A stretch of DNA of 64,000 bases from Corynebacterium sp. (GTDB taxonomy: Bacteria > Actinomycetota > Actinomycetes > Mycobacteriales > Mycobacteriaceae): positions 1-64,000 of the forward strand of contig NZ_JAUNLS010000013.1 of the NCBI RefSeq assembly GCF_030532325.1, in the 5' to 3' direction. Shown one piece after another: positions 1 to 64,000 of the stretch (positions are counted from its first letter, which is position 1; the number at the start of each line of letters is the position of its first letter). A program made the position numbers and the translations under genes. Below the pieces are notes generated by a model. It was not told the origin of the DNA. It saw only the letters and a program-made list of their open reading frames with translations, and did not search any database.

Positions 1-60
1 ATTCGAACCCCCAACCTTCTGATCCGTAGTCAGATGCTCTATCCGTTGAGCTACGGGCGC
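1..60 (-). tRNA. tRNA-Arg (anticodon ACG), 3' end cut by window edge
   Basis: Read on the minus strand, the sequence begins GCGCCCGTAGCTC and forms the D arm, an anticodon stem TCTGA/TCAGA with loop CTACGGA (anticodon ACG), and the start of the T arm with TTCGAAT. The 3' acceptor strand lies beyond position 1, so the gene is incomplete here. Confidence 0.93.
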
Positions 61-144
61 AGTCCGTTGGCGTGAAGCACGCTCTTAAGAAGCGGTGCTC
101 GCTGCAACGTGTTATTACTATAGTGCGCACTGCTAGATGCTACA

Positions 145-191
145 AATCGCCAGGTCAACAGCGGTTTTTACGTGTTGTTAACCTGGCGATT
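145..191 (-). terminator. Hairpin downstream of the DASS transporter gene
   Basis: An 11-bp perfect inverted repeat (145-155 with 181-191, AATCGCCAGGT/ACCTGGCGATT) has extra CAACA/TGTTG pairing inside. It lies just after the leftward transporter gene and could end its transcript. The run of T after the stem is short, so termination is plausible but not certain. Confidence 0.4.
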
Positions 192-228
192 GCGCTGCCA
201 GCGAGCGGGCGAGCTCGAAGCCCCTGCC

Positions 229-1803
229 CTAGAGCGCCAACCCGAAGACCGGCACCGCCAGCAGGTAGACCGTGAGCGTGATGAGCACGCAGCCGATGAG
301 GTTGAGGCCAATACCGCCCTTGATCATGTCGCCGATCTTGACGTAGCCAGAGCTGTAGGCAATCGCGTTCGGGGGCGTGGCCACCGGCAGCATGAAGGCG
401 CAGGTTGCGGCCAGCGCCACCGGGATGGTGAGCAACAGGATGTTGATGTCGCCGTTGTCGGTGAGGCCAATACCCACGGCCACGCCGCCCATAATCGGCA
501 GGAAGGTCGCCGCCGTCGCAGTGTTGGAGGTGATCTCCGTGAGGAAGAGCACCAGGAGGGCCACCGCTGCGATGAGGAGGACCGTCGGCAAGCTGCCTAG
601 GCCCTTGGCCATCTCACCAATCCACAGGGACAGGCCGGAGGCGTTGAACATCGAAGAGAGCGAGAGGCCACCGCCAAAGAGCAGTAGGACGTCCCAGGGC
701 ATCTCGTTGGCCGTCTTCCAGTCCAGCAGGCGCACGCCAGTTTTGGCGTCAGCCGGGATGATAAACAGCAGCAGACCGGCGGCCAGGCCCACGATGGCGT
801 CGTCATAGCCGGACTCCTTGTCCAGGAAGAAAGGCAGCACAACCCAGCTCACCGCAGCAGCGGCGAAGATGATGCCGGTCATGATCTGCGGGCCGGTCCA
901 GGAGCCCAGGGCGCGGATTTCGGAGTCGATGAGCTCCTTGCCGCCCGGGATCTGCTTCATCTCCGGCTTGAACACGGTCACCAGCAGGAACCAGGCAATG
1001 AAAAGGAAGATGACAGCCAGCGGCATGCCCACGATCATCCACTTGCCAAAGCCCAGAACGATATCATGAGTTTCCTCCATATACCCCTTCAGCAGGGCGT
1101 TCGGCGGGGTACCAATGAGCGTGCCCAGGGAGCCGATGGAGGCGGAGTACGCAATGCCCAGCATGAGCGCGGTGGCGAACTTCTTCTGGTTCTTCCAGCC
1201 GCCTACGGTGTCGGCGGTCAGCGCCAGCACCGAGGTGCCGATGGGCAGCATGACCACGGCCGTCGCCGTGTTGGACACCCACATGGACAAGAAGCCGGTG
1301 GCCAGCATGAAGCCCAGCACGAGGCGCTTCGGGGAAGTGCCCACCACCTTGACCACATAGAGCGCCATACGGCGGTGCAGGTTCCAGCGCTGCAGTGCCA
1401 GGGCGATGAGGAAGCCACCCATGAACAGGAAGATGGTGCCCGAGGCATAGGGCGCGCCGACTTCCTTGATGGTGCCCACGCCTGCCAGCGGGAAGATGAC
1501 CAGCGGCAGCAAGGCGGTGGCGGCCAGCGGGATGGCCTCAGTCATCCACCACACGCCCATGAGGATGGTCACGGCGGCCACGGCACGCAGGGCGCTCTGG
1601 GTGTACTCGACGTCATCCTTAGCGCCGGAGGATTGCATCACGGTCTCGACTGCGTTGGAGGGAAAGATGAACCACACGATGGCCGCGAGGATGAGACCGG
1701 TGAACAGACCGATGAGCATGCGGCGCCATTCGCGCTGGTCGACGCCGTGGTCCTCCTCACCCTCTGCGTGGGACGTGGATTCGTGAGTCTGCGGGGTCGT
1801 CAT
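229..1803 (-). CDS. DASS/SLC13-family sodium:dicarboxylate or sulfate symporter
   Basis: This 524-residue integral membrane protein should import di- or tricarboxylates (or sulfate) with Na+. The first 28 residues are hydrophilic and acidic, followed by about 11-12 hydrophobic segments. It carries both Ser-Asn-Thr motifs that bind Na+ and substrate in this family, at about residues 177-179 (within VSNTATAVVM) and 426-428 (within ITSNTATAATF). The substrate cannot be read from the sequence. The ATG follows AAAGGAG at good spacing. It is transcribed alone, with an 8-bp operator-like inverted repeat 50-70 bases upstream of the start. Confidence 0.9.
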   Translation of the reverse strand: MTTPQTHESTSHAEGEEDHGVDQREWRRMLIGLFTGLILAAIVWFIFPSNAVETVMQSSGAKDDVEYTQSALRAVAAVTILMGVWWMTEAIPLAATALLPLVIFPLAGVGTIKEVGAPYASGTIFLFMGGFLIALALQRWNLHRRMALYVVKVVGTSPKRLVLGFMLATGFLSMWVSNTATAVVMLPIGTSVLALTADTVGGWKNQKKFATALMLGIAYSASIGSLGTLIGTPPNALLKGYMEETHDIVLGFGKWMIVGMPLAVIFLFIAWFLLVTVFKPEMKQIPGGKELIDSEIRALGSWTGPQIMTGIIFAAAAVSWVVLPFFLDKESGYDDAIVGLAAGLLLFIIPADAKTGVRLLDWKTANEMPWDVLLLFGGGLSLSSMFNASGLSLWIGEMAKGLGSLPTVLLIAAVALLVLFLTEITSNTATAATFLPIMGGVAVGIGLTDNGDINILLLTIPVALAATCAFMLPVATPPNAIAYSSGYVKIGDMIKGGIGLNLIGCVLITLTVYLLAVPVFGLAL

Positions 1804-1852
1804 CCGCTCTCTCCTTTAAGGTGTCCTGGGATAAATGCGGGGGATAAATGCA

Positions 1853-1873
1853 GGCATGCAGGTTATGCATGCC
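1853..1873. promoter_or_regulatory. Inverted repeat upstream of the DASS transporter gene
   Basis: GGCATGCA (1853-1860) and TGCATGCC (1866-1873) form a perfect 8-bp palindrome with a 5-base spacer, flanked on both sides by further TGCA. It sits in the transporter's upstream region and looks like a dimeric regulator's operator. The regulator is unknown. Confidence 0.4.
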
Positions 1874-2006
1874 ACTGCATGGGGTACCTGGTCACCATAC
1901 ACAGGCCAAGAACGCAGAAAAGCAGTTTTCCGTTTTCTACCCCCGGTTTTGGGACGAGATGTGCCTCACAGTACGGGAGCAGCAGCGCTGCTAAGGAGAG
2001 CAGGCG

Positions 2007-3347
2007 CTAGAGCCCCAGGATGCTCTTGGCAATGAGGAAGTAGATGATCAGGCCCGTCGCATCGCAGAAGGTGGAGATGAAGGGGTTGGAAAACACCGCC
2101 GGGTCCGCGCCCACGGCCTTGGCCAGCAGCGGCATCGCGCCGCCCACGGTGGCGGACATCGTGCAGATGAGCAGCAGTGTCAGGCCAATCACCGCCCCCA
2201 TGGGCATGCCGTAGACCAGCGAGGCCAGCACGAAGCCCAGGCCGCCGAGCACCGAGCCCAGCAGCACGCCCACGCGCATCTCCCGCCAGAGGACGGCCCA
2301 GAGGTCGCGCGAGCGGACGTCGCCAAGCGCCAGCGCGCGGGTGACGGTGGTCGCCGCCTGGTTACCCGTGTTACCGCCGGTACCGGTGAGCAGCGGAACG
2401 AAGAGCGAGAGCACCACGGCCTTGGAGAGGGTGTCCTCGAAGACGGAGAGCACCTGCACGGTAAGCAGCGCGGAGATGGCCAGGACGAGCAGCCACACAA
2501 TACGGCTGCGCACCAGCTTGAGCAGCGGGGTGGACATGTAGGGCTGGTTGAGGGCCTCGGTACCACCGGAACGCGCCGTATCCTCGGAATCCGCTTCCTC
2601 CACGATGTCCGCGGCGTCATCCCAGGTGAGCAGGCCCACCAGGCGGCGGGAGTCATCCACCACGGGCACGGCCATGAAGTCCAGGGGCAAAAACCAGCGG
2701 GCGGTCTCCTCGGCGTCGGCGTTGGCCACCGCGTAGACGGGTTCCTTCATGAGCTCGCCCAGGGTGGCGTCATCGGAGGCCTGGAAGATCTCGCGGAAGC
2801 TGGCCACGCCCACCAGGCGGCGATCCTCACGCACCACCGGCAGGGTGTAGATGGTCTCCAGGTCATCGCCGGTGGTCTTGAGGTACTCCAGCGCCGCCCG
2901 GGCGGTCATCTGCGGGTGCAGCTCCGGCACTTCGGGCGACATGCGGCGGCCTACGGAGCCCTTGTCGTAGCCCAGGACCACGCCGGTGATATCGCGGTCC
3001 GTCTTCTTCAGAGAGCGCAGCAGGCGGTCAGCGATTTCCGCGGGCAGCTCATCAAGCAGGGCCACGCGGTCTTCCGGTTCGAGGGAGTCGAAGTATTCGT
3101 AGACTTCGGCGTTGCCCAGCTCGTCGATGAGGTCGGCCTGCTGGGCAAAGTCGAGGGCGTCGAAGACGGCGATGGACTTGTGCCGCGGCAGCAGGCGCAA
3201 CAGCAGCGCCGCGCGCACGGGGTTGCAGCGCTCCACGAGGGAAATGAGCTCGCGGATGGGCTGACGGGCCGCGAGTTCTTGTAGCTCGCGTGCGCGATCC
3301 GGGTCCAGATCACCCTCGCTGTCCAGAATCTTCTCCAGATCCACCAT
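2007..3347 (-). CDS. mgtE: Magnesium transporter MgtE
   Basis: MgtE is a dimeric Mg2+ channel gated by cytoplasmic Mg2+. The 446-residue protein has the full family layout: an MgtE-N helical domain (about 20-130), a CBS pair (about 140-260) and a five-helix membrane domain (about 285-446). The membrane domain carries the signature GNTGNQAATT and an Asp in the last helix (FCDATGL), which is the selectivity-filter position in the family. The ATG follows GAGGAGG. It lies 96 bases after the two DUF202 genes on the same strand. I see no M-box riboswitch in that short leader. Confidence 0.95.
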   Translation of the reverse strand: MVDLEKILDSEGDLDPDRARELQELAARQPIRELISLVERCNPVRAALLLRLLPRHKSIAVFDALDFAQQADLIDELGNAEVYEYFDSLEPEDRVALLDELPAEIADRLLRSLKKTDRDITGVVLGYDKGSVGRRMSPEVPELHPQMTARAALEYLKTTGDDLETIYTLPVVREDRRLVGVASFREIFQASDDATLGELMKEPVYAVANADAEETARWFLPLDFMAVPVVDDSRRLVGLLTWDDAADIVEEADSEDTARSGGTEALNQPYMSTPLLKLVRSRIVWLLVLAISALLTVQVLSVFEDTLSKAVVLSLFVPLLTGTGGNTGNQAATTVTRALALGDVRSRDLWAVLWREMRVGVLLGSVLGGLGFVLASLVYGMPMGAVIGLTLLLICTMSATVGGAMPLLAKAVGADPAVFSNPFISTFCDATGLIIYFLIAKSILGL

Positions 3348-3443
3348 GGCACGCCTCCTCGACGCTAACAGTGTTATTTCACAGTGTTACTTAGCAGTGC
3401 TGCTTCTGAGAGCATTGCTGCTGTTTCAGCTGACACACCAACC

Positions 3444-3731
3444 TTACGAGACGGCTACCAGTGCCACCATACTGAGCGACGCCGTCGCCACCGCCACCGC
3501 GCACAAGGGCCCGGCCCCGGGCAGCGCGGCCGCGCTGAGGAGGGCCTCGTAGGAGCGGGTGAGGCGCTGGTAGGCGCTGCGCAACACCGCAGCCACCAGC
3601 AGTCCCACCACCGCGATGGCCCACACGTGGGCGCGCGCCACGAGCAGCCCCGCGATGAGCCCCGCCAAGCCGGTGCGCTGCCAGGACAGGCGGGTGCGCT
3701 CTGGCTGCAGGCCGGGATCGTAGAGCGCCAC
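3444..3731 (-). CDS. DUF202 membrane protein, short paralog
   Basis: This 95-residue protein starts ALYDPGLQPERTRLSWQRT, the DUF202 signature (ERT.LSW.RT), followed by three hydrophobic segments. DUF202 proteins are small membrane proteins without an agreed function. It starts at a GTG four bases after the stop of the preceding DUF202 gene (3736-4107), so the two are translated as a pair. The last segment is rich in Ala and Val. Confidence 0.75.
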   Translation of the reverse strand: MALYDPGLQPERTRLSWQRTGLAGLIAGLLVARAHVWAIAVVGLLVAAVLRSAYQRLTRSYEALLSAAALPGAGPLCAVAVATASLSMVALVAVS

Positions 3732-3735
3732 GGGC

Positions 3736-4107
3736 CTAGAGCACCTCCCCGGCGAAGATGAGCACGCCGACGAGGATCACCACGCCGACCACCACGGGCA
3801 TCGCACGGTTGGCGGGCAGGGGGCGGCCGTGGCGCATGGCCTTTTCCGCGGCCATCCACTGCCACCAGGCCACTGCCGGCAGCACGATGGCGGCGAGCAG
3901 CATGAGCACGGAGACCACGCGGCTGAGGGTGGGGTCAATGGGGAGATCGAAGGTCTCTAGGGCCACGCCGCCGGCGATGAAGGCCAAGGAGGTGCGGATC
4001 CAGGCCAGGAAGGTGCGCTCGTTGGCCATGCTGAAACGCGGATCCGGCTCCTCGCCGGCGCCGTAGACGGCGCGAGGGAAACGGCTGTGGCTCATCCGGG
4101 GGCTCAT
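3736..4107 (-). CDS. DUF202 membrane protein (YidH-like)
   Basis: This 123-residue protein carries FSMANERTFLAWIRTSLAFI, the core DUF202 motif, then three hydrophobic segments, and resembles YidH. I start it at the ATG at 4107, which follows GAGGAGAGAGCACGG. The frame stays open to a GTG at 4155, but that has no ribosome site. A TAGGGT hexamer near 4154-4159 on the minus strand could be its own -10 box, separating it from the ktr genes upstream. Confidence 0.8.
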   Translation of the reverse strand: MSPRMSHSRFPRAVYGAGEEPDPRFSMANERTFLAWIRTSLAFIAGGVALETFDLPIDPTLSRVVSVLMLLAAIVLPAVAWWQWMAAEKAMRHGRPLPANRAMPVVVGVVILVGVLIFAGEVL

Positions 4108-4176
4108 CCGTGCTCTCTCCTCTGGTGTGTGTTGCTGTGGGGATCCGTGTGACACCCTAGCCCTATACGGCTCAGG

Positions 4177-4872
4177 CTATACGGACTGGGAGAAGGCCTC
4201 GAGGTCCAGGGGGCTGCCGGCCACGGCGATGAGGTCATTGGCGGAAAGCCGCATGCCGTCGGTGATGGGGCGCCAGCTGCCGGAGGCCTCCCGCACGGAG
4301 ACCAGCTGCACGCGGTGGGTCTCCCACACGGAGGCGAGCACGGTGGGCCGGCGCACGATGGAGGCCGGCGGGGTCAGGGTGGTCACGCCGTAGTCGGTGG
4401 CGATCTCCGCGAAGTCCTCGAAGTGCCCGCCCAGCAGGTGGGCCACGCGGCGGCCGGTATCGCGCTCGGGGCGGATGACGTGGTGCACGCCGAGCTGGGT
4501 GAGGATGCGGGCGTGGGCGTCGGAGTCCGCCTTGGCCCAGATGTCGCCACAGCCCAGCTCCACCACGTTGGAGGCGGTAAGGATGGAATCCTCCAGGTGG
4601 GAGCCGATGGCCACGACCACGCGCTCGACCTCGTCGACGCCCAGCTGGCGCAGGGCCTCGGCGTCGGTGGTATCGGCCTGGATGGCCTCGGTGAGGTAGG
4701 GCGAGTACTCGCGCACCAGCTTCTCCGAAGCGTCGATGCCGAGGACCTCGACACCATGGTCCATGAGCTCCTTGGCCAGCGAGGAGCCGAAGCGGCCGAG
4801 GCCGACCACACACACGGGCGGGATGTCGATGGACTGCTTATCGCGGCGGATGGCGTCAAAAATGCTAGCCAA
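4177..4872 (-). CDS. ktrA: K+ uptake regulatory subunit, KtrA/TrkA (RCK domain)
   Basis: This cytoplasmic gating subunit of a Ktr-type K+ channel binds nucleotide and opens the KtrB pore. The 231 residues hold an RCK-N Rossmann fold with VGLGRFGSSL (glycines near 24, 26 and 29) and IDASE, which ends the second strand with the acidic ribose-binding residue, then an RCK-C domain from about 150. The start is TTG at 4872, unusual but preceded by AAAGG. It overlaps the end of the KtrB gene by 8 bases, so the pair is translationally coupled. Confidence 0.92.
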   Translation of the reverse strand: MASIFDAIRRDKQSIDIPPVCVVGLGRFGSSLAKELMDHGVEVLGIDASEKLVREYSPYLTEAIQADTTDAEALRQLGVDEVERVVVAIGSHLEDSILTASNVVELGCGDIWAKADSDAHARILTQLGVHHVIRPERDTGRRVAHLLGGHFEDFAEIATDYGVTTLTPPASIVRRPTVLASVWETHRVQLVSVREASGSWRPITDGMRLSANDLIAVAGSPLDLEAFSQSV

Positions 4873-6232
4873 TGAACGGCCTTTCTTCGGGGTAACGGAA
4901 ACGCAACCTGACCGCGCGGGCGGCGAGGGCAGCGATGAGGGTGGTCGGGCCCACGCGGCCCAGGTACATCACGAGGCACAGGATAACCTGCGAGGGCGCC
5001 GAGAGGGACGCGGTAATTCCGGTAGACAGGCCCACGGTGGCGAAGGCCGAGATCACCTCGAAGGTGACCTGGTCCGCGGTGAACTGGGGGTCGAAGACGC
5101 GCAGCAGGCCCACGCTGGTGGCCACCACCATCATGCCGGCCACGGTCAGCGCCAGGGCCTGGCGGGTCACCGAGCGCGGCAAGCGTCGGTGCCCGATGGA
5201 GGTATCCTCCCGGCCGAGGAACTCAGCGGCCATCGCCGCGGCCAGCACGCAGGCGGTGGTGACCTTCACGCCGCCGGCCGTGCCCGCGGAGCCGCCGCCG
5301 ATGAACATGAGGATGTCCGTGACCATGAGCGTGATGGGGTGCGCCTCGGCGTAGTCGATGGTGTTAAAACCCGCGGTGCGCGGGGAGGCGCTCATGAAGA
5401 AGCCGTTGAAGAGCTTCACCCCGGGGGACAGCCCCGCCAGCACGCCGTTCCACTCCGAGACGAGGAAGAAGACCATGCCGCCGCCCAAGAGGATGCCCGT
5501 GGCGGCGAAGGTCATCCGCGCGGTAATGGACATGTGATGGATGCGCGGGTTCCCGCCGCGCAGGCGGGCGATTCTGCTGCGCAGGCGCCGCGCGATCTCC
5601 GCGAGGACCGGGTAGCCCAGGCCACCGGAGATAAGCGCCGCAGCCAGGGGCAGCACGATCCACGCATCGCCCACAAAGGAGACGAGGTTGTCATCGTAGG
5701 TGCTAAAGCCCGCGTTGTTGAAGGCGGAGATGGCGTGGAAGACCCCCTCCCACAGCGCGCGCTGCACGCTGAGGTCATAGGCGCCCAGCAGGCGCAGCGT
5801 GATGACGACGGCCACTGTGGCCTCGCAGAGCATCGTCACCATGAAAGTAAGCAGGAGGGTGCGCCGGATGCCGCCGTCGACAGGCCTGCTCTCCGCGGCG
5901 GTGGTGCGCCGCGCCTTGAGGCTGATGCGGCCGGTGAGCAGCATGCCGGACAGCGAGGCCAGGCTCATGATTCCCAGGCCGCCGACCTGGATGAGCGCGA
6001 TGATGACCGCCTGCCCGAAGGGGCTCCAGTAGGTACCGGTGTCCTGCACGATGAGCCCGGTCAGCGAGACCGCGGAGGTGGCGGTGAATAGCGCCGGCAA
6101 GAAGGGCGTGGGCTGCGAGGCCGCTGCGGAGAAGGGCAGCATGAGCAGCGCCGTCCCGGTGAGGATGAGCAGCAGGAAGCCGAGGGCTGTCAGTCGCGCG
6201 GGGCCCAGGGTCTTGCCGGAGTGGTTGTGCAC
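4865..6232 (-). CDS. ktrB: K+ transporter pore subunit, KtrB/TrkH
   Basis: This 455-residue K+ uptake protein belongs to the superfamily of K+ transporters. It has four membrane-pore-membrane units, each with its filter glycine: VSLTGLIV, NNAGFSTY, SPRTAGFN and ATVGLSTG. The GTG at 6232 is preceded 8 bases upstream by TACTTT (6241-6246), a possible -10 for a leaderless message. The gene is 38 bases after the second YhgE gene, so it may also be read from upstream. Its partner KtrA follows with an 8-base overlap. Confidence 0.94.
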   Translation of the reverse strand: MHNHSGKTLGPARLTALGFLLLILTGTALLMLPFSAAASQPTPFLPALFTATSAVSLTGLIVQDTGTYWSPFGQAVIIALIQVGGLGIMSLASLSGMLLTGRISLKARRTTAAESRPVDGGIRRTLLLTFMVTMLCEATVAVVITLRLLGAYDLSVQRALWEGVFHAISAFNNAGFSTYDDNLVSFVGDAWIVLPLAAALISGGLGYPVLAEIARRLRSRIARLRGGNPRIHHMSITARMTFAATGILLGGGMVFFLVSEWNGVLAGLSPGVKLFNGFFMSASPRTAGFNTIDYAEAHPITLMVTDILMFIGGGSAGTAGGVKVTTACVLAAAMAAEFLGREDTSIGHRRLPRSVTRQALALTVAGMMVVATSVGLLRVFDPQFTADQVTFEVISAFATVGLSTGITASLSAPSQVILCLVMYLGRVGPTTLIAALAARAVRLRFRYPEERPFIG

Positions 6233-6270
6233 GTCAAGAAAAAGTATCCCTCCAGGGCCCCGCGCGCAAA

Positions 6271-8316
6271 CTACATGAGTTTGGTTTTCTCCAAGGTGTG
6301 TACCCAGCCCTGGGTGAACTTTTCCAGCGGCTTGTTAAAGACCACACCGATGAAGGCCATCGGCGCCGCGAAGGCGAGCAGGCACAGCAAGGCTATCCAG
6401 AAATCGCCATGGTAGGTGCCGGCGATGGCCGCGCGCAGCGCGCGGATGGTGTACGTCGCGGGCATCCAGGGGCTGATGTTTTGGAACCACTCGGGCAAAA
6501 GCTGCAGCGGATAGGCACCGCCGGCACTGGAGATCTGGATGACCAACAGCAGCACCGCCACCGCCTTGCCGGCGTTGGCCAGCGCGATGAGCAACGTGTA
6601 GTTGATGAACATATACACCAGCGACGTTGTCCACCCGGCCAGCAGCATGAGCAGCGGGTGGGCCGGATCCACCTGCACGAAGAGAATGAGTCCGAGCATG
6701 AGCAGTGTGGACTGCGCCAGGCCGATGATGGCCAAAAAGCCGTAGCGGCCAAAGTAGCGCTGTATGCGGCCGTAGTCCTCACCGTTGACCACGTCGGGGC
6801 GCACGGCCACCACGCAGAGCAGGGAGCCCACCCACAGCGCCAACGCCGTGTAGAGCGGGGTCATGCCGGCGCCGAAGCTGCCCACGGGGAAGACCTCCTG
6901 CCTGTCCACGTTCACCGGGGCGGCAATGGAGTTCGCCACCGCGTCCGGGTGGGTGCCAATGAGATCGGCCAGCATCGTGATATCGCCAGTCTCCACCGCC
7001 TTGTCAATGTCCTTGCGCAGGTCGTGGAAGCTCGTGGCCTTGTCCTGCAGGCCAGTGGCCAGATCCTGCAGCGCCTGCTTGGTGTCCTGCAGCCCGGAGG
7101 AGTCCAGCGTCACGGTGGTCTTGGCGTCTGCCACGTCGCCGCCCACCTGGGAGAGCGACTCGCTGAGCTGGTTGAGCGAGGAGCTTAGGCCCACGCCCTG
7201 CGCATTGGCGATGGCCTCCTTGGCCCGGTCGATGCCGGAGAGATCCGGCCGCTCGGGCAGCGGGGCGCTAGCTGCGGCGACCAGCCTCTCGTGGACGGCC
7301 TCCTGGGCGGCAATGGCCTCGTCGAGGCGGCCGAGCAGCGTGGCGGACTCCGCGGGCAGCGGCAGGGCGGCCACCCGAGCGCGCAGATCCTTGTAGCCGT
7401 CGATGGTGCCCTGCACCTGCGCAGCCAAGGTGTTCAGCGCGGCGGCGCGCTCGCCGTGGGTGGCTGAGGCGTCGTCGTAGACCGCGTTGATGCGGTCGCG
7501 CACCACGCTGTAGCTCTCCGCCGTGGCGCCGAGGGACTCCCGCAGGGCGTCGGAAGGCGCGGTGAACTGGGTTGTCTCCAGCGGGGGAAGATCGATGGAC
7601 GCGGAGCCGGCGATCTTCTGCGCACTCTCCACCAGCGGGATGGTGGAATCCACCAAGCCCACCATGGAGCGGGCGGTGCGCGCGCCCATGCTCAGCTGCC
7701 TCTCGATGCCGTCGGCGCGGGCCTGAATGCGCTGCAGCGCTTCCTGGGTGTCGCCCTGGTTGAGGTAGTTAGACAGCGAGGTGACAAATTCCAGGGAGAC
7801 ATCACCCACGGTGCGGGTGAAGGTCTCCGAGATACTGGCGGAGACACCCTCCGCGCCGGCGCCGGTGATCTTCGGCGAGAGCGCGTTTTTCTTCTCGTTG
7901 GCGTAGTAAACAATCTCTGCCGGCGTGGCCCCGTCGGAGTAGAAGGTCAACAAGTCGTCGCTGAAGCTGGGCGGCAGGACGATGGCCGCGTAGTACTCGC
8001 CGGACTTGGCTCCCTCGACGGCCTCCTCGGAGTTGGTGACCACCCAGTCCATCTGATCGTTGCCACGCAGCTCGTTGAGCACCTGGTCACCCACGTTGAG
8101 CGGGAGGGGAAGCAGGTCGCTGGTGTAGCCCTCGTCCTCGCTGGCCACGGCCACCTTGAGCTGATCGGTGTTATCAAAGGGCTCCCAGCTGGCCAGCACG
8201 TTGAACCAAGTGAAGAGCAGCGGGATGAGGACCAGCCCAAAGAGCATCATGGACCCGGCTACGTTACGGGTGGCCTGGCGCAGATCGCGCAGGATAAGGC
8301 GCAGTGTTCCACGCAT
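6271..8316 (-). CDS. YhgE/Pip family membrane protein, ABC-2 permease-like (copy 2)
   Basis: This 681-residue protein has the YhgE/Pip layout: one N-terminal membrane helix (about 20-40), a large extracytoplasmic stalk (about 45-480) with heptad-like helical stretches, and a five- or six-helix ABC-2-type domain at the C terminus. Homologs include the phage-receptor-like Pip of lactococci and EsaA/YueB near type VII secretion systems. The role in corynebacteria is not established. The ATG overlaps the stop of copy 1 in TAATG and follows GGAG, so the pair is co-translated. No ESX genes are in the window. Confidence 0.83.
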   Translation of the reverse strand: MRGTLRLILRDLRQATRNVAGSMMLFGLVLIPLLFTWFNVLASWEPFDNTDQLKVAVASEDEGYTSDLLPLPLNVGDQVLNELRGNDQMDWVVTNSEEAVEGAKSGEYYAAIVLPPSFSDDLLTFYSDGATPAEIVYYANEKKNALSPKITGAGAEGVSASISETFTRTVGDVSLEFVTSLSNYLNQGDTQEALQRIQARADGIERQLSMGARTARSMVGLVDSTIPLVESAQKIAGSASIDLPPLETTQFTAPSDALRESLGATAESYSVVRDRINAVYDDASATHGERAAALNTLAAQVQGTIDGYKDLRARVAALPLPAESATLLGRLDEAIAAQEAVHERLVAAASAPLPERPDLSGIDRAKEAIANAQGVGLSSSLNQLSESLSQVGGDVADAKTTVTLDSSGLQDTKQALQDLATGLQDKATSFHDLRKDIDKAVETGDITMLADLIGTHPDAVANSIAAPVNVDRQEVFPVGSFGAGMTPLYTALALWVGSLLCVVAVRPDVVNGEDYGRIQRYFGRYGFLAIIGLAQSTLLMLGLILFVQVDPAHPLLMLLAGWTTSLVYMFINYTLLIALANAGKAVAVLLLVIQISSAGGAYPLQLLPEWFQNISPWMPATYTIRALRAAIAGTYHGDFWIALLCLLAFAAPMAFIGVVFNKPLEKFTQGWVHTLEKTKLM

Positions 8317-10841
8317 TAGGCTTCTCCTTTCACCAGGTCGGGATGGGTGATTTCATCGTCGTCCAGCTCCACCAGCTCCTCGGACTGCGCCAGGCTGGAG
8401 CGCACGTAGTCAAAGGCCAGCAGAACCGCGACCAGCGCGAGGCTCCACGCCGTCCACAGGCCCAGCAGCAGCGGCTTTTGCCCCGGCAGCGCCCACGCGG
8501 CCACCGCGAGGACCACCACGCCGAGCACGCCGATGACGGCGATGACGCGGATCCAGCGGCCGTAATCGTGCTTGCGCCGCTCCAGGTCCTCCTTGAGCGC
8601 GCTGCGGGAATCCAGGGCCTGGATGATGTCCGCGATGCGGTAGCCGGAGCCCACCACCTGGACGTTCTCGTAGTTGAAGAGCTCGGTCTTCTTCAGCTCG
8701 CGGTTGAAGAGCAGGTTGAAGTGGGATAGGGCCTTGCGCACGATCATGCCGCCGAAGAACGCGGTGACAAAGATGAGCGCGAGCACCGCCATGTACTTGG
8801 CGTAATGGTTGCCGTAGAAGCCGCCGATGGTCTCGCGCATGGCCTCGATGCCATAGGTGAAGGGCAGCAGCGGGTAGATGGCGCGGAAGAAGTTGGGCAT
8901 GAGCTCGATGGGATACAGGCCCGAGGCGCCCGGGATCTGGATAATCACCAGCACCACGCATAGGCCGCGCCCTAAGTGCCCCAGCGACGTCGACAAGGCG
9001 TAGATCACGCTGAGGTAGGCCAGGGCGATGAGCACGCCGGTGACCACGAAGGCAAAGGGGTTGACCGTCTGCACGCCCATGATGAGCTCGCCGATGGTCA
9101 GCACCAGCGACTGCAGCACCACCATGACCGCCATGAGCAGGAAACGGCCCAGGTAGGCCTGGCGCACCGTGACGCGCTTGAAGCCCTCCTTATCCACCTC
9201 GAGGCGGAAGATGACCATGAGCACGAAGGCGCCGATCCACAGCGAGAGGTTGGTAAAGAGCGCGGCCATGGCGGAGCCGTAGCTCTTGACCGGGTAGATG
9301 GTCTCCTGCTTGATCTGGATGGGCTCGGCAAAGAAGTTGCCAATCTCCTCCGAATCCAGGCCGGTGATGTTTTGCAGCACCTGGGAATTGGTGGCGGAGC
9401 GCAGGGCGGCCACGTCGCCGCGCACGGCCTGCATGCCCTCCTGAAGGGAGGCGAGGTCGCCATCGAAGCTGTCCAGGGTGTCCTTGGTGGCGCCGAGCTG
9501 CTGGGCCACGCCCTCGAGCAGGCCGTCGGCCTCCTGCATCGTCGCCTTCGAGGAGTCGAGGGTGGCGGCCAAAGCGCCCGCGGTGGAGCCGATGCTGCCC
9601 ATCGCCCGGTTGATCTCCGGCAGGGAGTTATCGACGGTATCGCGCAGCACCTGGGAGGTGGCCTTGGTATCGGCGGCCGCCTGGGCCACCTCCTCGGATC
9701 CCGCCTTGAGGTGCCCGGCCGCGCCCGCGGCGTCCTGACTTAAGGTGTTGAGGCTGCCCAGCAGCTTCTTGTTGGCCTCGTTGCCGGACTCGAGCTTGCT
9801 GATCGACTCGTTGAGCGCGGCGGTGGTCGCCGGCGAGAGCGTGGGGGAATTGAGCAGCTCCTTGAGCTGTGCCAGGGACTGATCGCTGGCGTCGATGGCC
9901 GCGGTGGCCTGGGAGGTGGCGGAATCAAAGCGGCCGCTGGCCTGGGTAAGCCCGGCGCTGAGGTCCGCGATGGTGCCCTGGGCCTGGGCGGTGCCCTCGG
10001 CCACGGCGGTGGCCCCCTGCACAAAGGCCGCGGTGGACTTATCGGTGAAGTCACCCACGTTGCCCTGCGCATCCGTGATGAGCTGCTGTACCCCGCCGAG
10101 CGCGCGCTGCGCGGAGTCCATGGCGGCAGCAACGTCATCGACGGTGCCGCGCGCCCCGCGCACGCTGTCCTGGGCGCCGAGCAACCTATCCTGAATCCGC
10201 TCCAGCCGCTCGCGGGAGGAATCGATCTCCGCGACGGTCTCGTCGAAGGCGCCGCTCGTGCTGTCGGCGGCCTTAAGGAGTTTGTTCTCCACGTCCGTGC
10301 CCTTATCGTGGACCTGCTTGGAGGCCGCGGTGGCCACGCTCTGGCGGAAGGCCGAGGTGATCTGCTTGTCCAGACTATTCGCGGCGGTGTCCGTGATCTT
10401 GACGGCGATCGCGTTCTGCTTCTCGTTGACCCGGTACTCCAGACTCGGCGTGGTGTAGGTGCCGCTGAGGATGCCGACGAGCTCCTCGCTGAAGTTCTCC
10501 GGAATGGTCACTGAGGCGTAGACGTCGCCGTTCTTCACGGCTGAGTCTGCCTCGTCGCGCTCCATGAACTGCCACCCCATTTGGTCATTTTCATGGAGCT
10601 GCTTGACGACGTCCTCCCCCACCGTCACCTTTCCGGTCAGCGGGTTGTATGTACCTTTGTCCTCATTGACCACAGCCACCTTGATGTTCTCGGTGGCCTT
10701 GTAGGGATCGTGGAAGGCACCGATGTTGACCCACGAGTACAGCGAGGGGATGACAATAAGGCCAATGAGAATTACCCATGCTCGAGGAACGCGGCCCAGC
10801 CGGGCCACATCCCGAGTAAAAATTCTCCAACTTTGACGCAC
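8316..10841 (-). CDS. YhgE/Pip family membrane protein (copy 1)
   Basis: This 841-residue paralog of the next gene has the same plan: an N-terminal membrane helix (VILIGLIVIPSLYSWV), a long stalk rich in Ala, Ser and Gln that is probably coiled coil (about 180-490), and a C-terminal ABC-2-like domain. It has an additional cytoplasmic segment and two more helices after about residue 730. The start is a GTG 7 bases after TACACT (10849-10854), so it is probably leaderless. It begins a leftward run of YhgE1, YhgE2, ktrB and ktrA. Confidence 0.83.
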   Translation of the reverse strand: MRQSWRIFTRDVARLGRVPRAWVILIGLIVIPSLYSWVNIGAFHDPYKATENIKVAVVNEDKGTYNPLTGKVTVGEDVVKQLHENDQMGWQFMERDEADSAVKNGDVYASVTIPENFSEELVGILSGTYTTPSLEYRVNEKQNAIAVKITDTAANSLDKQITSAFRQSVATAASKQVHDKGTDVENKLLKAADSTSGAFDETVAEIDSSRERLERIQDRLLGAQDSVRGARGTVDDVAAAMDSAQRALGGVQQLITDAQGNVGDFTDKSTAAFVQGATAVAEGTAQAQGTIADLSAGLTQASGRFDSATSQATAAIDASDQSLAQLKELLNSPTLSPATTAALNESISKLESGNEANKKLLGSLNTLSQDAAGAAGHLKAGSEEVAQAAADTKATSQVLRDTVDNSLPEINRAMGSIGSTAGALAATLDSSKATMQEADGLLEGVAQQLGATKDTLDSFDGDLASLQEGMQAVRGDVAALRSATNSQVLQNITGLDSEEIGNFFAEPIQIKQETIYPVKSYGSAMAALFTNLSLWIGAFVLMVIFRLEVDKEGFKRVTVRQAYLGRFLLMAVMVVLQSLVLTIGELIMGVQTVNPFAFVVTGVLIALAYLSVIYALSTSLGHLGRGLCVVLVIIQIPGASGLYPIELMPNFFRAIYPLLPFTYGIEAMRETIGGFYGNHYAKYMAVLALIFVTAFFGGMIVRKALSHFNLLFNRELKKTELFNYENVQVVGSGYRIADIIQALDSRSALKEDLERRKHDYGRWIRVIAVIGVLGVVVLAVAAWALPGQKPLLLGLWTAWSLALVAVLLAFDYVRSSLAQSEELVELDDDEITHPDLVKGEA

Positions 10842-10848
10842 TGGAGGA

Positions 10849-10854
10849 AGTGTA
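10849..10854 (-). promoter_or_regulatory. Leaderless -10 box for YhgE copy 1
   Basis: TACACT on the minus strand lies 7 bases before the GTG. TTGGGG with an 18-base spacer is a weak -35. No Shine-Dalgarno precedes the start, so a leaderless message is the simplest reading. Confidence 0.5.
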
Positions 10855-10936
10855 CCCTACCCATCTGAAACGCCCCAACCTGCAGAAACACACATTGTAA
10901 TTTATGGCGTTAATTACTTTCGTTTCCTGCATGCAA

Positions 10937-12118
10937 CTACATACCCGCCGCCTTCAGCGCGCGCCTGCCCGCCCCTAGTGCAGTGGGCAGCAGCGTCAGC
11001 ACCGCGGTGCCCAACCCGGAGATCACCAGCGCCGCCGTAGGGCCAGCCGTGGCAACCACGGGGGCGGCGATGACGTAGCCCACCAGCATGGCTGAGTTAT
11101 TCACCGAGCCCATAGTGGACAGCGCCTTGGGCTTAATCTCCGGCGCCACGGCGTTGACCACAACGAGGCGCAACGCGGCCACCTGCACCGCATTGCACAC
11201 GCCACCCGCAGCAAAACACACCAGGCTCAACGCCAATGACGGCACCAGCCCAGGCAGGGCAATACACAGCCCCATGACCGTGCCCGCGCCCACCACCACC
11301 GCAAGCGCGTTCTCGCGGCGCACCCGCCCGCCCAGCCGCGCGCCGAGGATGCGGCCCACGATGAAAGCCTGCGCCACAATCGCGTACATCAGCCCGCTGG
11401 CCTGCAGGGATTGGGTAATGAAGAAAACCAACGCAACGTTGAAGATTGAGGTAAAGACAATCGCAGCCCAGATAGCCAGCAAAGCCTGCCGCGCCTGCGA
11501 GCTCGCCGCGAGCAGCATGGGCGCCTGCAGCAGACTTCGCCAGAACGAGCCCGTGCCTCCGGCCGCAGCAGACGCGTCACCGCTCTTTGCGTCATCCCCC
11601 TCCGAATCTAGCTGTTGAGACGGGACCTTCGGCAGCACAGCGAGGACAACATAGAGCACGATGCTCACGCTCAGCGCAACAGCAAAGCACTCGATAAGCA
11701 GCGCCATCCGCAACGTGGACCAACTCAGAAGCGCGCCACCAATAATCGGTCCGGCAAAACCACCACTTAACCGGGCGGTATCAAGCAATGAGAAAACCCT
11801 TGCCTGCTGCGACTCCGGCACGCAGGAATCCGCAATGACAAAAATCGCGGGGATGGATAAGCCACTCAGACAGGACAACACCACGTTGCCGGCAATGAGC
11901 ACAGCCGTGTGCGGGACAGCCGCCAGCACGGCTAGAGTGACAAGCTCCAACAAGCCTACGGCCGGCGCAACAACTCGCGCGTCATACCTATCAAAGACCG
12001 GCGCCAAGAGCGGAACAATAAAGACTTGCGCCAACGCGCCAGAGATAAGAATCCCGGCAACAAGCGCCTCACCCTTATGCAGTGCCGCAAAATGAAGCGA
12101 TATCGCAAGCGACGTCAT
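10937..12118 (-). CDS. MFS transporter, main reading frame (N terminus out of frame)
   Basis: This is a 393-residue major-facilitator protein with about 11 hydrophobic segments. The intact frame begins at an ATG (12118) with no ribosome site, already at the end of what should be helix 1. The missing N terminus lies upstream (12119-12218) in another frame. Removing one base from a G8 tract (12146-12153) joins the two into a normal protein of about 426 residues. Substrate is unknown; drug or sugar efflux is possible. A phase-variable switch, a true pseudogene and a sequencing error are all open. Confidence 0.75.
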   Translation of the reverse strand: MTSLAISLHFAALHKGEALVAGILISGALAQVFIVPLLAPVFDRYDARVVAPAVGLLELVTLAVLAAVPHTAVLIAGNVVLSCLSGLSIPAIFVIADSCVPESQQARVFSLLDTARLSGGFAGPIIGGALLSWSTLRMALLIECFAVALSVSIVLYVVLAVLPKVPSQQLDSEGDDAKSGDASAAAGGTGSFWRSLLQAPMLLAASSQARQALLAIWAAIVFTSIFNVALVFFITQSLQASGLMYAIVAQAFIVGRILGARLGGRVRRENALAVVVGAGTVMGLCIALPGLVPSLALSLVCFAAGGVCNAVQVAALRLVVVNAVAPEIKPKALSTMGSVNNSAMLVGYVIAAPVVATAGPTAALVISGLGTAVLTLLPTALGAGRRALKAAGM

Positions 12119-12218
12119 CGCCCCACACAGTGCGGTCAGGAAATACCCCCCCCGCCAGCGCGTACGCGACCACGTTGCTGCGCCAGCTAGACTGCGATTT
12201 TTTCTGTCCGCTCACCAT
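12119..12218 (-). pseudogene. Out-of-frame N terminus of the MFS transporter
   Basis: From the ATG at 12218 this frame reads MVSGQKKSQSSWRSNVVAYA, an amphipathic start typical of MFS proteins, then passes through the G8 tract. With one G fewer it continues GGYFLTALCGAMTSLA, a normal helix 1 running straight into the main frame. As sequenced it runs out of register with the transporter. Confidence 0.7.
12146..12153. repeat. C8/G8 homopolymer inside the MFS gene
   Basis: Eight C on the plus strand (G on the coding strand). Seven or ten would keep the transporter in frame, while eight breaks it. Tracts of this length are prone both to slipped-strand mutation and to sequencing error. Confidence 0.9.
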
Positions 12219-12396
12219 TTCACCAGATTAGTGACGCGCACCACATACGCGCAACCTTAAACACTCACCCAATCCGAATTAGAGTGATGCATTCACGCCA
12301 AAACCGAACTACCCCATTCACGGGTGAAGGTATAAATTTACCAAATGCAACACTTAGAATTAGGCAGACTCGTCCACATCCAGTCGGGGGAGATGA

Positions 12397-12600
12397 ATGC
12401 AGAATCCAAGACCTAAGAAATACAACTCGCAACTATCGTGGGCTGCATTTTTTGCTTCACTAGTCCTTCTAGGGCTGCTTCTCGGAATTGTTTTTGACCT
12501 AGGCACCGTTCCCAGAACGGTTATAGGTCTTATCCTGTTCTGCATTTGGTATTGGGTTGATTGGACTATGAGAAAAAAGCATTCAACTGACGAGAATTAA
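12397..12600 (+). CDS. Small two-helix membrane protein, unknown
   Basis: This 67-residue protein has two hydrophobic segments (about 13-34 and 40-55) separated by a short DLGTVPRT loop, with a basic start (NPRPKKY) and a charged tail (MRKKHSTDEN). I do not recognise a family. The ATG follows GGGGGAGATGA, a strong ribosome site, and a clean hairpin terminator follows at 12633-12664, so it is probably a real gene. Its AT content is higher than its neighbours', which may hint at later arrival. Confidence 0.65.
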   Translation: MQNPRPKKYNSQLSWAAFFASLVLLGLLLGIVFDLGTVPRTVIGLILFCIWYWVDWTMRKKHSTDEN

Positions 12601-12632
12601 GGGAATTAAACTCCCACAAACGCAGATGCAAC

Positions 12633-12664
12633 AAACCCCCTGGTCACATTCAACCAGGGGGTTT
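12633..12664. terminator. Bidirectional rho-independent terminator
   Basis: AAACCCCCTGGT (12633-12644) and ACCAGGGGGTTT (12653-12664) form a perfect 12-bp stem with an 8-base loop. It separates the small membrane-protein gene (plus) from tRNA-Ser (minus) and can serve both strands. Confidence 0.85.
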
Positions 12665-12667
12665 CTT

Positions 12668-12759
12668 TGGCGGAGACGAGAGGATTTGAACCTCCGGACC
12701 TACGCAAGTAAGTCAACTCCTTAGCAGGGAGCCCCATTCGGCCGCTCTGGCACGTCTCC
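12668..12759 (-). tRNA. tRNA-Ser (anticodon GCT)
   Basis: On the minus strand GGAGACG pairs with CGTCTCC. The anticodon arm reads CTCCCTGCTAAGGAG (anticodon GCT), a long class II variable arm follows, then TTCGAATCC, discriminator G and an encoded CCA (12668-12670). This is a complete serine tRNA. Confidence 0.94.
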
Positions 12760-12799
12760 AGCGATTCGCAATGAATCTTTGCCCACTCTACCCGAGCGC

Positions 12800-13984
12800 T
12801 TAAGGCGCTGACAAAACGGGCCCGCGAGCACCGTTCTCCTCGAGCGCGGCGTGCAGTTTCAGCGCCACATGCAGGGCCACGCAGCGCCACCCGTCATCCA
12901 GGGCGCCGCTGCCCGTAATCTCCCGGACACGCTCCAAGCGGTAGTGCAGTGTGGCGCGGTGAATGTAGAGCGCAGCCGCAGTGGCATTGACGTTGCGGGC
13001 ATTATCCAGATAGGCCAGCAGGGTACGCCAGTAGGAGTTGCGGGGGTCGTCGAGAAGCGCAGCGGCATCCGGGCTAATACTGCGCACGGTGGACTCGTTG
13101 AGTTCCCAGCCCACCAGCAGGCGCCACGCGCCGGCCTGCGTCCAGCCGAGGAACTCCTCACCGCAGAGCTTGGCCACGTCCGCCATCAGGCGCGCCCGGC
13201 GCGCGGCCTCCCCCACGGAGGTCTCGGCGGCACTGGCCGCACCCCAGGCCACGATCTTCCCGCCGGCGGTGAGCGCGGCGCTGGCGACCTCATCGCGCAG
13301 CTGCTGGGTATCGGCGCTATCCAGCGGGGATTCAAGGATCACCAGGGAGTCGTGCTGCATGGCGGTGAGGAAGGGGCGGCGATGCAGCGGGCGGGCGAGC
13401 TCCGCGGTAAGGCGCTGTTGATCGCCGTCGAGGTAGACGCGGTGGATGGTCAGCGTGCCGTCGCGGGGCAGTTCGTCGCGGTCGCGCGCCAGCGCCAGCG
13501 CCCCCTCGTTGCCGGAGAGGATCGTGCGGGCCAGCTGGTCCAGCTGCGCGGCCCGGGTACGCAGTGGGGCATCGTACTCGCCCACCAGCTGCGTGAGGCG
13601 CTCCAGGTAGTCGCCCGCAGCAGCCACTTCCTCCTCGCTGAGCTGCGGGGAATCGATGAACCAGAGGTGCCCCACCAGCTCGCCGTGTTGACGCAGCGGG
13701 AAAACCATGCGCGGCAGGAGCTGGAAGCCCTCGTGGGCGGGCAGGCGCACAGGCTTTTCAGAGTCCTGGATGCCAAAGCTCAGCAGCCAGGGGATGGGCT
13801 CCGGCGGCGGGCTGCGGTGGAGGATGGAGTCCGCGCGGTGGCTGTCAATCTCGCCCACCTGGGCGCTGGCGGCGATGACGTTGATGGAGGGGGTGGTCAC
13901 CTCGACGGATCTCCCCATGCTGCGGGCAATGTCATCGAGGATGTCCTGGATGTCATTAAGGTACAGGGGAGGGATATGCGACAT
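12800..13984 (-). CDS. PucR/CdaR-family transcriptional regulator
   Basis: This 394-residue regulator has a sensory N-terminal half of unclear fold (about 1-170), a middle GGDEF-like region and a C-terminal helix-turn-helix of the PucR type (about 320-375: NVNATAAALYIHRATLHYRL). Such regulators usually control the neighbouring catabolic genes in response to their substrate. It is divergent from the permease-decarboxylase-aminotransferase operon and is the likely controller. The ATG is 6 bases after TATCTT (13991-13996), suggesting a leaderless message. Confidence 0.85.
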   Translation of the reverse strand: MSHIPPLYLNDIQDILDDIARSMGRSVEVTTPSINVIAASAQVGEIDSHRADSILHRSPPPEPIPWLLSFGIQDSEKPVRLPAHEGFQLLPRMVFPLRQHGELVGHLWFIDSPQLSEEEVAAAGDYLERLTQLVGEYDAPLRTRAAQLDQLARTILSGNEGALALARDRDELPRDGTLTIHRVYLDGDQQRLTAELARPLHRRPFLTAMQHDSLVILESPLDSADTQQLRDEVASAALTAGGKIVAWGAASAAETSVGEAARRARLMADVAKLCGEEFLGWTQAGAWRLLVGWELNESTVRSISPDAAALLDDPRNSYWRTLLAYLDNARNVNATAAALYIHRATLHYRLERVREITGSGALDDGWRCVALHVALKLHAALEENGARGPVLSAP

Positions 13985-13990
13985 ATGTCA

Positions 13991-14021
13991 AAGATACTTG
14001 CCGCATTTGTCCAGTGACAAA
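13991..14021. promoter_or_regulatory. PucR promoter and candidate operator
   Basis: TATCTT (13991-13996, minus strand) is placed for a leaderless PucR message. TTTGTC-cagt-GACAAA (14006-14021) is a perfect 6-bp inverted repeat in the divergent region. Further TGTC (13986) and GACA (14031) elements flank it, so several half-sites are present. Confidence 0.45.
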
Positions 14022-14132
14022 CAAAAAGGTGACACGCGATAATTCAGACTTATGCAATGACCTGGCTCACATGGGCAGGCTCCCCGTGACCCCCTGAGGG
14101 GCGCGGCCAGCACCATTAGATATAAGGAATAT

Positions 14133-15545
14133 ATGAGCACTCTTGATCACTCCCGCGCGGTCGACGCCGCCGAGGCGCCCCGCCCCGCGCCGAGCGAGGA
14201 AGGCGGCCTGCAGCGCGGCATGAAGTCGCGTCACCTGCAGATGATCGCCTTCGGCTCGAGCATCGGCACCGGCCTCTTCCTCGGCTCCGGCGCCTCGATT
14301 CAGCAGGCCGGCCCCGCGGTCCTCCTCGCCTTCGCCATCGCCGGCGCCATCATCTTCCTCATCATGCGCATGCTGGGCGAGATGGCCGTGGAGAACCCGG
14401 TCTCCGGCTCCTTCTCCGCCTACGCCCGCGAGTACATCGGCCCCGTGGCCGGCTTTGTCACCGGCTGGAACTGGTGGTTTACCACTATCGTCGTGGGCAT
14501 GCTGGAGCTGACCGCCGCCGGCACCATCATGGACTTCTGGTTCCCCGGCCTGCCCCACTGGATCACCGCACTGGTCACGCTGCTGATCGTCACCGCCATC
14601 AACCTCATCCACGTCGGCGCCTTCGCCGAGGCCGAGTTCTGGCTCTCCTTTGTCAAGGTCGCCGCGCTGGTGCTCATGATCGTGGTCGGCTTCGCCATCG
14701 TCTTCGGCCTTACCCCGGAGCCCGCCCTGGGCATGCGCAACATCACGGAGAACGGCGGCTGGTTCCCCAACGGGGCCAAGGGTGTGCTCTTCTCCCTGGC
14801 CGCGGTGCTCTTTACCTTCGGCGGCATCGAGTCCATCGGCACGGCCGCCGGCGAGGCCGAGAACCCGCGCGCCACGCTGCCGCGCGCCATCAACAACGTC
14901 ATTTGGCGCATCCTGCTCTTCTACATCGGCGGCATGGCGGTCATTGTCCTGCTGGCCCCGTGGAACCAGCTGGATATCTCCACCTCCCCCTTCGTCCGCG
15001 CGCTGACCACCATCGGCATTAGCGGCGCGGCCACCGGCCTCAACATCATCGTGCTCGTCGCCGCCCTTTCCGTGTTCAACACCATGACCTTCTCCGGCGC
15101 CCGCATGCTGCGGGATCTCTCCTTGGGGGATCAGGCCCCGCCCTTCTTTAGCACCACCAGCACCAAGGGCGTGCCGGTGCGCGCGCTGCTGTTCAACTCC
15201 CTGCTCATGGGCTCAGCGGTGCTGCTCAACTACCTCTTCGAGGGCAAGATCCTCGTCGTGCTCATGGCCATCATCGTCGGCGCCGAGCTCATCTCTTGGT
15301 CCTCCATCTGCATCGCGCACATGAAGTTCCGCAAGCGGCTGGCCGCCGAGGGCCGCAGCCCGGAGTTCCCCGCCCCCTTCTTCCCCGTGGCCAACGTGGT
15401 GTGCCTGGCCTTCTTCGCGCTGGTCGTGGTGCTCATGGCCATGCTGCCGGACTACCGCACGGGCATCATCGCGCTGCCGCTGTGGATTCTTGCCCTCGTG
15501 CTCATCTGGGCGGGCAAGAAGCGCCACGACGCCCGCAAGGCGTAA
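14133..15545 (+). CDS. Amino-acid permease, APC family (AroP-like)
   Basis: This 470-residue transporter has 12 hydrophobic segments. The hydrophilic N terminus (1-30) is followed by LQRGMKSRHLQMIAFGSSIG and GTGLFLGSG, the family's first helix with its substrate-binding glycines. It resembles the AroP/GabP/PheP group of H+ symporters. The following decarboxylase and aminotransferase suggest that aromatic amino acids are the substrate, but this is inferred. The ATG follows AAGGA (14124-14128) at close spacing. It leads a three-gene operon. Confidence 0.88.
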   Translation: MSTLDHSRAVDAAEAPRPAPSEEGGLQRGMKSRHLQMIAFGSSIGTGLFLGSGASIQQAGPAVLLAFAIAGAIIFLIMRMLGEMAVENPVSGSFSAYAREYIGPVAGFVTGWNWWFTTIVVGMLELTAAGTIMDFWFPGLPHWITALVTLLIVTAINLIHVGAFAEAEFWLSFVKVAALVLMIVVGFAIVFGLTPEPALGMRNITENGGWFPNGAKGVLFSLAAVLFTFGGIESIGTAAGEAENPRATLPRAINNVIWRILLFYIGGMAVIVLLAPWNQLDISTSPFVRALTTIGISGAATGLNIIVLVAALSVFNTMTFSGARMLRDLSLGDQAPPFFSTTSTKGVPVRALLFNSLLMGSAVLLNYLFEGKILVVLMAIIVGAELISWSSICIAHMKFRKRLAAEGRSPEFPAPFFPVANVVCLAFFALVVVLMAMLPDYRTGIIALPLWILALVLIWAGKKRHDARKA

Positions 15546-15600
15546 CTTTAAATCGCAAAAGTAATTCAGAACGGTTCATAGAGAAAGGACACTGCCTGCC

Positions 15601-17274
15601 ATGCAGACCACCGTTGGCGAGTTCATCATCGACCGCCTCAAGGCCATCGGCATCACCGAGATCATCGGCGTGCCGGGGGATTTCAACCTGAGCTTCCTGG
15701 AGCAGATCGATGAGGCCGAGGGCATCCGCTTCGTCGGCGCCTGCAATGAACTCAACGCCGCTTACGCCGCCGACGGCTACGCCCGCCAGCGCGGCGTGGG
15801 CTGTCTGCTCACCACCTACGGCGTAGGCGAGCTCTCCGCGCTCAACGGCATCGCGGGTGCGCGCGCCGAGCACGTCCCGCTGGTCTCCCTGGCGGGCGCC
15901 CCGCCGCAGTACGCCACCGAGTTCCGCTGGAACCTCCACCACTCGCTGGCCGACGGCAACTTTGCCAACATGCTCGACTCCATGGCTCCGTTCACTGAGG
16001 TCGCCACCCGCGTCTCCCCCATGAACGTGGTGGAGGAGTTCGACCGCGCCCTGCACACCTGCCTGCGCGAGAAGCGCCCGGTGCACATCCAGATCCCCTC
16101 CGATATCACGCACCTGAGCATTGAGGTGCCGGACGAGCCCTTCTCCACCGCGCTGGCCACCTCCGATAAGGAGCGCCTCGAGGCCGCCGCCGAGTACGTG
16201 CTCGAGCGCCTTGCCGAGGCCAAGGATCCCATCGTCCTGGTGGATCAGGACACCACCCGCCACGGCTTCACCGAGTACTTCCGCCAGATCATCGACAAGG
16301 CCCAGCTGCCCTACTCCCAGCTGACCTCCGGCAAGGCCATCCTCTCCGAGCGCGATCCGCTCTTCCTGGGCACCTACAACGGCGCGGCCTCCGCCCCGGG
16401 CGTGCAAGAGCGCATTGAGAACTCCGACTTCCTCATCACCACCAACCCGCGCTTCATCGAGGTCAACTCCGGCTCCTTCACCCACGATCTGGATAACGCC
16501 CGCATCTACAACTTTGGTGATCAGCACCTCAACGCCGACGGCACCGTCTTCGTGGGCATCAACACCGTGGAGCTGCTGGAGATCCTGGCGCAGCGCGTGC
16601 CTGAGAGGGAGAAGGCGGGCGGCGAGCCCTTCGTGCCGGAAGCCTTTGAGATTCAGCCCGAGGCAGCACTGACCCAGGCCCGTATCTGGCCGCAGATGCT
16701 GGAGTTCATCCGGGAGGATGACGTGGTCATCGCCGAGGCCGGCACCTCCAACATCGGCTTGGGCCCGCAGCGCATGCCGGAGGGCGTGCAGTACATCAAC
16801 TCCACCATCTGGGGTTCCATCGGCTTCACCCTGCCCTGCGTGCTGGGCTCCCAACTGGCCAACCCCGAGCGCCGCCACGTGCTCTTCATTGGTGACGGCT
16901 CCTTCCAGCTCACCGCCCAGGAGCTCTCCACCATCCTGCGCCAGGAGATCAAGCCCATCATCGTACTGGTCAATAACGATGGCTACACCATCGAGCGCTT
17001 CATCCTGGGCATGGAGCAGGAGTACAACGAGATCCAGCAGTGGAAGTACGCAGAACTGCCCAAGGTCTTCATGCCGGATACTACGATGGAGTCCTACGTC
17101 GCGGGCACCGAGGGCGAGCTTGCCAGCGCCCTGAAGGACATCGCCGCCCACCCCGAGCGCGGTGCTTTCCTTGAGGTTCGCCTCGATCCGATGGACGCCC
17201 CGGCCGGCCTGCAGGCCTTCGGCCCCGAGACCGCTGAGTTCGACTTCGGTCCGCGCGGCCCGCGCAACAAGTAG
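15601..17274 (+). CDS. ipdC: Thiamine-diphosphate 2-keto-acid decarboxylase (indole-/phenylpyruvate type)
   Basis: This 557-residue enzyme decarboxylates a 2-keto acid to an aldehyde and belongs to the pyruvate/indolepyruvate decarboxylase family. The N-terminal domain has the catalytic Glu region (VGACNELNAAYAADGYAR) and the paired histidines WNLHHSL (about 115) typical of decarboxylases rather than synthases. The C-terminal domain has the ThDP motif GDGSFQLTAQE...NNDGYTIE. With the aminotransferase next door, phenyl- or indolepyruvate is the likely substrate. GAGAAAGGAC precedes the ATG. The symbol is given for the family; the exact substrate is not proven. Confidence 0.85.
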   Translation: MQTTVGEFIIDRLKAIGITEIIGVPGDFNLSFLEQIDEAEGIRFVGACNELNAAYAADGYARQRGVGCLLTTYGVGELSALNGIAGARAEHVPLVSLAGAPPQYATEFRWNLHHSLADGNFANMLDSMAPFTEVATRVSPMNVVEEFDRALHTCLREKRPVHIQIPSDITHLSIEVPDEPFSTALATSDKERLEAAAEYVLERLAEAKDPIVLVDQDTTRHGFTEYFRQIIDKAQLPYSQLTSGKAILSERDPLFLGTYNGAASAPGVQERIENSDFLITTNPRFIEVNSGSFTHDLDNARIYNFGDQHLNADGTVFVGINTVELLEILAQRVPEREKAGGEPFVPEAFEIQPEAALTQARIWPQMLEFIREDDVVIAEAGTSNIGLGPQRMPEGVQYINSTIWGSIGFTLPCVLGSQLANPERRHVLFIGDGSFQLTAQELSTILRQEIKPIIVLVNNDGYTIERFILGMEQEYNEIQQWKYAELPKVFMPDTTMESYVAGTEGELASALKDIAAHPERGAFLEVRLDPMDAPAGLQAFGPETAEFDFGPRGPRNK

Positions 17275-17288
17275 CGGCATAAAAGAAC

Positions 17289-17313
17289 GAAGAACACAGA
17301 AGAAGAACACAGA
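17289..17313. repeat. 12-bp direct repeat before the aminotransferase gene
   Basis: GAAGAACACAGA occurs at 17289-17300 and 17302-17313, a near-perfect tandem duplication in the 53-base spacer between the decarboxylase and aminotransferase genes. Confidence 0.7.
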
Positions 17314-17327
17314 AAAGGAATTACCGC

Positions 17328-18374
17328 ATGATCCGTCCCGATCTGTCCTCCCTGCCCGCCTACGTGCCGGGCGCGCGCAATGATCACGCGCTCAAACTGT
17401 CCTCCAACGAGCTCTCCCAGGGCCCGCTGCCTGCCGCGCTCAAGGAGATAGAGGCCGCCGCCGCGAACGCGAACCGCTACCCGGACATGGGCGCAGTGGA
17501 GATCCGCCAGGCGCTGGCCGAGCACCTCGGCGTGGCCTTTGAGGAGGTCACCGTGGGCACTGGCTCCTCGGCCATCTGCCAGCAGCTGGTGCAGATCACC
17601 TGCACCCCGGGTGATGAGGTTCTCTTCCCCTGGCGCTCCTTCGAGGCCTACCCCATCTTTGCCCAGGTGGTCGGCGCCACCCCGGTGCCGGTTCCGCTCA
17701 ACGCTGAGCACCGCGTGGATCTCAAGGCCATGGCCGCCGCCATCACGGAGAAGACCAAGGTGATCTTCGTGTGCAACCCGAATAACCCGACCGGTACCAC
17801 CATCACCACCGAGGAATTCGACGAGTTCCTGGCCGCCGTGCCGGAGGATGTCATCGTGGCCCTCGACGAGGCCTACATCGAGTACACCCGCACCGACGCC
17901 GTACCGCTGGCCACCGACTACGTCAAGTCCCACCGCAACGTGGTGGGCCTGCGCACTTTCTCCAAGGCCTACGGCCTGGCGGGCGTGCGCATCGGCTACG
18001 CCTTTGGCAACCAGGAAATCATCGAGGCACTGAGTAAGGTGGCCATCCCCTTCTCCGTGAGCACCGTGGCCCAGGTGGGCGCGGCCGCCTCCCTGGCCGC
18101 CCAGAAGGAGCTCAAGGAGCGCACCGACGAGACCGTGGAGCAGCGCGACCGCCTAGTGGAGCACTTTGCCGAGTTCGGCGTTCCGGCCTCGCAGGCCAAC
18201 CACATCTGGTTCCCAGCGGAAAACATCGCCTCCCTGGGCACCCCGCAGGAGGTTGGCCAGAAGCTCGCCGCCGAAGAAGTCCTCGTCCGCGTCTTCCCGG
18301 AGGGCGTGCGCGTGACCGTGACCACCGCCGAGGAGACCGAGGTCCTGCTCAAGGCTTGGGAGGCCGCCTTCTAA
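17328..18374 (+). CDS. pat: Aromatic / histidinol-phosphate-type aminotransferase
   Basis: This 348-residue class I/II aminotransferase belongs to the HisC-related Pat group. It transfers the amino group of an aromatic amino acid to 2-oxoglutarate using PLP. Visible are NPNNPTGT (about 146), DEAYIEYT, and FSKAYGLAGVRIGY with the Schiff-base Lys. In corynebacteria a HisC-like protein known as Pat makes phenylalanine. Next to the decarboxylase it could equally supply phenyl- or indolepyruvate for breakdown. The ATG follows GGAATTACCGC (AAAAGGAAT). Confidence 0.85.
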   Translation: MIRPDLSSLPAYVPGARNDHALKLSSNELSQGPLPAALKEIEAAAANANRYPDMGAVEIRQALAEHLGVAFEEVTVGTGSSAICQQLVQITCTPGDEVLFPWRSFEAYPIFAQVVGATPVPVPLNAEHRVDLKAMAAAITEKTKVIFVCNPNNPTGTTITTEEFDEFLAAVPEDVIVALDEAYIEYTRTDAVPLATDYVKSHRNVVGLRTFSKAYGLAGVRIGYAFGNQEIIEALSKVAIPFSVSTVAQVGAAASLAAQKELKERTDETVEQRDRLVEHFAEFGVPASQANHIWFPAENIASLGTPQEVGQKLAAEEVLVRVFPEGVRVTVTTAEETEVLLKAWEAAF

Positions 18375-18386
18375 AAGGCGCAGGCC

Positions 18387-18644
18387 CTAGCCGCCCGCGA
18401 ATGGCGGCAGCACATCGACGCGCGTCGCCCCCGCAAGGGTGGCGGCGCGTTTCGCATGTGCGCCATCAACCAGGAAGGTGCAGCGCTCCAGCACCTCAGC
18501 AAAGCTCATGCCGGCCTCCGTGGTGCCGGGGTGAGTTTCTACCAGGGCGTCCAGCAGCTCACCCAGCGTGGCCTGCGCCTCAACGCTTTCCTGCGCCACC
18601 CCGGCGGCCTGGCGGGCGGCAGCAAAATAGTGAATCTCAAGCAT
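18387..18644 (-). CDS. moaD: Molybdopterin synthase small subunit MoaD
   Basis: This 85-residue ubiquitin-fold sulfur carrier starts MLEIHYFAAARQAAGV and ends PPFAGG. The C-terminal Gly-Gly is thiocarboxylated and donates sulfur to precursor Z. The frame is open upstream to 18677, but the ATG at 18644 gives the normal MoaD length. It is divergent from moeA and convergent with the aminotransferase gene, 12 bases away. Its partner MoaE and its activator MoeB are encoded 2-3 kb to the right. Confidence 0.9.
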   Translation of the reverse strand: MLEIHYFAAARQAAGVAQESVEAQATLGELLDALVETHPGTTEAGMSFAEVLERCTFLVDGAHAKRAATLAGATRVDVLPPFAGG

Positions 18645-18799
18645 GAGTGCCACTATGCCAGAAAGCGGCGCCCGCACCAGCAGCTCACCGCACTGTGCAC
18701 ATTCACCGCTTTCTTCGACCTAGACTGAACAGAGATTGCGTGACTTATCCTCCCGCATGCCCTTGGCACCCGCATTTCGTCGAAAGGAGCCCCGCCGCA

Positions 18800-19957
18800 G
18801 TGCGCACCTACGAAGAACACTTGGCCGCCGTCCGCGCGGCGCTGCCGGCGCGGCGGGTGGAGGCCTGCCGGCTTGCCAAAGCCCCCGGGCGCACCCTCGC
18901 CCGCACCATCACCGCGCGCCGCGCTCTGCCCCACTTTGATAACTCCCAGATGGATGGCTACGCGCTGACCACCACCGAGGGCGGGACCTTCCGGGTGGGG
19001 CGCACCATCGCCGCCGGCGATGAGCCCCGGCCGCTGGAGGAAGGCTGCGCCACGCCCATCATGACCGGCGCCCGGGTGCCGGAGAACACCGCGTGCATCG
19101 TGCCCGTCGAGCACTGCCAGCCCCCGCACTTCCCCCAGGAGGGAGAGCAGGTCACCGTGCCCGCGGCCCCGCACGGCCAGTTCATCCGGAAGGCCGGCTC
19201 CGATACCCGCGCGGGTGAGATCCTCGCGCCGGCGGGCACGCGCATCAGCCCGGCGGTGGTGGGTACGCTGGCCCTCCAAGGCATTGAGGAGGTGCAGGTC
19301 TTCGCCCCGGCGCGGATTCTCGTCTGCACCGGCGGGGCGGAGATCGGGGGCAGCGGCAGCGCTCAGATCCCCGATGCCAACGCCCCGCTGCTGGCGGCCA
19401 TGGCGCAGGACTACGGTATTGAGGTGGCAGGATACGTGCGCACCAACGATGATCCGCAGGCCCTGCGGGCGGCGCTGCACAGCGCTGTGCGCCAGCTGCG
19501 TCCGGATGCGATTGTCACCTCAGGTGGTATCTCCCATGGCAAGTTCGAGGTCATCCGCCAGATATTCGCGGAGTCCGGCTGGTTCGGGCACGTAGCCCAG
19601 CAGCCCGGCGGCCCGCAGGGGTTGTCCCGGCTGGGCGCGGTGCCGGTGCTGAGCCTGCCTGGTAACCCCATTTCCACGCTGGTGAGCTTCCGGCTCTATG
19701 TGGCCCCGCTGCTGGGAAGCGCCCCGCAGGCGGTCACCGCGCGCTTGGCTCACTCCGCCGAGGGGCTCAGTGGGCGCGAGCAGTTCCGCCGCGGGGTGCT
19801 GGAGGGTGATTCCTACGGCACTCTGCGCGCCAGCCTGCACGGCGGGGCCGGATCCCATCTGCTGTCCCAGGCCATCGGCGCCACAGCGCTCATCCGCATC
19901 CCTGCGCATGCCCACCTCAGCCCCGGCGATACCGTGGAGGTCTTTCCCTTATTATGA
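18800..19957 (+). CDS. moeA: Molybdopterin molybdenumtransferase MoeA
   Basis: MoeA inserts molybdate into adenylylated molybdopterin. The protein is 385 residues from the GTG at 18800, chosen because AAAGGAGC lies 9 bases upstream; the frame is open to 18647 but the extra residues do not look like MoeA. Domains in order are MoeA-N (about 5-145) with LPHFDNSQMDGYAL and MTGARVP, the MoCF catalytic domain (about 160-300) with TSGGISHGKFE, SLPGNPIST, and the MoeA-C domain. The stop overlaps the next gene by 4 bases. Confidence 0.92.
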   Translation: MRTYEEHLAAVRAALPARRVEACRLAKAPGRTLARTITARRALPHFDNSQMDGYALTTTEGGTFRVGRTIAAGDEPRPLEEGCATPIMTGARVPENTACIVPVEHCQPPHFPQEGEQVTVPAAPHGQFIRKAGSDTRAGEILAPAGTRISPAVVGTLALQGIEEVQVFAPARILVCTGGAEIGGSGSAQIPDANAPLLAAMAQDYGIEVAGYVRTNDDPQALRAALHSAVRQLRPDAIVTSGGISHGKFEVIRQIFAESGWFGHVAQQPGGPQGLSRLGAVPVLSLPGNPISTLVSFRLYVAPLLGSAPQAVTARLAHSAEGLSGREQFRRGVLEGDSYGTLRASLHGGAGSHLLSQAIGATALIRIPAHAHLSPGDTVEVFPLL

Positions 19958-20469
19958 CAGCTGCACAAACACCGAGCCTGAATCAGAATCAGGCACCGCA
20001 TGCGAAGACCGCCATCGTCGTGGTCTCCTCCACCCGCGCCGCGGCCGGCGAGTACGAGGACCGCTCCGGCCCCATCCTGGTGGACTTCCTCCGCGCCCAG
20101 GGCTTTAACACCGCCGCGGCCCGGGTGGTGCCAGACGCCAAGATCGCCGAGGCGGTGGCCGCGGCCTTCGCCGAGCGGCCCGCGGTCATTTTGACCTCTG
20201 GGGGCACCGGCATCACCGCGGATGATCGCACCGTTGAGGCGGTCTCTGTACACATCGAGCGGGAGATGCCGGGCCTGGCGCACGCCTTCTACTCCCAATC
20301 TGCGGGCCTGCCCACCGCCGCGCTCTCGCGGACCATCGCCGGGGTCACCGGCACCACCTTCGCCATGGCGCTGCCCGGCTCCACCGGCGCGGCCAAGGAT
20401 GCAGTGGCGGTGCTGGAACCGGTCCTTGGCCACATCATGAACCTCCTGGAGGGAAACAATGAGCACTGA
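19954..20469 (+). CDS. Molybdopterin adenylyltransferase, MoaB/Mog family
   Basis: This 171-residue protein adenylylates molybdopterin before MoeA acts. It shows VVVSSTRAAAGEYEDRSGP, TSGGTGI and a C-terminal PGSTGAAKDAV, the MoCF-fold nucleotide and pterin motifs. The first 18 residues are a Gln/Asn-rich extension. It overlaps moeA by 4 bases (ATGA) and moaE by 11, so the genes form one translationally coupled operon. Whether it should be named moaB or mog cannot be settled from sequence alone. Confidence 0.88.
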   Translation: MTAAQTPSLNQNQAPHAKTAIVVVSSTRAAAGEYEDRSGPILVDFLRAQGFNTAAARVVPDAKIAEAVAAAFAERPAVILTSGGTGITADDRTVEAVSVHIEREMPGLAHAFYSQSAGLPTAALSRTIAGVTGTTFAMALPGSTGAAKDAVAVLEPVLGHIMNLLEGNNEH

Positions 20470-20962
20470 CGGCAACACCACCAGCAACAGCGCAGCCACT
20501 CACAGCACTGTGCCCGGCGAGGGTGATCCGGGGTACGTCGCCACGCAGGTGGGCGTGGTCATCGATGCCCTCATGACCAGCCAGCCCATCGTGGCACCCG
20601 ATATTTCCACCCCGGCGATGGGCGCGGTGGTCACCTTCGAGGGCGTGGTGCGTGACCACGATGCCGGCCGCGGCGGCGTGGAGCTGCTCACCTACACCGC
20701 GCACCCCAGCGCCGATGCCGAAATCAAGCGTGTGGCCGGCGAGGTCATCGCCGCCCACCCCAAGGCCCGGCTGTGGTGCGCGCACCGCACGGGGGACTTA
20801 CGCGTTGGCGATACCGCCTTCGTGGTGGTTGCCGCCGCCGCGCACCGCCACGATGCCTTCCACGCCGCCGAGAAGTGCGCCGATCGCGTCAAAGCGGAGG
20901 TGCCCATCTGGAAGGAGCAGCGCCACAGCGATGGCTCCGCCAACTGGGTGGGGCTGGAGTAA
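20459..20962 (+). CDS. moaE: Molybdopterin synthase large subunit MoaE
   Basis: The catalytic subunit that binds MoaD and dithiolates precursor Z is 167 residues long. Conserved features are FEGVVRDHDAGRGG, HRTGDLRVGDTA, the helix HRHDAFHAAEKCADRVK, and PIWKEQ with the active-site Lys. An N-terminal extension of about 35 Ser/Thr-rich residues is unusual for the family. The stop overlaps the next start in TAATG. AUG follows GGAGGGAAACA. Confidence 0.92.
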   Translation: MSTDGNTTSNSAATHSTVPGEGDPGYVATQVGVVIDALMTSQPIVAPDISTPAMGAVVTFEGVVRDHDAGRGGVELLTYTAHPSADAEIKRVAGEVIAAHPKARLWCAHRTGDLRVGDTAFVVVAAAAHRHDAFHAAEKCADRVKAEVPIWKEQRHSDGSANWVGLE

Positions 20963-21966
20963 TGAGCATCCGCTACGCGCGCCAGGAGGCGCTGTGGGGC
21001 GAGAAAGGCCAGGCACAGCTCGCAGCATCCACCGTCGCGGTCATCGGCGCGGGCGGGTTGGGCTCCCCCGCGCTGCTCTACCTCGCCGCGGCCGGGGTGG
21101 GGCGCATTCTGCTTTTCGACGACGACGTGGTCTCCCTCTCCAACCTGCAACGCCAGATCATCCACAGCACCGAGACCCTCGGCCGCGCCAAGACGGACTC
21201 CGCGGCCAGCGCCCTGCGCGCGCTCAACCCGGAGGTGGAGGTCGTGACCTTCCCTCGCCTGCAGGCCGCCCGCGCCCTGGAGGATCTGCGCGGGGCCGAC
21301 GTGCTCCTCGACGGCACCGACAACTTCGACGCCCGCTACCTTTCCTCCTGGGCGGCCCACGAGCTGGGCATTCCCCACGTGTGGGCCTCCATCTTGGGTT
21401 TCGACGCGCAGCTCTCCGTGTTCTGGTCCGGCCACGGGCCGGTCTACGAGGATGTCTTCCCCACTGCCCCGGCCCCGGGCAGCGTGCCCTCCTGCTCCCA
21501 GGCCGGGGTGCTCGGCCCGGTGGTGGGGACCGTGGGCTCAGCCATGGCGCTGGAGGCACTCAAGCTGCTCACCGGGGTGGGTACGCCGCTTATCGGCACG
21601 CTGGGCTACTTCGATTCCCTCCGCGGGACCTGGGAGTACATTCCTTTGAGCGCCGGTGGCGCGGTGCCGCAGCGCCCGGCGGACCGCCCTGAGGTCCGCG
21701 AGGTGCCCGCAGGCGCCACGCTTATCGACGTCCGTACCGCCGCCGAGCGCGCCGAGAACTTTATCCCCGGCTCAGTGCACCTTCCCCTGGATCGCATCCT
21801 CGCCGGGGAGGACCCGCAGGTAGACGCCGATGCCCCGGCGGTGCTCTACTGCGCCAGCGGTCTGCGCTCCGCCCAGGCGGTCGAGGCGCTGCGGGGGCGC
21901 GGGTTTAGCCAGGTGCTCTCCCTGCGCGGGGGCATCAACGCCTGGCTGGAGGCGCAGGAATCCTAG
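20962..21966 (+). CDS. moeB: MoeB/ThiF-type activating enzyme fused to rhodanese
   Basis: This protein adenylylates the MoaD C terminus and supplies sulfur. It is 334 residues from the ATG at 20962, in TAATG with moaE. The ThiF domain (1-235) has GAGGLGSPALLYLAAAG and DGTDNFDARY. The rhodanese domain (about 248-334) has active-site loop YCASGLRS with Cys297. The protein has only two cysteines, Cys178 and Cys297. Both CxxC zinc pairs normal in MoeB are gone: the first reads VYED and the second is absent. The domain fusion itself is common, as in MOCS3. Confidence 0.88.
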   Translation: MSIRYARQEALWGEKGQAQLAASTVAVIGAGGLGSPALLYLAAAGVGRILLFDDDVVSLSNLQRQIIHSTETLGRAKTDSAASALRALNPEVEVVTFPRLQAARALEDLRGADVLLDGTDNFDARYLSSWAAHELGIPHVWASILGFDAQLSVFWSGHGPVYEDVFPTAPAPGSVPSCSQAGVLGPVVGTVGSAMALEALKLLTGVGTPLIGTLGYFDSLRGTWEYIPLSAGGAVPQRPADRPEVREVPAGATLIDVRTAAERAENFIPGSVHLPLDRILAGEDPQVDADAPAVLYCASGLRSAQAVEALRGRGFSQVLSLRGGINAWLEAQES

Positions 21967-22033
21967 GCCAGCGCACCAGCCACGCCCATACCATCGAGAA
22001 TGACGCCTAAACGCTCAAGAAGGAGGCTTCACC

Positions 22034-22957
22034 ATGGATGCCATCGATACTCACGCCCACGTCTACCCCGCCGCCTACCTGGACATGCTGGAAGAGGCCG
22101 GCGTGGACCCGCAGAGCACCGCCATCGCCCGCAACCTGCGCGCCGATTCCACCACCGAGGATCTGGATAACCGCCTGCACTGGATGGACGAGGCCGGCGT
22201 GGAGACCCAAATCCTGGCCGTTACCCCGCAGTCCCCGGTCGATAGCACCACGACCACCTGGATCAATGACGAGTACGCCCGCCTCGTCGAGGCCCACCCC
22301 GGCCGCTTCCTCGCCTACGGCGCATTGCCGCTTAACGACGTCCCCGCGGCCGTCAACGAGGTGCCCCTCATCGCCGAGCGCGGCTTCCTCGGGGTGAGCC
22401 TGCCCGCTCATTACGATGGCGTGACGCTGGCCGATTCCTCCCTCGACCCCCTGTGGGAGGCCCTCAACAGCCACGGCATGATGGTCAACATCCACCCCAC
22501 CGGCGCCGGGCTGTGCTCGCCCCTCATCACCGATCACCACCTGGAGTGGGTCAACGGCGCCCCGATGGAGGACGCCACCGCGGCCCTGCACCTGCTCAAG
22601 GCCGATGTACCGGGGCGCTTCGAGCGCCTGCGCTTCCACATCGCCCACTTGGGCGGTGACCTGGCCTTCCTCTTCCAGCGCATCGAGGATAACTACACGG
22701 ACTGGGAGGCCTTCCCCTCCTCCCCGCAGCGCGCCCTGCGCCGCATGTACTTCGACGCCGCCAACTTCCACGAGCCCGCCCTGCGCCTGGCCATGGAGAG
22801 CTACGGCAACACCCAGGTCTTCGCCGGCTCGGACTTCCCCTATTTCCAGGAGGACAAGTACGTACGCGCCTTCAACTACATCCGCACCTCGCGGCTGAGC
22901 CCCCTGCAGAAGGAACAGGTGCTGCACGATAACGCCCGTGCGGCACTGGGTATTTAA
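22034..22957 (+). CDS. Amidohydrolase family 2 protein (ACMSD-like decarboxylase/hydrolase)
   Basis: This 307-residue TIM-barrel metal enzyme has the metal-site motifs DTHAHVYP (HxH, residues 5-7), NIHPTGAG (about 155), FHIAHLGGD (about 205) and GSDFPYF (about 264). This set matches the group containing 2-amino-3-carboxymuconate-6-semialdehyde decarboxylase. The substrate is not evident. It follows the moeB fusion by 67 bases with its own AAGAAGGAGG site, so co-transcription with the molybdopterin genes is possible but a shared function is not implied. Confidence 0.8.
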   Translation: MDAIDTHAHVYPAAYLDMLEEAGVDPQSTAIARNLRADSTTEDLDNRLHWMDEAGVETQILAVTPQSPVDSTTTTWINDEYARLVEAHPGRFLAYGALPLNDVPAAVNEVPLIAERGFLGVSLPAHYDGVTLADSSLDPLWEALNSHGMMVNIHPTGAGLCSPLITDHHLEWVNGAPMEDATAALHLLKADVPGRFERLRFHIAHLGGDLAFLFQRIEDNYTDWEAFPSSPQRALRRMYFDAANFHEPALRLAMESYGNTQVFAGSDFPYFQEDKYVRAFNYIRTSRLSPLQKEQVLHDNARAALGI

Positions 22958-22973
22958 AGGATTGGGTATTTAA
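22948..22973. repeat. Short direct repeat at the amidohydrolase 3' end
   Basis: GGGTATTTAA occurs at 22948-22957, where it forms the last codons and stop of the amidohydrolase gene, and again at 22964-22973. It looks like a 16-base local duplication. Confidence 0.6.
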
Positions 22974-23009
22974 CAAGACTGGTCATCCAAAACAGAAAGG
23001 ACACACGTC

Positions 23010-23513
23010 ATGAGTGAGTGGAACAGCGAAGTCTTCGATGTGGACGCCTACCTCGATGCCATCGGCGTCGAGCGCGCCGCGCCGAGCGCGCAGTTCCTCG
23101 CACAGCTCCACGCCGGTCACGTGCGCACCTTCCCCTTCACCAGCGTCAACCTCCTGGTGGGCGAGCACCCCGGCGTGGACGCGGACACCGTCTTTGGCCA
23201 CAGCATCCGCACGCCACTGCCGCTTCACGAAGGCGCCCAGCTCAACCAAGGCGGCCGCATCTTCTCGCTGCACGTTCATGACCGCTACATCGAGCTATGG
23301 CGCGATGGAAAACTACAGCACATCATCGATGATCTTCCCGTTGCCCCGGTGGACGTGGATACCGCCCACACCTTCCTGCAGGAGGGATTCGGCCCCTTCT
23401 CCTCCACGCTCATGGCCCAGAAGCACAGCGACGGCGCCCACATCACCGTGACCGCGGATAAGCTCGAAGTCCCGAGATACCAGCAACGGTACCTCGGGAC
23501 TTTAATGCTTTAA
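23010..23513 (+). CDS. Arylamine N-acetyltransferase-like remnant, catalytic core missing
   Basis: The first 55 residues look like the start of a NAT enzyme ([20 protein letters not shown], then [18 protein letters not shown]), and residues 65-145 look like its C-terminal barrel ([20 protein letters not shown] and ELWRDGK). The stretch holding the catalytic Cys (RGGYC) and the His-Asp of the triad is absent. At 167 residues it is about 100 shorter than active NATs. Its last 15 codons are read through a perfect terminator hairpin, so the original C terminus is also lost. Catalysis is unlikely. AGAAAGGACAC precedes the ATG. Confidence 0.6.
23467..23503 (+). terminator. Rho-independent terminator inside the NAT-like frame
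   Basis: AAGTCCCGAGATACC (23467-23481) pairs with GGTACCTCGGGACTT (23488-23502), 14 of 15 bp, around loop AGCAAC and before a T run. It precedes the stop codon at 23511-23513, so the coding frame passes through it. Confidence 0.8.
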
Positions 23514-23517
23514 CCTG

Positions 23518-23602
<85 letters not shown>

Positions 23603-23654
23603 TCGCTGCGCCACGGCTGCAGCGCAACGAGAACAGATTACTAGACGCGGGCAG

Positions 23655-24449
23655 TCAGAACCGAATCAGCGGTATTCTATTGCCGACGATTCCCGTGGGG
23701 CGCTCAGCGCCTTCGGCCGCGCGGTAAAGGTACACCGTCTGCCGGCCTGCTGGCGCCGAGGTTACGGTCGTGGGCCCATTGGCAAAGGTCGAGGCCGCGG
23801 CCGTACCGTACGTCGAGCCGGGCACCGAGACAAAGCCGAAGCCCATGTAGCGGTTATCCGGGTTGAGCAGCTGGTACAAGTGCCCATTGGCCCCGTTGAA
23901 GCGGCCGTTCGCCGCATTCAGTGCAGCCAGCTCACCGTGGCCCCAGCCGTCGAGTACGGTCGCGCGCATGGAGCCATAGCCGGCAGCCAGGTTGTTGCCC
24001 CAGCCGCCGCGGCCGTTGATGGTGGCGGTAGCCTCAGCGCGACAGGCGCTCGGCGCGCCCAGCTGGCAGTAGTTGTTCGCGGTACGCGCGTGCTCAAACT
24101 TCTTCGAGGCCTCCACCGCGCGCTGCACGGCGATCTTGGACAGGCCGGCGTCGTAAATAAGCGCATCCATGTACTTCTGCTTGGTGTTGAGGCCGTGGGA
24201 GGAGGCGGCCTCGCGAAGCCGCTGCCCATTCCAGAGCGGATTGATGTCCCACATCTCACCGCGCAGCTGACGGGCGGCGTCGAAGCCCACACGGCCATCG
24301 TTGAAGTCAAACGTGGCCTTCACGGCAACGGCCTGGGACAGCGGGTGATTGATCTCCACGCCGGTGACCGGGGCGGGATCCGCGCTGGCCTGCAGCGGGG
24401 CCATGGCGAGGGCCGCGGCGGTGAATACAGCAAAGAGACGAGAACGCAT
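23655..24449 (-). CDS. Secreted CAP-domain (SCP/PR-1-like) protein
   Basis: This 264-residue exported protein has a Sec signal peptide ([20 protein letters not shown], then ASA, cleavage near 23). The C-terminal half has CAP-superfamily features: [20 protein letters not shown] and [20 protein letters not shown], the block holding the family's conserved His and Tyr. Two cysteines ([13 protein letters not shown]) probably form a disulfide. The function of bacterial CAP proteins is mostly unknown. The ATG at 24449 follows ATAGGAG. It is divergent from the quinone oxidoreductase gene. Confidence 0.78.
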
Positions 24450-24610
24450 GACATACTCCTATGCCCGAGAGATGAATGAAATTGTCAATCAAAAAATCTC
24501 TTTGCTACTCCCATTTTAGGCCTCTGACCGGCCAAAAATCCAAACTATAAAACACTTCAATGGGGCCTTTCATTCGGTGGATTTTTCAGTGGTTTCTTTC
24601 GGGGTTTCTG

Positions 24611-24616
24611 TAGGGT
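24611..24616 (+). promoter_or_regulatory. Leaderless -10 box for the quinone oxidoreductase gene
   Basis: TAGGGT is exactly 7 bases before the ATG at 24624, and no Shine-Dalgarno is needed. This fixes the start at 24624 rather than the GTG codons at 24615/24618. Confidence 0.6.
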
Positions 24617-24623
24617 GGTGGCC

Positions 24624-25583
24624 ATGAAAGCCATCGTTCACACCAACCCTGAAGATCCACATTCCCTAGAGCTCGGTGAGGTAGACACTCCCCTGCTGCA
24701 GCCCGGGGAGGTCCTAGTCAAGATCCGCGCCGCCGGCGTTAACCGCGCCGACTTGCTGCAGACCCGCGGGCACTACCCGCCGCCGGAGGGCGCCTCCGAG
24801 ATCCTGGGCTTGGAGGCCGCGGGAGAAATCGTCGACGCCAACGGCACGGACTTCGAGGAGGGAACCCAGGTGGGCGTGCTGCTCGCCGGTGGTGGCTACG
24901 CCGAGTACGTCGCCGTGCCCGCCGGCCAGGTGCTGCCCGTGCCGAAGGGCTTCAGCCTCACCGAGACCGCCGCGGTCATCGAGGTGGCCTGCACCGTGTG
25001 GTCCAACCTCGCCATGGAGGCCAGGCTCTCCGCCGGGCAGACCGTGCTCATTCACGGTGGCGCGGGCGGCATCGGGACCTTCGCCATCCAGGTGGCCAAG
25101 CAGCTGGGCGCCACGGTGGCGGTGACCGCCGGTTCCGCGGAAAAGCTGGAGACCTGCAAGAAGCTGGGCGCAGACATCCTCATCAATTACAAGGAGCAGG
25201 ACTTCGCCGAGGAGCTCAAGAACCAGTGCGATGTGGTCCTCGACATCATCGGCGCGAAGTACCTCAAGCAGAACCTCAAGGCACTGGCCCCCGGCGGCCA
25301 CATGGTCACCATCGGCATGCAGGGCGGCACCAAGGCGGAGCTCAACATAGGCGTCATGGTGTCCAAGCGCCTCACCCTGCAGGGCACCACGCTGCGCTCG
25401 CGCTCGGCGGAGGAAAAGGCTGCCATCGTCGCCGATACCGTGGCCAACGTGTGGCCCTGGCTGGAGGAGGGCAGCGTCACCCACCACCTCCACGGCACCT
25501 TCCCGCTTGTCGACGCCGCCCAGGCCCACAAAGCCCTCGACTCCGGCGAGGTCACCGGCACGCTCGTCCTCGAAGTGGGTTAA
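24624..25583 (+). CDS. NAD(P)H:quinone oxidoreductase, zinc-free MDR family
   Basis: This 319-residue medium-chain dehydrogenase resembles QOR and the TIGR02824 quinone oxidoreductases. It reduces quinones with NADPH. The N-terminal GroES-like fold has AAGVNRADLLQTRGHYPPPE, and the Rossmann fold has HGGAGGIGTFAIQVAKQLGA (about 143-162). The zinc-ligand cysteines of alcohol dehydrogenases are absent, as expected. In mycobacteria a similar gene (Rv3777) also flanks the arabinogalactan locus. Its stop is 5 bases from that of the convergent aminotransferase-like gene. Confidence 0.88.
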   Translation: MKAIVHTNPEDPHSLELGEVDTPLLQPGEVLVKIRAAGVNRADLLQTRGHYPPPEGASEILGLEAAGEIVDANGTDFEEGTQVGVLLAGGGYAEYVAVPAGQVLPVPKGFSLTETAAVIEVACTVWSNLAMEARLSAGQTVLIHGGAGGIGTFAIQVAKQLGATVAVTAGSAEKLETCKKLGADILINYKEQDFAEELKNQCDVVLDIIGAKYLKQNLKALAPGGHMVTIGMQGGTKAELNIGVMVSKRLTLQGTTLRSRSAEEKAAIVADTVANVWPWLEEGSVTHHLHGTFPLVDAAQAHKALDSGEVTGTLVLEVG

Positions 25584-25588
25584 GCCAA

Positions 25589-26845
25589 CTAAGCCAGGGA
25601 GGCCACCACGCGGGTGAGGTGCTCGATATCGTGGCGGGTATTAAAAGGCCCCAGCGCCACGGTCACCGCGCCGCCGATCTCCTCCACGCCCATCTCGCTG
25701 AGCAGCGGGCTACGCGGGGCCACGGTGGTCACCAGCCCGTTATCAAAGAGCCGGCGGTGCACCACCTCGGCGGGAACGCCGCGCACCGCGAAGGTCAGGC
25801 GTGGCAAGCGATCCTCCGAGGCGCCCGCGGCGGCCTCCCCCGTCACGCCAAGGATGTGCACGGCCGGTAGGGTGCCCAGCAGTGTGTAGAGATCCGCGCG
25901 CAGGTCATCCATGTAGTCATTGAGCCGCTCCAGTGAGCGCGCCAGGCGCACCCGGCGCGAGCCGCGCTCCCCGCCGGCCAGCACCGCCAGGTGATCCACC
26001 AGCGGGCCCACCCCACCGGCCAGGCCGGGCGAAACCGGAGTTTCCAGCTTTGCGGCCGTGTCCCCGGCCTTGTCGGGGCTTAGTGCATCGAGGCGGCGGA
26101 ACATCGCGGTATCGCGGAACACCAGCGCTGCGAGTTGCGGGCCGCCCAGCAGACCCAAGTCGACGCCAAGGATGTCCGCACCGAAGTCATCGAAGTCCAG
26201 GGGGCGGTAGGGCGCGAGCGCGGTGACGTCGACAAGCGCCCACGCACGGGAGCGCTCGTGAACGTGGCCGAGGATCTCCGCGGTGGGAGCCACGGTGCCC
26301 AGCAGCTCGTGCGCGGCGGAGAAGACTACGAGGCGCGTGGAGCCGTCAACAAGCTCCGCAAACTGGAAGGCAGGCAGCTCCCCGGTGCCCAGATCCGGCT
26401 GCGCCCAGCGCACGGTGGCATCGACCTCAGTGAAAGCCGAATAGAGCGCCGGCGGATCGAGCTTGGAGAGCACCACCGAGGAATTGCGGCGGATGAGCGG
26501 GCGCAGCGCGCGGGACAGTGACTGGTAGAGCACCGGCAGGGAGGGACCCAGCACCACGCACTCCGCGCGGGAGCCGACCAGATCCGCCACCGCGCGGCGG
26601 GCTTCCTCATAGGTCGCCGCGCCCTCCAACTGGCCGGGAGTTCTCTGCGCCGAGTGCGCGCCCACCATCTCTTCCTGGGCGGCCACCGCAGCGGAGGTAC
26701 GGAAGGAACGGGCCACGCCCGCGGCGACGCGCTCTGCAATCTGCGGCGCGGCGTGGGCATTGAGGTAGGTCCAGCCATCAGACAGCCCAGTGTAAAGACC
26801 CCGCACGCTGGCGACATCGTACTGATCCGGCAAGCCTAGTGGCAT
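25589..26845 (-). CDS. Aminotransferase class V / cysteine desulfurase-like protein lacking the PLP lysine
   Basis: This 418-residue protein has the fold-type I layout of the cysteine-desulfurase-like group near arabinogalactan genes (compare mycobacterial Rv3778c). Recognisable are the PLP Asp region VDVTALAPYRPLDFDDFGAD and the following strand. Where active enzymes have a Ser/Thr-x-His-Lys motif, this one reads GVDLGLLGGPQ (about 227-237), with no Lys to bind PLP. It may therefore be non-catalytic or bind PLP differently. The ATG follows AAAGGAAGG. It is convergent with the oxidoreductase and divergent from wzm. Confidence 0.72.
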   Translation of the reverse strand: MPLGLPDQYDVASVRGLYTGLSDGWTYLNAHAAPQIAERVAAGVARSFRTSAAVAAQEEMVGAHSAQRTPGQLEGAATYEEARRAVADLVGSRAECVVLGPSLPVLYQSLSRALRPLIRRNSSVVLSKLDPPALYSAFTEVDATVRWAQPDLGTGELPAFQFAELVDGSTRLVVFSAAHELLGTVAPTAEILGHVHERSRAWALVDVTALAPYRPLDFDDFGADILGVDLGLLGGPQLAALVFRDTAMFRRLDALSPDKAGDTAAKLETPVSPGLAGGVGPLVDHLAVLAGGERGSRRVRLARSLERLNDYMDDLRADLYTLLGTLPAVHILGVTGEAAAGASEDRLPRLTFAVRGVPAEVVHRRLFDNGLVTTVAPRSPLLSEMGVEEIGGAVTVALGPFNTRHDIEHLTRVVASLA

Positions 26846-26995
26846 CAGAAACCTTCCTTTAAGCCTGAATTTCGGCGGTCGACCCCTTACTCTATACGCC
26901 TTTAGGCCACGATTCCTAAACCGGCATTTTCCCTGCTAACACCCCTTTTGCTTGGCCGCGCGGCGTGTGGATAGGTGTTTGCCCAGCATGCGCGC

Positions 26996-27001
26996 TAGGG
27001 T
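26996..27001 (+). promoter_or_regulatory. Leaderless -10 box for wzm
   Basis: TAGGGT lies 7 bases before the GTG at 27009. This spacing favours the GTG over the ATG at 26988 and the frame opening at 26952. Confidence 0.55.
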
Positions 27002-27008
27002 GTTTTTC

Positions 27009-27899
27009 GTGCAAGACAACAAAGACCTGCGTGAGGACGTCGCCCGCATGATCGCCGCCCCTGAAAGCGGCAACGCCCCGGCGTCTCAATCAATGACGAT
27101 GAAGGCCGCCTTTGCCGACCTCCTGCAGGGCGCAAGGCAGCACGAGTTGTGGTTCATGCTCGGCCTCCAGGACATCAAGCAGCGCTACCGCCGCTCCGTC
27201 CTCGGCCCCTTCTGGATCACCATCGCCACCGGCGTGATGGCTGCGGCTCTGGGCCTGTTGTACTCCATGCTCTTCCAAATCCCCGTGGCCGAGTTCCTTC
27301 CCCACGTCACCGTGGGCCTCATCATGTGGAACTTCATCTCCGGGGCCATCAAGGAAGGCGCCACCGTCTTCATCGACAACGAGGGCCTCATCAAGCAGCT
27401 CCCCGCGCCGCTCTCGGTCCATGTCTACCGCCTAGTGTGGCGCCAGACGCTCTTCTTGGGCCACAACCTCATCATCTGGCTGCTGCTCATCATCATCTTC
27501 CCGCGGCACCTGGGCTGGGAGTTCTTCCTCTTCATCCCGGCGCTGGGGCTGCTGCTGGTCAACGGCGTGTGGGTGGCCATGTTCTTTGGCATCGTTGCCA
27601 CCCGCTTCCGCGACGTCGCCCCGCTGCTTGAGGCCCTGACCCAGCTGCTGTTCTACGTCACCCCGATTGTGTGGATGACCAACACTCTCAAGGATCAGGG
27701 CGGCGCCGTGGCTGAGCGCGCTCGCATCGCTGAGATCAATCCGCTTTACCACTACATGGAGATCGTCCGCGCCCCGATGATCGGTCAGCCCGTGGCCGGC
27801 TACCACTGGCTGATTGTTCTTGCCTGCACTGTCATTGGCCTGCTCATTGCCGGGCTGGCCATGCGCCAATGGCGCTTCCGTGTGAGCTACTGGGTCTAA
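27009..27899 (+). CDS. wzm: ABC-2 permease of the galactan exporter (Wzm)
   Basis: This is the membrane half of the ABC transporter that flips lipid-linked galactan across the inner membrane (Rv3783 in mycobacteria). From the GTG it is 296 residues: a cytoplasmic N terminus of about 55, then six membrane segments beginning after LQDIKQRYRRSVLGPFWITI, the ABC-2 entry motif. The GTG start is supported by the leaderless -10 at 26996-27001. The ATPase gene follows after 10 bases. Confidence 0.9.
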   Translation: MQDNKDLREDVARMIAAPESGNAPASQSMTMKAAFADLLQGARQHELWFMLGLQDIKQRYRRSVLGPFWITIATGVMAAALGLLYSMLFQIPVAEFLPHVTVGLIMWNFISGAIKEGATVFIDNEGLIKQLPAPLSVHVYRLVWRQTLFLGHNLIIWLLLIIIFPRHLGWEFFLFIPALGLLLVNGVWVAMFFGIVATRFRDVAPLLEALTQLLFYVTPIVWMTNTLKDQGGAVAERARIAEINPLYHYMEIVRAPMIGQPVAGYHWLIVLACTVIGLLIAGLAMRQWRFRVSYWV

Positions 27900-27909
27900 A
27901 AGGAGCACC

Positions 27910-28734
27910 ATGGTTTCCATCGATACTTATAACGCCTGCGTGGACTTTCCCATCTTTGATGCCAAGTCCCGCTCCCTGAAGAAGGCCATGCTCTCCACCG
28001 CCGGTGGTGCGATTGGCCAGAACGCCGACAAGACCGTGGTGGTCGAGGCCCTCAAGGATATCAACCTGCACCTGCGCGAAGGCGACCGCGTGGGCCTGGT
28101 GGGCCACAACGGCGCCGGCAAGTCCACGCTGCTGCGCTTGCTCTCCGGCATCTACGAGCCCACCCGCGGATCTGCCGACGTCCGCGGGCGCGTGGCCCCG
28201 GTCTTTGACCTGGGCGTGGGCATGGATCCGGAGGTCTCCGGCTACGACAACATCATCATCCGCGGCCTCTTCCTGGGCCAGACCATCAAGCAGATGAAGG
28301 CCAAGATGGATGAGATTGCCGAGTTCTCTGAGCTGGGCGATTACTTGGCGATGCCCCTGCGCACCTACTCCACCGGCATGCGCGTGCGCCTTGCACTGGG
28401 CGTGGTGACCTCCATTGAGCCGGAGATCCTGCTTCTCGACGAAGGCATCGGCGCCGTCGACGCCGCCTTCATGGCCAAGGCCCGCGTGCGCTTGCAGGAG
28501 CTAGTGAAGCGCTCCGGCATTCTGGTCTTTGCGTCTCACTCCAATGACTTCCTGGCGCAGCTGTGCGATACCGCGCTGTGGATCGACCACGGCACCATCC
28601 GCGCCGCCGGTGAGGTCTCCGACGTGGTGGGTCAATACGAGGGCCCCGAGGTGGGCGAGTACGTGCGTGACCTGCGCCGCCGCTTTGAGAACGAGGACGC
28701 AGTCCCCGGTGAGGACGAGGCCAGCGAGGCCTAG
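27910..28734 (+). CDS. wzt: ATPase of the galactan exporter (Wzt)
   Basis: This 274-residue ATPase powers Wzm (Rv3781 in mycobacteria). It has Walker A GHNGAGKST (about 66-74), signature YSTGM, Walker B ILLLDEGIGAVD and the switch His (FASHSND). There is no added carbohydrate-binding domain, unlike some O-antigen Wzt proteins. AAAAGGAGCACC precedes the ATG. The N terminus (VSIDTYNACVDFPIFDAKSR) is longer than in average ABC ATPases and typical of this subgroup. Confidence 0.92.
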   Translation: MVSIDTYNACVDFPIFDAKSRSLKKAMLSTAGGAIGQNADKTVVVEALKDINLHLREGDRVGLVGHNGAGKSTLLRLLSGIYEPTRGSADVRGRVAPVFDLGVGMDPEVSGYDNIIIRGLFLGQTIKQMKAKMDEIAEFSELGDYLAMPLRTYSTGMRVRLALGVVTSIEPEILLLDEGIGAVDAAFMAKARVRLQELVKRSGILVFASHSNDFLAQLCDTALWIDHGTIRAAGEVSDVVGQYEGPEVGEYVRDLRRRFENEDAVPGEDEASEA

Positions 28735-28802
28735 GTCAAGCTATTTCGTTTTGCCAGCCAAAGTTCACCTATTGTTAACCTTATGACGCTTGTTGCCATG
28801 TA

Positions 28803-28815
28803 GTGTGGCTCACAC
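28803..28815. promoter_or_regulatory. Palindrome upstream of the small secreted protein gene
   Basis: GTGTG-gct-CACAC is a perfect inverted repeat 33 bases before the start at 28848. It resembles a CRP-like half-site pair but has the wrong spacing for GlxR. Role unknown. Confidence 0.3.
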
Positions 28816-28847
28816 ATGCCCCTAATCCCCTATCAAAGGAGAACATT

Positions 28848-29255
28848 ATGACCAAGCGTCTGACCGCTGGTGTGGTCGCTGTTGCCACCGCACTGTCCCT
28901 GTCCGTGAGCCCGGCCTTCGCTGCCGACGAAGGCTCCTCCAACAACGGCGGCACGGACAGCAACTCCTCCGCCGGCGAGAACAAGCCGACCACCGACAAG
29001 GACGGCGACGGAATGTCCGACGCCCACGACGGCTCCTACGAGTCCAGCTCCGATGCCATGGATAAGAACGACGGATCGTCCGAGTCCTGGGACAAGTTCT
29101 ACGGATCGTCTTACGACAACGACGGCGAGAATGATTACCCCCGGGGCACCACCGCCGACATCCTGTGGGGCTTCGGCATCACCGCCGCCATCCTCGGCGT
29201 CGCATCCTTCGTATCCCAGAGCGGCATGATCCCGGGCTTCAAGCTCCCCTTCTAA
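28848..29255 (+). CDS. Small secreted protein, paralog 1 (acidic, DxDxDG loop)
   Basis: I do not recognise a named family. The 135 residues start with a Sec signal peptide (1-25, ending SPAFA). A Ser/Asn/Asp-rich acidic stretch (26-80) contains DKDGDGMSD (50-58), shaped like a calcium-binding loop. Then come WDKFYGSSYDND (81-92) and a C-terminal block GTTADILWGFGITAAILGVA (100-119) ending SGMIPGFKLPF. The hydrophobic block lacks the basic residues of a cytoplasmic tail, so an envelope location is plausible. AAAGGAGAACATT precedes the ATG. A terminator follows, so it is its own unit after wzt. Confidence 0.75.
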   Translation: MTKRLTAGVVAVATALSLSVSPAFAADEGSSNNGGTDSNSSAGENKPTTDKDGDGMSDAHDGSYESSSDAMDKNDGSSESWDKFYGSSYDNDGENDYPRGTTADILWGFGITAAILGVASFVSQSGMIPGFKLPF

Positions 29256-29633
29256 GCTGGTTCCATTTTCAACCGATCGGAACAAAGCCCCTAAACCCTA
29301 TCCAACCCCAGCTCCAGCCTCCAGCGGCTGGAGCTTCTTATGTTTTCTCGGCCTAAATCGAACTTTCCCGTTTTCAGTAAGCGTTCATTAAGGAACCCTT
29401 CCGCAAACCAAGAAGATCCATGTTGCGCAGTCCCAAATAGCGGCGTACTTTCCGGAGTTTCTGCCCCCTGCTTGCAATGGCCCCACACCGACCATGTCCA
29501 GCAATTTCGCCTAGGCCATTCCCCCATATGGGTGCACGGTCAGACATATTTTGACGAAAGCTCTTTACTTCACAAGTGAAACGGTATTAAATACGTTCGC
29601 ACCTTTTCTTTACCTCTCTCTAAGGCGCCTCTC
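29256..29633. other. 378-base intergenic region between the two small secreted proteins
   Basis: The first 80 bases hold the terminator of paralog 1. The rest is more AT-rich than the surroundings and encodes nothing convincing. It holds promoter-like elements for paralog 2: TTGACG (29551-29556), a small palindrome TTCAC-aa-GTGAA (29569-29580) and TATTAAAT (29585-29592). Short open frames here on both strands have no ribosome site and no recognisable protein features. Confidence 0.55.
29310..29343 (+). terminator. Rho-independent terminator after small secreted paralog 1
   Basis: AGCTCCAGCC (29310-29319) and GGCTGGAGCT (29326-29335) form a perfect 10-bp stem with a 6-base loop, followed by a T-rich tail. 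Confidence 0.85.
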
Positions 29634-29996
29634 ATGAAGCGTCTCACCGCTGGCGTCGTTGCTGTCGCAGCTGCGCTCTCCCTGTCCACCGCAACCGCGT
29701 CCGCTGCCACCTGGGAGGATGCGTTCGTAGACGCTATCAACAAGAGCGTCTTCTCCGATCCTCACTACGGCTCCTACAAGGGAAGCTCTGAAGTCCACGA
29801 ACAGAACCCGGGTTCGTCCGAGGCGTTTAAGAACTTCTACGGCTCTTCCTACAAGAACGACTTCAAGGAGGGCTACCAGTTCGGCACCACCGCTGACATC
29901 CTGTGGGGCGTCGGCATCGCCGCTGCCGTCCTGGGCACCGCTGCTTTCGCAGTGCAGAACGGCATGATCCCGGGCGTTTCCCTCCCGCAGCTCTAA
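29634..29996 (+). CDS. Small secreted protein, paralog 2
   Basis: This 120-residue protein is clearly homologous to the one at 28848-29255. It has an almost identical signal peptide (KRLTAGVVAVAAALSLS, cleaved near 24), GSSEAFKNFYGSSYKND (60-76) and GTTADILWGVGIAAAVLG (84-101) ending NGMIPGVSLPQL. It lacks the acidic calcium-loop segment and instead has TWEDAFVDAINKSVF (26-40), a possible amphipathic helix. There are no cysteines. A weak AAGG precedes the ATG. It has its own terminator. Function unknown; an envelope role is inferred from export and position. Confidence 0.75.
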   Translation: MKRLTAGVVAVAAALSLSTATASAATWEDAFVDAINKSVFSDPHYGSYKGSSEVHEQNPGSSEAFKNFYGSSYKNDFKEGYQFGTTADILWGVGIAAAVLGTAAFAVQNGMIPGVSLPQL

Positions 29997-30020
29997 GCTG
30001 ACACGGCTTTAAACACAACG

Positions 30021-30056
30021 GCTCCGACCCGCATGGGTTGGGGCTCTTGTTGTTTT
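30021..30056 (+). terminator. Rho-independent terminator after small secreted paralog 2
   Basis: GCTCCGACCC (30021-30030) pairs with GGGTTGGGGC (30035-30044), with some G-T pairs, around loop GCAT. TCTTGTTGTTTTT follows. Confidence 0.85.
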
Positions 30057-30074
30057 TAGCCCTTCCATCACAAA

Positions 30075-30169
30075 AAGCTGAACCTGGATGGATGAACCTG
30101 CAGGTGGGGAGAAGGGCGTCGGCAAGCAGGGCAGTGCGCGACCGTGAGGTTCAGCTTTCCAGGTTCAGA
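30075..30169. repeat. Repeated GAACCT elements forming a long-loop hairpin
   Basis: AAAGCTGAACCT (30075-30086) and AGGTTCAGCTTT (30148-30159) are perfect inverted repeats 61 bases apart. Two more copies (TGAACCTG near 30094 and CCAGGTTCAG at 30160-30169) lie alongside. For leftward transcripts the stem ends in a T5 run, so it may terminate the acetyltransferase message. Confidence 0.5.
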
Positions 30170-30205
30170 CTTTTGGCGGGCTGAGGGGAAGAGCTGAGAA
30201 AGGAG

Positions 30206-30850
30206 CTACTGCACGCCGAGCATCGTGCGCAGCTCAAAGGTCAGCCCCGTGGCCACCACGCGGGCGCCGGGCTGGTAGGAGTCGCGGTCGAGTCGTGCGG
30301 TCTTCGTCGGCATCGGTTGCTTCTGCGGTCCGGAGGGCTCGGTGCTTTCCCCGGTGACTGTGTAGCCCACCTTCGCCGAGACGCGCTCGGAAGCCGCATT
30401 GCCTTCCACCCAGCTGGTGTGCAGGCTGGTGGCCTCCAGGTAGCGGAAGGCAAAGCCCGCCACAGCGTGGCGCACCAGCGTGCCCAGGCCCTTGCCCTGC
30501 TCGCGGTGGTAGAGCCAGGAGCCGGTCTCAATCGCGCGGGCGTTCTTGAAGTCCTCGGCCCGCATGTCCACCACACCGATGATCTGGTTGCGGTAGAACA
30601 CGCCCAAGTCCAGGGACCACTTTTCCGGGCCAAATTCGGCACGGTGGGCCCAGCGGAAGGCGGGGCTTGGCGCCGCAAAGAGCCAGGGAAAGGCGTACAC
30701 CGGCACGTCCGGGCCGTAGATCTCCTCCGGAGTCACGCCGTGGATCGCGCAGATGTCCTCATCGCGCAGAACGCGCAGGGTGATCTCATGCTCATCGTCG
30801 CGGGCGGTGATGCTCAGGCCAAAGGGCGGCCACATTTTCTGCAAATCCAT
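30206..30850 (-). CDS. GNAT-family acetyltransferase (RimJ/RimL-like)
   Basis: This 214-residue protein has a GNAT core: LRVLRDEDICAIHGV at the start of the fold, LGVFYRNQIIGVVDMR, and the acetyl-CoA loop REQGKGLGTLVRHAV (about 121-135), then SWVEGNAASERVSAKVGY, the RimJ/RimL end motif. A C-terminal extension of about 45 residues is present. The substrate is unknown; N-terminal or small-molecule acetylation are both possible. The ATG is 6 bases after TAGACT (30857-30862, minus strand), probably leaderless. It is divergent from glfT1, 44 bases away. Confidence 0.8.
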   Translation of the reverse strand: MDLQKMWPPFGLSITARDDEHEITLRVLRDEDICAIHGVTPEEIYGPDVPVYAFPWLFAAPSPAFRWAHRAEFGPEKWSLDLGVFYRNQIIGVVDMRAEDFKNARAIETGSWLYHREQGKGLGTLVRHAVAGFAFRYLEATSLHTSWVEGNAASERVSAKVGYTVTGESTEPSGPQKQPMPTKTARLDRDSYQPGARVVATGLTFELRTMLGVQ

Positions 30851-30856
30851 GTCACA

Positions 30857-30862
30857 AGTCTA
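30857..30862 (-). promoter_or_regulatory. Leaderless -10 box for the GNAT gene
   Basis: TAGACT on the minus strand, 6 bases before the ATG at 30850. On the other strand CAGAAT, a weaker match, lies 7 bases before the glfT1 ATG. Confidence 0.5.
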
Positions 30863-30894
30863 GGGGCTCACGCCCGGGTGGCAGAATAGAGCGC

Positions 30895-31800
30895 ATGACT
30901 GCCACCTTGAGCACCGCCGGGTCCACGGCTGCCGTTATTGTTACTCACCGTCGCGTTGATCTCCTTCGGGCGTCGTTGGAGCAGGTAGTGAACCAAACCC
31001 ACCCCGTGCAGTGGGTCATCGTGGTGGACAACGGCGCGGAGTCCGCCGTCCAGGACCTCGTGGAGGAACTCGCCGGCCAGCGCGCCGTGTACGTACCTTC
31101 CAAAACCAACTTGGGCGGCGCCGGCGGCTTCGCGCTCGGCTTCCTCACCGCCCTGGCGCTGGGTGCCGACGCCGTCTGGTGCGCCGACGACGACGGCCGC
31201 CCCGCCGATCACGGAGTGCTCGAGGAGCTCTACCGGGTGGCAGAAAAGCACGGGCTGCACGAGGTCTCCCCGGCGGTGTGCAACATCGACGAGCCAGGCA
31301 AGCTGGCCTTTCCCCTGCGCCAAGGCCTGGTGTGGCGCCGCTACATGCGCGAGCTCGAGGGGGATTTCCTGCCCGGCATCGCCTCCCTCTTTAACGGGGC
31401 GCTCATCTCCGCCGAGGCCATGGAGGTCATCGGCGTGCCGGATTACCGCCTGTTCATCCGGGGCGACGAAGTGGAGTACCACCGCCGCCTGGCCAATTCG
31501 GGCTTGAGCTTCGGCACCGCGCTAACCACCAGCTACCTCCACCCGGACGGCTCCGACGAGTTCAAGCCCATCCTCGGCGGCAGGATGCACACCCAGTACC
31601 CCGAGGGCGAGTTCAAGCGCTTCTTTACCTACCGCAACCGCGGCTACCTGCTCTGGCAGCGCGGCATGCGCAAGCTGCTGCCCCAGGAGTTCGCGCGCTT
31701 CGGCTGGTTCTTCCTGGTCCAGCGCCATGACCCGAAGGGATTCCTCGAGTGGCTGCGCCTGCACAACAGGGGCCGCAAGGAGGACTTCCGCAGGAGTTAG
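30895..31800 (+). CDS. glfT1: Galactofuranosyltransferase GlfT1
   Basis: GlfT1 adds the first galactofuranose residues to decaprenyl-diphosphoryl-GlcNAc-rhamnose (Rv3782 in mycobacteria). The 301-residue GT-A enzyme has VIVTHRRVDLLRASLEQVV, the strand-loop VVDNGAES, TNLGGAGGFALGF, and the metal-binding ADDDGRP (about 99-105), then an acidic FIRGDEVEYHRR resembling the catalytic-base motif. It acts at the cytoplasmic face. Its 3' end overlaps the convergent GtrA gene by 4 bases. Confidence 0.9.
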   Translation: MTATLSTAGSTAAVIVTHRRVDLLRASLEQVVNQTHPVQWVIVVDNGAESAVQDLVEELAGQRAVYVPSKTNLGGAGGFALGFLTALALGADAVWCADDDGRPADHGVLEELYRVAEKHGLHEVSPAVCNIDEPGKLAFPLRQGLVWRRYMRELEGDFLPGIASLFNGALISAEAMEVIGVPDYRLFIRGDEVEYHRRLANSGLSFGTALTTSYLHPDGSDEFKPILGGRMHTQYPEGEFKRFFTYRNRGYLLWQRGMRKLLPQEFARFGWFFLVQRHDPKGFLEWLRLHNRGRKEDFRRS

Positions 31801-32228
31801 GGCACCTCGAAGGACTTGCGTGTCTGGCGGAAGATGAACCAGCGCTGCACGAAGAAGTTGATGACGGTGGCCGTGCCCTGCGCCAGCGCAAAGGCCGCGA
31901 CCAGCGCCCACGAGGACGGCCAGTCCAGCGAGTGATCAAAGAAGGGAAACGCGCGCCGGTAGATGGCGATGTTGATGACGTAGGTCAGCGTGTACGTCAA
32001 GATCACAGCGCCGAGCCTGCGCAGCGAGGCCTTGGCCTTAAACGTCCAGCGTCGGTTGAGCAGGTAGGCGGTCAGCGTGCCGCAGATGAAGCCGCCGGTG
32101 CGGGAGGAGACGTCGCCAAGCACGCCCAGGCCAATCTGTAGGACCCAGGTCACGGAGGCGTCGATGACGGCGGAGATCGCTCCCGTGAGGGCGAACTTGG
32201 CGCCCTGCACGCGCAGCGACTGCGTCAT
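31797..32228 (-). CDS. GtrA-family membrane protein (copy A)
   Basis: This 143-residue protein has four membrane segments in the GtrA pattern: FALTGAISAVIDASVTWVL, a middle pair, and VNFFVQRWFIFR at the end. GtrA proteins are linked to transport of lipid-linked sugars; the mycobacterial one beside dprE1 (Rv3789) is associated with arabinan assembly. Copy A starts 3 bases after copy B ends, so the two are coupled. Its end overlaps glfT1 on the other strand. Confidence 0.85.
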   Translation of the reverse strand: MTQSLRVQGAKFALTGAISAVIDASVTWVLQIGLGVLGDVSSRTGGFICGTLTAYLLNRRWTFKAKASLRRLGAVILTYTLTYVINIAIYRRAFPFFDHSLDWPSSWALVAAFALAQGTATVINFFVQRWFIFRQTRKSFEVP

Positions 32229-32231
32229 GGG

Positions 32232-32666
32232 TTACTTGCCCTTAAAGATGAAGACGCGCTGGATGGCAAAGTTGGTCACGGTGGCCACGCCCTGGGCGAT
32301 GACAAAGGCGATGGTGTCCTTCACCGCGCCCTCAAAACCGAGGGAGATCAGCGGCGCGTTGAGCACCCAGTAGAGGAAGTTCTGCACCGCGAAGGTGGAG
32401 ATGTACAGCGCGGCCACGGCACCGGCGGTACGGCCGGAGACCTTGGAGCCGAAGGTCCAGCGCGCGTTGGCAATGTAGGCGGCGATGGTGCCAAAGACCC
32501 AGCCAATCGCCTTCGCCGCCGAGCGGTGCAGGCCAAGGTAGGTCAGCAGCAGGGTCAGGCCGTAATCGATGGCCGCCGTGAACACACCCACCGAGACAAA
32601 CCGAACGAGCTGCGTCTTGAGCGACGCCTCTGAGGAGCGGTGGACCTCTACGGAATTATCAGTCAC
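32232..32666 (-). CDS. GtrA-family membrane protein (copy B)
   Basis: This 144-residue GtrA protein is counted from the GTG at 32666 (VTDNSVEVHRSSEASLKTQL). The frame is open further upstream, but that part reads as Arg/Pro-rich overlap with the preceding gene and is unlikely to be translated. Four membrane helices begin at VRFVSVGVFTAAIDYGLTLL and end VTNFAIQRVFIFKGK. It is similar in plan to copy A but the sequences differ widely, so the duplication is not recent. Confidence 0.85.
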   Translation of the reverse strand: MTDNSVEVHRSSEASLKTQLVRFVSVGVFTAAIDYGLTLLLTYLGLHRSAAKAIGWVFGTIAAYIANARWTFGSKVSGRTAGAVAALYISTFAVQNFLYWVLNAPLISLGFEGAVKDTIAFVIAQGVATVTNFAIQRVFIFKGK

Positions 32667-32677
32667 GCGGACACACT

Positions 32678-33547
32678 CTACCTGCGCAGCACGGCGCGGT
32701 AAACGTCGAGGCGGTCCACCGGCGCGGCGGCGTGGGGCCCGTAGGCGCCCAGATCTTCCAGGACTCCCAGCGATGCCGCGCACATCCGGCGGATCTCCTC
32801 CCCGCTGAGATCGGTGCCGTCATCAGCCACCCAGCCCAGGGCCGCCATGGTGGTCTCCGCCACGGAGTCGGTGAGCTCGCGCCCGCCCATGCAGGACAGC
32901 GCCAGCAACATGGACCAGAAGGCGTCGCGGCCCTCGGTGGTCACCTCCCGCGGCAGGCTGCGCAGCTCGGGAATCGATTCCACTCCGCGCTGCAGGTCCA
33001 GGGCCTGGAGCAGGGGGACGAAGTCATAGAGCTTGGTGCGCTCGATGATGGCGCGCACCGGGGCGACGACCAACTCGAGGACCTCGTCGATGATCTCCTG
33101 ACCGGTGAGCTCGGCGTTGATGGAGGTGATGTCGAAGGGAGTGTCAAAGGAACCGGAGCCGCCCACGCAGAGCGCTTCGGGCGTGCCCGCGTCACGCGGG
33201 TAGATCTCCGCGACGACCAGCTCGAAGTCCCACAGGCCCCAGGCGTAGTCGATCTGATCGCCCTCGCGCCACAGGAACTCGGAGACCTGGTGCTGAGGGT
33301 TGATGCGGCGCCCGCGGGCGTCGATGTGCTCGAAGAAGTGCCAGGGCGAATCCTCCGCGGGCAGGCCAAAGCAGACGGAGAGCACCCGGTGCAGCTCGTC
33401 AAAGGTCAGCGCATCGGAGAAGCCGATCTGGCGGTGCACCTCAATATCGGTGTGCACGGTGGAGACTTGGCAGATGATGGTGAGCGGTTCGCGCGCCAAC
33501 GTCACCGTGGCGGCGTCGCGCCCGATGTATGTGACCGTGGAGCTCAT
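32678..33547 (-). CDS. pRiA4b ORF-3-like protein, unknown function
   Basis: This 289-residue cytoplasmic protein is counted from the ATG at 33547. Its N-terminal half resembles the pRiA4b ORF-3 fold: FDELHRVLSVCFGLP, WHFFEHIDARGR, and DYAWGLWDFELVVAEIYPRD near the usual FGD-type strand. The C-terminal 130 residues are helical without a recognised domain. The ATG is 7 bases after TATGGT (33555-33560, minus strand). It starts a leftward unit with both GtrA genes. A link to cell-wall synthesis is suggested only by position. Confidence 0.6.
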   Translation of the reverse strand: MSSTVTYIGRDAATVTLAREPLTIICQVSTVHTDIEVHRQIGFSDALTFDELHRVLSVCFGLPAEDSPWHFFEHIDARGRRINPQHQVSEFLWREGDQIDYAWGLWDFELVVAEIYPRDAGTPEALCVGGSGSFDTPFDITSINAELTGQEIIDEVLELVVAPVRAIIERTKLYDFVPLLQALDLQRGVESIPELRSLPREVTTEGRDAFWSMLLALSCMGGRELTDSVAETTMAALGWVADDGTDLSGEEIRRMCAASLGVLEDLGAYGPHAAAPVDRLDVYRAVLRR

Positions 33548-33554
33548 GGGCCCC

Positions 33555-33585
33555 ACCATACGCATTTTTGCCTGCCCGGTAGGCT
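33555..33585. promoter_or_regulatory. Paired leaderless promoters in a 45-base divergent spacer
   Basis: Minus strand TATGGT (33555-33560) is 7 bases before the ATG at 33547. Plus strand TAGGCT (33580-33585) is 7 bases before the ATG at 33593. The two genes therefore share one compact promoter region. Confidence 0.55.
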
Positions 33586-33592
33586 GACAAGC

Positions 33593-33871
33593 ATGTACTC
33601 CAGCAAGAAAGAGCACCTCACCCCGGTGCAGCGCGCCGCCCAGGACGAGCGCGCGGAAGAGGACAAGCGCAGCGGCCACTTCCTGGCCACCGAGCACACG
33701 AGCACCCCGCTCAACGGGTTCATGACCCGGCTCATCGCGGAGGAGTTGCCCATCCTGGATTCCGCCTCGCGCGGCAGGGTCTACCAGATCCTGCGCGAGT
33801 ACGAGGGCCCGGAGATCACCTCGCAGGAGGAGCTGCCGAAGGAGATCCGCGACATCATGGACCTCTACTAA
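33593..33871 (+). CDS. Small conserved-looking cytoplasmic protein, unknown
   Basis: This 92-residue protein is counted from the ATG at 33593, 7 bases after TAGGCT. The frame is open far upstream, but only as the shadow of the opposite-strand gene. It is charged at the N terminus (KKEHLTPVQRAAQDERAEED) and helical later (RLIAEELPILDSASRGRVYQ). It has no membrane segment or signal peptide. I do not recognise a family. It precedes dprE1 by 136 bases. Confidence 0.6.
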   Translation: MYSSKKEHLTPVQRAAQDERAEEDKRSGHFLATEHTSTPLNGFMTRLIAEELPILDSASRGRVYQILREYEGPEITSQEELPKEIRDIMDLY

Positions 33872-34007
33872 ACGCGCACGTTCTCACACATTCGGGCAGG
33901 ACGAACGTCCGTTTTGTACCGAATATCACTAGTGTCGTCTCCGTCACCGGAGGGCCCGGGTGGGTAGGCTTGGACAACGATACAGTTCGTCGAGCAAAGA
34001 GTAAGTG

Positions 34008-35423
34008 ATGGAACTACATACCACCGAAAAGTCCCTGCACGGTTGGGGACGTACCGCACCGTCGACCGCCCATGTCCTTGTCACCGAGGACGTCGAAGTC
34101 ATCAAGAAGGCCGTCGCGCAGGTCGCTGACGACAACTCCGACAAGCCCGATCACCTGCGCCGCGGCGTCATCGCCCGCGGCATGGGCCGCTCCTACGGCG
34201 ACCCCGCCCAAAACGGCGGCGGCCTCGTCATCGACATGCAGGCCCTCAACAAGATCCATTCCATCGATCCGGAATCCGGCATTGTCGACGTCGACGGCGG
34301 CGTCACCCTAGACCAGCTCATGAAGGCCGCCCTGCCCTACGGCCTGTGGGTCCCCGTCCTGCCCGGCACCCGCCAGGTCACCATCGGCGGCGCCATCGGC
34401 CCGGACATCCACGGCAAGAACCACCACTCCGCGGGTTCCTTTGGCAACCACGTGGTCTCCATGGAGCTGCTCGTGGCCGACGGCCGCGTGCTCCACCTCA
34501 CCCCGGAGGGCTCCGCGGATGACCCGGAGGGCACCCTCTTCTGGGCCACCGTCGGCGGCATGGGCCTGACCGGCATCATCCTGCGCGCGCAGATCAAGAT
34601 GACCAAGACGGAGACCGCCTACTTCATCGCAGATACTGACCGCACGAGCAACCTGGATGAGACCATCGCCTTCCACTCGGATGGCTCGGAGCACAACTAC
34701 ACCTATTCCTCCGCGTGGTTCGACGTGATCTCCCCGGAGCCGAAGCTGGGCCGCTCCACCATCTCCCGCGGCAGCCTGGCCACCCTGGCGCAGCTCGAGG
34801 AGCTCGCCCCGAAGCTGGCCAAGGATCCGCTGAAGTTCAACGCCCCGCAGCTGATGACGGTGCCGGATATCTTCCCCAACTTCACCATGAACAAGCTCAC
34901 CCTCATGGCCATCGGCGAGGCCTACTACATGATGGGCGCCCCGGCGCGTAACCAGATCAAGAACCTCACGCAGTTCTACCAGCCGCTGGATCTCATCGGC
35001 GAGTGGAACCGCGGCTACGGCTCCAAGGGCTTCCTGCAGTACCAGTTCGTCGTGCCGATGGACGCCGTGGAGCCCTTCAAGGACATCATCCGCGACATGC
35101 AGCGCTCCGGCCACTACTCCGCGCTCAACGTCTTCAAGCTCTTCGGCCCGGGCAACAAGGCCCCGCTGTCTTACCCAATGCCGGGCTGGAACGTCTGCGT
35201 GGACTTCCCCATCAAGCCGGGCTTGGATTCCTTCCTCGACGATCTGGACAAGCGCGTCATGGAGTTCGGCGGCCGCCTCTACCTGGCCAAGGAGTCCCGC
35301 ACCAGCGCCGAGAACTTCCACAAGATGTACCCGGGCATGGAGGGCTGGCTCAAGACCCGCAACGAAATCGACCCCACCGGCGTCTTCGCCTCCGATATGT
35401 CCCGCCGCCTCGAGCTGCACTAA
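34008..35423 (+). CDS. dprE1: Decaprenylphosphoryl-ribose 2'-oxidase DprE1
   Basis: DprE1 oxidises decaprenylphosphoryl-ribose to the 2'-keto form, the first step to arabinan donor. The 471-residue flavoprotein has the VAO-type FAD domain with [16 protein letters not shown] and [20 protein letters not shown], and the substrate domain. The Cys that benzothiazinones attack in mycobacteria (Cys387) is present as Cys397 in [10 protein letters not shown]. The GTG at 34005 directly precedes the ATG used here. No clear ribosome site is seen, but TAGGCT at 33965-33970 could be the -10. Confidence 0.96.
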
Positions 35424-35426
35424 AAG

Positions 35427-35448
35427 AGTGCACTTCAAGAAGTGCACT
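35427..35448 (+). repeat. Perfect hairpin between dprE1 and dprE2
   Basis: AGTGCACTT (35427-35435) and AAGTGCACT (35440-35448) enclose CAAG. The 9-bp stem lies just after the dprE1 stop and is followed by the dprE2 ribosome site GAAAGGA. There is no T run, so processing or mRNA protection is more likely than termination. Confidence 0.6.
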
Positions 35449-35467
35449 ACAAGAAAGGAACACCACC

Positions 35468-36226
35468 ATGCTTAACGCAGTAGGCCAAGCACAGCACATC
35501 CTTCTTCTCGGCGGCACCTCCGAGATCGGCCTGGGCATCGTCGAGGAATTCCTCGAGCACGGCCCGGCTAAGGTCACCCTGGCCGCCCGCGCCGACTCCC
35601 CGCGCATCGACGACGCCACGTCCACCCTGGAATCCCGCGGCGCCGACGTCGAGGTGATCGACTTTGACGCGACGGACTTCGCCGGCCACCCGGGCGTCGT
35701 CAAGCAGGCGTGGGAGCGCGGCGACGTCGACGTCGCCATCATCGCCTTCGGCACCCTCGGGGACCAGGAGCAGCTCTGGCAGGATCAGGAGGCCGCGGTG
35801 GCCTCCGCGCAGACCAACTACACCGCCCCGGTCTCCCTGGGCGTGCTGCTGGGCCAGCGCTTCAAGCAGCAGGGCCACGGCACCATCGTGGCGCTGTCCT
35901 CCGTGGCGGGCATGCGCGTGCGCCGCTCCAACTTTGTCTACGGCGCCTCCAAGGCCGGCGTGGACGGCTTTTTCATCAACCTGGGCGAGGCCCTGCGCGG
36001 CTCCGGCGCCTCGGTGCTGGTGGTCCGCCCGGGCCAGGTGCGCACCAAGATGTCCGCCGATGCCGGCGAGGCCCCGCTGACCGTCAACGTCAAGGACGTG
36101 GCCGAGGCCACCTACCAGGCCGTCATCGACGGCAAGCAGTCCATCTTTGTCCACCCGCTGTTTGAGTACGTCTCCCTGGCGTTCAAATTCATCCCGCAGG
36201 CGATCTTCCGCAAGCTGCCTTTCTAA
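35468..36226 (+). CDS. dprE2: Decaprenylphosphoryl-2-keto-erythropentose reductase DprE2
   Basis: DprE2 reduces the DprE1 product with NADH to decaprenylphosphoryl-arabinose. The 252-residue short-chain reductase has LLLGGTSEIGLGIVEEFL (glycine-rich nucleotide loop), the catalytic VYGASKAG (Tyr and Lys), Ser in ALSSVAG, and a hydrophobic C terminus (FEYVSLAFKFIPQAIFRKL) suited to membrane contact. GAAAGGAACACCACC precedes the ATG. It is 44 bases after dprE1. Confidence 0.94.
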   Translation: MLNAVGQAQHILLLGGTSEIGLGIVEEFLEHGPAKVTLAARADSPRIDDATSTLESRGADVEVIDFDATDFAGHPGVVKQAWERGDVDVAIIAFGTLGDQEQLWQDQEAAVASAQTNYTAPVSLGVLLGQRFKQQGHGTIVALSSVAGMRVRRSNFVYGASKAGVDGFFINLGEALRGSGASVLVVRPGQVRTKMSADAGEAPLTVNVKDVAEATYQAVIDGKQSIFVHPLFEYVSLAFKFIPQAIFRKLPF

Positions 36227-36263
36227 TTCCTGCAATCCATCCCCGGTATGGGAAACTAGGTGC

Positions 36264-38216
36264 ATGACTAGCCCAGTAGACGTGCGCCCGCAGCCCATCC
36301 GGACCGAGGAGTACGACGCCGACACTCCCTCGCGCCGTGCGACCCTCCTGGGCATCGCCGCTGCCGCTCTCGGTGGCGGCATTGTCGCGTTAGTGGGCTT
36401 CCTGGCCTTCAAGACGGTCTCCCTGCCGGCGTTTAGCACCTCCATGGTCACCCGCGCGCTGAGCACGGTGGGCACGGTGGGCACCGTGGTGCTGGTGGGC
36501 GCGCTGTGCGTGTGGTGGCTGTACGACGCCGACAAGCCCCGCCCCGCCTGGCGCCACTGGCTGACCATCGCTTTGTGTTACCTCTCGCCGGCGCTGCTCA
36601 CCCTGGCCACCATCGGCCTGCCGCTGAGTGCGTCGCACCTGTGGCTGGACGGCGTGCAGGTGGATCAGGTCTTCCGCACCCAGTTCCTCACCCGCAGCGC
36701 CGACGCCATGTCCTACGCGGACATGAACTACGAGGGCCTTCCCACCTTCTATCCCCTGGGTTGGTTCTGGCTGGGCGGGCGCCTGGCCAACCTGCTGGGC
36801 ATGCCGGGCTGGGAGGTCTTCCAGCCTTGGTCCCTGATCTCGATCTCCGCCGCCGGCTGCATCCTGGTGCCGCTGTGGCAGCGGCTGGTCGGCTCGCTGC
36901 CGGTGGCCACGGCGATCGCGCTGACCACCACGGCGGTCACGCTCACCCTCAACGCCCAGGAGCCCTACTCGGCCGTGGTGGCCATGGGCGTGCCGGCGGT
37001 GGCGGTGCTGTGCTCCCGCGCCTTCCACGGCTCCTGGTGGTCCACCGCCGCGGTGACCATCTACCTGGGCATCTCTGCCTGCTTCTACACCCTGTTCACC
37101 GGCGCGGTGGCGCTGACGGTGGTGAGCTTCATCGCGGTGGTCAGCTGTTTCTACGAGCACCGCTGGGCGCCGCTGGGCCGCCTGGTGATCATGGGCGTGG
37201 GCTCCCTGGCCATCGCGGCGATTGCCTGGGGCCCGTACATCCTGGGCGTGCTGCGCGCCGATTTCCCGGTGAAATCCACCGCCCAGCACTACCTGCCGGA
37301 GGAAGGCACGCTCATCCCCGCGCCCTTCCTCTCGCTCTCACTCATCGGCCTGCTCAGCATCCTGGGGCTTATCTACCTCATCATGCGCATCGAGGACCGC
37401 GCGGTCTTCTCGCTGGCCGCGGCGCTCATCGGCATCTATCTGTGGACGGTGGCCTCCATGGTGGTCACCCTGGCCGGTTCCACGCTGCTGGGCTTCCGCC
37501 TGGAGTCCGTGGTCACCGTCATCTTTGCCACCGCGGGCGTCCTCTGTCTGGCGGAGCTGCGACTCCTGGGCTTCGAGACCCTCTACCCCTCCCGCTTGAG
37601 CGCCAGCACCAACAAGCGCATCACCGCCTGCTTCGCCGTGCTGCTCGGGCTCAGCGGCATCTACTACGCCCAGCAGATCCCGGAGGCCAACGAGGAGGGC
37701 ATCGACCACGCCTACACCGATACCGACGGCTACGGCGAGCGCGCGGACCGCTTCACCAGCGACTCCGCCCGCAACTACCAGGAGATCCGCGAGTTCATCG
37801 ATAGCCACGGCTACGAGGCCAACCAGACCGTCGTCCTCACGGATGAAAAACTCTTCATGGCCTACCACCCCTACTTTGGCTTCAACGCCTTCACCAGCAA
37901 CTACGCCAACCCGCTGGGTCAGTTCAACTCCCGCAATGATCAGATCGCCGCCTGGGCGCGCGATTCCTGGGAGCAGACCCCGCAGCAGTTCGCCGATGCC
38001 CTCGAGTCCTCCGCCTGGCGCGGGCCGGACGTCATCATCTTCCGCGGCGATCTGGAGGAGCCAGGCGACGGCTTCAAGACCCACCTGGCGGAGGACATCT
38101 ACCCCAACCAACCCAACGTGCGCTACCGGGCGGTCTTCTTCAACCCGGAGGTCTTTGAGGAGGGCTGGGACACCACCCAGGCCGGGCCCTTCGTGGTGGC
38201 GGTGCGTTCCCGATAA
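36264..38216 (+). CDS. aftA: Arabinofuranosyltransferase AftA
   Basis: AftA adds the first arabinofuranose to galactan from decaprenylphosphoryl-arabinose. The 650-residue GT-C enzyme has about 11-13 membrane segments (to about 490) and a C-terminal extracytoplasmic domain. The first outer loop carries LDGVQVDQVFRTQFLTR with the Asp-type catalytic motif of the family. The start is the ATG at 36264; the frame is open upstream but overlaps dprE2. There are 37 bases between the genes, so they may share a transcript. Confidence 0.9.
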   Translation: MTSPVDVRPQPIRTEEYDADTPSRRATLLGIAAAALGGGIVALVGFLAFKTVSLPAFSTSMVTRALSTVGTVGTVVLVGALCVWWLYDADKPRPAWRHWLTIALCYLSPALLTLATIGLPLSASHLWLDGVQVDQVFRTQFLTRSADAMSYADMNYEGLPTFYPLGWFWLGGRLANLLGMPGWEVFQPWSLISISAAGCILVPLWQRLVGSLPVATAIALTTTAVTLTLNAQEPYSAVVAMGVPAVAVLCSRAFHGSWWSTAAVTIYLGISACFYTLFTGAVALTVVSFIAVVSCFYEHRWAPLGRLVIMGVGSLAIAAIAWGPYILGVLRADFPVKSTAQHYLPEEGTLIPAPFLSLSLIGLLSILGLIYLIMRIEDRAVFSLAAALIGIYLWTVASMVVTLAGSTLLGFRLESVVTVIFATAGVLCLAELRLLGFETLYPSRLSASTNKRITACFAVLLGLSGIYYAQQIPEANEEGIDHAYTDTDGYGERADRFTSDSARNYQEIREFIDSHGYEANQTVVLTDEKLFMAYHPYFGFNAFTSNYANPLGQFNSRNDQIAAWARDSWEQTPQQFADALESSAWRGPDVIIFRGDLEEPGDGFKTHLAEDIYPNQPNVRYRAVFFNPEVFEEGWDTTQAGPFVVAVRSR

Positions 38217-38231
38217 TTCGGGGCCGTGACG

Positions 38232-38237
38232 TACACT
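38232..38237 (+). promoter_or_regulatory. Leaderless -10 box for emb
   Basis: TACACT lies 7 bases before the GTG at 38245, only 15 bases after the aftA stop. It suggests emb can be made from its own leaderless message as well as by read-through. Confidence 0.5.
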
Positions 38238-38244
38238 GATCGCC

Positions 38245-41200
38245 GTGTCAGATAGCCTCACGAAACCCAAGAACACGAGCCTGAAGCTCACCGCCATCAT
38301 CGCTGGCCTCATCGGCTTCTTGTGCTTTGTGGCTACCCCGTTCTTGCCCGTCAACCAGACCCAGTCCTCCTTTGACTGGCCGCAGAACGATTCGCTGCAG
38401 TCCATCAACGCGCCGCTCATCTCCGTGGCGCCGGAGGAGATTAACGCAGAGATTCCGCTCAGTGGCGTCGACAAGCTGCGCGAGGGCCAGGATCTGCTCT
38501 ACGGCACCGTGCCCCAGGAGTCCACCAAGGCCTCCAACCGCGGCATGTTCGTGCGCATGGGCGAGGGCGGCCTGTCCGTGACCTCCCTCAACGAGGTCAT
38601 CTTCTCCCTCACCCCAAAGCAGGTTGCCGCCCTGCCGGAGGATGCCCTCCTTAAAATCGACGCCACCGGTGAAGGCACCACCGTGCGCGTGGGCAAGCAC
38701 ACCACAACCACCGAGGACGACGTCCGCCCGCAGGTCACCGGCGTGTACACCGAGATCGACGACACCCCGGAGAACCTCGCCGCGCTCACGAAGGACGGCC
38801 TGGACATCCACGTGGAGATCAACTCCCGCTTCACCTCCTCGCCCACGCTCATCAAGACCCTGGCCATGTGGCTGGGCGTGGCCATGGCGCTGGTAAGCCT
38901 GGTGTGCATCGCACGCATCGACCGCCTCGACGGCAAGAAGTTCTCCGTCCTGCCCGAGACCTGGAAGCAGGTGCGCCCGCTCGACGGCGTGGTGGCCGCC
39001 ATCCTCGGTTTCTGGCATATCTTCGGCTCGAACACCTCCGACGACGGCTTCATCCTCACCATGGGCCGCGTCTCCGAGCACGCCACCTACATGGCCAACT
39101 ACTACCGCTGGTACGGCGTGCCCGAGGCCCCCTTTGGCACGCCCTACTACGACCTCATCGCGGCCCTGACCAAGATCTCCAGCGCCTCGGCCTTCGTGCG
39201 CCTGCCGGCGCTGATCTCCGCGCTGCTCATCTGGTTCATCCTCTCCCGCGAGATCCTCCCGCGCTTCGGCTCCGTGATCAACGATCGCCGCCTAGCACAC
39301 TGGACCGCGGCGCTGATGTTCCTGGCCTTCTGGCTGCCCTACAACAACGGCATCCGCCCGGAGCCCATCGTGGCGCTCGGCGTCATGCTCACCTGGGCCT
39401 CCTTCGAGCGTTCCATCGCCACCCGCCGCCTGCTGCCGGCCGCGGTGGGCACCATCATCGCCACCATCACCCTGGCCGCCGGCCCCACGGGCCTCTTCGC
39501 GGTGGGCGTGTTCCTCGTCTCCCTGCCGCACCTCTTCCGCTTCATGTCGGAGCGCGCGCCCCAGGTGGGCTGGATGGCGATGATCGCCCCCTTCCTGGCC
39601 TGCGGCACCGCCATCATGGTGGCGGCCTTCGGCGACCAGACGCTGGCCACCGTGCTGGAGTCCACCCGCGTGCGCTCCGAGGTGGGCCCCTCCCTGCCGT
39701 GGTACTCGGAGTACGTCCGCTACACCACGCTCTTCCAGCAGTCCGTGGACGGCTCGCTCACCCGCCGCTTCGCCATGTTCACCATGCTCTTCTGCCTGGG
39801 GCTCATCGTCTTTGCCTTTGTCAAGGACCGCCGGGTCGTCGGCGCGGAGGTCGGCCCCACCCAGCGCCTGCTGCTCATCGTGGGTCTGTCCGCCTTCTTC
39901 CTCATGTTCACCCCCACCAAGTGGACGCACCACTTCGGCATCTACGCCGGCGTGGCCGGGGTGATCGCCGCGCTGGGCGCGGTGGTGCTCTCGCAGATCG
40001 CCATGCGCTCCCCGCGCGCGCGGACCTTCTCCATCGCCGCAGTGATCTTCCTGCTCGCCATCTCCCTGGCCGGCTGGAACGCCTGGTGGTATGTCTCCTC
40101 CTTTGGCATCCCGTGGTGGGACCGCACCGTCCAGTACAAGGCGGTGGAGGCTAACACCATCATGCTGCTCATCGGCCTGGTGGTCCTGGCGGTGGGCCTG
40201 GTGCAGGCCATCACCCACAGCTATCGCAAGGGCAAGGCGGAGGAAGAGGGGACCGTCGAGGAGTTCAAGGCGGCCGCCGCAGCGAAGGTCTCGCGCTGGG
40301 CGGGCCTCATGTCCGCGCCCATCGCCATCGCCTGCGCGCTCATCGTGGTCTTCTCCTGCGCCTCCTTTGCCAAGGCCTACGTCTCCCAGGGCGAGGCCTA
40401 CTCGGTGGGCCGCGGCAACCTGGCCTCCCTCAAGGGCGATGTCTGCTCGCTGGCTGACTCCACCTTGGTGGAGACCAACACCAACGAGTCCTTCCTCACC
40501 CCGGTCAAGGGCGAGCTGAAGGATTCCCTCGAGGATCCCACGCGCCCCTCCTTTGGCTTCGGGCCCAATATGATCCCGGATTCCATCGAACCGGAGAACA
40601 TCAACTCCGCCTCCGTGGGTGCTATCGCTGACTCCGCCTCCACCGAGGAATCCAACGCCACCTCCAGCGACGAGCAGGCCGCCACCGAGAAGAAGGAAGC
40701 GGAAATCACCGATTCCTCCACCGGTGGCGTGCGTGGCACCGCGGGCGTCAACGGCTCCCGGATGCACCTGCCCTTCAACTTTGACTACACCAAGGTGCCG
40801 GTGCTGGGCTCCTACACGGATGCGCAGCGCTCCACCTCCCAGGTGACCACCCAGTGGTACCACCTGCCCAAGGCCACCGAGAGCACCCCGATCCTTGCTG
40901 TGGGCGCGGCAGGCAACATCTACCACCACGACGTCAACGGCGTGGAGCAGGACGGCCTCAAGCTCACCCTGGAGTACGGCACCCTGCGCGGCGAGAAGGT
41001 CGTGGACAAGGGCAAGGCGGAGCTTTCCGACGTCGGCGCCACCCCGAAGTGGCGCAACCTGCGCATCGCGCTCGACGAGCTGCCCGAGGAGGCCAACGTC
41101 GTGCGCCTCGTCGCGGTGGATGACTCCACCGACGAGGACGACTGGATGGCCTTTACTCCCCCGCGCGTGCCCGAGCTGGCCACCCTCAACTCCCAATTCG

Positions 41201-41592
41201 ATTCCAGCACCCCCGCGCTGCTGGACTGGTCCGTGGCCCTGCAGTTCCCCTGCCAGCGCACCTTCGACCACTACGCCGGCGTGACGGAGATTCCGCAGTA
41301 CCGTATTCTTCCCGACGCCGCCGCGCAGACCTCGCTCACGGACTTCCAGTCCTTCTCCGGCGGTGGCGCGATGTCCACCGCGGAGGCGGTCAACTACTCC
41401 TACGAGATCCCCAGCTACCTCAACCATGACTGGGCGCGTGACTGGGGCGCCATCGAGAAGTACGAGCTGCGCACCGACTCCCGCGGCAACGCCCCGGCCG
41501 AAGCCGTCATCGATCACGAGGTGATCCAGCGCTCCGGCCTGTGGCAGAACTCCGAGATGAAGATCCGCAAGGAAGGCGAGGCGAAGGACTAA
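38245..41592 (+). CDS. emb: Arabinosyltransferase Emb (ethambutol target)
   Basis: This single Emb enzyme extends the arabinan. The 1115 residues have a short N terminus, a first helix, an outer loop domain (about 40-205), about 12 more membrane segments (to about 720) and a long extracytoplasmic C-terminal domain with two beta-sandwich parts. SNTSDDGFILTMGRVSEHAT (about 257-276) holds the GT-C Asp-Asp motif and the Met at the ethambutol-resistance position of mycobacterial EmbB. The GTG start fits the -10 at 38232. Only one emb is present, as in corynebacteria. Confidence 0.94.
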   Translation: MSDSLTKPKNTSLKLTAIIAGLIGFLCFVATPFLPVNQTQSSFDWPQNDSLQSINAPLISVAPEEINAEIPLSGVDKLREGQDLLYGTVPQESTKASNRGMFVRMGEGGLSVTSLNEVIFSLTPKQVAALPEDALLKIDATGEGTTVRVGKHTTTTEDDVRPQVTGVYTEIDDTPENLAALTKDGLDIHVEINSRFTSSPTLIKTLAMWLGVAMALVSLVCIARIDRLDGKKFSVLPETWKQVRPLDGVVAAILGFWHIFGSNTSDDGFILTMGRVSEHATYMANYYRWYGVPEAPFGTPYYDLIAALTKISSASAFVRLPALISALLIWFILSREILPRFGSVINDRRLAHWTAALMFLAFWLPYNNGIRPEPIVALGVMLTWASFERSIATRRLLPAAVGTIIATITLAAGPTGLFAVGVFLVSLPHLFRFMSERAPQVGWMAMIAPFLACGTAIMVAAFGDQTLATVLESTRVRSEVGPSLPWYSEYVRYTTLFQQSVDGSLTRRFAMFTMLFCLGLIVFAFVKDRRVVGAEVGPTQRLLLIVGLSAFFLMFTPTKWTHHFGIYAGVAGVIAALGAVVLSQIAMRSPRARTFSIAAVIFLLAISLAGWNAWWYVSSFGIPWWDRTVQYKAVEANTIMLLIGLVVLAVGLVQAITHSYRKGKAEEEGTVEEFKAAAAAKVSRWAGLMSAPIAIACALIVVFSCASFAKAYVSQGEAYSVGRGNLASLKGDVCSLADSTLVETNTNESFLTPVKGELKDSLEDPTRPSFGFGPNMIPDSIEPENINSASVGAIADSASTEESNATSSDEQAATEKKEAEITDSSTGGVRGTAGVNGSRMHLPFNFDYTKVPVLGSYTDAQRSTSQVTTQWYHLPKATESTPILAVGAAGNIYHHDVNGVEQDGLKLTLEYGTLRGEKVVDKGKAELSDVGATPKWRNLRIALDELPEEANVVRLVAVDDSTDEDDWMAFTPPRVPELATLNSQFDSSTPALLDWSVALQFPCQRTFDHYAGVTEIPQYRILPDAAAQTSLTDFQSFSGGGAMSTAEAVNYSYEIPSYLNHDWARDWGAIEKYELRTDSRGNAPAEAVIDHEVIQRSGLWQNSEMKIRKEGEAKD

Positions 41593-42371
41593 ACGCTGGC
41601 CAGGAAGGCGGCGGTATCGCGGATGCGCTGCCGGGCCACCTCCGGGGTGGAGATGCGGTGCGTGGAGACGTACTCCGCGGTCTCCGCCCCCGGGATCTCC
41701 ACCCGGGCGGCCACCTCATCCTGCGCCGCGGTCTGCACCAGCGTGCGCGGGAAGTCCTGGGGGATCACACAGCCACCCCGAATCTCCTCCGGCAGCGCCT
41801 CGAGCGCCCCGAAGTCCGGGAAGGTGAGCAGCAGGGCGTCGGCACGCACGAGGCTGGCCAGCGCCGCGCCGGAGGAGTAGCCCCACACGGTCACGGGGCC
41901 AGCGAGGGAATCCACCGCCGCCTGCGTGAACTCCACCATCTGCGCCACCGTGTGCTCGGGGGCCAAGGGGTAGTCCACGTCGAGGATGGTGGTCCCGGAC
42001 AGCTGTGCGGCGGCAGCCACCTCCGGGCGCCACTGCATCTCCAGCGCCTGCCCGCTGCCGCGCCACCAGCCGCCCGAGTGCAGCGACACCGCGAAGCGCC
42101 CGCTGGGCTCGCTGGGCACAAAGAGGGCCCCGTACACGGAGTCCTCCACCGAGATCCCCTCCGTGAACGCGGTGCCGGGCAGACTGTGGTCCACCGCGGT
42201 GCCCAGCAGCAGCATCGAGGCCTGCACGATGCGATCCGGCAGCAGCGCGCAGTACCGATCCGCGTCCGGCGAGCCCCCGCCCTTCCACGGCGGGCGGAAG
42301 TCCGGCAGCGGGTAGTGGGCGTTGAGGTAGGAGGCGAGGTGCTCGAGCTGTTCTTCTTGCGTCAGTGCCAT
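41589..42371 (-). CDS. Alpha/beta hydrolase (esterase-like)
   Basis: This 260-residue hydrolase of the hormone-sensitive-lipase/esterase type has VSLHSGGWWRG (oxyanion region, His-Ser-Gly-Gly in place of His-Gly-Gly-Gly), the nucleophile elbow WGYSSGAALAS (Ser near 166) and a late THRISTPEVAR where the catalytic His sits. There is no signal peptide. The stop overlaps that of emb by 4 bases, and the start is 9 bases after the PepO stop, so it belongs to the leftward pepO unit. The substrate is unknown; a cell-wall link is speculative. Confidence 0.75.
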   Translation of the reverse strand: MALTQEEQLEHLASYLNAHYPLPDFRPPWKGGGSPDADRYCALLPDRIVQASMLLLGTAVDHSLPGTAFTEGISVEDSVYGALFVPSEPSGRFAVSLHSGGWWRGSGQALEMQWRPEVAAAAQLSGTTILDVDYPLAPEHTVAQMVEFTQAAVDSLAGPVTVWGYSSGAALASLVRADALLLTFPDFGALEALPEEIRGGCVIPQDFPRTLVQTAAQDEVAARVEIPGAETAEYVSTHRISTPEVARQRIRDTAAFLASV

Positions 42372-42380
42372 GTTTCTCAG

Positions 42381-44288
42381 CTACCAGATGGTGACGCGCT
42401 GCTCCGGGGCGATGCCGCCCTCGACGTCGAAGGCCTCGTAGTACTCGTCAACGTTCTCCACGATGATGTTGCAGCGGAACTCCGCCGGGGAGTGGGGATC
42501 GATGGCCAGGTACTGGGCGGCCATCTCGGGACGGATGGCCGTGCGCCACACGCGGGCCCAGGACAGGAAGAAGCGCTGCAGGCCGGTGTACTGGCGCTCG
42601 TAAAGCTCGGGCGAGGCGCCCTCCACCTCGAAGTCGCGCAGCTCGCCGTCCATGTCGATGCCCTTGTCCGCGCAGTAATTCTTGTAAGCCACCACGGCAA
42701 TACCCAGGCCGCCGAGATCACCGATGTTCTCCCCGAGGGTGAACTTGCCGTTAACCCCCGCGGACTCGATGCCGGCCTCCTTGAGCACCGTGGGCACCTG
42801 GCCCTCGTACTGATCCACCAGCTGAGCGGTGAGCTTCTCAAAGGCCGCACGGTCCTCCTCCGTCCACCAGGAGTTGAGGTTGCCGTGGCCGTCATACTGC
42901 GAGCCCTGATCATCAAAGCCGTGGCCAATCTCGTGGCCGATCACCGCGCCGATGGCGCCGAAGTTCTCGGCGGCGTCGGCAAGCGGGTTATAGAACGGCG
43001 GGCGCAGGATGGCCGCGGGGAAGGTGATGTCATTGACCACCGGGTTGTAGAAGGCGTTGACGGTCTGCGGGGTGGCGAACCACTCGTCGCGGTCCGCGGG
43101 CTTGCCAATCTTGGCCAGCTCGTAGTCGTGGTTCCAGGCGCTGCCCGCGCGCACGTTCTCCACCAGATCCGGGCCGAACTCCAGGCCGGAGTAATCGCGC
43201 CAGCGCTCGGGGTAGCCAATCTTGGCCTTGAACTGGGAGAGCTTCTCCAGCGCGCGCTCGCGGGTGGCCGGTGTCATCCACTCCAGCTGGGAGATGCGCT
43301 CGCGGTAGGCGGCGATGAGGTAGCTCACCAGCTCGTCCATCTCCTGCTTGGAGGAGGGCGGGAAGTGCTTCTCCACAAAGACCTTGCCAATCTCCTGGCC
43401 CACCATGCTCTCCGCCAGGCCGACGGCGCGCTTCCAACGATCGCGCTGCGCGGTGGCGCCGGAGAGTCGGGTGCCAAAGAACTCGAAGTTCTTCGCGCCG
43501 ATCTCCTCCGCCAGGTAGGGCGCGCGGGCGAGCAGGATGTGCCAGGTGGCCCACAGCTGCCAATCAGCCATGCGGTCCGCGCCGAACATCTCCGCCACAT
43601 GCTCCATGTAGGAGGGCATCATGTTCACCACGCGGTGATCCGGCAGTGTCACAAGCAGGTTGCGCACGATGCCGGGAAGCTCCGAGATCTCCATTGGGTT
43701 GTAGGTCTTCACCGCGTCACGCACGCTGACGACGTCCCAGTGGCCAGCTGCCAGTTCCTTCTCCAGCGCGACGATGCGCGCAGCGGCGGCCTCCGCACCC
43801 AGACCGAAAAGCCGCGCGGGATCGAGGAAGCCGAGCATCTCGGCCACGTGCTTCTCGTAGGCGGCCAGGGTCTCCGCGTGGGACTCCTCGCGGTAGTAGG
43901 CCTCATCCGGCAGGCCGAGACCGGACTGGATGACGTAGGCCACCGCCTCCTCCGAGCCGGAGTCCTTCTCCACCCAGAAGGTCACCGGGGCGCCGATGCC
44001 CTCGCGCTCCAGCTCGCCGAAGACGCGCGCCAGCTCCTCCGGGGAACCCACCGCGAGGCGGTCCAGGTCCGCGTCCAGGGGGCGCACGCCGGCGGCGTTG
44101 ACCCGCTCGGTGTTCATGTGGGAGGCGTACAGCGCGCCTGGCCGACCAGTATCATCCTTCACGATGTCATGGACAAGCAGCTCCGCCTCATCGCGCAGAT
44201 CGTGGAAGACTCCGTCGACGCCGCGATCATCCGGGATGACGTGCGACTCGAGCCATGGGCCATTGACAAATTGATACAGATCCTTCAT
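42381..44288 (-). CDS. pepO: M13-family zinc metallopeptidase (PepO)
   Basis: This 635-residue neprilysin-type endopeptidase cleaves short peptides. It has the zinc motif GHEIGHGFDD with the two His and Glu, and the third ligand in GENIGDLGG about 50 residues later. C-terminal RWANIIVEN-type residues (RCNIIVENVDEYYEAFDV) are normal. No signal peptide is seen, so it is cytoplasmic. I start it at the ATG at 44288, 7 bases after TAGAGT (44296-44301), rather than the GTG at 44297. The start codons of this gene and the next lie only 42 bases apart. Confidence 0.92.
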   Translation of the reverse strand: MKDLYQFVNGPWLESHVIPDDRGVDGVFHDLRDEAELLVHDIVKDDTGRPGALYASHMNTERVNAAGVRPLDADLDRLAVGSPEELARVFGELEREGIGAPVTFWVEKDSGSEEAVAYVIQSGLGLPDEAYYREESHAETLAAYEKHVAEMLGFLDPARLFGLGAEAAAARIVALEKELAAGHWDVVSVRDAVKTYNPMEISELPGIVRNLLVTLPDHRVVNMMPSYMEHVAEMFGADRMADWQLWATWHILLARAPYLAEEIGAKNFEFFGTRLSGATAQRDRWKRAVGLAESMVGQEIGKVFVEKHFPPSSKQEMDELVSYLIAAYRERISQLEWMTPATRERALEKLSQFKAKIGYPERWRDYSGLEFGPDLVENVRAGSAWNHDYELAKIGKPADRDEWFATPQTVNAFYNPVVNDITFPAAILRPPFYNPLADAAENFGAIGAVIGHEIGHGFDDQGSQYDGHGNLNSWWTEEDRAAFEKLTAQLVDQYEGQVPTVLKEAGIESAGVNGKFTLGENIGDLGGLGIAVVAYKNYCADKGIDMDGELRDFEVEGASPELYERQYTGLQRFFLSWARVWRTAIRPEMAAQYLAIDPHSPAEFRCNIIVENVDEYYEAFDVEGGIAPEQRVTIW

Positions 44289-44295
44289 GCCAGCC

Positions 44296-44323
44296 ACTCT
44301 ATGTCAATCGCGCGCGTTAGAGT
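44296..44323. promoter_or_regulatory. Mirrored leaderless promoters, pepO and a secreted unknown
   Basis: Minus strand TAGAGT (44296-44301) is 7 bases before the pepO ATG at 44288. Plus strand TAGAGT (44318-44323) is 7 bases before the ATG at 44331. The same hexamer is used on both strands in a spacer of 42 bases. Confidence 0.6.
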
Positions 44324-44330
44324 GTGGGCT

Positions 44331-44825
44331 ATGGCAAATTTCCGCTTCCCTCCCCAGCGTCTGACGGGAACATTTTTTGCCACCCTGGCCACGGCCCTGG
44401 TGGTCCTCGGCGCGCCGTGGATTCTCAGCGCTGCCCTGCCCTATTCCGAGCCGGAGCCCGAGCAGGTCATGCTCTCCGTTCCCGGCTACGACTGGGACAT
44501 CCCCGTGCCCGGCCTATACTGCACCCCGAATTACGAGTCCATGCTGCCGCTGGCCTGGGACTGCGGGGAGACCATGGTGCAGGCCACCATCACCGAGGAC
44601 GTCGACGATGACGAGCTCGCCCTGCGCCGTGCTATCCGCTCCAACTCCTTCACCGGGATGCCCACCGGCCCCGTCCAGCACGAGGGCGAGGTGCTCGTGC
44701 TGGACGACGCTCCCTCGCAGACCCGCGCCCTCAGCATCCCCGGCGAGGAGAACCTGGACTACCAGATCATCATCACCGGCGAGAACGCCCAGGCCCTGTC
44801 CCAACGATTCCTGGAGGCCGTCTAG
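44331..44825 (+). CDS. Membrane-anchored or secreted protein of unknown function
   Basis: This 164-residue protein has an uncleaved or cleaved signal helix (about 10-35, LTGTFFATLATALVVLGAPW) and an exported acidic domain. Two cysteines (YCTPNYES and WDCGETM) about 15 residues apart suggest a disulfide. I do not recognise a family. The ATG at 44331 is 7 bases after TAGAGT. The stop directly abuts the GTG of the PrsW-type gene, so the two are coupled and probably act together. Confidence 0.65.
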   Translation: MANFRFPPQRLTGTFFATLATALVVLGAPWILSAALPYSEPEPEQVMLSVPGYDWDIPVPGLYCTPNYESMLPLAWDCGETMVQATITEDVDDDELALRRAIRSNSFTGMPTGPVQHEGEVLVLDDAPSQTRALSIPGEENLDYQIIITGENAQALSQRFLEAV

Positions 44826-45662
44826 GTGAAACTCTTTCAGGCAGCGCTGTGGGTCATCATCGCCCTCGGCTCGCTTCCCGCGCTCCTTAACTTTGGCGTC
44901 ATGTTCCTGCCCGCCCCCGGGCCCGCGGCGCTGAGCCTGCTCATCGCTGCCGCCCTCGGCGCAGTCGGCGTCGCCCTATGGCGGGTGAGCCCGATGTGGG
45001 TGAAGGGGGCCGGGTGGGCGTCGGCAAGCGTGCTCTGGGGATGCACCGCGGCGGTCTCCCTCGCCTTCATCCCGGGAGCCCCGCTCATGAGCACGGCCGC
45101 CACCGTGGGATGGGACGGCGCCATCATGTCCTGGGCGGGCGCCTACCCGGAGGAGTTCAGCAAGGCGCTCGGCGTGCTCTTCATTCTGCTCAGCTTCCGC
45201 CAGCTCAACCGCCCGTGGCACGGGATGGTCGTCGGCGCCATGGTGGGCTGGGGTTTTGAGGTCTACGAGAACTTCCTCTACTCCGTAACCGGCGCCCTGA
45301 TGCACCCCAGCTCCGACTGGCTGGGCATGCTGCAGATGTGGGGCCTGCGCCTGCTGGCGGGCCCGGGTCTGCACATGTGTCTGACTGCGCTGGCCGGTTA
45401 CGGCATCGGCTGGGCGCTGTTTAGCGCCTACAAGCCGCTGTGGTGGCGCCTAGCGGTGGGCTTCGGCACGCTGGCGGGATCCTTCCTGCTCCACTTTGCG
45501 TGGAACTACATGTGGGACGCCACGTGGGTGATGATCGTGCAATACGTGCTGGTCGCCGCCGTGCTCTACCCCACCGTCATCTACGCAGTCCTGCGCGGAA
45601 ACCGCCGGGCCCGCGCCGATACCACCTACTCCTACCTGCCGGTCTCAGCACACCTTCGATGA
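44826..45662 (+). CDS. PrsW-family intramembrane metalloprotease
   Basis: This 278-residue protein has about eight membrane segments and PrsW motifs: PEEFSKALG (EExxK, about 110-118), GFEVYENFLY (ExxEN, about 140) and a His in GPGLHMCLTALAG. PrsW proteins cut membrane-bound regulators within the bilayer. The start is a GTG immediately after the previous stop. The previous small single-helix protein is an obvious candidate substrate or partner. Anti-sigma-factor genes are not seen nearby. Confidence 0.8.
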   Translation: MKLFQAALWVIIALGSLPALLNFGVMFLPAPGPAALSLLIAAALGAVGVALWRVSPMWVKGAGWASASVLWGCTAAVSLAFIPGAPLMSTAATVGWDGAIMSWAGAYPEEFSKALGVLFILLSFRQLNRPWHGMVVGAMVGWGFEVYENFLYSVTGALMHPSSDWLGMLQMWGLRLLAGPGLHMCLTALAGYGIGWALFSAYKPLWWRLAVGFGTLAGSFLLHFAWNYMWDATWVMIVQYVLVAAVLYPTVIYAVLRGNRRARADTTYSYLPVSAHLR

Positions 45663-46403
45663 GCCGACCTGCTGCAGGCGGTCATTGACTTCCTTGCACA
45701 GCTGCTGCCAGGTGCGGGGTTGGGGCACCGGATCCGGCACCACTCGCACCGCGCCGAGCACGTCCGCGGTGAGATCCCCCGGCGAGCCGTAAGTATTGGC
45801 CGCGATGCTGTAGCCATTGCCCACCGAGACCGTCGCGTGCACGCTGCGATCATCCGCCCACCCGAGCTTCGTGCCCCACACGCCCGGAATGCGCGCGGTG
45901 CCGAAATCCTGCAGGTATCCATCCGCCGCTCTTGGCGACGCCGTCCTCATCCCCCTCACCATCGGCTGCGCCACCGGATCGGACCAGATGGTCGCGGTGA
46001 AACGGGCGAGATCCTCCGTGGAGGTGGTTGTGTTGCCCCAGTAGCCGGGGTAGTGCGTCTCCTTAAGCCCGTACTCCGCGATGATGCCCGGGATGGCCTG
46101 CGGGTACGTGCGGTCGAGGTGGCTGGCGGTGGCGTCGTTGGAGAAGCGGATCATGTCCTCCACCTTGGCCTTGTCCTCCGGCGCCCCGTACTTGAGCACC
46201 CACATTCCCAGGTAAAGCTTGACCAGGGACAGCGCGGGCCGGGACTCGTGGCTGTTGCCGGTGGAGACCGTTGTACCGTCCGCGTAGCGTAGCGTGGCCT
46301 GGGTGCGCGGCGGGACCTTCTGGGGATCGAGGAAGACGGCCGCCTGCGCTGTGGGGGCCACCAGCGCAGTGGCGAAAACGGTGGCGAGGGCTTTCTTCAA
46401 CAC
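45645..46403 (-). CDS. Secreted beta-lactamase-fold serine hydrolase
   Basis: This 252-residue exported protein has a signal peptide (about 1-21, cleavage after TAQA) and penicillin-binding/class A beta-lactamase-type motifs: SLVKLYL (Ser-x-x-Lys, about 59), SND (about 88) and GTKLGW (Lys-Thr-Gly-like, about 179). A pair of Cys at the C terminus (LCKEVND, SSKVC) may form a disulfide. It lacks the omega-loop features needed to call it a resistance enzyme, so a peptidoglycan or structural role is more likely. The GTG is 6 bases after TACACT (46410-46415). Its end overlaps the PrsW-type gene by 18 bases. Confidence 0.75.
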   Translation of the reverse strand: MLKKALATVFATALVAPTAQAAVFLDPQKVPPRTQATLRYADGTTVSTGNSHESRPALSLVKLYLGMWVLKYGAPEDKAKVEDMIRFSNDATASHLDRTYPQAIPGIIAEYGLKETHYPGYWGNTTTSTEDLARFTATIWSDPVAQPMVRGMRTASPRAADGYLQDFGTARIPGVWGTKLGWADDRSVHATVSVGNGYSIAANTYGSPGDLTADVLGAVRVVPDPVPQPRTWQQLCKEVNDRLQQVGSSKVC

Positions 46404-46409
46404 GCCCCT

Positions 46410-46415
46410 AGTGTA
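46410..46415 (-). promoter_or_regulatory. Leaderless -10 box for the serine hydrolase gene
   Basis: TACACT on the minus strand, 6 bases before the GTG at 46403. No Shine-Dalgarno is present. Confidence 0.5.
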
Positions 46416-46563
46416 TCCCTCCCGCGCGGTTTTTCCTGCTCAGGATCGGTGGAAGAATTTTTCCTCGAACACCTTGACGAACAAACACCTGTGCGAATAT
46501 GATGGCAGGCAAGGAAAGCATCCTTCCCTATCTACACACCATGTCACTACTTGGGGGTATGAC

Positions 46564-47703
46564 ATGTCCACAGCCCTAATTACAGCCTATTTCGCCCCGT
46601 GCAACCCTGAATCCGCCCTAGCCCAGACCTTTATGTCAAACAATCGTGCGATGTTTGAGGCGTGGAGCTCGGTGATTCCGGACCCCGACGCGGACGCAGA
46701 ACTCACCTACAACCACATAGGACGCTCCCTCGGGGTGAGCGCCCACACCGCCGAGCGCATGATCTATTCCCTCATGCTGCTCGCGCACATGCCACAACTC
46801 ACCGAACTCAACCAGCAACACTGGTTCCTCGACGCTCCCCGGCTCAGCGCCATCGGCTTTGCCCTACTTGGCGCTGAGAAGGAGATCCTGCCTCACGTCG
46901 ACGAGGCACTCGTCGGCCTCTTCACCCCGCGGCGGCGCAACCAGCACCTGCCCGCCGCCGGGGACATCAAGGCGGCCATCAAAGAAGTAATGGACACCTT
47001 TTACCAGCCGCTCGAGGAAGAGGACGTCCCCGCCGATCACTACGAGTACATCCGCGGCCCGCAGCAGGGCTACCTCACCCTGGCCACGGATCCCGCCACC
47101 GCCGAGATCATCGACGCCCTCGTGCGCCAGCGCGCCAAGGCGGACGGAATCTCGCAGGCAGAAGCCCTGGTCAAGATCATCACCGAGCCCGTCAAAGCCA
47201 GCGTCAGGATCAACACCTTCCAGGCGCAGGGCTCGAGTCTGGCGCTGCTGCCCGGCTACGGCTACCAGGATCTCTCCCGCACGCCGCTCGATACCACAAC
47301 CCGCCCGATTCTCCCCGCGTCCACCGAGGGCTACGTGCCCACGGAGAATACTCGCGCCTTCGTCGAGGCCCGGGACGGTACCTGCCGCTGGCCGGGCTGT
47401 ACGGTTCCGGCCGCGCGCTGCCAGCTCGATCACCGCGTCGAGTACGGACGGGGAGGGCCCACCAGCACCGATAACCTCGCCTGCTTGTGCCAACACCACC
47501 ACAACATCAAGACAGACAAACGGGCCTTCTACGTCATGGACCCCATCTCCGGGGACATCTACTGGCTTATGTCGGATGGCACCTGGGTAATGACCGCCCC
47601 GCAAGGCCCACTAGCCACCCACTGGAAGCTCACCGTCGCGGAAAGGATTGACCTGCTTAATCGCAACCACGTACGAGATCGTCGCAATCCAGACCATGCT
47701 TAG
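46564..47703 (+). CDS. HNH endonuclease-domain protein (DUF222-like)
   Basis: This 379-residue protein has a helical N-terminal part (about 1-290) like the DUF222 proteins abundant in actinobacteria, then a C-terminal HNH motif: CRWPGCTVPAARCQLDHRVE, GGPTSTDNLACLCQHHHNIK. The His-Asn-His residues and the zinc cysteines are all visible. The function is unclear; such genes are often multicopy and thought to be mobile or DNA-processing. GGGGGTATGAC precedes the ATG. The 3' end overlaps the convergent alkyltransferase-like gene by 47 bases. Confidence 0.8.
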   Translation: MSTALITAYFAPCNPESALAQTFMSNNRAMFEAWSSVIPDPDADAELTYNHIGRSLGVSAHTAERMIYSLMLLAHMPQLTELNQQHWFLDAPRLSAIGFALLGAEKEILPHVDEALVGLFTPRRRNQHLPAAGDIKAAIKEVMDTFYQPLEEEDVPADHYEYIRGPQQGYLTLATDPATAEIIDALVRQRAKADGISQAEALVKIITEPVKASVRINTFQAQGSSLALLPGYGYQDLSRTPLDTTTRPILPASTEGYVPTENTRAFVEARDGTCRWPGCTVPAARCQLDHRVEYGRGGPTSTDNLACLCQHHHNIKTDKRAFYVMDPISGDIYWLMSDGTWVMTAPQGPLATHWKLTVAERIDLLNRNHVRDRRNPDHA

Positions 47704-47953
47704 ACATCAGCGCACAGTCACCGGAGTAGGAGATCCCCTCCCGCTCCCAGTGCTCACGCGCGCGCTCGATGTCGTGGGATTGCCCCGTGCTGCGCACCAC
47801 GCGCCACCACGGCAGCTCCGCTTTGCCCATCACCCAACCCACGTAGCGGGGGCTCACGCCCGCCGCCTTGGCCACCTCACCATAGGTGGTGACGTTGCCT
47901 GCGGGCACGCGCTGGACAATGTCGACGACAGCTTTAAACGTCGAAGAGCTCAT
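47657..47953 (-). CDS. Alkyltransferase-like (ATL) DNA-binding protein
   Basis: This 98-residue protein, counted from the ATG at 47953 (after GAGGAG), has the O6-methylguanine-DNA methyltransferase DNA-binding fold: VPAGNVTTYGEVAKAAG and RYVGWVM. The active-site PCHRV of true transferases reads PWWRV (48-52), so the methyl-accepting Cys is gone. ATL proteins bind O6-alkylguanine and hand it to nucleotide excision repair. Most have Trp-His-Arg at this site, so a double Trp is a small variation. It overlaps the VOC gene by 20 bases. Confidence 0.85.
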   Translation of the reverse strand: MSSSTFKAVVDIVQRVPAGNVTTYGEVAKAAGVSPRYVGWVMGKAELPWWRVVRSTGQSHDIERAREHWEREGISYSGDCALMSKHGLDCDDLVRGCD

Positions 47954-48674
47954 CCATGGGCTCCTCGGGAGCATCCTCCACTTCGCAGAAGGTCACGGTG
48001 GCTCCCGTGGAATCGGCGACGATGCACAGGCGCCCAAAAGGAGAATCATGCGGCTCGCGAATAATCTCGCCGCCCGCGGCACGCACCTTCTGCGCCGCGG
48101 CGTCAATATCGCGCACACCGAGGTAGGTCTGCCAGAAACTCGGCACCTGCTCCGGGAATTGCCCCTGCGCGTTCCACATGCCGGCAAAGGCGGCGCCCTG
48201 TTCCTCGGCCAGCGCGTAGGCCTCGTCCCCGCGGATCTCCCAGTTGAAGAGCTCGCCGTAGAAGTCCAGCGCCCGGGTGAAGTCGCGGGTGACTGCCAGC
48301 TCGTGCCACACCGGGGTGCCCGGCTCGCCGCCGGCCACGAACTGATCCAGCTTCGGCTGGATGAGCCCGAAGATGGCGCCGGCGGGATCGACGAGGAGGG
48401 CGAGGTGGTCGTCGCCAAGCGCTAGCACCTTTCCGCCCAGCTGCTCGACGCGCTGGCAATCAGCGTTGATGTCACGGCTGAGGAAGTAGGTGGCCCAGGT
48501 ATCGCCGCCGGTCTCGGGGACAAGTTCCGCGATCGGCAGGCCTTCGAGGCGCGCGATGTTGTCCTCAAACTCCCAGCCGAGGACCTCAGAGCAGAACGCA
48601 GCGGAGGCCTCGGCGTCAGAGGTGGTCAAGGTGATCCAGTAGGGCATGCCCACTTCGGCTTCGAACGCCGGCAT
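47934..48674 (-). CDS. Two-domain VOC/glyoxalase superfamily protein
   Basis: This 246-residue protein has two vicinal-oxygen-chelate modules in tandem, about 10-115 (GMPYWITLTTSDAEASAAFC) and 125-235 (WHELAVTRDFTRALDFYGEL). Similar actinobacterial proteins are often called hydroxylase or bleomycin-resistance-like, but function cannot be assigned. Metal ligands are incomplete in the first module. The start at 48674 overlaps the S4 gene stop by one base in TAATG with GAGGAA upstream. It is co-transcribed with the S4 and ATL genes. Confidence 0.78.
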   Translation of the reverse strand: MPAFEAEVGMPYWITLTTSDAEASAAFCSEVLGWEFEDNIARLEGLPIAELVPETGGDTWATYFLSRDINADCQRVEQLGGKVLALGDDHLALLVDPAGAIFGLIQPKLDQFVAGGEPGTPVWHELAVTRDFTRALDFYGELFNWEIRGDEAYALAEEQGAAFAGMWNAQGQFPEQVPSFWQTYLGVRDIDAAAQKVRAAGGEIIREPHDSPFGRLCIVADSTGATVTFCEVEDAPEEPMDELFDV

Positions 48675-48955
48675 TACAGGTTCCTCCACTTCTCGGGGTC
48701 GAAATCATCGTCGGCGGTGGCTTCGTCGAAGTAGTCGTCCTCCTCGTCGTCCGCGACCTGCGCGCAGGTATCGCCAATGCAGACGACGTCGCCCACGTGC
48801 AAGGTCGCGCCGCGCTGGGTCACGGTGCGGTCATTGACCGTCACCGCGCCCTGCTCGATGAGTTCCTTGGCTTCGCCGCCGGTGGCAACCAGCGAGGCCA
48901 GCTTGATGAACTGGCCCAGCTTGATGGATTCTCCCTTGATTGAGACTTCTAGCAT
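48674..48955 (-). CDS. S4-domain RNA-binding protein
   Basis: This 93-residue protein starts with an S4 RNA-binding domain (about 1-62: IKLGQFIKLASLVATGGEAK, GAVTVNDRTVTQRGATLHVG) like YaaA/RlbA types, then has a very acidic tail (DDEEDDYFDEATADDD). It probably binds structured RNA or ribosomes. Its ATG is 15 bases after the betA stop on the same strand, so it may be read from the bet promoter, though there is no functional link. Confidence 0.83.
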   Translation of the reverse strand: MLEVSIKGESIKLGQFIKLASLVATGGEAKELIEQGAVTVNDRTVTQRGATLHVGDVVCIGDTCAQVADDEEDDYFDEATADDDFDPEKWRNL

Positions 48956-48970
48956 GCGGACTAGCTTACG

Positions 48971-50704
48971 TTAGTGCGCACCCTTGATCGCCGTCTTGTG
49001 GTCACGCACGGCCTCGCCCTCGGCGTAGAGCGGCATGCCCTTCTTGGCGTGGTACCACTCGATGTTGAGCGGGGCGAGCGGGGTGCGGCCAGCAATGAGG
49101 TCCGCGGCCTTTTCACCCACCATCATGGTCGGGGCGTAGATGTTGCCGTTGGTGACGTTGGGGAAGACGGAGGCGTCAGCAACGTAGAGGCCCTCGGTAC
49201 CCCAGACCTGCATGGTGTCCGGGTCCACGACTGCCATCTCGTCCGTGCCCATCTTGCAGGTGCAGGAGGGGTGCAGCGCGGTCTCGCCGTCGTTGCGCAC
49301 CCATTCGAGGATTTCCTCGTCGGTCTGCACGTCGGGGCCCGGGCTGAACTCGCGCGCGCCGATCTCCTCCATAGCCTTGGTGTCGAGCAGACTGCGGGCC
49401 ACGCGCACGGCCTCGACCCACTCGCGGCGGTCCTGGTCCGTCTTCAGGTAATTGAAGAGGATCTCGGGCTTGTCGTGAATGTTGGCGCTCTTGATGCGGA
49501 CGTGGCCTACGGTGTCGGAGAACATCGGGCCCACGTGCCACTGGAAACCGTGCTTGACGTCGGCCTTCTGGCCGTCGTAGCGCACCGCCATGGGCAGGAA
49601 GTGGAACATGAGGTTCGGGTACTCTTCGTCGTCGTTGGAGCGCACGAAGCCGCCAGCCTCAAAGTGCGAGGTGGCCACGGGGCCCTTGTGGGTCAGCAGC
49701 CACTGCAGGCCCATGAACGGCCAGCGCCACTTGTCCAGGTAGGGCTGCGAGGAGTCGGTGGACTTGGTGGTCTCGTACTGGATGTAGACCTCCAGGTGAT
49801 CCTGCAGATTCTCACCCACTCCGGGCAGGTGCTTGACGACGTCAATTCCGTGCTGCTTGAGCAGCTTCTCATCGCCCACACCGGAGACCTGCAGCAGCTG
49901 CGGGGTGTTGATGGCGCCCGCGGAGAGCACGATCTTGTCCGCGTACACGCGGTGCACGCCGCCCTTCCACTCGTATTCCACGCCGATAGCCTTCTGGCCC
50001 TCGAAGAGAATCTTGGTGGTCAGCGCGCGGGTGCGGATCTCCAGGTTCTCGCGGTCGGCGTTCGGGTGCAGGTAGGCGCGGGCTGCGGACCACCGCTTGC
50101 CGTTCTTGATGTTGCGGTCGAAGGGCGCAAAACCCTCCTGGCGGTAGCCGTTGACGTCGTTGGTCAGGTTGTAGCCAGCCTCCTGCACAGACTTGAACAG
50201 GGCCTGGAAGAGCGGGCTGGTGGCCGGGCCACGGGACAGGTACAGCGGGCCGTCGTGGCCGCGGCGGGGATCGTTATCGTCGGCAGCCGCGGCGGTTTCC
50301 ATGCGGTTGAAGTAGGGCAGGCAGTGGGCGTAGTCCCAGTTCTCCATGCCCGGGTTGCGGCCCCACTTCTCGTAGTCCATGGGGTTGCCGCGCTGGAAGA
50401 TCATGCCGTTGACGGAGGAGGAGCCACCGAGCAGCTTGCCGCGGGCGTGGTAGATGCGGCGGCCGTTCATCTCCGGCTCCGGCTCGGACTCGTACATCCA
50501 GTCGTAGTTCTTCGCCCCAATGGGGAAGGAGAATGCAGAGGGCATGTGGATGAAGAGATCCCAGAGGGAATCAGGACGTCCAGCCTCGAGCACCAGGACC
50601 CTGGTGTCTTTATCTTCAGTCAACCGCGCCGCGATGACGGATCCTGCGGAACCGCCGCCGACGACCACAACGTCGCATACTTCGTCCGTTACCCTCTTCG
50701 CCAT
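48971..50704 (-). CDS. betA: Choline dehydrogenase BetA
   Basis: BetA is a GMC-family flavoprotein that oxidises choline to betaine aldehyde, normally at the membrane. The 577 residues from the ATG at 50704 (after GAGAGGA) have [17 protein letters not shown] (FAD loop), [20 protein letters not shown] (GMC signature 1) and [18 protein letters not shown] (signature 2), then [10 protein letters not shown] and [20 protein letters not shown] with the active-site His/Asn regions. It is divergent from betT-betB. Confidence 0.93.
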
Positions 50705-50732
50705 ACACAATCCTCTCACTTCTCGCCTACAG

Positions 50733-50748
50733 AGTGATGCAAATCACT
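50733..50748. promoter_or_regulatory. Candidate GlxR (CRP-type) site 1, betA side
   Basis: AGTGA-tgcaaa-TCACT fits the GTGA-N6-TCAC core of the corynebacterial GlxR consensus TGTGA-N6-TCACA and is perfectly symmetric. It lies 29 bases upstream of the betA start and 14 bases from a TATAAT (50762-50767). Confidence 0.65.
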
Positions 50749-50773
50749 ACAATGCAGAATGTATAATATACCT

Positions 50774-50799
50774 AGTGGCGAATATATATTTCGCTCACT
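50774..50799. promoter_or_regulatory. AT-centred imperfect palindrome, betA-betT region
   Basis: AGTGGCGAA and TTCGCTCACT flank an AT-rich centre (TATATAT), with one extra base in the right arm. It overlaps promoter-like sequence (TATAAT at 50762-50767). A TetR-type regulator such as BetI is possible but no betI is in the window. Confidence 0.35.
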
Positions 50800-50901
50800 C
50801 TTATCAGCGTACCCACAACCCTCAGAGAATGCACAGCTTAAGGTATATTTGCCAGACGTGGCGAAAATTTCCGGCTGGACAGTCCGCATAATACGCCACA
50901 T

Positions 50902-50917
50902 TGTGATATTGCTCACG
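50902..50917. promoter_or_regulatory. Candidate GlxR (CRP-type) site 2, betT side
   Basis: TGTGA-tattgc-TCACG matches nine of ten consensus positions of the CRP/GlxR motif. It lies 84 bases before the betT start. Confidence 0.65.
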
Positions 50918-51000
50918 TTCAGCGTTGTCCCAGGAGAACCGGAGCTTTTTAGACACCCGAAGAATAAAATTCCTACCCCATAGCGAAAGAGGAGCACCCG

Positions 51001-53214
51001 ATGGCGAACTTCGATCCGCACGATCCGGAAGGCCCGTCCCAACGCGGCCGGCCCCCACAATCGGGGGCGAAAAAGAGGCGAAGTTACCAGGTGCGTGCTC
51101 TCGTCGGCAGTTATAAAGCAGAGACTGGCGCGGACGTCGGCGCTGACCAAGTCGAGGTGCCCAAGCCGAACTATCCCGTTCTCATCATCTCGGGCGCGCT
51201 GATCATCGCCATGGCGCTCTACGCCGGGCTCGGCAAAGAGCACGCGGCGGCCACCCTGGGCAACATCACCGGCTGGATCGCCACCAACCTCGGCTGGTTC
51301 TACATCCTCACCGCCACCGCCGCCGTGGTCTTCGTGCTCTACATCGCCCTATCCAATGCGGGCAACATCCGCATGGGCCCGGACCACTCGCGGCCCAAGT
51401 TCAGCACCTTCTCCTGGGCCTCCATGCTCTTCGCCGCCGGCATCGGCGTGGACCTCGTTTTCTTCGCCGTGGCCGAGCCCATCACCATGTTCGTCACTCC
51501 TCCGACGGCGGATCCGGGCTCAGTCCAGGCGGCCAAGGAGGCCGTAGTCTGGTCCATGTTCCACTACGGGCTGACCGGCTGGGCACTCTACGCCCTCATG
51601 GGCATGGCCTTTGGTTACTTTGCCTACCGCCTCAACATGCCGCTGGCTATCCGCTCGGCGCTCTACCCGCTCATCGGTAAGCGCGTGCACGGGCCAGTAG
51701 GCGATGCCGTGGATGTCGCCGCCATGCTCGGCACGGTGTTCGGCGTAACCGCCTCGCTGGGTATCGGCGTGGTCCAGCTTTCCTATGGCTTCCACATCAT
51801 CTTCGGATTCGAGCAGGGGCTGGGCCTGCAGTCCGCGCTCATCATTATCGCCGTGGCCATTGCTACGCTCTCGGCGGTCTCGGGCGTCGATAAGGGCATC
51901 CGCTTTCTGTCCGAGCTCAACGTCTTCCTCGCCATCGCGCTGATGATTTACATCGTGATCGTGGGCAAGACCTCCTACCTCTTCAATGCGCTCATCACCA
52001 ACATCGGCGACTACGTAGTTGCCCTGCCGCAGTGGACCATGGAGACCTTCGCCTTCTCCGAGAACCAGGCGGACGTGTCCGAATGGATGCAGTCCTGGAC
52101 TCTCTTCTTCTGGGCATGGTGGATTGCCTGGGCCACCTTCGTGGGCCTCTTCCTGGCGCGCATTTCCCGCGGACGCACCCTGCGCCAGTTCATCTTCGGC
52201 ACCCTGACCTTCCCCTTCCTCTTCATCCTTCTGTGGATGTCCTTCTTTGGCAACACCGCGTTGGGCATGGTCCGCTCGGGCGACTTCCCCGGCTTCGCCG
52301 AAGCAGCCATTAACGCCCCGGAGCAGGGCTTCTACGACATGCTCTCGGAGTTCCCGGGCGCGGGCATCGTCATCTTCCTCACCACATTCATCGGCCTGCT
52401 CCTCTACATCACCTCCGCCGACTCCGGCGCCTTGGTGATGTCCAACTTCACCTCCCGCATCACCGATAGCCGCCAGGACGGTCCCCGCTGGCTGCGCATC
52501 TTCTGGTCCGTGACCGTCGGCGGGCTTACGCTGGCCCTGCTGCAGCTCGACGGAATCGCCACGGTCCAGTCCGCCACCGTGGTCATGGGCCTGCCCTTCG
52601 CGGTGGTGATCTACTTGGTCATGTACTCGCTGTGGAAGTCCCTGCGCCTGGAGAGCACCCAGCGCGCGGTGCGGCAGACCGCACTGCACGGCGCGGTGGC
52701 CAGCCGCACCTCGGTGGATTCCGGCGAGCGCTGGAAGCAGCGCCTCGAGAGGCTCGATTCCTTCCCCACCAAGGAACAGATGACCGCCTACATCAACGAC
52801 ACCGCGGCCATCGCCCTCGAGGCCGTCGCGGTCCAGTTGCGCGCCCGCGGCCACGACGCGATACTGCTGACAAGCCAGCTCCCTGAGCTCGACATCCCGC
52901 AGCTCGACCTCCAGGTCACCATGGAACACGAGCGAAAGTTCCGCTACCAGCTCTTCCCCGTCGCAGCCGACCTTCCGGACTACGCGCAGGGCGAGGACAC
53001 CGAGTACTACCGCCTCGAGGTCTATGACCTCACTGGCTCCCTGGGCTACGACGTCTACGGCTACAGCGAGAGCCAAATCATCAACAACGTACTCGACCTC
53101 TACGAACGCCACATGGCCTACCTGTACGTCCAGCACGCGCAGCACGCGGATTCCGACGTCTCCGACGGCGCGGAACCGGAGCGCACCTGGCGCGAAGACA
53201 GCATTGAATCCTAA
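51001..53214 (+). CDS. betT: BCCT-family choline transporter BetT
   Basis: This 737-residue betaine/choline/carnitine transporter has a 55-residue basic N terminus, 12 membrane segments (about 58-560) and a long hydrophilic C-terminal domain of about 175 residues. Visible are FHYGLTGWALYALMGMAFGY, LGIGVVQLSYGFHIIFGF and the family signature region TLFFWAWWIAWATFVGLFLA. A long C-terminal domain senses osmotic stress in BetT/BetP. AAAGAGGAGCACCCG precedes the ATG. Proton-coupled choline uptake is inferred from the neighbours betA and betB. Confidence 0.88.
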   Translation: MANFDPHDPEGPSQRGRPPQSGAKKRRSYQVRALVGSYKAETGADVGADQVEVPKPNYPVLIISGALIIAMALYAGLGKEHAAATLGNITGWIATNLGWFYILTATAAVVFVLYIALSNAGNIRMGPDHSRPKFSTFSWASMLFAAGIGVDLVFFAVAEPITMFVTPPTADPGSVQAAKEAVVWSMFHYGLTGWALYALMGMAFGYFAYRLNMPLAIRSALYPLIGKRVHGPVGDAVDVAAMLGTVFGVTASLGIGVVQLSYGFHIIFGFEQGLGLQSALIIIAVAIATLSAVSGVDKGIRFLSELNVFLAIALMIYIVIVGKTSYLFNALITNIGDYVVALPQWTMETFAFSENQADVSEWMQSWTLFFWAWWIAWATFVGLFLARISRGRTLRQFIFGTLTFPFLFILLWMSFFGNTALGMVRSGDFPGFAEAAINAPEQGFYDMLSEFPGAGIVIFLTTFIGLLLYITSADSGALVMSNFTSRITDSRQDGPRWLRIFWSVTVGGLTLALLQLDGIATVQSATVVMGLPFAVVIYLVMYSLWKSLRLESTQRAVRQTALHGAVASRTSVDSGERWKQRLERLDSFPTKEQMTAYINDTAAIALEAVAVQLRARGHDAILLTSQLPELDIPQLDLQVTMEHERKFRYQLFPVAADLPDYAQGEDTEYYRLEVYDLTGSLGYDVYGYSESQIINNVLDLYERHMAYLYVQHAQHADSDVSDGAEPERTWREDSIES

Positions 53215-53245
53215 GAATCGCTACAGAATCCTAAAAACCACTACA
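53206..53245. repeat. Imperfect 20-bp tandem repeat between betT and betB
   Basis: Two 20-base units beginning GAATCCTAA (53206-53225 and 53226-53245) match at 17 of 20 positions. The first contains the betT stop codon; the betB ribosome site follows directly. Confidence 0.65.
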
Positions 53246-53255
53246 AAGGAGAAGC

Positions 53256-54794
53256 ATGACCTCTTTATTTGATCCGACGGCAACTGACCTTCTGGAGTCC
53301 CCCAAGTCCCTCTTCATCGACGGGCAGTGGGAGGCCTCCGTCAGCGGCGAGACCCGCGACATCATCTGCCCGGCAGACGGCAGTCACGTAGGCACCGTGG
53401 CGGAGGCCACGGAGGAGGACACCCTCCGCGCCATCGCGGCGGCCAAGAAGTCCTTCGAGTCCGGCGTGTGGTCCTCCACCCCGGCCATCGAGCGCGGCAA
53501 GCTGCTCGTGCGCGTGGCCGACTACATCCGCGAGCACAAGGTACTCTTTGCCCAGGCGGAATCCGCCGACACCGGCAAGCGCTACGCGGAGTCGCTCATG
53601 GATATGGATGACATCGCCAACGCCTTCGACTACTTCGGCACCCTCGCCTCGCACCACGACGGCCGCGTCGTCGACCCGGGCGATGAGAACCTGCGCTCGC
53701 GTATCGACGTCGAGCCCGTGGGCGTCTGCGGCCTGATCACCCCATGGAACTACCCGCTGCTGCAGGTCTCCTGGAAGGTTGCCCCGGCGCTGGCCGCGGG
53801 AAACTCCTTCGTGCTCAAGCAGGCGGAGCTCACCCCGCACACCGCGATGCTACTCATGGCGGTGCTCAAGGAATGCGGGCTTCCCGACGGCGTGGGTAAC
53901 CTCATCACCGGCGCCGGCGCGCGCTGCGGCAACCCGCTGTCCCAGCACCCCGACGTGGACATGGTCTCCTTCACCGGCGGCCTAGCCACCGGCAAGATCA
54001 TCGCCCGCAACGCCGCGGAGACCGTCAAGCGCACCGCGCTGGAGCTCGGCGGCAAGAACCCCAACGTAATTTTCGCGGACGCAGACTTCGATGTCGCCGT
54101 GGACAACGCCCTCAACGGCGCTTTCTTCCACTCCGGCCAGGTGTGCTCGGCGGGCTCGCGCATCGTGGTGGAGGAGTCCCTGCACGATAGGTTCGTCGAG
54201 GCCCTTGTCGCCCGCACCGAGAAGATCAAGATCGGCGGCCCCACCGATGAGCTGGCGGAAACCGGCCCGCTGATCTCGGCGGAGCACCGCGAGAAGGTTG
54301 CGGCGTACGTCGACAAGGCGCGCGAGCAGGGCGCCACCATCCTTACCGGCGGGCGCGCGGCCACCACGGAGGACTCCACCGCGAACACCGACCTGGGCAA
54401 GGGCATCTACTACCTGCCCACCATCATCGACGGCGCCACCCAGGAGATGGACTGCGTGCACGACGAGGCCTTCGGCCCCGTGGTGACCGTGGAGACCTTC
54501 ACCACGGAAGAGGAGGCCATCGCGATTGCCAACGACACCGAGTACGGCCTGGCGGGCGCCGTGTTCACCACCGACGCCGGGAAGGCGGAGCGCGTGGCTC
54601 GCGGCCTGCGCCACGGCACCGTGTGGATCAACGACTTCCACCCCTACCTCCCGCAGGCGGAGTGGGGCGGCATGAAGCAATCAGGTAACGGCCGCGAGCT
54701 CGGCCCCACCGGACTGGCGGAGTACCAGGAGCTCAAGCACGTCTACCAGAACCTCTCCCCGGCGGCGTGGGATCAGTTCGGCCTGCAGCAGTAG
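53256..54794 (+). CDS. betB: Betaine aldehyde dehydrogenase BetB
   Basis: BetB oxidises betaine aldehyde to glycine betaine with NAD(P)+. The 512-residue aldehyde dehydrogenase has TPWNYPLLQVSWKVAPALAA, the NAD site SFTGGLATGK, catalytic Glu in LELGGKNPNVIF and catalytic Cys in FHSGQVCSAGSR. AAAGGAG precedes the ATG, 41 bases after betT. Its stop abuts that of the convergent ybjQ-like gene. Confidence 0.93.
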   Translation: MTSLFDPTATDLLESPKSLFIDGQWEASVSGETRDIICPADGSHVGTVAEATEEDTLRAIAAAKKSFESGVWSSTPAIERGKLLVRVADYIREHKVLFAQAESADTGKRYAESLMDMDDIANAFDYFGTLASHHDGRVVDPGDENLRSRIDVEPVGVCGLITPWNYPLLQVSWKVAPALAAGNSFVLKQAELTPHTAMLLMAVLKECGLPDGVGNLITGAGARCGNPLSQHPDVDMVSFTGGLATGKIIARNAAETVKRTALELGGKNPNVIFADADFDVAVDNALNGAFFHSGQVCSAGSRIVVEESLHDRFVEALVARTEKIKIGGPTDELAETGPLISAEHREKVAAYVDKAREQGATILTGGRAATTEDSTANTDLGKGIYYLPTIIDGATQEMDCVHDEAFGPVVTVETFTTEEEAIAIANDTEYGLAGAVFTTDAGKAERVARGLRHGTVWINDFHPYLPQAEWGGMKQSGNGRELGPTGLAEYQELKHVYQNLSPAAWDQFGLQQ

Positions 54795-55121
54795 TTAGAC
54801 CGCCCGCAGCTTGACGGCGGTGCCGGTGGCCACGACGAAAAGCATGTCGTTGGCCTGGCCGATAGTCGAGTAGTCCACCGAGATGCCCACCACGGCATCC
54901 GCGCCCAGCTCGACGGCGCGGTTCCACATGTCGTTGAGCGCCGCCTCGCGGGCCTTGTAGGCCTCCTCCTCGTAGCCCGCGGCGCGGCCACCGGCGAAGC
55001 TGGCAAAGGCCGCCCCGAAGTCCTTGCTGAACTTGATGCCGGAGATGGTCTCGCCGCCGATGACCCTGAGGTACTCGGCGATCTCGTAGCCTTCGATGGT
55101 CGGTGTGGTGCTGAAAATCAT
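54795..55121 (-). CDS. YbjQ/UPF0145 family protein
   Basis: This 108-residue protein of the YbjQ (DUF74) family, pentameric where structures are known, starts MIFSTTPTIEGYEIAEYLRV. It contains GADAVVGISVDYSTIG (about 74-89) and a C-terminal strand LFVVATGTAVKL. The biochemical role of the family is not established. The ATG follows GTGAGGCAGCG. The stop directly touches that of betB on the other strand, with no terminator between. Confidence 0.85.
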   Translation of the reverse strand: MIFSTTPTIEGYEIAEYLRVIGGETISGIKFSKDFGAAFASFAGGRAAGYEEEAYKAREAALNDMWNRAVELGADAVVGISVDYSTIGQANDMLFVVATGTAVKLRAV

Positions 55122-55143
55122 CGCTGCCTCACTCTCTCACTGT

Positions 55144-55189
55144 GCTCTCTAGCTCTGGGTTCGGGGGCTCTCTAGCTCTGGGTTCGGGG
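55144..55189. repeat. 23-bp perfect tandem duplication at the SDR gene end
   Basis: A 23-base unit beginning GCTCTCTAGC occurs at 55144-55166 and 55167-55189. The right copy contains the last codons and stop of the SDR gene; the left copy lies just outside it. Confidence 0.85.
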
Positions 55190-55873
55190 CTTGATGGTCA
55201 TGGTGTCAATGTTGACGTGGGCCGGCAGCGCGGCGACCCACCGAACCGCCTCGGCGATGTCCTCCGCGCTGAGGTTGAGCTGCCCATCGTAAACCTGCGC
55301 CGCGCGCCGCGCATCGCCGCGGAAGCGGTTGAGGGAGAACTCCTCGGTGGCCACGCGCCCGGGGTCCAGCTCGGTGACGCGCACGGTGTGGTTCTCCAGG
55401 CGCAGCGCGCGGGAGATGACGCGCACGCCGTGCTTGGCGGTGTTGTAGCCGGAGCCGCCCTCGTAGGTAGTCCACCCAGCGATGGAGCCCATGTTGATGA
55501 TGAGCCCGGACTCGGACTCCTCGAGCTTGGGCATGAGCGCTTGGATCATGCGCACCGTGCCCAGCACGTTGACCTCGTACATCCACCGCCAATCCTCCAG
55601 GGAGGTCTCCACGAGCGGCTCGAGGCCCTTGGCCCCACCGGCGTTGTTGACCAGCAGATCCACCCGGTCGAGGTGGGAGACGAACTCCGTCACCGACTCA
55701 TCCTTGGTCACGTCCAGCGGGTAGGCCACCGCGCCGATGTCCTCTGCGAGCGCGTCGAGACGCTCGACGCGGCGCGCGCCGATGACCACCTGCCAGCCAT
55801 CCGCGGCCAGCGCGCGGGCGGAGGCCGCGCCGATTCCGGAGGAGGCACCAGTTACCACAGCTACTTTTGTCAT
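55172..55873 (-). CDS. Short-chain dehydrogenase/reductase
   Basis: This 233-residue SDR has VTGASSGIGAASARAL (NADP loop, about 8-23), NNAGG, Ser in NMGSIAGW and catalytic YNTAK. It resembles the YdfG-type serine/3-hydroxy-acid dehydrogenases, but the substrate is unknown. I start it at the ATG at 55873, 7 bases after TATCAT (55881-55886). Its last codons lie within a 23-bp tandem duplication. Its spacer with the divergent hrpB gene is 39 bases. Confidence 0.85.
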   Translation of the reverse strand: MTKVAVVTGASSGIGAASARALAADGWQVVIGARRVERLDALAEDIGAVAYPLDVTKDESVTEFVSHLDRVDLLVNNAGGAKGLEPLVETSLEDWRWMYEVNVLGTVRMIQALMPKLEESESGLIINMGSIAGWTTYEGGSGYNTAKHGVRVISRALRLENHTVRVTELDPGRVATEEFSLNRFRGDARRAAQVYDGQLNLSAEDIAEAVRWVAALPAHVNIDTMTIKPRTQS

Positions 55874-55880
55874 AGGCACG

Positions 55881-55904
55881 ATGATAAACCCCAGAAACTA
55901 CACT
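55881..55904. promoter_or_regulatory. Paired promoters for SDR and hrpB
   Basis: Minus strand TATCAT (55881-55886) is 7 bases before the SDR ATG. Plus strand TACACT (55899-55904) is 8 bases before the hrpB GTG at 55913. Confidence 0.5.
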
Positions 55905-55912
55905 GGAGCACC

Positions 55913-58105
55913 GTGCCACAGTTCAACCTTGAGGAAATCGGCGCGGGTTTGCCCGTCGCCCAGACGATTGATTCACTGCCCGCCAGCGGCCACGTGGTGG
56001 TTCAGGCGCCACCCGGCACCGGCAAGACCACCCTGGTCCCGCCCGCGCTGGCCAATCAATCCTCCGGCAAGGTCCTGGTGACGGCCCCGCGCAGGGTCGC
56101 CGTCCGCGCCGCGGCCAACCGTCTGCAGAAGCTCTCCGGCCAGCGCATCGGCTACGCGGTGCGGGGGGATTCCCGCAAGGGCGAGAAGGTGGAGTTCCTC
56201 ACCCCTGGCGTGCTGCTGCGCCGTCTCATCCGGGACCCGGAGCTCAGCGGGGTCTCCGCCGTGGCCATCGACGAGGTGCACGAGCGCCAGCTCGACACCG
56301 ATCTCGTGCTCGCCATGTGTCTTGAGCTGGCGCAGCTGCGAGATGACTTCCGGGTAATCGCCATGTCCGCCACTGTCGACGCCCAACGCTTCTCCCAGCT
56401 CATGGGCGGCGCCCCCATCCACGTCACCGAGGCGGCCACCTATCCCCTCGACGTTCGCTACCAGCCCATCCCGGGCAGGGCAGCGGGCACGCGGGAGTTT
56501 TGGAGGGGTGTTGCCCAGCTTGCCGCCGAGCAGCGCGAATCCACGCTGGTTTTTGTCCCCGGTGTGCGGGAGGTCAACCTCGTGTGCGAGCAGATTCCGG
56601 GGGCCTTTCCCCTGCACGGCCGGCAGAGCACCCAGGAGCAGGACGCCGCGCTCTACACGGAGGCCACCCGTGTGGTGGTGGCGACCTCCATCGCGGAATC
56701 CTCCGTCACGGTGCCGGGCGTGCGCACCGTCATCGACGCTGGTCTCAGCCGCATTCCCAAGCGTGACGCCCGGCGCGGCATGACGGGATTGGTCACGGTG
56801 TCTACCTCGAAGTCGAGCGCCGATCAGCGCGCCGGCCGCGCGGGGCGCGAGGCGCCGGGCACGGTCATCCGCTGCTATTCGGAGCAGGAGTACGAGCACT
56901 TCACCCCGCACGCCGCGCCCGAGATCCTCTCCGCCGATCTCACCCAGGCCGCGCTTTTCATGCAGTGCTGGGGCGCAGGCGAGGACTTCCCCTTGCTCGA
57001 TCCTCCCCCGGCGGCTGCGCTTGCCCGCGCCCAACGCACCCTCTCCTCCCTCCACGCCACCGAGGAGATGGCGCTCATGCCCACCGATCCGCGCTTCGCG
57101 GCGGCCCTGCTCACGCACGGGGCGCAGGCGGCGAAGGTCATTGCGCAGATTGATGATTCCGACGCCGGCAGGCTCGCCCGCCTCGTGCCCGATAAGGGGC
57201 CGGTGGACCCCGGGGTGGTCATCGCCACGGCTTTCCCAGAGAGCGTGGCCAAGCGGGTGGGCGAGGAGTACTTGCTGGCTAGTGGAACGAGGGCGTCGTC
57301 AAGCGAGCACGCACCGTGGCTAGCAGTGACGGAGGTCTCGCTCTCCAATTCCGGACGCGCCCTCGTCCGCCAGGCCGAGCCCATCGCGGAGGAGGACGCG
57401 CTGGAGATCATCGGGGTGCGCGAGAGCACCCGAGCCTTCCTCGACGGGACCCGGGTGCGGGGCGTGCGCGTGAAATCCGCCGGGGCGATCGTGCTCTCCG
57501 AGACCCCGCTGAAGGTCTCCGGCGAGGAGGCTGTGGCCGCGCTGGCGGAGGCTGTCTCCCAAGAGGGCCTGGACTTCTTCCGCTTTTCCGAAAAGGCGCA
57601 GTCCCTGCGGGATAGGCTGCGCCACCTGCGCGCGTGCTACGGCGATCCCTGGCCGGATCTGGAGAAGGTCGACCCCCCGCTGCTGCGCCCGGAGCTGGAG
57701 GAGCTAGCCCACGGCCGGGCGCCGGATATGTTCCCCGCCCTGCAGCGCCTGCTGCCCTGGCCGGAGGCCACCCGCCTGGAGGAGCTCGCGCCGGAGAGGT
57801 TGGCGGTGCCCTCGGGGCGCCAGGCGCGGATCGACTGGTCGGGTGAGCGCCCGGTGGTCTCCATCAAACTGCAGGAGTGCTTCGGACTGGCGGAGTCACC
57901 CACCTTCTGCGGGCAACGGGTGCAGTTCCACCTGCTTTCCCCGGCGGGCAGGCCGCTGGCGGTAACCGATGATCTAGCCAGCTTCTGGTCCGGGCCCTAC
58001 CAGGGCGTGCGCGCGGAGATGCGCGGGCGCTACCCCAAGCACCCGTGGCCGGAGGATCCGTGGAATGCCCAGGCCACCGCGCGCACGAAGAAGAACTCCC
58101 GCTAG
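55913..58105 (+). CDS. hrpB: ATP-dependent helicase HrpB
   Basis: This 730-residue DEAH-type RNA helicase has APPGTGKTTL (Walker A, about 33-42), IDEVHER (DEVH motif II), MSATVD (motif III), SSADQRAGRAGR (motif VI), then HA2/OB and the HrpB C-terminal domain (PSGRQARIDWSGERPVVSIK). It is about 70 residues shorter than the E. coli protein. The start is the GTG at 55913 with GGAG nearby and TACACT 8 bases before; the open frame further upstream is the shadow of the SDR gene. The stop overlaps the TSUP gene by 4 bases. Confidence 0.9.
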   Translation: MPQFNLEEIGAGLPVAQTIDSLPASGHVVVQAPPGTGKTTLVPPALANQSSGKVLVTAPRRVAVRAAANRLQKLSGQRIGYAVRGDSRKGEKVEFLTPGVLLRRLIRDPELSGVSAVAIDEVHERQLDTDLVLAMCLELAQLRDDFRVIAMSATVDAQRFSQLMGGAPIHVTEAATYPLDVRYQPIPGRAAGTREFWRGVAQLAAEQRESTLVFVPGVREVNLVCEQIPGAFPLHGRQSTQEQDAALYTEATRVVVATSIAESSVTVPGVRTVIDAGLSRIPKRDARRGMTGLVTVSTSKSSADQRAGRAGREAPGTVIRCYSEQEYEHFTPHAAPEILSADLTQAALFMQCWGAGEDFPLLDPPPAAALARAQRTLSSLHATEEMALMPTDPRFAAALLTHGAQAAKVIAQIDDSDAGRLARLVPDKGPVDPGVVIATAFPESVAKRVGEEYLLASGTRASSSEHAPWLAVTEVSLSNSGRALVRQAEPIAEEDALEIIGVRESTRAFLDGTRVRGVRVKSAGAIVLSETPLKVSGEEAVAALAEAVSQEGLDFFRFSEKAQSLRDRLRHLRACYGDPWPDLEKVDPPLLRPELEELAHGRAPDMFPALQRLLPWPEATRLEELAPERLAVPSGRQARIDWSGERPVVSIKLQECFGLAESPTFCGQRVQFHLLSPAGRPLAVTDDLASFWSGPYQGVRAEMRGRYPKHPWPEDPWNAQATARTKKNSR

Positions 58106-58866
58106 GAGCTCAGCTGCTGCCAGGACAGGTACACGCTCATGACCACCACCAGCGCGAGCAGAGCGTAGCGGATGAGCCGTGTCCCGCCGCCGAGGACGGT
58201 GCGCGCGCCCAGCTGCGCGCCGATGACGTTGGACACCGCCAGGACGAGCGCCAAGCTCCAGAGCACGTGGCCGCCGGCGATGAAGACTACAAGCGCCCCG
58301 AGGTTGGTGCACGTGTTCACCACCTTGGCCATGGCCGCCGAGGTGAGGAAGTTCTGGGAAAAGATGGCGGTAAAGGCCATGATGAGGAACATGCCGGTGC
58401 CGGGCCCGAAGATGCCGTCGTAGAAGGCGATGCCAGCCACCGCGGCGGCGGCCAGCCAGATCCGGGAGGAGCTGCGGGTGCCCGCGCCGCCGCTGCCGAA
58501 GTCCGGCTTGAAGGCCACGAAGAGCCCGGCGGCCAGCATGAGCACGATGATGACGGGCCGCATGACGTCCTTGTCCAGCAGCGAGGCGGCAGTAGCGCCC
58601 ACGGCTGAGCTGAGCATGGCCACGCCGCCGAAGACCAGCAGCTCCTTGGCCGGCGGGCGCACCTTGCGCACGAGGGTGAAGGCCGCCGAGGCCGTTCCGG
58701 AGACAGCCGCCACCTTGTTGGTGGCCAGGGCGGTGGCCGGGGCCAGCTGCGGGGCGACGGCGAGAATGAGCGGGATGAGGACCAGCCCTCCCCCGCCGAT
58801 CACCGCGTCGATCCAGCCGGCCAGCGCCGCGCCCGCGGTGAGGATTGCCCAGCTTCCTATCTCCAC
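58102..58866 (-). CDS. TSUP-family (TauE/SafE) membrane transporter
   Basis: This 254-residue protein has eight hydrophobic segments in two homologous halves, typical of the TSUP family that exports sulfite, sulfonates or other small anions. The first half has GWIDAVIGGGGLVLIPLIL, the second DGIFGPGTGMFLIMAF, the paired glycine motifs of the family. Substrate unknown. The start is a GTG. It is divergent from the AbrB-type gene across 34 bases. Confidence 0.87.
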   Translation of the reverse strand: MEIGSWAILTAGAALAGWIDAVIGGGGLVLIPLILAVAPQLAPATALATNKVAAVSGTASAAFTLVRKVRPPAKELLVFGGVAMLSSAVGATAASLLDKDVMRPVIIVLMLAAGLFVAFKPDFGSGGAGTRSSSRIWLAAAAVAGIAFYDGIFGPGTGMFLIMAFTAIFSQNFLTSAAMAKVVNTCTNLGALVVFIAGGHVLWSLALVLAVSNVIGAQLGARTVLGGGTRLIRYALLALVVVMSVYLSWQQLSS

Positions 58867-58887
58867 TGGGCCATTGAATCACATTGC

Positions 58888-58893
58888 TAAACT
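58888..58893 (+). promoter_or_regulatory. Leaderless -10 box for the AbrB-type gene
   Basis: TAAACT lies 7 bases before the ATG at 58901. Confidence 0.5.
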
Positions 58894-58900
58894 CATCCGC

Positions 58901-59941
58901 ATGTCGGTTCGCTGGTTGATTGTCGCTCCACTGTCCGTGGCGGTGGGCGCGCTCTTCAGCTATCTCCACGTGCCGGCCGCGTGGATTCTGGCGGCGATTC
59001 TGGTCTCCGGCACGATGGCCCTGGCCACCGGCAAGGACCTGCTGGTCAACAAGCATTTTTATGGCCTCTCCCGGGGGTTCATCGGCGTCCTGGCCGCCAT
59101 CCCGCTCACCACGGTGCCCGCCTCGACGCTGCTGGGGGTTCTGCCCGCCGCCGTGACGGTCTCGCTCATCACCGTGCTGGTGGGCATGAGCGGCGGCGTG
59201 CTGCTGCACCGCTCGCAGCCGCGGGATATTTCCTGGGAGACTGGCATCCTCTCCATGCTGCCCGGCGGGGCCTCGCTCATGCCGGCGCTGGCCAGCGAGC
59301 TGGGGGCGGACTACCGCTACGTGGCGCTCACCCAGTACCTGCGCCTGCTGGCGATCTCCGTGAGCCTGCCGTTGGTGGTCTCGCTTCTCGACGCCCCCTC
59401 AGCCCACCACCTCGCCAGCTCCTCCGCGCCGACGCCATGGTGGGCGGTGGGCATCACGGTGGCGATTGCGGTGTGCGGCGAGTGGCTGGGCGAGAAGGTG
59501 CACCTGCCGGCCTCGGCGGTGCTGGGTCCGCTTATCCTCACCGTGCTGGTGGCCCAGCTGCTGCCGGGCTACTCGCTGGAGCCCATCGAGCCCTTCAAGA
59601 TCATGGCATTCTTGTCCATCGGCTGGGTCTGCGGCGGCGGGCTCTCGGTGCCCGCGCTCAAGGCCTTTGGCAAGCAGCTGCCCGCCACGGTGCTCTTCAT
59701 CGTGGTCGTGGTGGGGGTCTGCGCACTCACGGCGCTGCCGCTGACCGCCTGGCTGCACATCTCCTACTTCGAGGCCTACCTGGCCACCACGCCGGGGGCG
59801 CTGGAGACGGTGCTGGCGCTCTCCTCGGAGGGCGGGGCGGGGCCCGCGGTGGTGGCGGTGCAGATCATCCGGCTCATCATCGTGCTGGTGATCGCCGGCT
59901 ACCTGCCGCAGATCCTGCGCGCGTTTAGGAAGAGAGGATGA
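58901..59941 (+). CDS. AbrB-family membrane protein
   Basis: This 346-residue membrane protein has about ten segments in two AbrB (TIGR03082-type) repeats; each has a GGxxxxP region (MLPGGASLMPALASEL and TTPGALETVLALSSEG). These proteins were named from an E. coli gene affecting aidB expression and are probably transporters. The ATG at 58901 is 7 bases after TAAACT. The open frame upstream is the shadow of the TSUP gene. The 3' end overlaps the convergent DUF885 gene by 17 bases. Confidence 0.82.
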   Translation: MSVRWLIVAPLSVAVGALFSYLHVPAAWILAAILVSGTMALATGKDLLVNKHFYGLSRGFIGVLAAIPLTTVPASTLLGVLPAAVTVSLITVLVGMSGGVLLHRSQPRDISWETGILSMLPGGASLMPALASELGADYRYVALTQYLRLLAISVSLPLVVSLLDAPSAHHLASSSAPTPWWAVGITVAIAVCGEWLGEKVHLPASAVLGPLILTVLVAQLLPGYSLEPIEPFKIMAFLSIGWVCGGGLSVPALKAFGKQLPATVLFIVVVVGVCALTALPLTAWLHISYFEAYLATTPGALETVLALSSEGGAGPAVVAVQIIRLIIVLVIAGYLPQILRAFRKRG

Positions 59942-61565
59942 CCTCGCGCAGGATGGACATCGGCACCGAGCCCAGGGCGAGCGCCTGGGAGTGGAAGTCG
60001 CGCACGGAGAGGCCCTCGGCCAGTGCCTCGTCCCGCGTGCGCTGCCACAGGCGCTGGCCCAGCGCGTAGGAGGGGGCCTGCCCCGGCCAGCCCAGGTAAC
60101 GGTTGACCTCGAAGGAGAGGTTAGCGTTATCCATCGCGGTATTCTCGCGCATGAAGGTCATCACGTGGGACTTGTCCCAGGTGCCGCCCTCGGGCAGCGG
60201 CTTGCCCAGGTGGAGGCCGATATCGGCGACGACGCGCGCGGCGCGGAAACGTTGGGCGTCATAAAGCCCCATGCGGAAGCCCGGATCATCCATGTAGCCG
60301 AGCTCGGCTATGAGTGCTTCGGCGTAGAGCGCCCAGCCCTCGCCGTGCCCGGAGTTCCAGGTCACCGCGCGGCGCCAGAGGTTGAGATCCGGCTGGGTGA
60401 GCGCCATGCCGATCTGCAGGTGGTGGCCCGGCGCGCCCTCGTGGTGAACGGTGGTCAGCTCCTGCCAGGTGTGGAAGAGCTCCTGGCCCGCCGGCACGGA
60501 CCACCACATGCGGCCCGGGCGGGAGAAGTCATCGGAGGGCGCGGTGTAGAAGATGCCGCCGGTGCCGGCCGGGTCGATGCAGCACTCGATGCTGCGCACG
60601 GCCTCGGGGATGTCGAAGGCAGTGCCGTCGAGCTCCGCAATCACGCGATCAGCGGTGCTTTGCATCCACTCGCGCAGCGCCTCGGTGCCGTGCAGCTGGT
60701 AGCGCTCCTCCCCGTTGAGCTTGCGCATCGCCGCCCGCACAGAGGGATCGCCGTAGAGCTGGGTGGCAATCTTCTCCTGCTCGGCCTTGATGGTGCGCAC
60801 CTGGTCGAGCCCCCACTCGTAGGCTTCGTCGAGGTCCACGGTATCGCCCACGAAGAGCTTGGAGAAGCGCTCGTAGCGCTCGCGGCCCACGGCGTCCTCC
60901 ATGGGCGCTTGGGTCTGCAGCTCGTTGGAGAGCCAGTCGGCGAAGTGCCCGAAGGCCTGCTTGGCGGCCTCCACCTCGGGGCCCTCGATGCCCAGGTCAT
61001 CGAGCATGGAATGGGTATCGGCGAGGTTCTCGCACTGCACGAAGACCTCGGAGATCTGGCGCTGCGGGGCGATGAGCCCGCGGGAGGCCGCCTCGATGAG
61101 GGACTCCTGGTACCCGGCCAGCGCGTCCTTGACCTTGGACAGGCGCGAGCGCAGCTCCTCGCTGCCCTTCTCCATGAGCATGAGCGAATCGCGGATGGTT
61201 TGCACCGGGGAGGCGATGTTGTTGAGGCAGCGGATGTCCTCGCCGGCGTGGTGCAGGTCCAGCTCCAGGCAGAGCCTATCGCGCAACACGGCGGCGGTGA
61301 CGTAGTCGACTTCATCGAAGTCATCGTCATCGTCGGACTCGTCGGTGGTGTCATCGAGCGCATCAAGGTCCGCCAGCATCTCGCGCGTGCGGTCCGCCAC
61401 CGCCTCGTAGTACTCGGGGGAGAAATCCTCCAGCTCGCCGTCGTAGCCCGGAATGCCCCAGGCGGTGGCGTCGGTCGGCGTTAGCTCTGCGAGGTCGTGG
61501 ACGAAGTTATCGCACGAGGCATCCAACAAGGAGGGTTCACGGGACGCGGTCTGCTCGAAACTCAT
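59925..61565 (-). CDS. DUF885 family protein, metallopeptidase-like
   Basis: This 546-residue protein of the DUF885 family has a zinc-like motif VHHEGAPGHHLQ (His-Glu-x-x-x-His type, about 372-383) and GHGEGWALYAEALIAELG, where a second Glu may bind metal, as in carboxypeptidase M32-like folds. An acidic stretch (DESDDDDDFDEVDY, about 75-88) interrupts the N-terminal region. There is no signal peptide. Peptidase activity is inferred, not proven. The ATG is 8 bases after TAAAAT (61574-61579), separating it from the LOG gene upstream. Confidence 0.83.
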   Translation of the reverse strand: MSFEQTASREPSLLDASCDNFVHDLAELTPTDATAWGIPGYDGELEDFSPEYYEAVADRTREMLADLDALDDTTDESDDDDDFDEVDYVTAAVLRDRLCLELDLHHAGEDIRCLNNIASPVQTIRDSLMLMEKGSEELRSRLSKVKDALAGYQESLIEAASRGLIAPQRQISEVFVQCENLADTHSMLDDLGIEGPEVEAAKQAFGHFADWLSNELQTQAPMEDAVGRERYERFSKLFVGDTVDLDEAYEWGLDQVRTIKAEQEKIATQLYGDPSVRAAMRKLNGEERYQLHGTEALREWMQSTADRVIAELDGTAFDIPEAVRSIECCIDPAGTGGIFYTAPSDDFSRPGRMWWSVPAGQELFHTWQELTTVHHEGAPGHHLQIGMALTQPDLNLWRRAVTWNSGHGEGWALYAEALIAELGYMDDPGFRMGLYDAQRFRAARVVADIGLHLGKPLPEGGTWDKSHVMTFMRENTAMDNANLSFEVNRYLGWPGQAPSYALGQRLWQRTRDEALAEGLSVRDFHSQALALGSVPMSILREVILSS

Positions 61566-61573
61566 AAAGGCGA

Positions 61574-61579
61574 ATTTTA
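61574..61579 (-). promoter_or_regulatory. Leaderless -10 box for the DUF885 gene
   Basis: TAAAAT on the minus strand, 8 bases before the ATG at 61565, in the 15-base gap after the LOG gene. Confidence 0.45.
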
Positions 61580-61580
61580 G

Positions 61581-62150
61581 CTAATGATCGCCCCATTTGG
61601 TGCCCGGGTTGGCCCATGTGGCGAAACGATCGAGCACCTCGGCGGGCGCGGGCGCGATAACGAGGGCGTCGACAAAGCGCTCCTGCACGAATCCGCGCTC
61701 GGCCATGGCGGCGAACATACTGTGGAAGGGGTGCCAGAATCCGTCCACGTCCACCAGGCCGATAGGGCCCGTGACGTGCCCTAATTGCTGCATGGTGAGC
61801 ACCTCGGCGAGCTCCTCCAGGGTGCCCGCACCGCCCGGCAGGCAGACGAAGGCATCCGCCAGCTCCTCCATCCGGGTCTTGCGCTGGGCCATGGTGTCCA
61901 CCACCTCCAACTGGGTGATGCCCGGGTGGGCCAGCTCGAGGTTGAGCAGCTGACGCGGGATGACGCCGATGACCGTGCCTCCCCCGGCCAGGCAGGCGTC
62001 GGCCACGATCCCCATGAGGCCGACGTTGCCCCCGCCGTAGACCAGGGTGAGGCCGCGGCGGGCCAGCTCCTGGCCCAGCGTGCGCGCTGCCTCCGCATAG
62101 CTTTCCAGGTTTCCCACGGCGGATCCGCAATACACTGCTACTGATTTCAT
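61581..62150 (-). CDS. LOG-family nucleoside 5'-monophosphate phosphoribohydrolase
   Basis: This 189-residue Rossmann protein of the LONELY GUY family starts MKSVAVYCGSAVG and has the signature PGGAGTLEE (about 104-112) and YGGGNVGLMG. LOG enzymes release bases from nucleoside monophosphates, and the mycobacterial one makes cytokinins. I start it at the ATG at 62150, 7 bases after TAAGCT (62158-62163), not at 62168. It is divergent from the ROK regulator. Confidence 0.87.
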   Translation of the reverse strand: MKSVAVYCGSAVGNLESYAEAARTLGQELARRGLTLVYGGGNVGLMGIVADACLAGGGTVIGVIPRQLLNLELAHPGITQLEVVDTMAQRKTRMEELADAFVCLPGGAGTLEELAEVLTMQQLGHVTGPIGLVDVDGFWHPFHSMFAAMAERGFVQERFVDALVIAPAPAEVLDRFATWANPGTKWGDH

Positions 62151-62157
62151 GGGCTCC

Positions 62158-62231
62158 AGCTTAACCATGCCAGATTTTCAGACTGCACAGTTTGGAAGTG
62201 CTAGACAAAGCAGTCTGTATTTATTTATACT
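62158..62231. promoter_or_regulatory. LOG / ROK divergent promoter region with inverted repeat
   Basis: Minus strand TAAGCT (62158-62163) serves the LOG gene. Plus strand TAGACA (62202-62207) and TATACT (62226-62231), 18 bases apart, put transcription at the ROK ATG. CAGACTG (62179-62185) and CAGTCTG (62211-62217) form an inverted repeat across the promoter, a possible autoregulatory operator. Confidence 0.55.
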
Positions 62232-62238
62232 GGTGCCC

Positions 62239-63258
62239 ATGCACACACCCGGACCCGTGTTCACTCGGCCACGCACGCCCGCGGCTCAATGCCTGCACCT
62301 CGTGCGCCTCAACCCGATCGTGACGCGGAACGAGCTGGTCGAGGCCACCGGGCTCTCCCAGCCCACGATCACTCGCGCCACCGCCGCGCTCCTGCGCTCC
62401 GGGCTCATCCACGAGCGCCGGGATCTCACCCGCTCCCAGGGCCGGGGCCGGCCCACCGTGCCCCTCGAGGCCAGCGAGAACGACTGGATCCTCGTCGGCA
62501 TCGCCGTGGGCACCGCCTTTACCCACATCGGCTTCTACGACGTCCTCGGGCGCACCCTCAAGCGCGAAAACATCGCCACCCCCGTCGGCTCCGATCACGT
62601 CGAGCACATCATCGCCGGGGTCAACCGCCTGGCCACCGGCCTGCCGGGGCGCCTCGCCTCCATCGGCGTGACCACCTCCGGCACCGTGGACGCGAATAAC
62701 CTGGTCACCGCGCCCAACCTGGGCTGGGAGGCCATGGACATCGCCAGCGAGCTGCGCTACCACTTCGCCGTGCCCGTCGTCGTCTCCTCCGTCATCCCCG
62801 CCATCCTCGGCTCGGAAACCCAGGCCGCCCTGCACAACGAGCACACCGCGCTGCTCTACGCGGACGACTCCGTGGGTGCCGCGCTCTCCCGCGGCGACGA
62901 AGTCCACCCCTACCCGCTGGACGACGCCCACTCGCTGACCACCCACGCCATCCTCTCGGCCTCCGGCTGCGACTCGCTGGCCAGCGCCTCCCGCCCCCTC
63001 CTCGACGAGCGCGCCCGCCGCCTCGGGCGCATCGCCGCGCAGCTCATCGAGGAGTTCTCCCCCTCCACGCTAGTGGTGGCCGGCGGGGCCTTCCTCGACG
63101 ACGCCTCCGCCCCAAAGCTCTTCGCCGCCACCGTGCGTGCGGCCGTCGGCCCCGAGGTGCAGCTGCGGCTCATCCCCTCCTACTCGGAGATCGTCCGCGC
63201 CGTCACTCGGGCCATCGCGCTGGATCCCCTCATGCGTGAGCCGCTAGAGCTGGCTTAA
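62239..63258 (+). CDS. ROK-family transcriptional regulator
   Basis: This 339-residue regulator has an N-terminal winged helix-turn-helix (about 25-85: VTRNELVEATGLSQPTITRA) followed by a ROK sugar-kinase-like domain (about 95-325). The kinase ATP and zinc motifs are degenerate, so it is probably a sensor rather than an enzyme. The target sugar is unknown. I start it at the ATG at 62239, 7 bases after TATACT. Its 3' end overlaps the convergent HAD gene by 15 bases. Confidence 0.83.
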   Translation: MHTPGPVFTRPRTPAAQCLHLVRLNPIVTRNELVEATGLSQPTITRATAALLRSGLIHERRDLTRSQGRGRPTVPLEASENDWILVGIAVGTAFTHIGFYDVLGRTLKRENIATPVGSDHVEHIIAGVNRLATGLPGRLASIGVTTSGTVDANNLVTAPNLGWEAMDIASELRYHFAVPVVVSSVIPAILGSETQAALHNEHTALLYADDSVGAALSRGDEVHPYPLDDAHSLTTHAILSASGCDSLASASRPLLDERARRLGRIAAQLIEEFSPSTLVVAGGAFLDDASAPKLFAATVRAAVGPEVQLRLIPSYSEIVRAVTRAIALDPLMREPLELA

Positions 63259-63828
63259 TACAGTGTCCGGGCCTTGAAAAAGGTGGGCGTCGAGCCCCGC
63301 AGCCTGTGCCCCGGCCACGTAGCTCGGGGTGTCGTCAAAGAAGAGGGTGTCCTTGGGGTTGGCCCCGAGGGCGTCGACAGCCACGCGATAGGCCTCCAGC
63401 TCCGGCTTGGCCACCCCGATGTCGCAGCTGAACGTCACCGCGGCGCAATCCTCCAGCCAGGTGTGCTTCTCGCGCACCCGCTGCGAGAGCGTGGTGGGAA
63501 TGTTGGAGAGGATGCCCACGCTGTAGCCCTGGCCGATGAGCTCGCGCAGCAGGGTGACCATGTGCGGATCCGAGTCTAAGAAGGGCTCGGTGTCGAGCTC
63601 GATGGCGCGGCGGACGTCGAAGTCCGAAAGTTGGGCCACGGCCCCGATGCGCTCCCAGTAGCGGACATCGCTGATCGTTCCGGCGTCGTACGCCGGGCGA
63701 CACTCCTGATAGGCCTCCCAGAAGCGCTGGGGATCCGGCGGTGCAAGGAAGCGCTCCAGCTCCGCACGCTGCTCCGCCGAGGCGAGGCGCATGAGCACGC
63801 CGTAGAGATCAAAAAGTAGCTTGACCAT
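63244..63828 (-). CDS. HAD-superfamily hydrolase, subfamily IA
   Basis: This 194-residue HAD protein resembles YihX-type phosphatases. Motif I reads FDLYGVL, with the nucleophile Asp7 but Tyr where the general acid Asp is normal. Motif II is ILSNIPT, motif III is in GVAKPELEAY (Lys), and motif IV is FFDDTPSYV. The missing second Asp would weaken phosphatase activity. The ATG is 6 bases after TACACT (63835-63840). The start overlaps the end of the next gene by 20 bases. Confidence 0.83.
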   Translation of the reverse strand: MVKLLFDLYGVLMRLASAEQRAELERFLAPPDPQRFWEAYQECRPAYDAGTISDVRYWERIGAVAQLSDFDVRRAIELDTEPFLDSDPHMVTLLRELIGQGYSVGILSNIPTTLSQRVREKHTWLEDCAAVTFSCDIGVAKPELEAYRVAVDALGANPKDTLFFDDTPSYVAGAQAAGLDAHLFQGPDTVLSQL

Positions 63829-64000
63829 GGTGCCAGTGTATCCGCTGACTCAGCACACCCAGCGCGCCGATGATGGTTCCCCCGATGAACAGCGGCAGCA
63901 CCGCAGTCGCCTCCGAGAAGGGCAGGGCCCCGATGGAGACGATTGCGCTGACCAGCAGAATCCCGCCCACCGCGAAGAGCGACTTGCTCAGCGGGCTGCG
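63809..64000 (-). CDS. Membrane protein, 5' end outside window
   Basis: This frame enters from the right edge and ends at TGA (63809-63811), leaving 63 residues. They contain two hydrophobic segments (SLFAVGGILLVSAIVSIGAL and AVLPLFIGGTIIGALGVL), so it is the C-terminal end of a small membrane protein. I cannot identify it. It overlaps the HAD start by 20 bases, suggesting coupled translation. Confidence 0.55.
   Translation of the reverse strand, partial: RSPLSKSLFAVGGILLVSAIVSIGALPFSEATAVLPLFIGGTIIGALGVLSQRIHWHHGQATF

Follow-up and report, generated by a model that had tools for sequence, protein, structure and literature searches.

Two genes, designated A and B, lie on the forward strand between wzt and glfT1 in the window, as the whole 64,000-nucleotide stretch of DNA analysed here is called. 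The gene order was found to be wzm, wzt, A, B, a GNAT-type gene on the minus strand, and glfT1. The products of the flanking genes, the galactan exporter Wzm and Wzt upstream and GlfT1 downstream, all scored above the NCBIfam cut-offs, and DprE1 is encoded at 34005-35423 (NF053785, 756 bits), within the arabinogalactan gene neighbourhood. Gene A (28848..29255, including the stop) encodes a putative secreted protein of 135 residues, and gene B (29634..29996, including the stop) encodes one of 120 residues. An AAAGGAG sequence sits directly 5′ of the ATG at 28848, which makes the GTG at 28803, the mechanical ORF start of A, unlikely. Terminator-like hairpins were identified on the forward strand 3′ of A (29310..29335) and 3′ of B (30020..30045) by a hairpin search against shuffled sequences; across both strands of the A/B region, five such sites were found, compared with 1.6 ± 1.4 in shuffles. 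A search for sigma-70-like promoters of A or B returned none (0.4 in shuffles). An earlier note on this DNA had described two paralogs that follow wzt, each with its own terminator, and that share a signal peptide, the FYGSSY and GTTADILWG motifs and a hydrophobic C-terminal segment, and this description held for the reading frames, for the hairpins and for the identity of Wzt.

Both genes were identified as ORFs, gene A with homologues in other Corynebacterium genomes and a dN/dS below 1, and gene B with 59% identity to A (query residues 2-118, E 1.1e-27). A and B are the sole strong matches to each other in their own 2.49-Mb assembly. Their differences at the three codon positions (36/25/51) and their dN/dS of 0.54 are as expected of real genes. 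In nine further family pairs, ten pairs in total, dN/dS ranged from 0.08 to 0.86; the proteins of the family are thus under constraint, loosely so in some pairs.

The N-terminus of each protein shows by inspection the features of a Sec-type signal peptide, with a KR n-region, a hydrophobic core and an AxA site, and these features are conserved in the 32 aligned rows. In A, the predicted signal peptide comprises residues 1-25 (28848..28922; cleavage at AFA|AD), with a model helix at residues 6-18 and with A23 and A25 invariant in the 32-row alignment; in B, it comprises residues 1-24 (29634..29705), with A22 and A24 invariant in a 29-row alignment. It is followed by a variable linker (A, residues 26-83, 28923..29096; B, residues 25-67, 29706..29834), which in A is rich in serine and glycine (fraction 0.35 over residues 26-85) and acidic (15 acidic and 4 basic residues over the same span). 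A conserved segment then precedes the hydrophobic one, reading FYGSSYDND...GTTAD in A (residues 84-104, 29097..29159) and FYGSSYKND...GTTAD in B (residues 68-88, 29835..29897). The hydrophobic segment itself spans residues 105-123 of A (29160..29216) and residues 89-107 of B (29898..29954), with Kyte-Doolittle means over 19 residues of 1.90 and 2.11, respectively. The tail of A, QSGMIPGFKLPF (29217..29252), ends in Phe, whereas that of B, QNGMIPGVSLPQL (29955..29993), does not. GMIPG, which had been taken for the C-terminal end, lies inside the proteins, and FKLPF (A) or VSLPQL (B) comes after it.

AlphaFold2 models, built from alignments of A or B with relatives from named records, both depicted the linker as disordered and the C-terminal part as two helices, at modest overall confidence (mean pLDDT 66 for A and 65 for B). 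Helices were predicted at residues 58-71, 77-94 and 101-124 of A, and at residues 32-39, 51-54, 59-79 and 85-108 of B, the last in each case covering the hydrophobic segment. The linkers were modelled with low confidence: pLDDT fell below 50, an indirect sign of disorder, at residues 21-37, 39-46 and 48-52 of A, and at residues 24-28, 30-34 and 40-51 of B. In the 32-row alignment, mean pairwise identity was 0.59 for the signal peptide, 0.20 for the linker (residues 26-84), and 0.46-0.49 for three C-terminal regions.

Relatives in Corynebacterium and their genomic settings

With B as a single query, relatives were found in 15 of 101 genomes, its own included, all of one genus. The C-terminal 58 residues were made into a profile, with members from some of the genomes that were later searched among its sources, and it matched 30 of 242 Corynebacterium genomes at E<1e-10 and 45 at E≤0.001, leaving 197 without a match at the latter threshold. 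The full-length profile matched 76 of the 242, a number inflated by signal-peptide matches. Over the order (397 genomes, at least ten of them Corynebacterium), the C-terminal profile was strong only in the genome of the window and one congener, and its five matches outside the genus were weak (E 0.005-0.009) and covered pieces of frames of 381-683 residues. The full-length profile gave matches in 19 of the 397 genomes, those outside the genus being mostly signal-peptide stretches. Two longer ones, in G619 (E 1.6e-7) and G584 (E 5.0e-7), were not among the C-terminal-profile matches. Both are taken as likely chance similarities. In G619, the Ser-rich frame (L051) does not begin with a signal peptide and continues beyond the match; an ORF check at the G584 match (L052) gave no ORF there. 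The family is unnamed, and across the 242 and 397 genomes searched its convincing members appear to be confined to part of the genus Corynebacterium. The suggestion that presence might follow mycolic acids thus does not hold in any simple form, since strong matches occur in a minority of Corynebacterium and none is convincing elsewhere in the order. Named records with members include C. aurimucosum, C. phocae, C. riegelii, C. phoceense, C. meitnerae and C. tuscaniense, among others (13 loci).

A total of 81 family frames was collected from 38 stretches in 32 genomes, namely the window and 37 stretches of 31 other genomes (34 of 20 kb and 3 of 15.0-16.3 kb); at least 13 weaker matches were left out. 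The 81 rows include Cys-bearing sister frames (see below), a few divergent frames, truncated frames and one broken copy, and they are not independent, several being near-copies between related species. The starts were trimmed too deeply in some rows (for example G048, G054, G225 and G265), which leaves the C-termini unaffected. The proteins are roughly 110-190 residues long, and their genes are often in tandem, in runs of up to six.

The surroundings were read in the 32 genomes. The main place of the family is the wzt-glfT1 interval in 8 genomes, including the window, a position beside wzm in 1, an azlCD-trp locus in 19, and other sites in 4 (the trp side without azlCD in one, between ssb-like and dnaB-like genes in one, and elsewhere in two). 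The 19 azlCD-trp genomes count G101, with yqgE and trpA and no azlCD match, as well as G049 and G021, with yqgE and azlCD in stretches that stop before trp. The gene names at these loci (yqgE, azlC, azlD, trpA, rieske, HNH, GH15, rpsF, ssb and dnaB) are our presumed assignments. A further member was found at a second site in G054, G271 and G196. The placement of the GNAT gene varies in the wzt group: in G056, G052 and G011 it separates wzt from the family, and in the window it follows the family.

In a tree of 73 of the 81 rows (rows shorter than 100 residues were dropped), the locus groups cluster, with 11 changes compared with a shuffled mean of 29.6, although in the best tree, where 21 of 70 inner branches are left open, none of the groups forms one clade. 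The 17 tree rows from the wzt-glfT1 interval or beside wzm also cluster (4 changes, compared with 15.4 in shuffles), and all fall to the same side of a fork with weak support (43/67); no well-supported branch rules against a single origin of the wzt group. A family copy in G011 carries an internal stop (L034:9901-10203), and a short remnant is present in G265 (L138:4327-4521), both beside longer copies. In G059, two adjacent ORFs between family copies (L036:6577-8980) resemble by eye an IS21-type transposase and its helper, and an inserted element may shape the array. We read the overall pattern, from sequence, as one of probable birth and death of tandem genes, for which the galactan locus would be one among several homes.

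Resemblance to known proteins and the C-terminal tail

The view that A and B belong to no known family was borne out, in that searches of Pfam, NCBIfam, PHROGs and PDB sequences returned none that fits them. For 32 members, all matches in Pfam and NCBIfam were weak, with best E-values of 0.0057 and of 0.00079 (CigR, in 3 members), respectively, and no Pfam or NCBIfam cut-off was reached by the first member, for which cut-offs were compared. No credible match to family members, or to the Cys-bearing sister set, was found among PDB sequences. In PHROGs, A matches phrog_11880, of unknown function, over residues 1-102, a span that excludes the hydrophobic C-terminus (E 8.5e-4), and the best E-value for B was 0.029. 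Searches by tblastn of A against phage records and of B against plasmid records gave no match, and Rfam returned none over positions 26000-32500 of the window. No description of a family of the A/B type was found in the literature searched, a search that mostly excluded subscription papers.

Among the closest sequences is the Cys-bearing sister set, A2 (7 rows, from L040, L042 and L043), which matches the family with a profile-profile probability of 98.5 and an E-value of 3.6e-15, signal peptide included. These proteins share with the family a signal peptide, SS motifs, a hydrophobic C-terminus and an IPGxSLP-like tail, but they differ from it in having two conserved Cys residues and GVPLALVALLG in place of GTTxDILxGTG. 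Their genes occur in runs of up to three (L040:8486-10020, L042:8430-9992 and L043:14195-14701), and no family was named for them.

The closest likeness in layout was to PS2 (CspB), the S-layer protein of C. glutamicum. According to one report, every PS2 homologue has a signal peptide, a region of disorder and a mycomembrane-binding hydrophobic segment of approximately 25 residues at the C-terminus (PMC12021427). A signal peptide, a predicted disordered linker and a C-terminal hydrophobic segment of similar length are present in A and B too. The same report describes the last Phe of PS2 homologues as invariant and as typically preceded by Pro or Lys, with the meaning of this Phe left open by its describers (PMC12021427, 2025). 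A final Phe after Pro also occurs in A and many of its relatives, and after Lys in a few relatives. A PS2-like anchor with a C-terminal F, P or K is also ascribed there to several further C. glutamicum proteins that are putatively on the surface, including a metallophosphoesterase, while terminal Phe is listed as absent in MytA, B, C, D and F, PorA and PorB (PMC12021427). PS2 without its 27 C-terminal residues is reported to go free into the medium (PMC12337289). PS2 is reported as patchy in distribution and restricted to Corynebacterium, and the A/B family appears to be likewise. However, 120-135 residues are too few to accommodate the helical core, arm and coiled-coil stalk of PS2, and A and B also differ from PS2 in occurring as tandem copies and, for B, in ending in QL. 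No homology to PS2 was detected: among PDB sequences, the PS2 chain appeared only at E 0.38, through the signal-peptide end, and it was absent with the C-terminal profile. A has the sequence features of a candidate PS2-type anchor, and B is without the terminal Phe. A and B lie outside the PS2 protein family, and the proposal made here is therefore that they may work like PS2, not that they are PS2 proteins.

The terminal Phe was examined across the family. Among the 81 C-termini, 50 end in Phe, 32 in PF, and 31 in LPF, the last including A; the 31 rows that lack a terminal Phe are B, which ends in PQL, and 30 others. In the same stretches, terminal Phe was found in 30 of 675 non-family ORFs of at least 250 residues, and in 8 of 99 non-family ORFs of at least 200 residues with a hydrophobic C-terminus; these background ORFs are mechanical, and five of the latter eight look like one gene (azlD) in different genomes. 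At the DNA level, 19 of 121 genomes together held 20 matches to the pattern xPGxxLPF-stop, where x is hydrophobic, compared with 9 for the reversed control, which was counted by pattern only, a hydrophobic stretch not being a criterion. Seven of the 20 are family members at known places, one is a short frame beside the family, and 12 are others, of which five have a preceding hydrophobic stretch (L157, L160, L165, L170 and L172) and seven do not. Since the non-family matches hardly outnumber the control, the shared tail is a lead and no proof. Four of these frames, L165:1501-2991 (496 residues), L170:1501-2403 (300), L157:1501-2136 (211) and L160:1260-1526 (88), with lengths as found within the stretches examined, combine a hydrophobic stretch with PGxxLPF; those of L157 and L172 are alike, and that of L165 resembles a YVTN-type propeller by eye.

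Candidate location and competing explanations

Taken together, the sequence features, the models and the analogy with PS2 point to A and B as probable, though far from certain, minimal PS2-style tail-anchored surface proteins of the mycomembrane that would form an acidic, flexible coat. Their predicted location in the outer mycomembrane is plausible because their layout matches the published PS2 anchor. The Sec-type signal peptides would direct export and be cleaved, and the C-terminal helix of approximately 24 residues, together with its short, charge-poor tail, would insert into the mycomembrane as in PS2. In keeping with such an anchor, the best C-terminal hydrophobic 19-mer has a Kyte-Doolittle mean of at least 1.6 in 71 of 73 members. 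The acidic, Ser/Gly-rich, flexible segment would then be exposed as a coat on a single face, which is most likely the outer one. The tandem copies and the fast-changing linker suggest that the proteins form a diversifying, exposed surface layer and are neither enzymes nor components of galactan export. O-mycoloylation is reported to affect chiefly Ser that has Ser and small residues around it and lies in a flexible stretch, with no strict motif (PMC11066868). By their Ser/Gly-rich context, the SS-rich linkers of A and B are plausible substrates, and the serines of the SS motifs might be so modified, although we consider this somewhat less probable than the reverse.

The four other explanations that were weighed concern the membrane, the mode of action, the genomic setting and the possible identity of the family. 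A signal peptide and a single hydrophobic helix would equally fit type I proteins of the plasma membrane, in which the C-terminal segment would act as a standard stop-transfer helix, with the linker in the periplasm. Linker and charge counts were made for 73 of the 81 rows (rows shorter than 105 residues were dropped). The tail, however, has a mean net charge of only +0.27, and the usual positive flank of a stop-transfer segment is missing, since only 3 of the 73 tails reach +2 or more; this feature and the frequent LPF end make a plasma-membrane location rather unlikely. Oligomeric helical channels in the mycomembrane, working as PorA/PorH do, would be in keeping with the tandem copies, with the two C-terminal helices of the models, and with the small-xxx-small-xxx-small pattern in 52 of the 73 hydrophobic segments, a count made without a control. 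On the other hand, the helix ahead of the hydrophobic one is not amphipathic beyond shuffled sequences (fraction as high, 0.24 for A and 0.35 for B), 70 of the 73 hydrophobic segments contain no charged residue or His, and sequences of solved structures gave no credible match, so that a channel appears distinctly improbable. PorA, PorH and ProtX are shorter than A and B and have no signal peptide; very short length and absence of a signal peptide are not traits of A and B, at 135 and 120 residues with a signal peptide present. In the PDB sequence searches, which cover solved proteins only, PorA, PorH and ProtX gave no match. The likeness lies in their being small helical envelope proteins of Corynebacterium with possible O-mycoloylation (PMC12632848).

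The earlier note had argued from the placement of A and B beside the galactan exporter, and an accessory role in galactan export or arabinogalactan assembly would agree with the wzt-glfT1 position in eight genomes, with the position beside wzm in a ninth, and with the clustering of the wzt-group rows on one side of their weakly supported fork. Such a link is not borne out by the wider survey: the family resides at azlCD-trp in 19 of the 32 genomes and at other sites in four, and most Corynebacterium genomes gave no match at all at E≤0.001, which leaves such a role very improbable. The suggestion that these are secreted bacteriocin-like peptides comes from weak matches to NF053514 (BLB8/JUQZ-1) in 3 of 32 members, with a best E-value of 0.017. 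The 40-bit cut-off of this model was reached in none of 61 genomes, the family and sister matches (G024 C40, G002 C43 and G015) are limited to the first 32-44 positions of the model, and the same search also gave matches in 11 of 14 control genomes. Identity with NF053514 was rejected on these grounds, with matches that are below the cut-off, limited to the N-terminal part of the model and found in controls too, and a bacteriocin-like nature is scarcely credible.

If A and B are indeed PS2-style surface proteins, they would represent a new, fast-diverging surface component for part of the genus Corynebacterium. The family bears on how proteins reach the mycomembrane and stay there, in an order from which homologues of BAM are stated to be absent (PMC12632848). 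The family consists of a signal peptide, a linker and a putative anchor, with little else. A bolder and rather doubtful proposal is that the IPGxxLPF-COOH tail, following a hydrophobic helix, serves as a sorting signal in a pathway that is general in Corynebacterium and would carry Sec-exported proteins on to the mycomembrane. Such a signal would be common to PS2, several larger surface proteins and the present family, with A and B as natural minimal cargo and B as a variant without the final Phe. The natural variants with or without this residue provide a ready-made test set for the meaning of the last Phe.

Two further proteins of the same assembly were noted in passing. A 5′-nucleotidase-like protein (L175:1-1629) has a Ser/Asp-rich linker and a C-terminal hydrophobic segment, with Ile as its last residue; its best NCBIfam score is far below the cut-off, and with the C-terminal profile it gives no better than E 0.24. 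A secreted CAP-like protein encoded on the minus strand of the window at 23655-24449 (PF00188, 20.5 bits, cut-off 21.1), with no hydrophobic C-terminus by eye, ends in IPLIRF.
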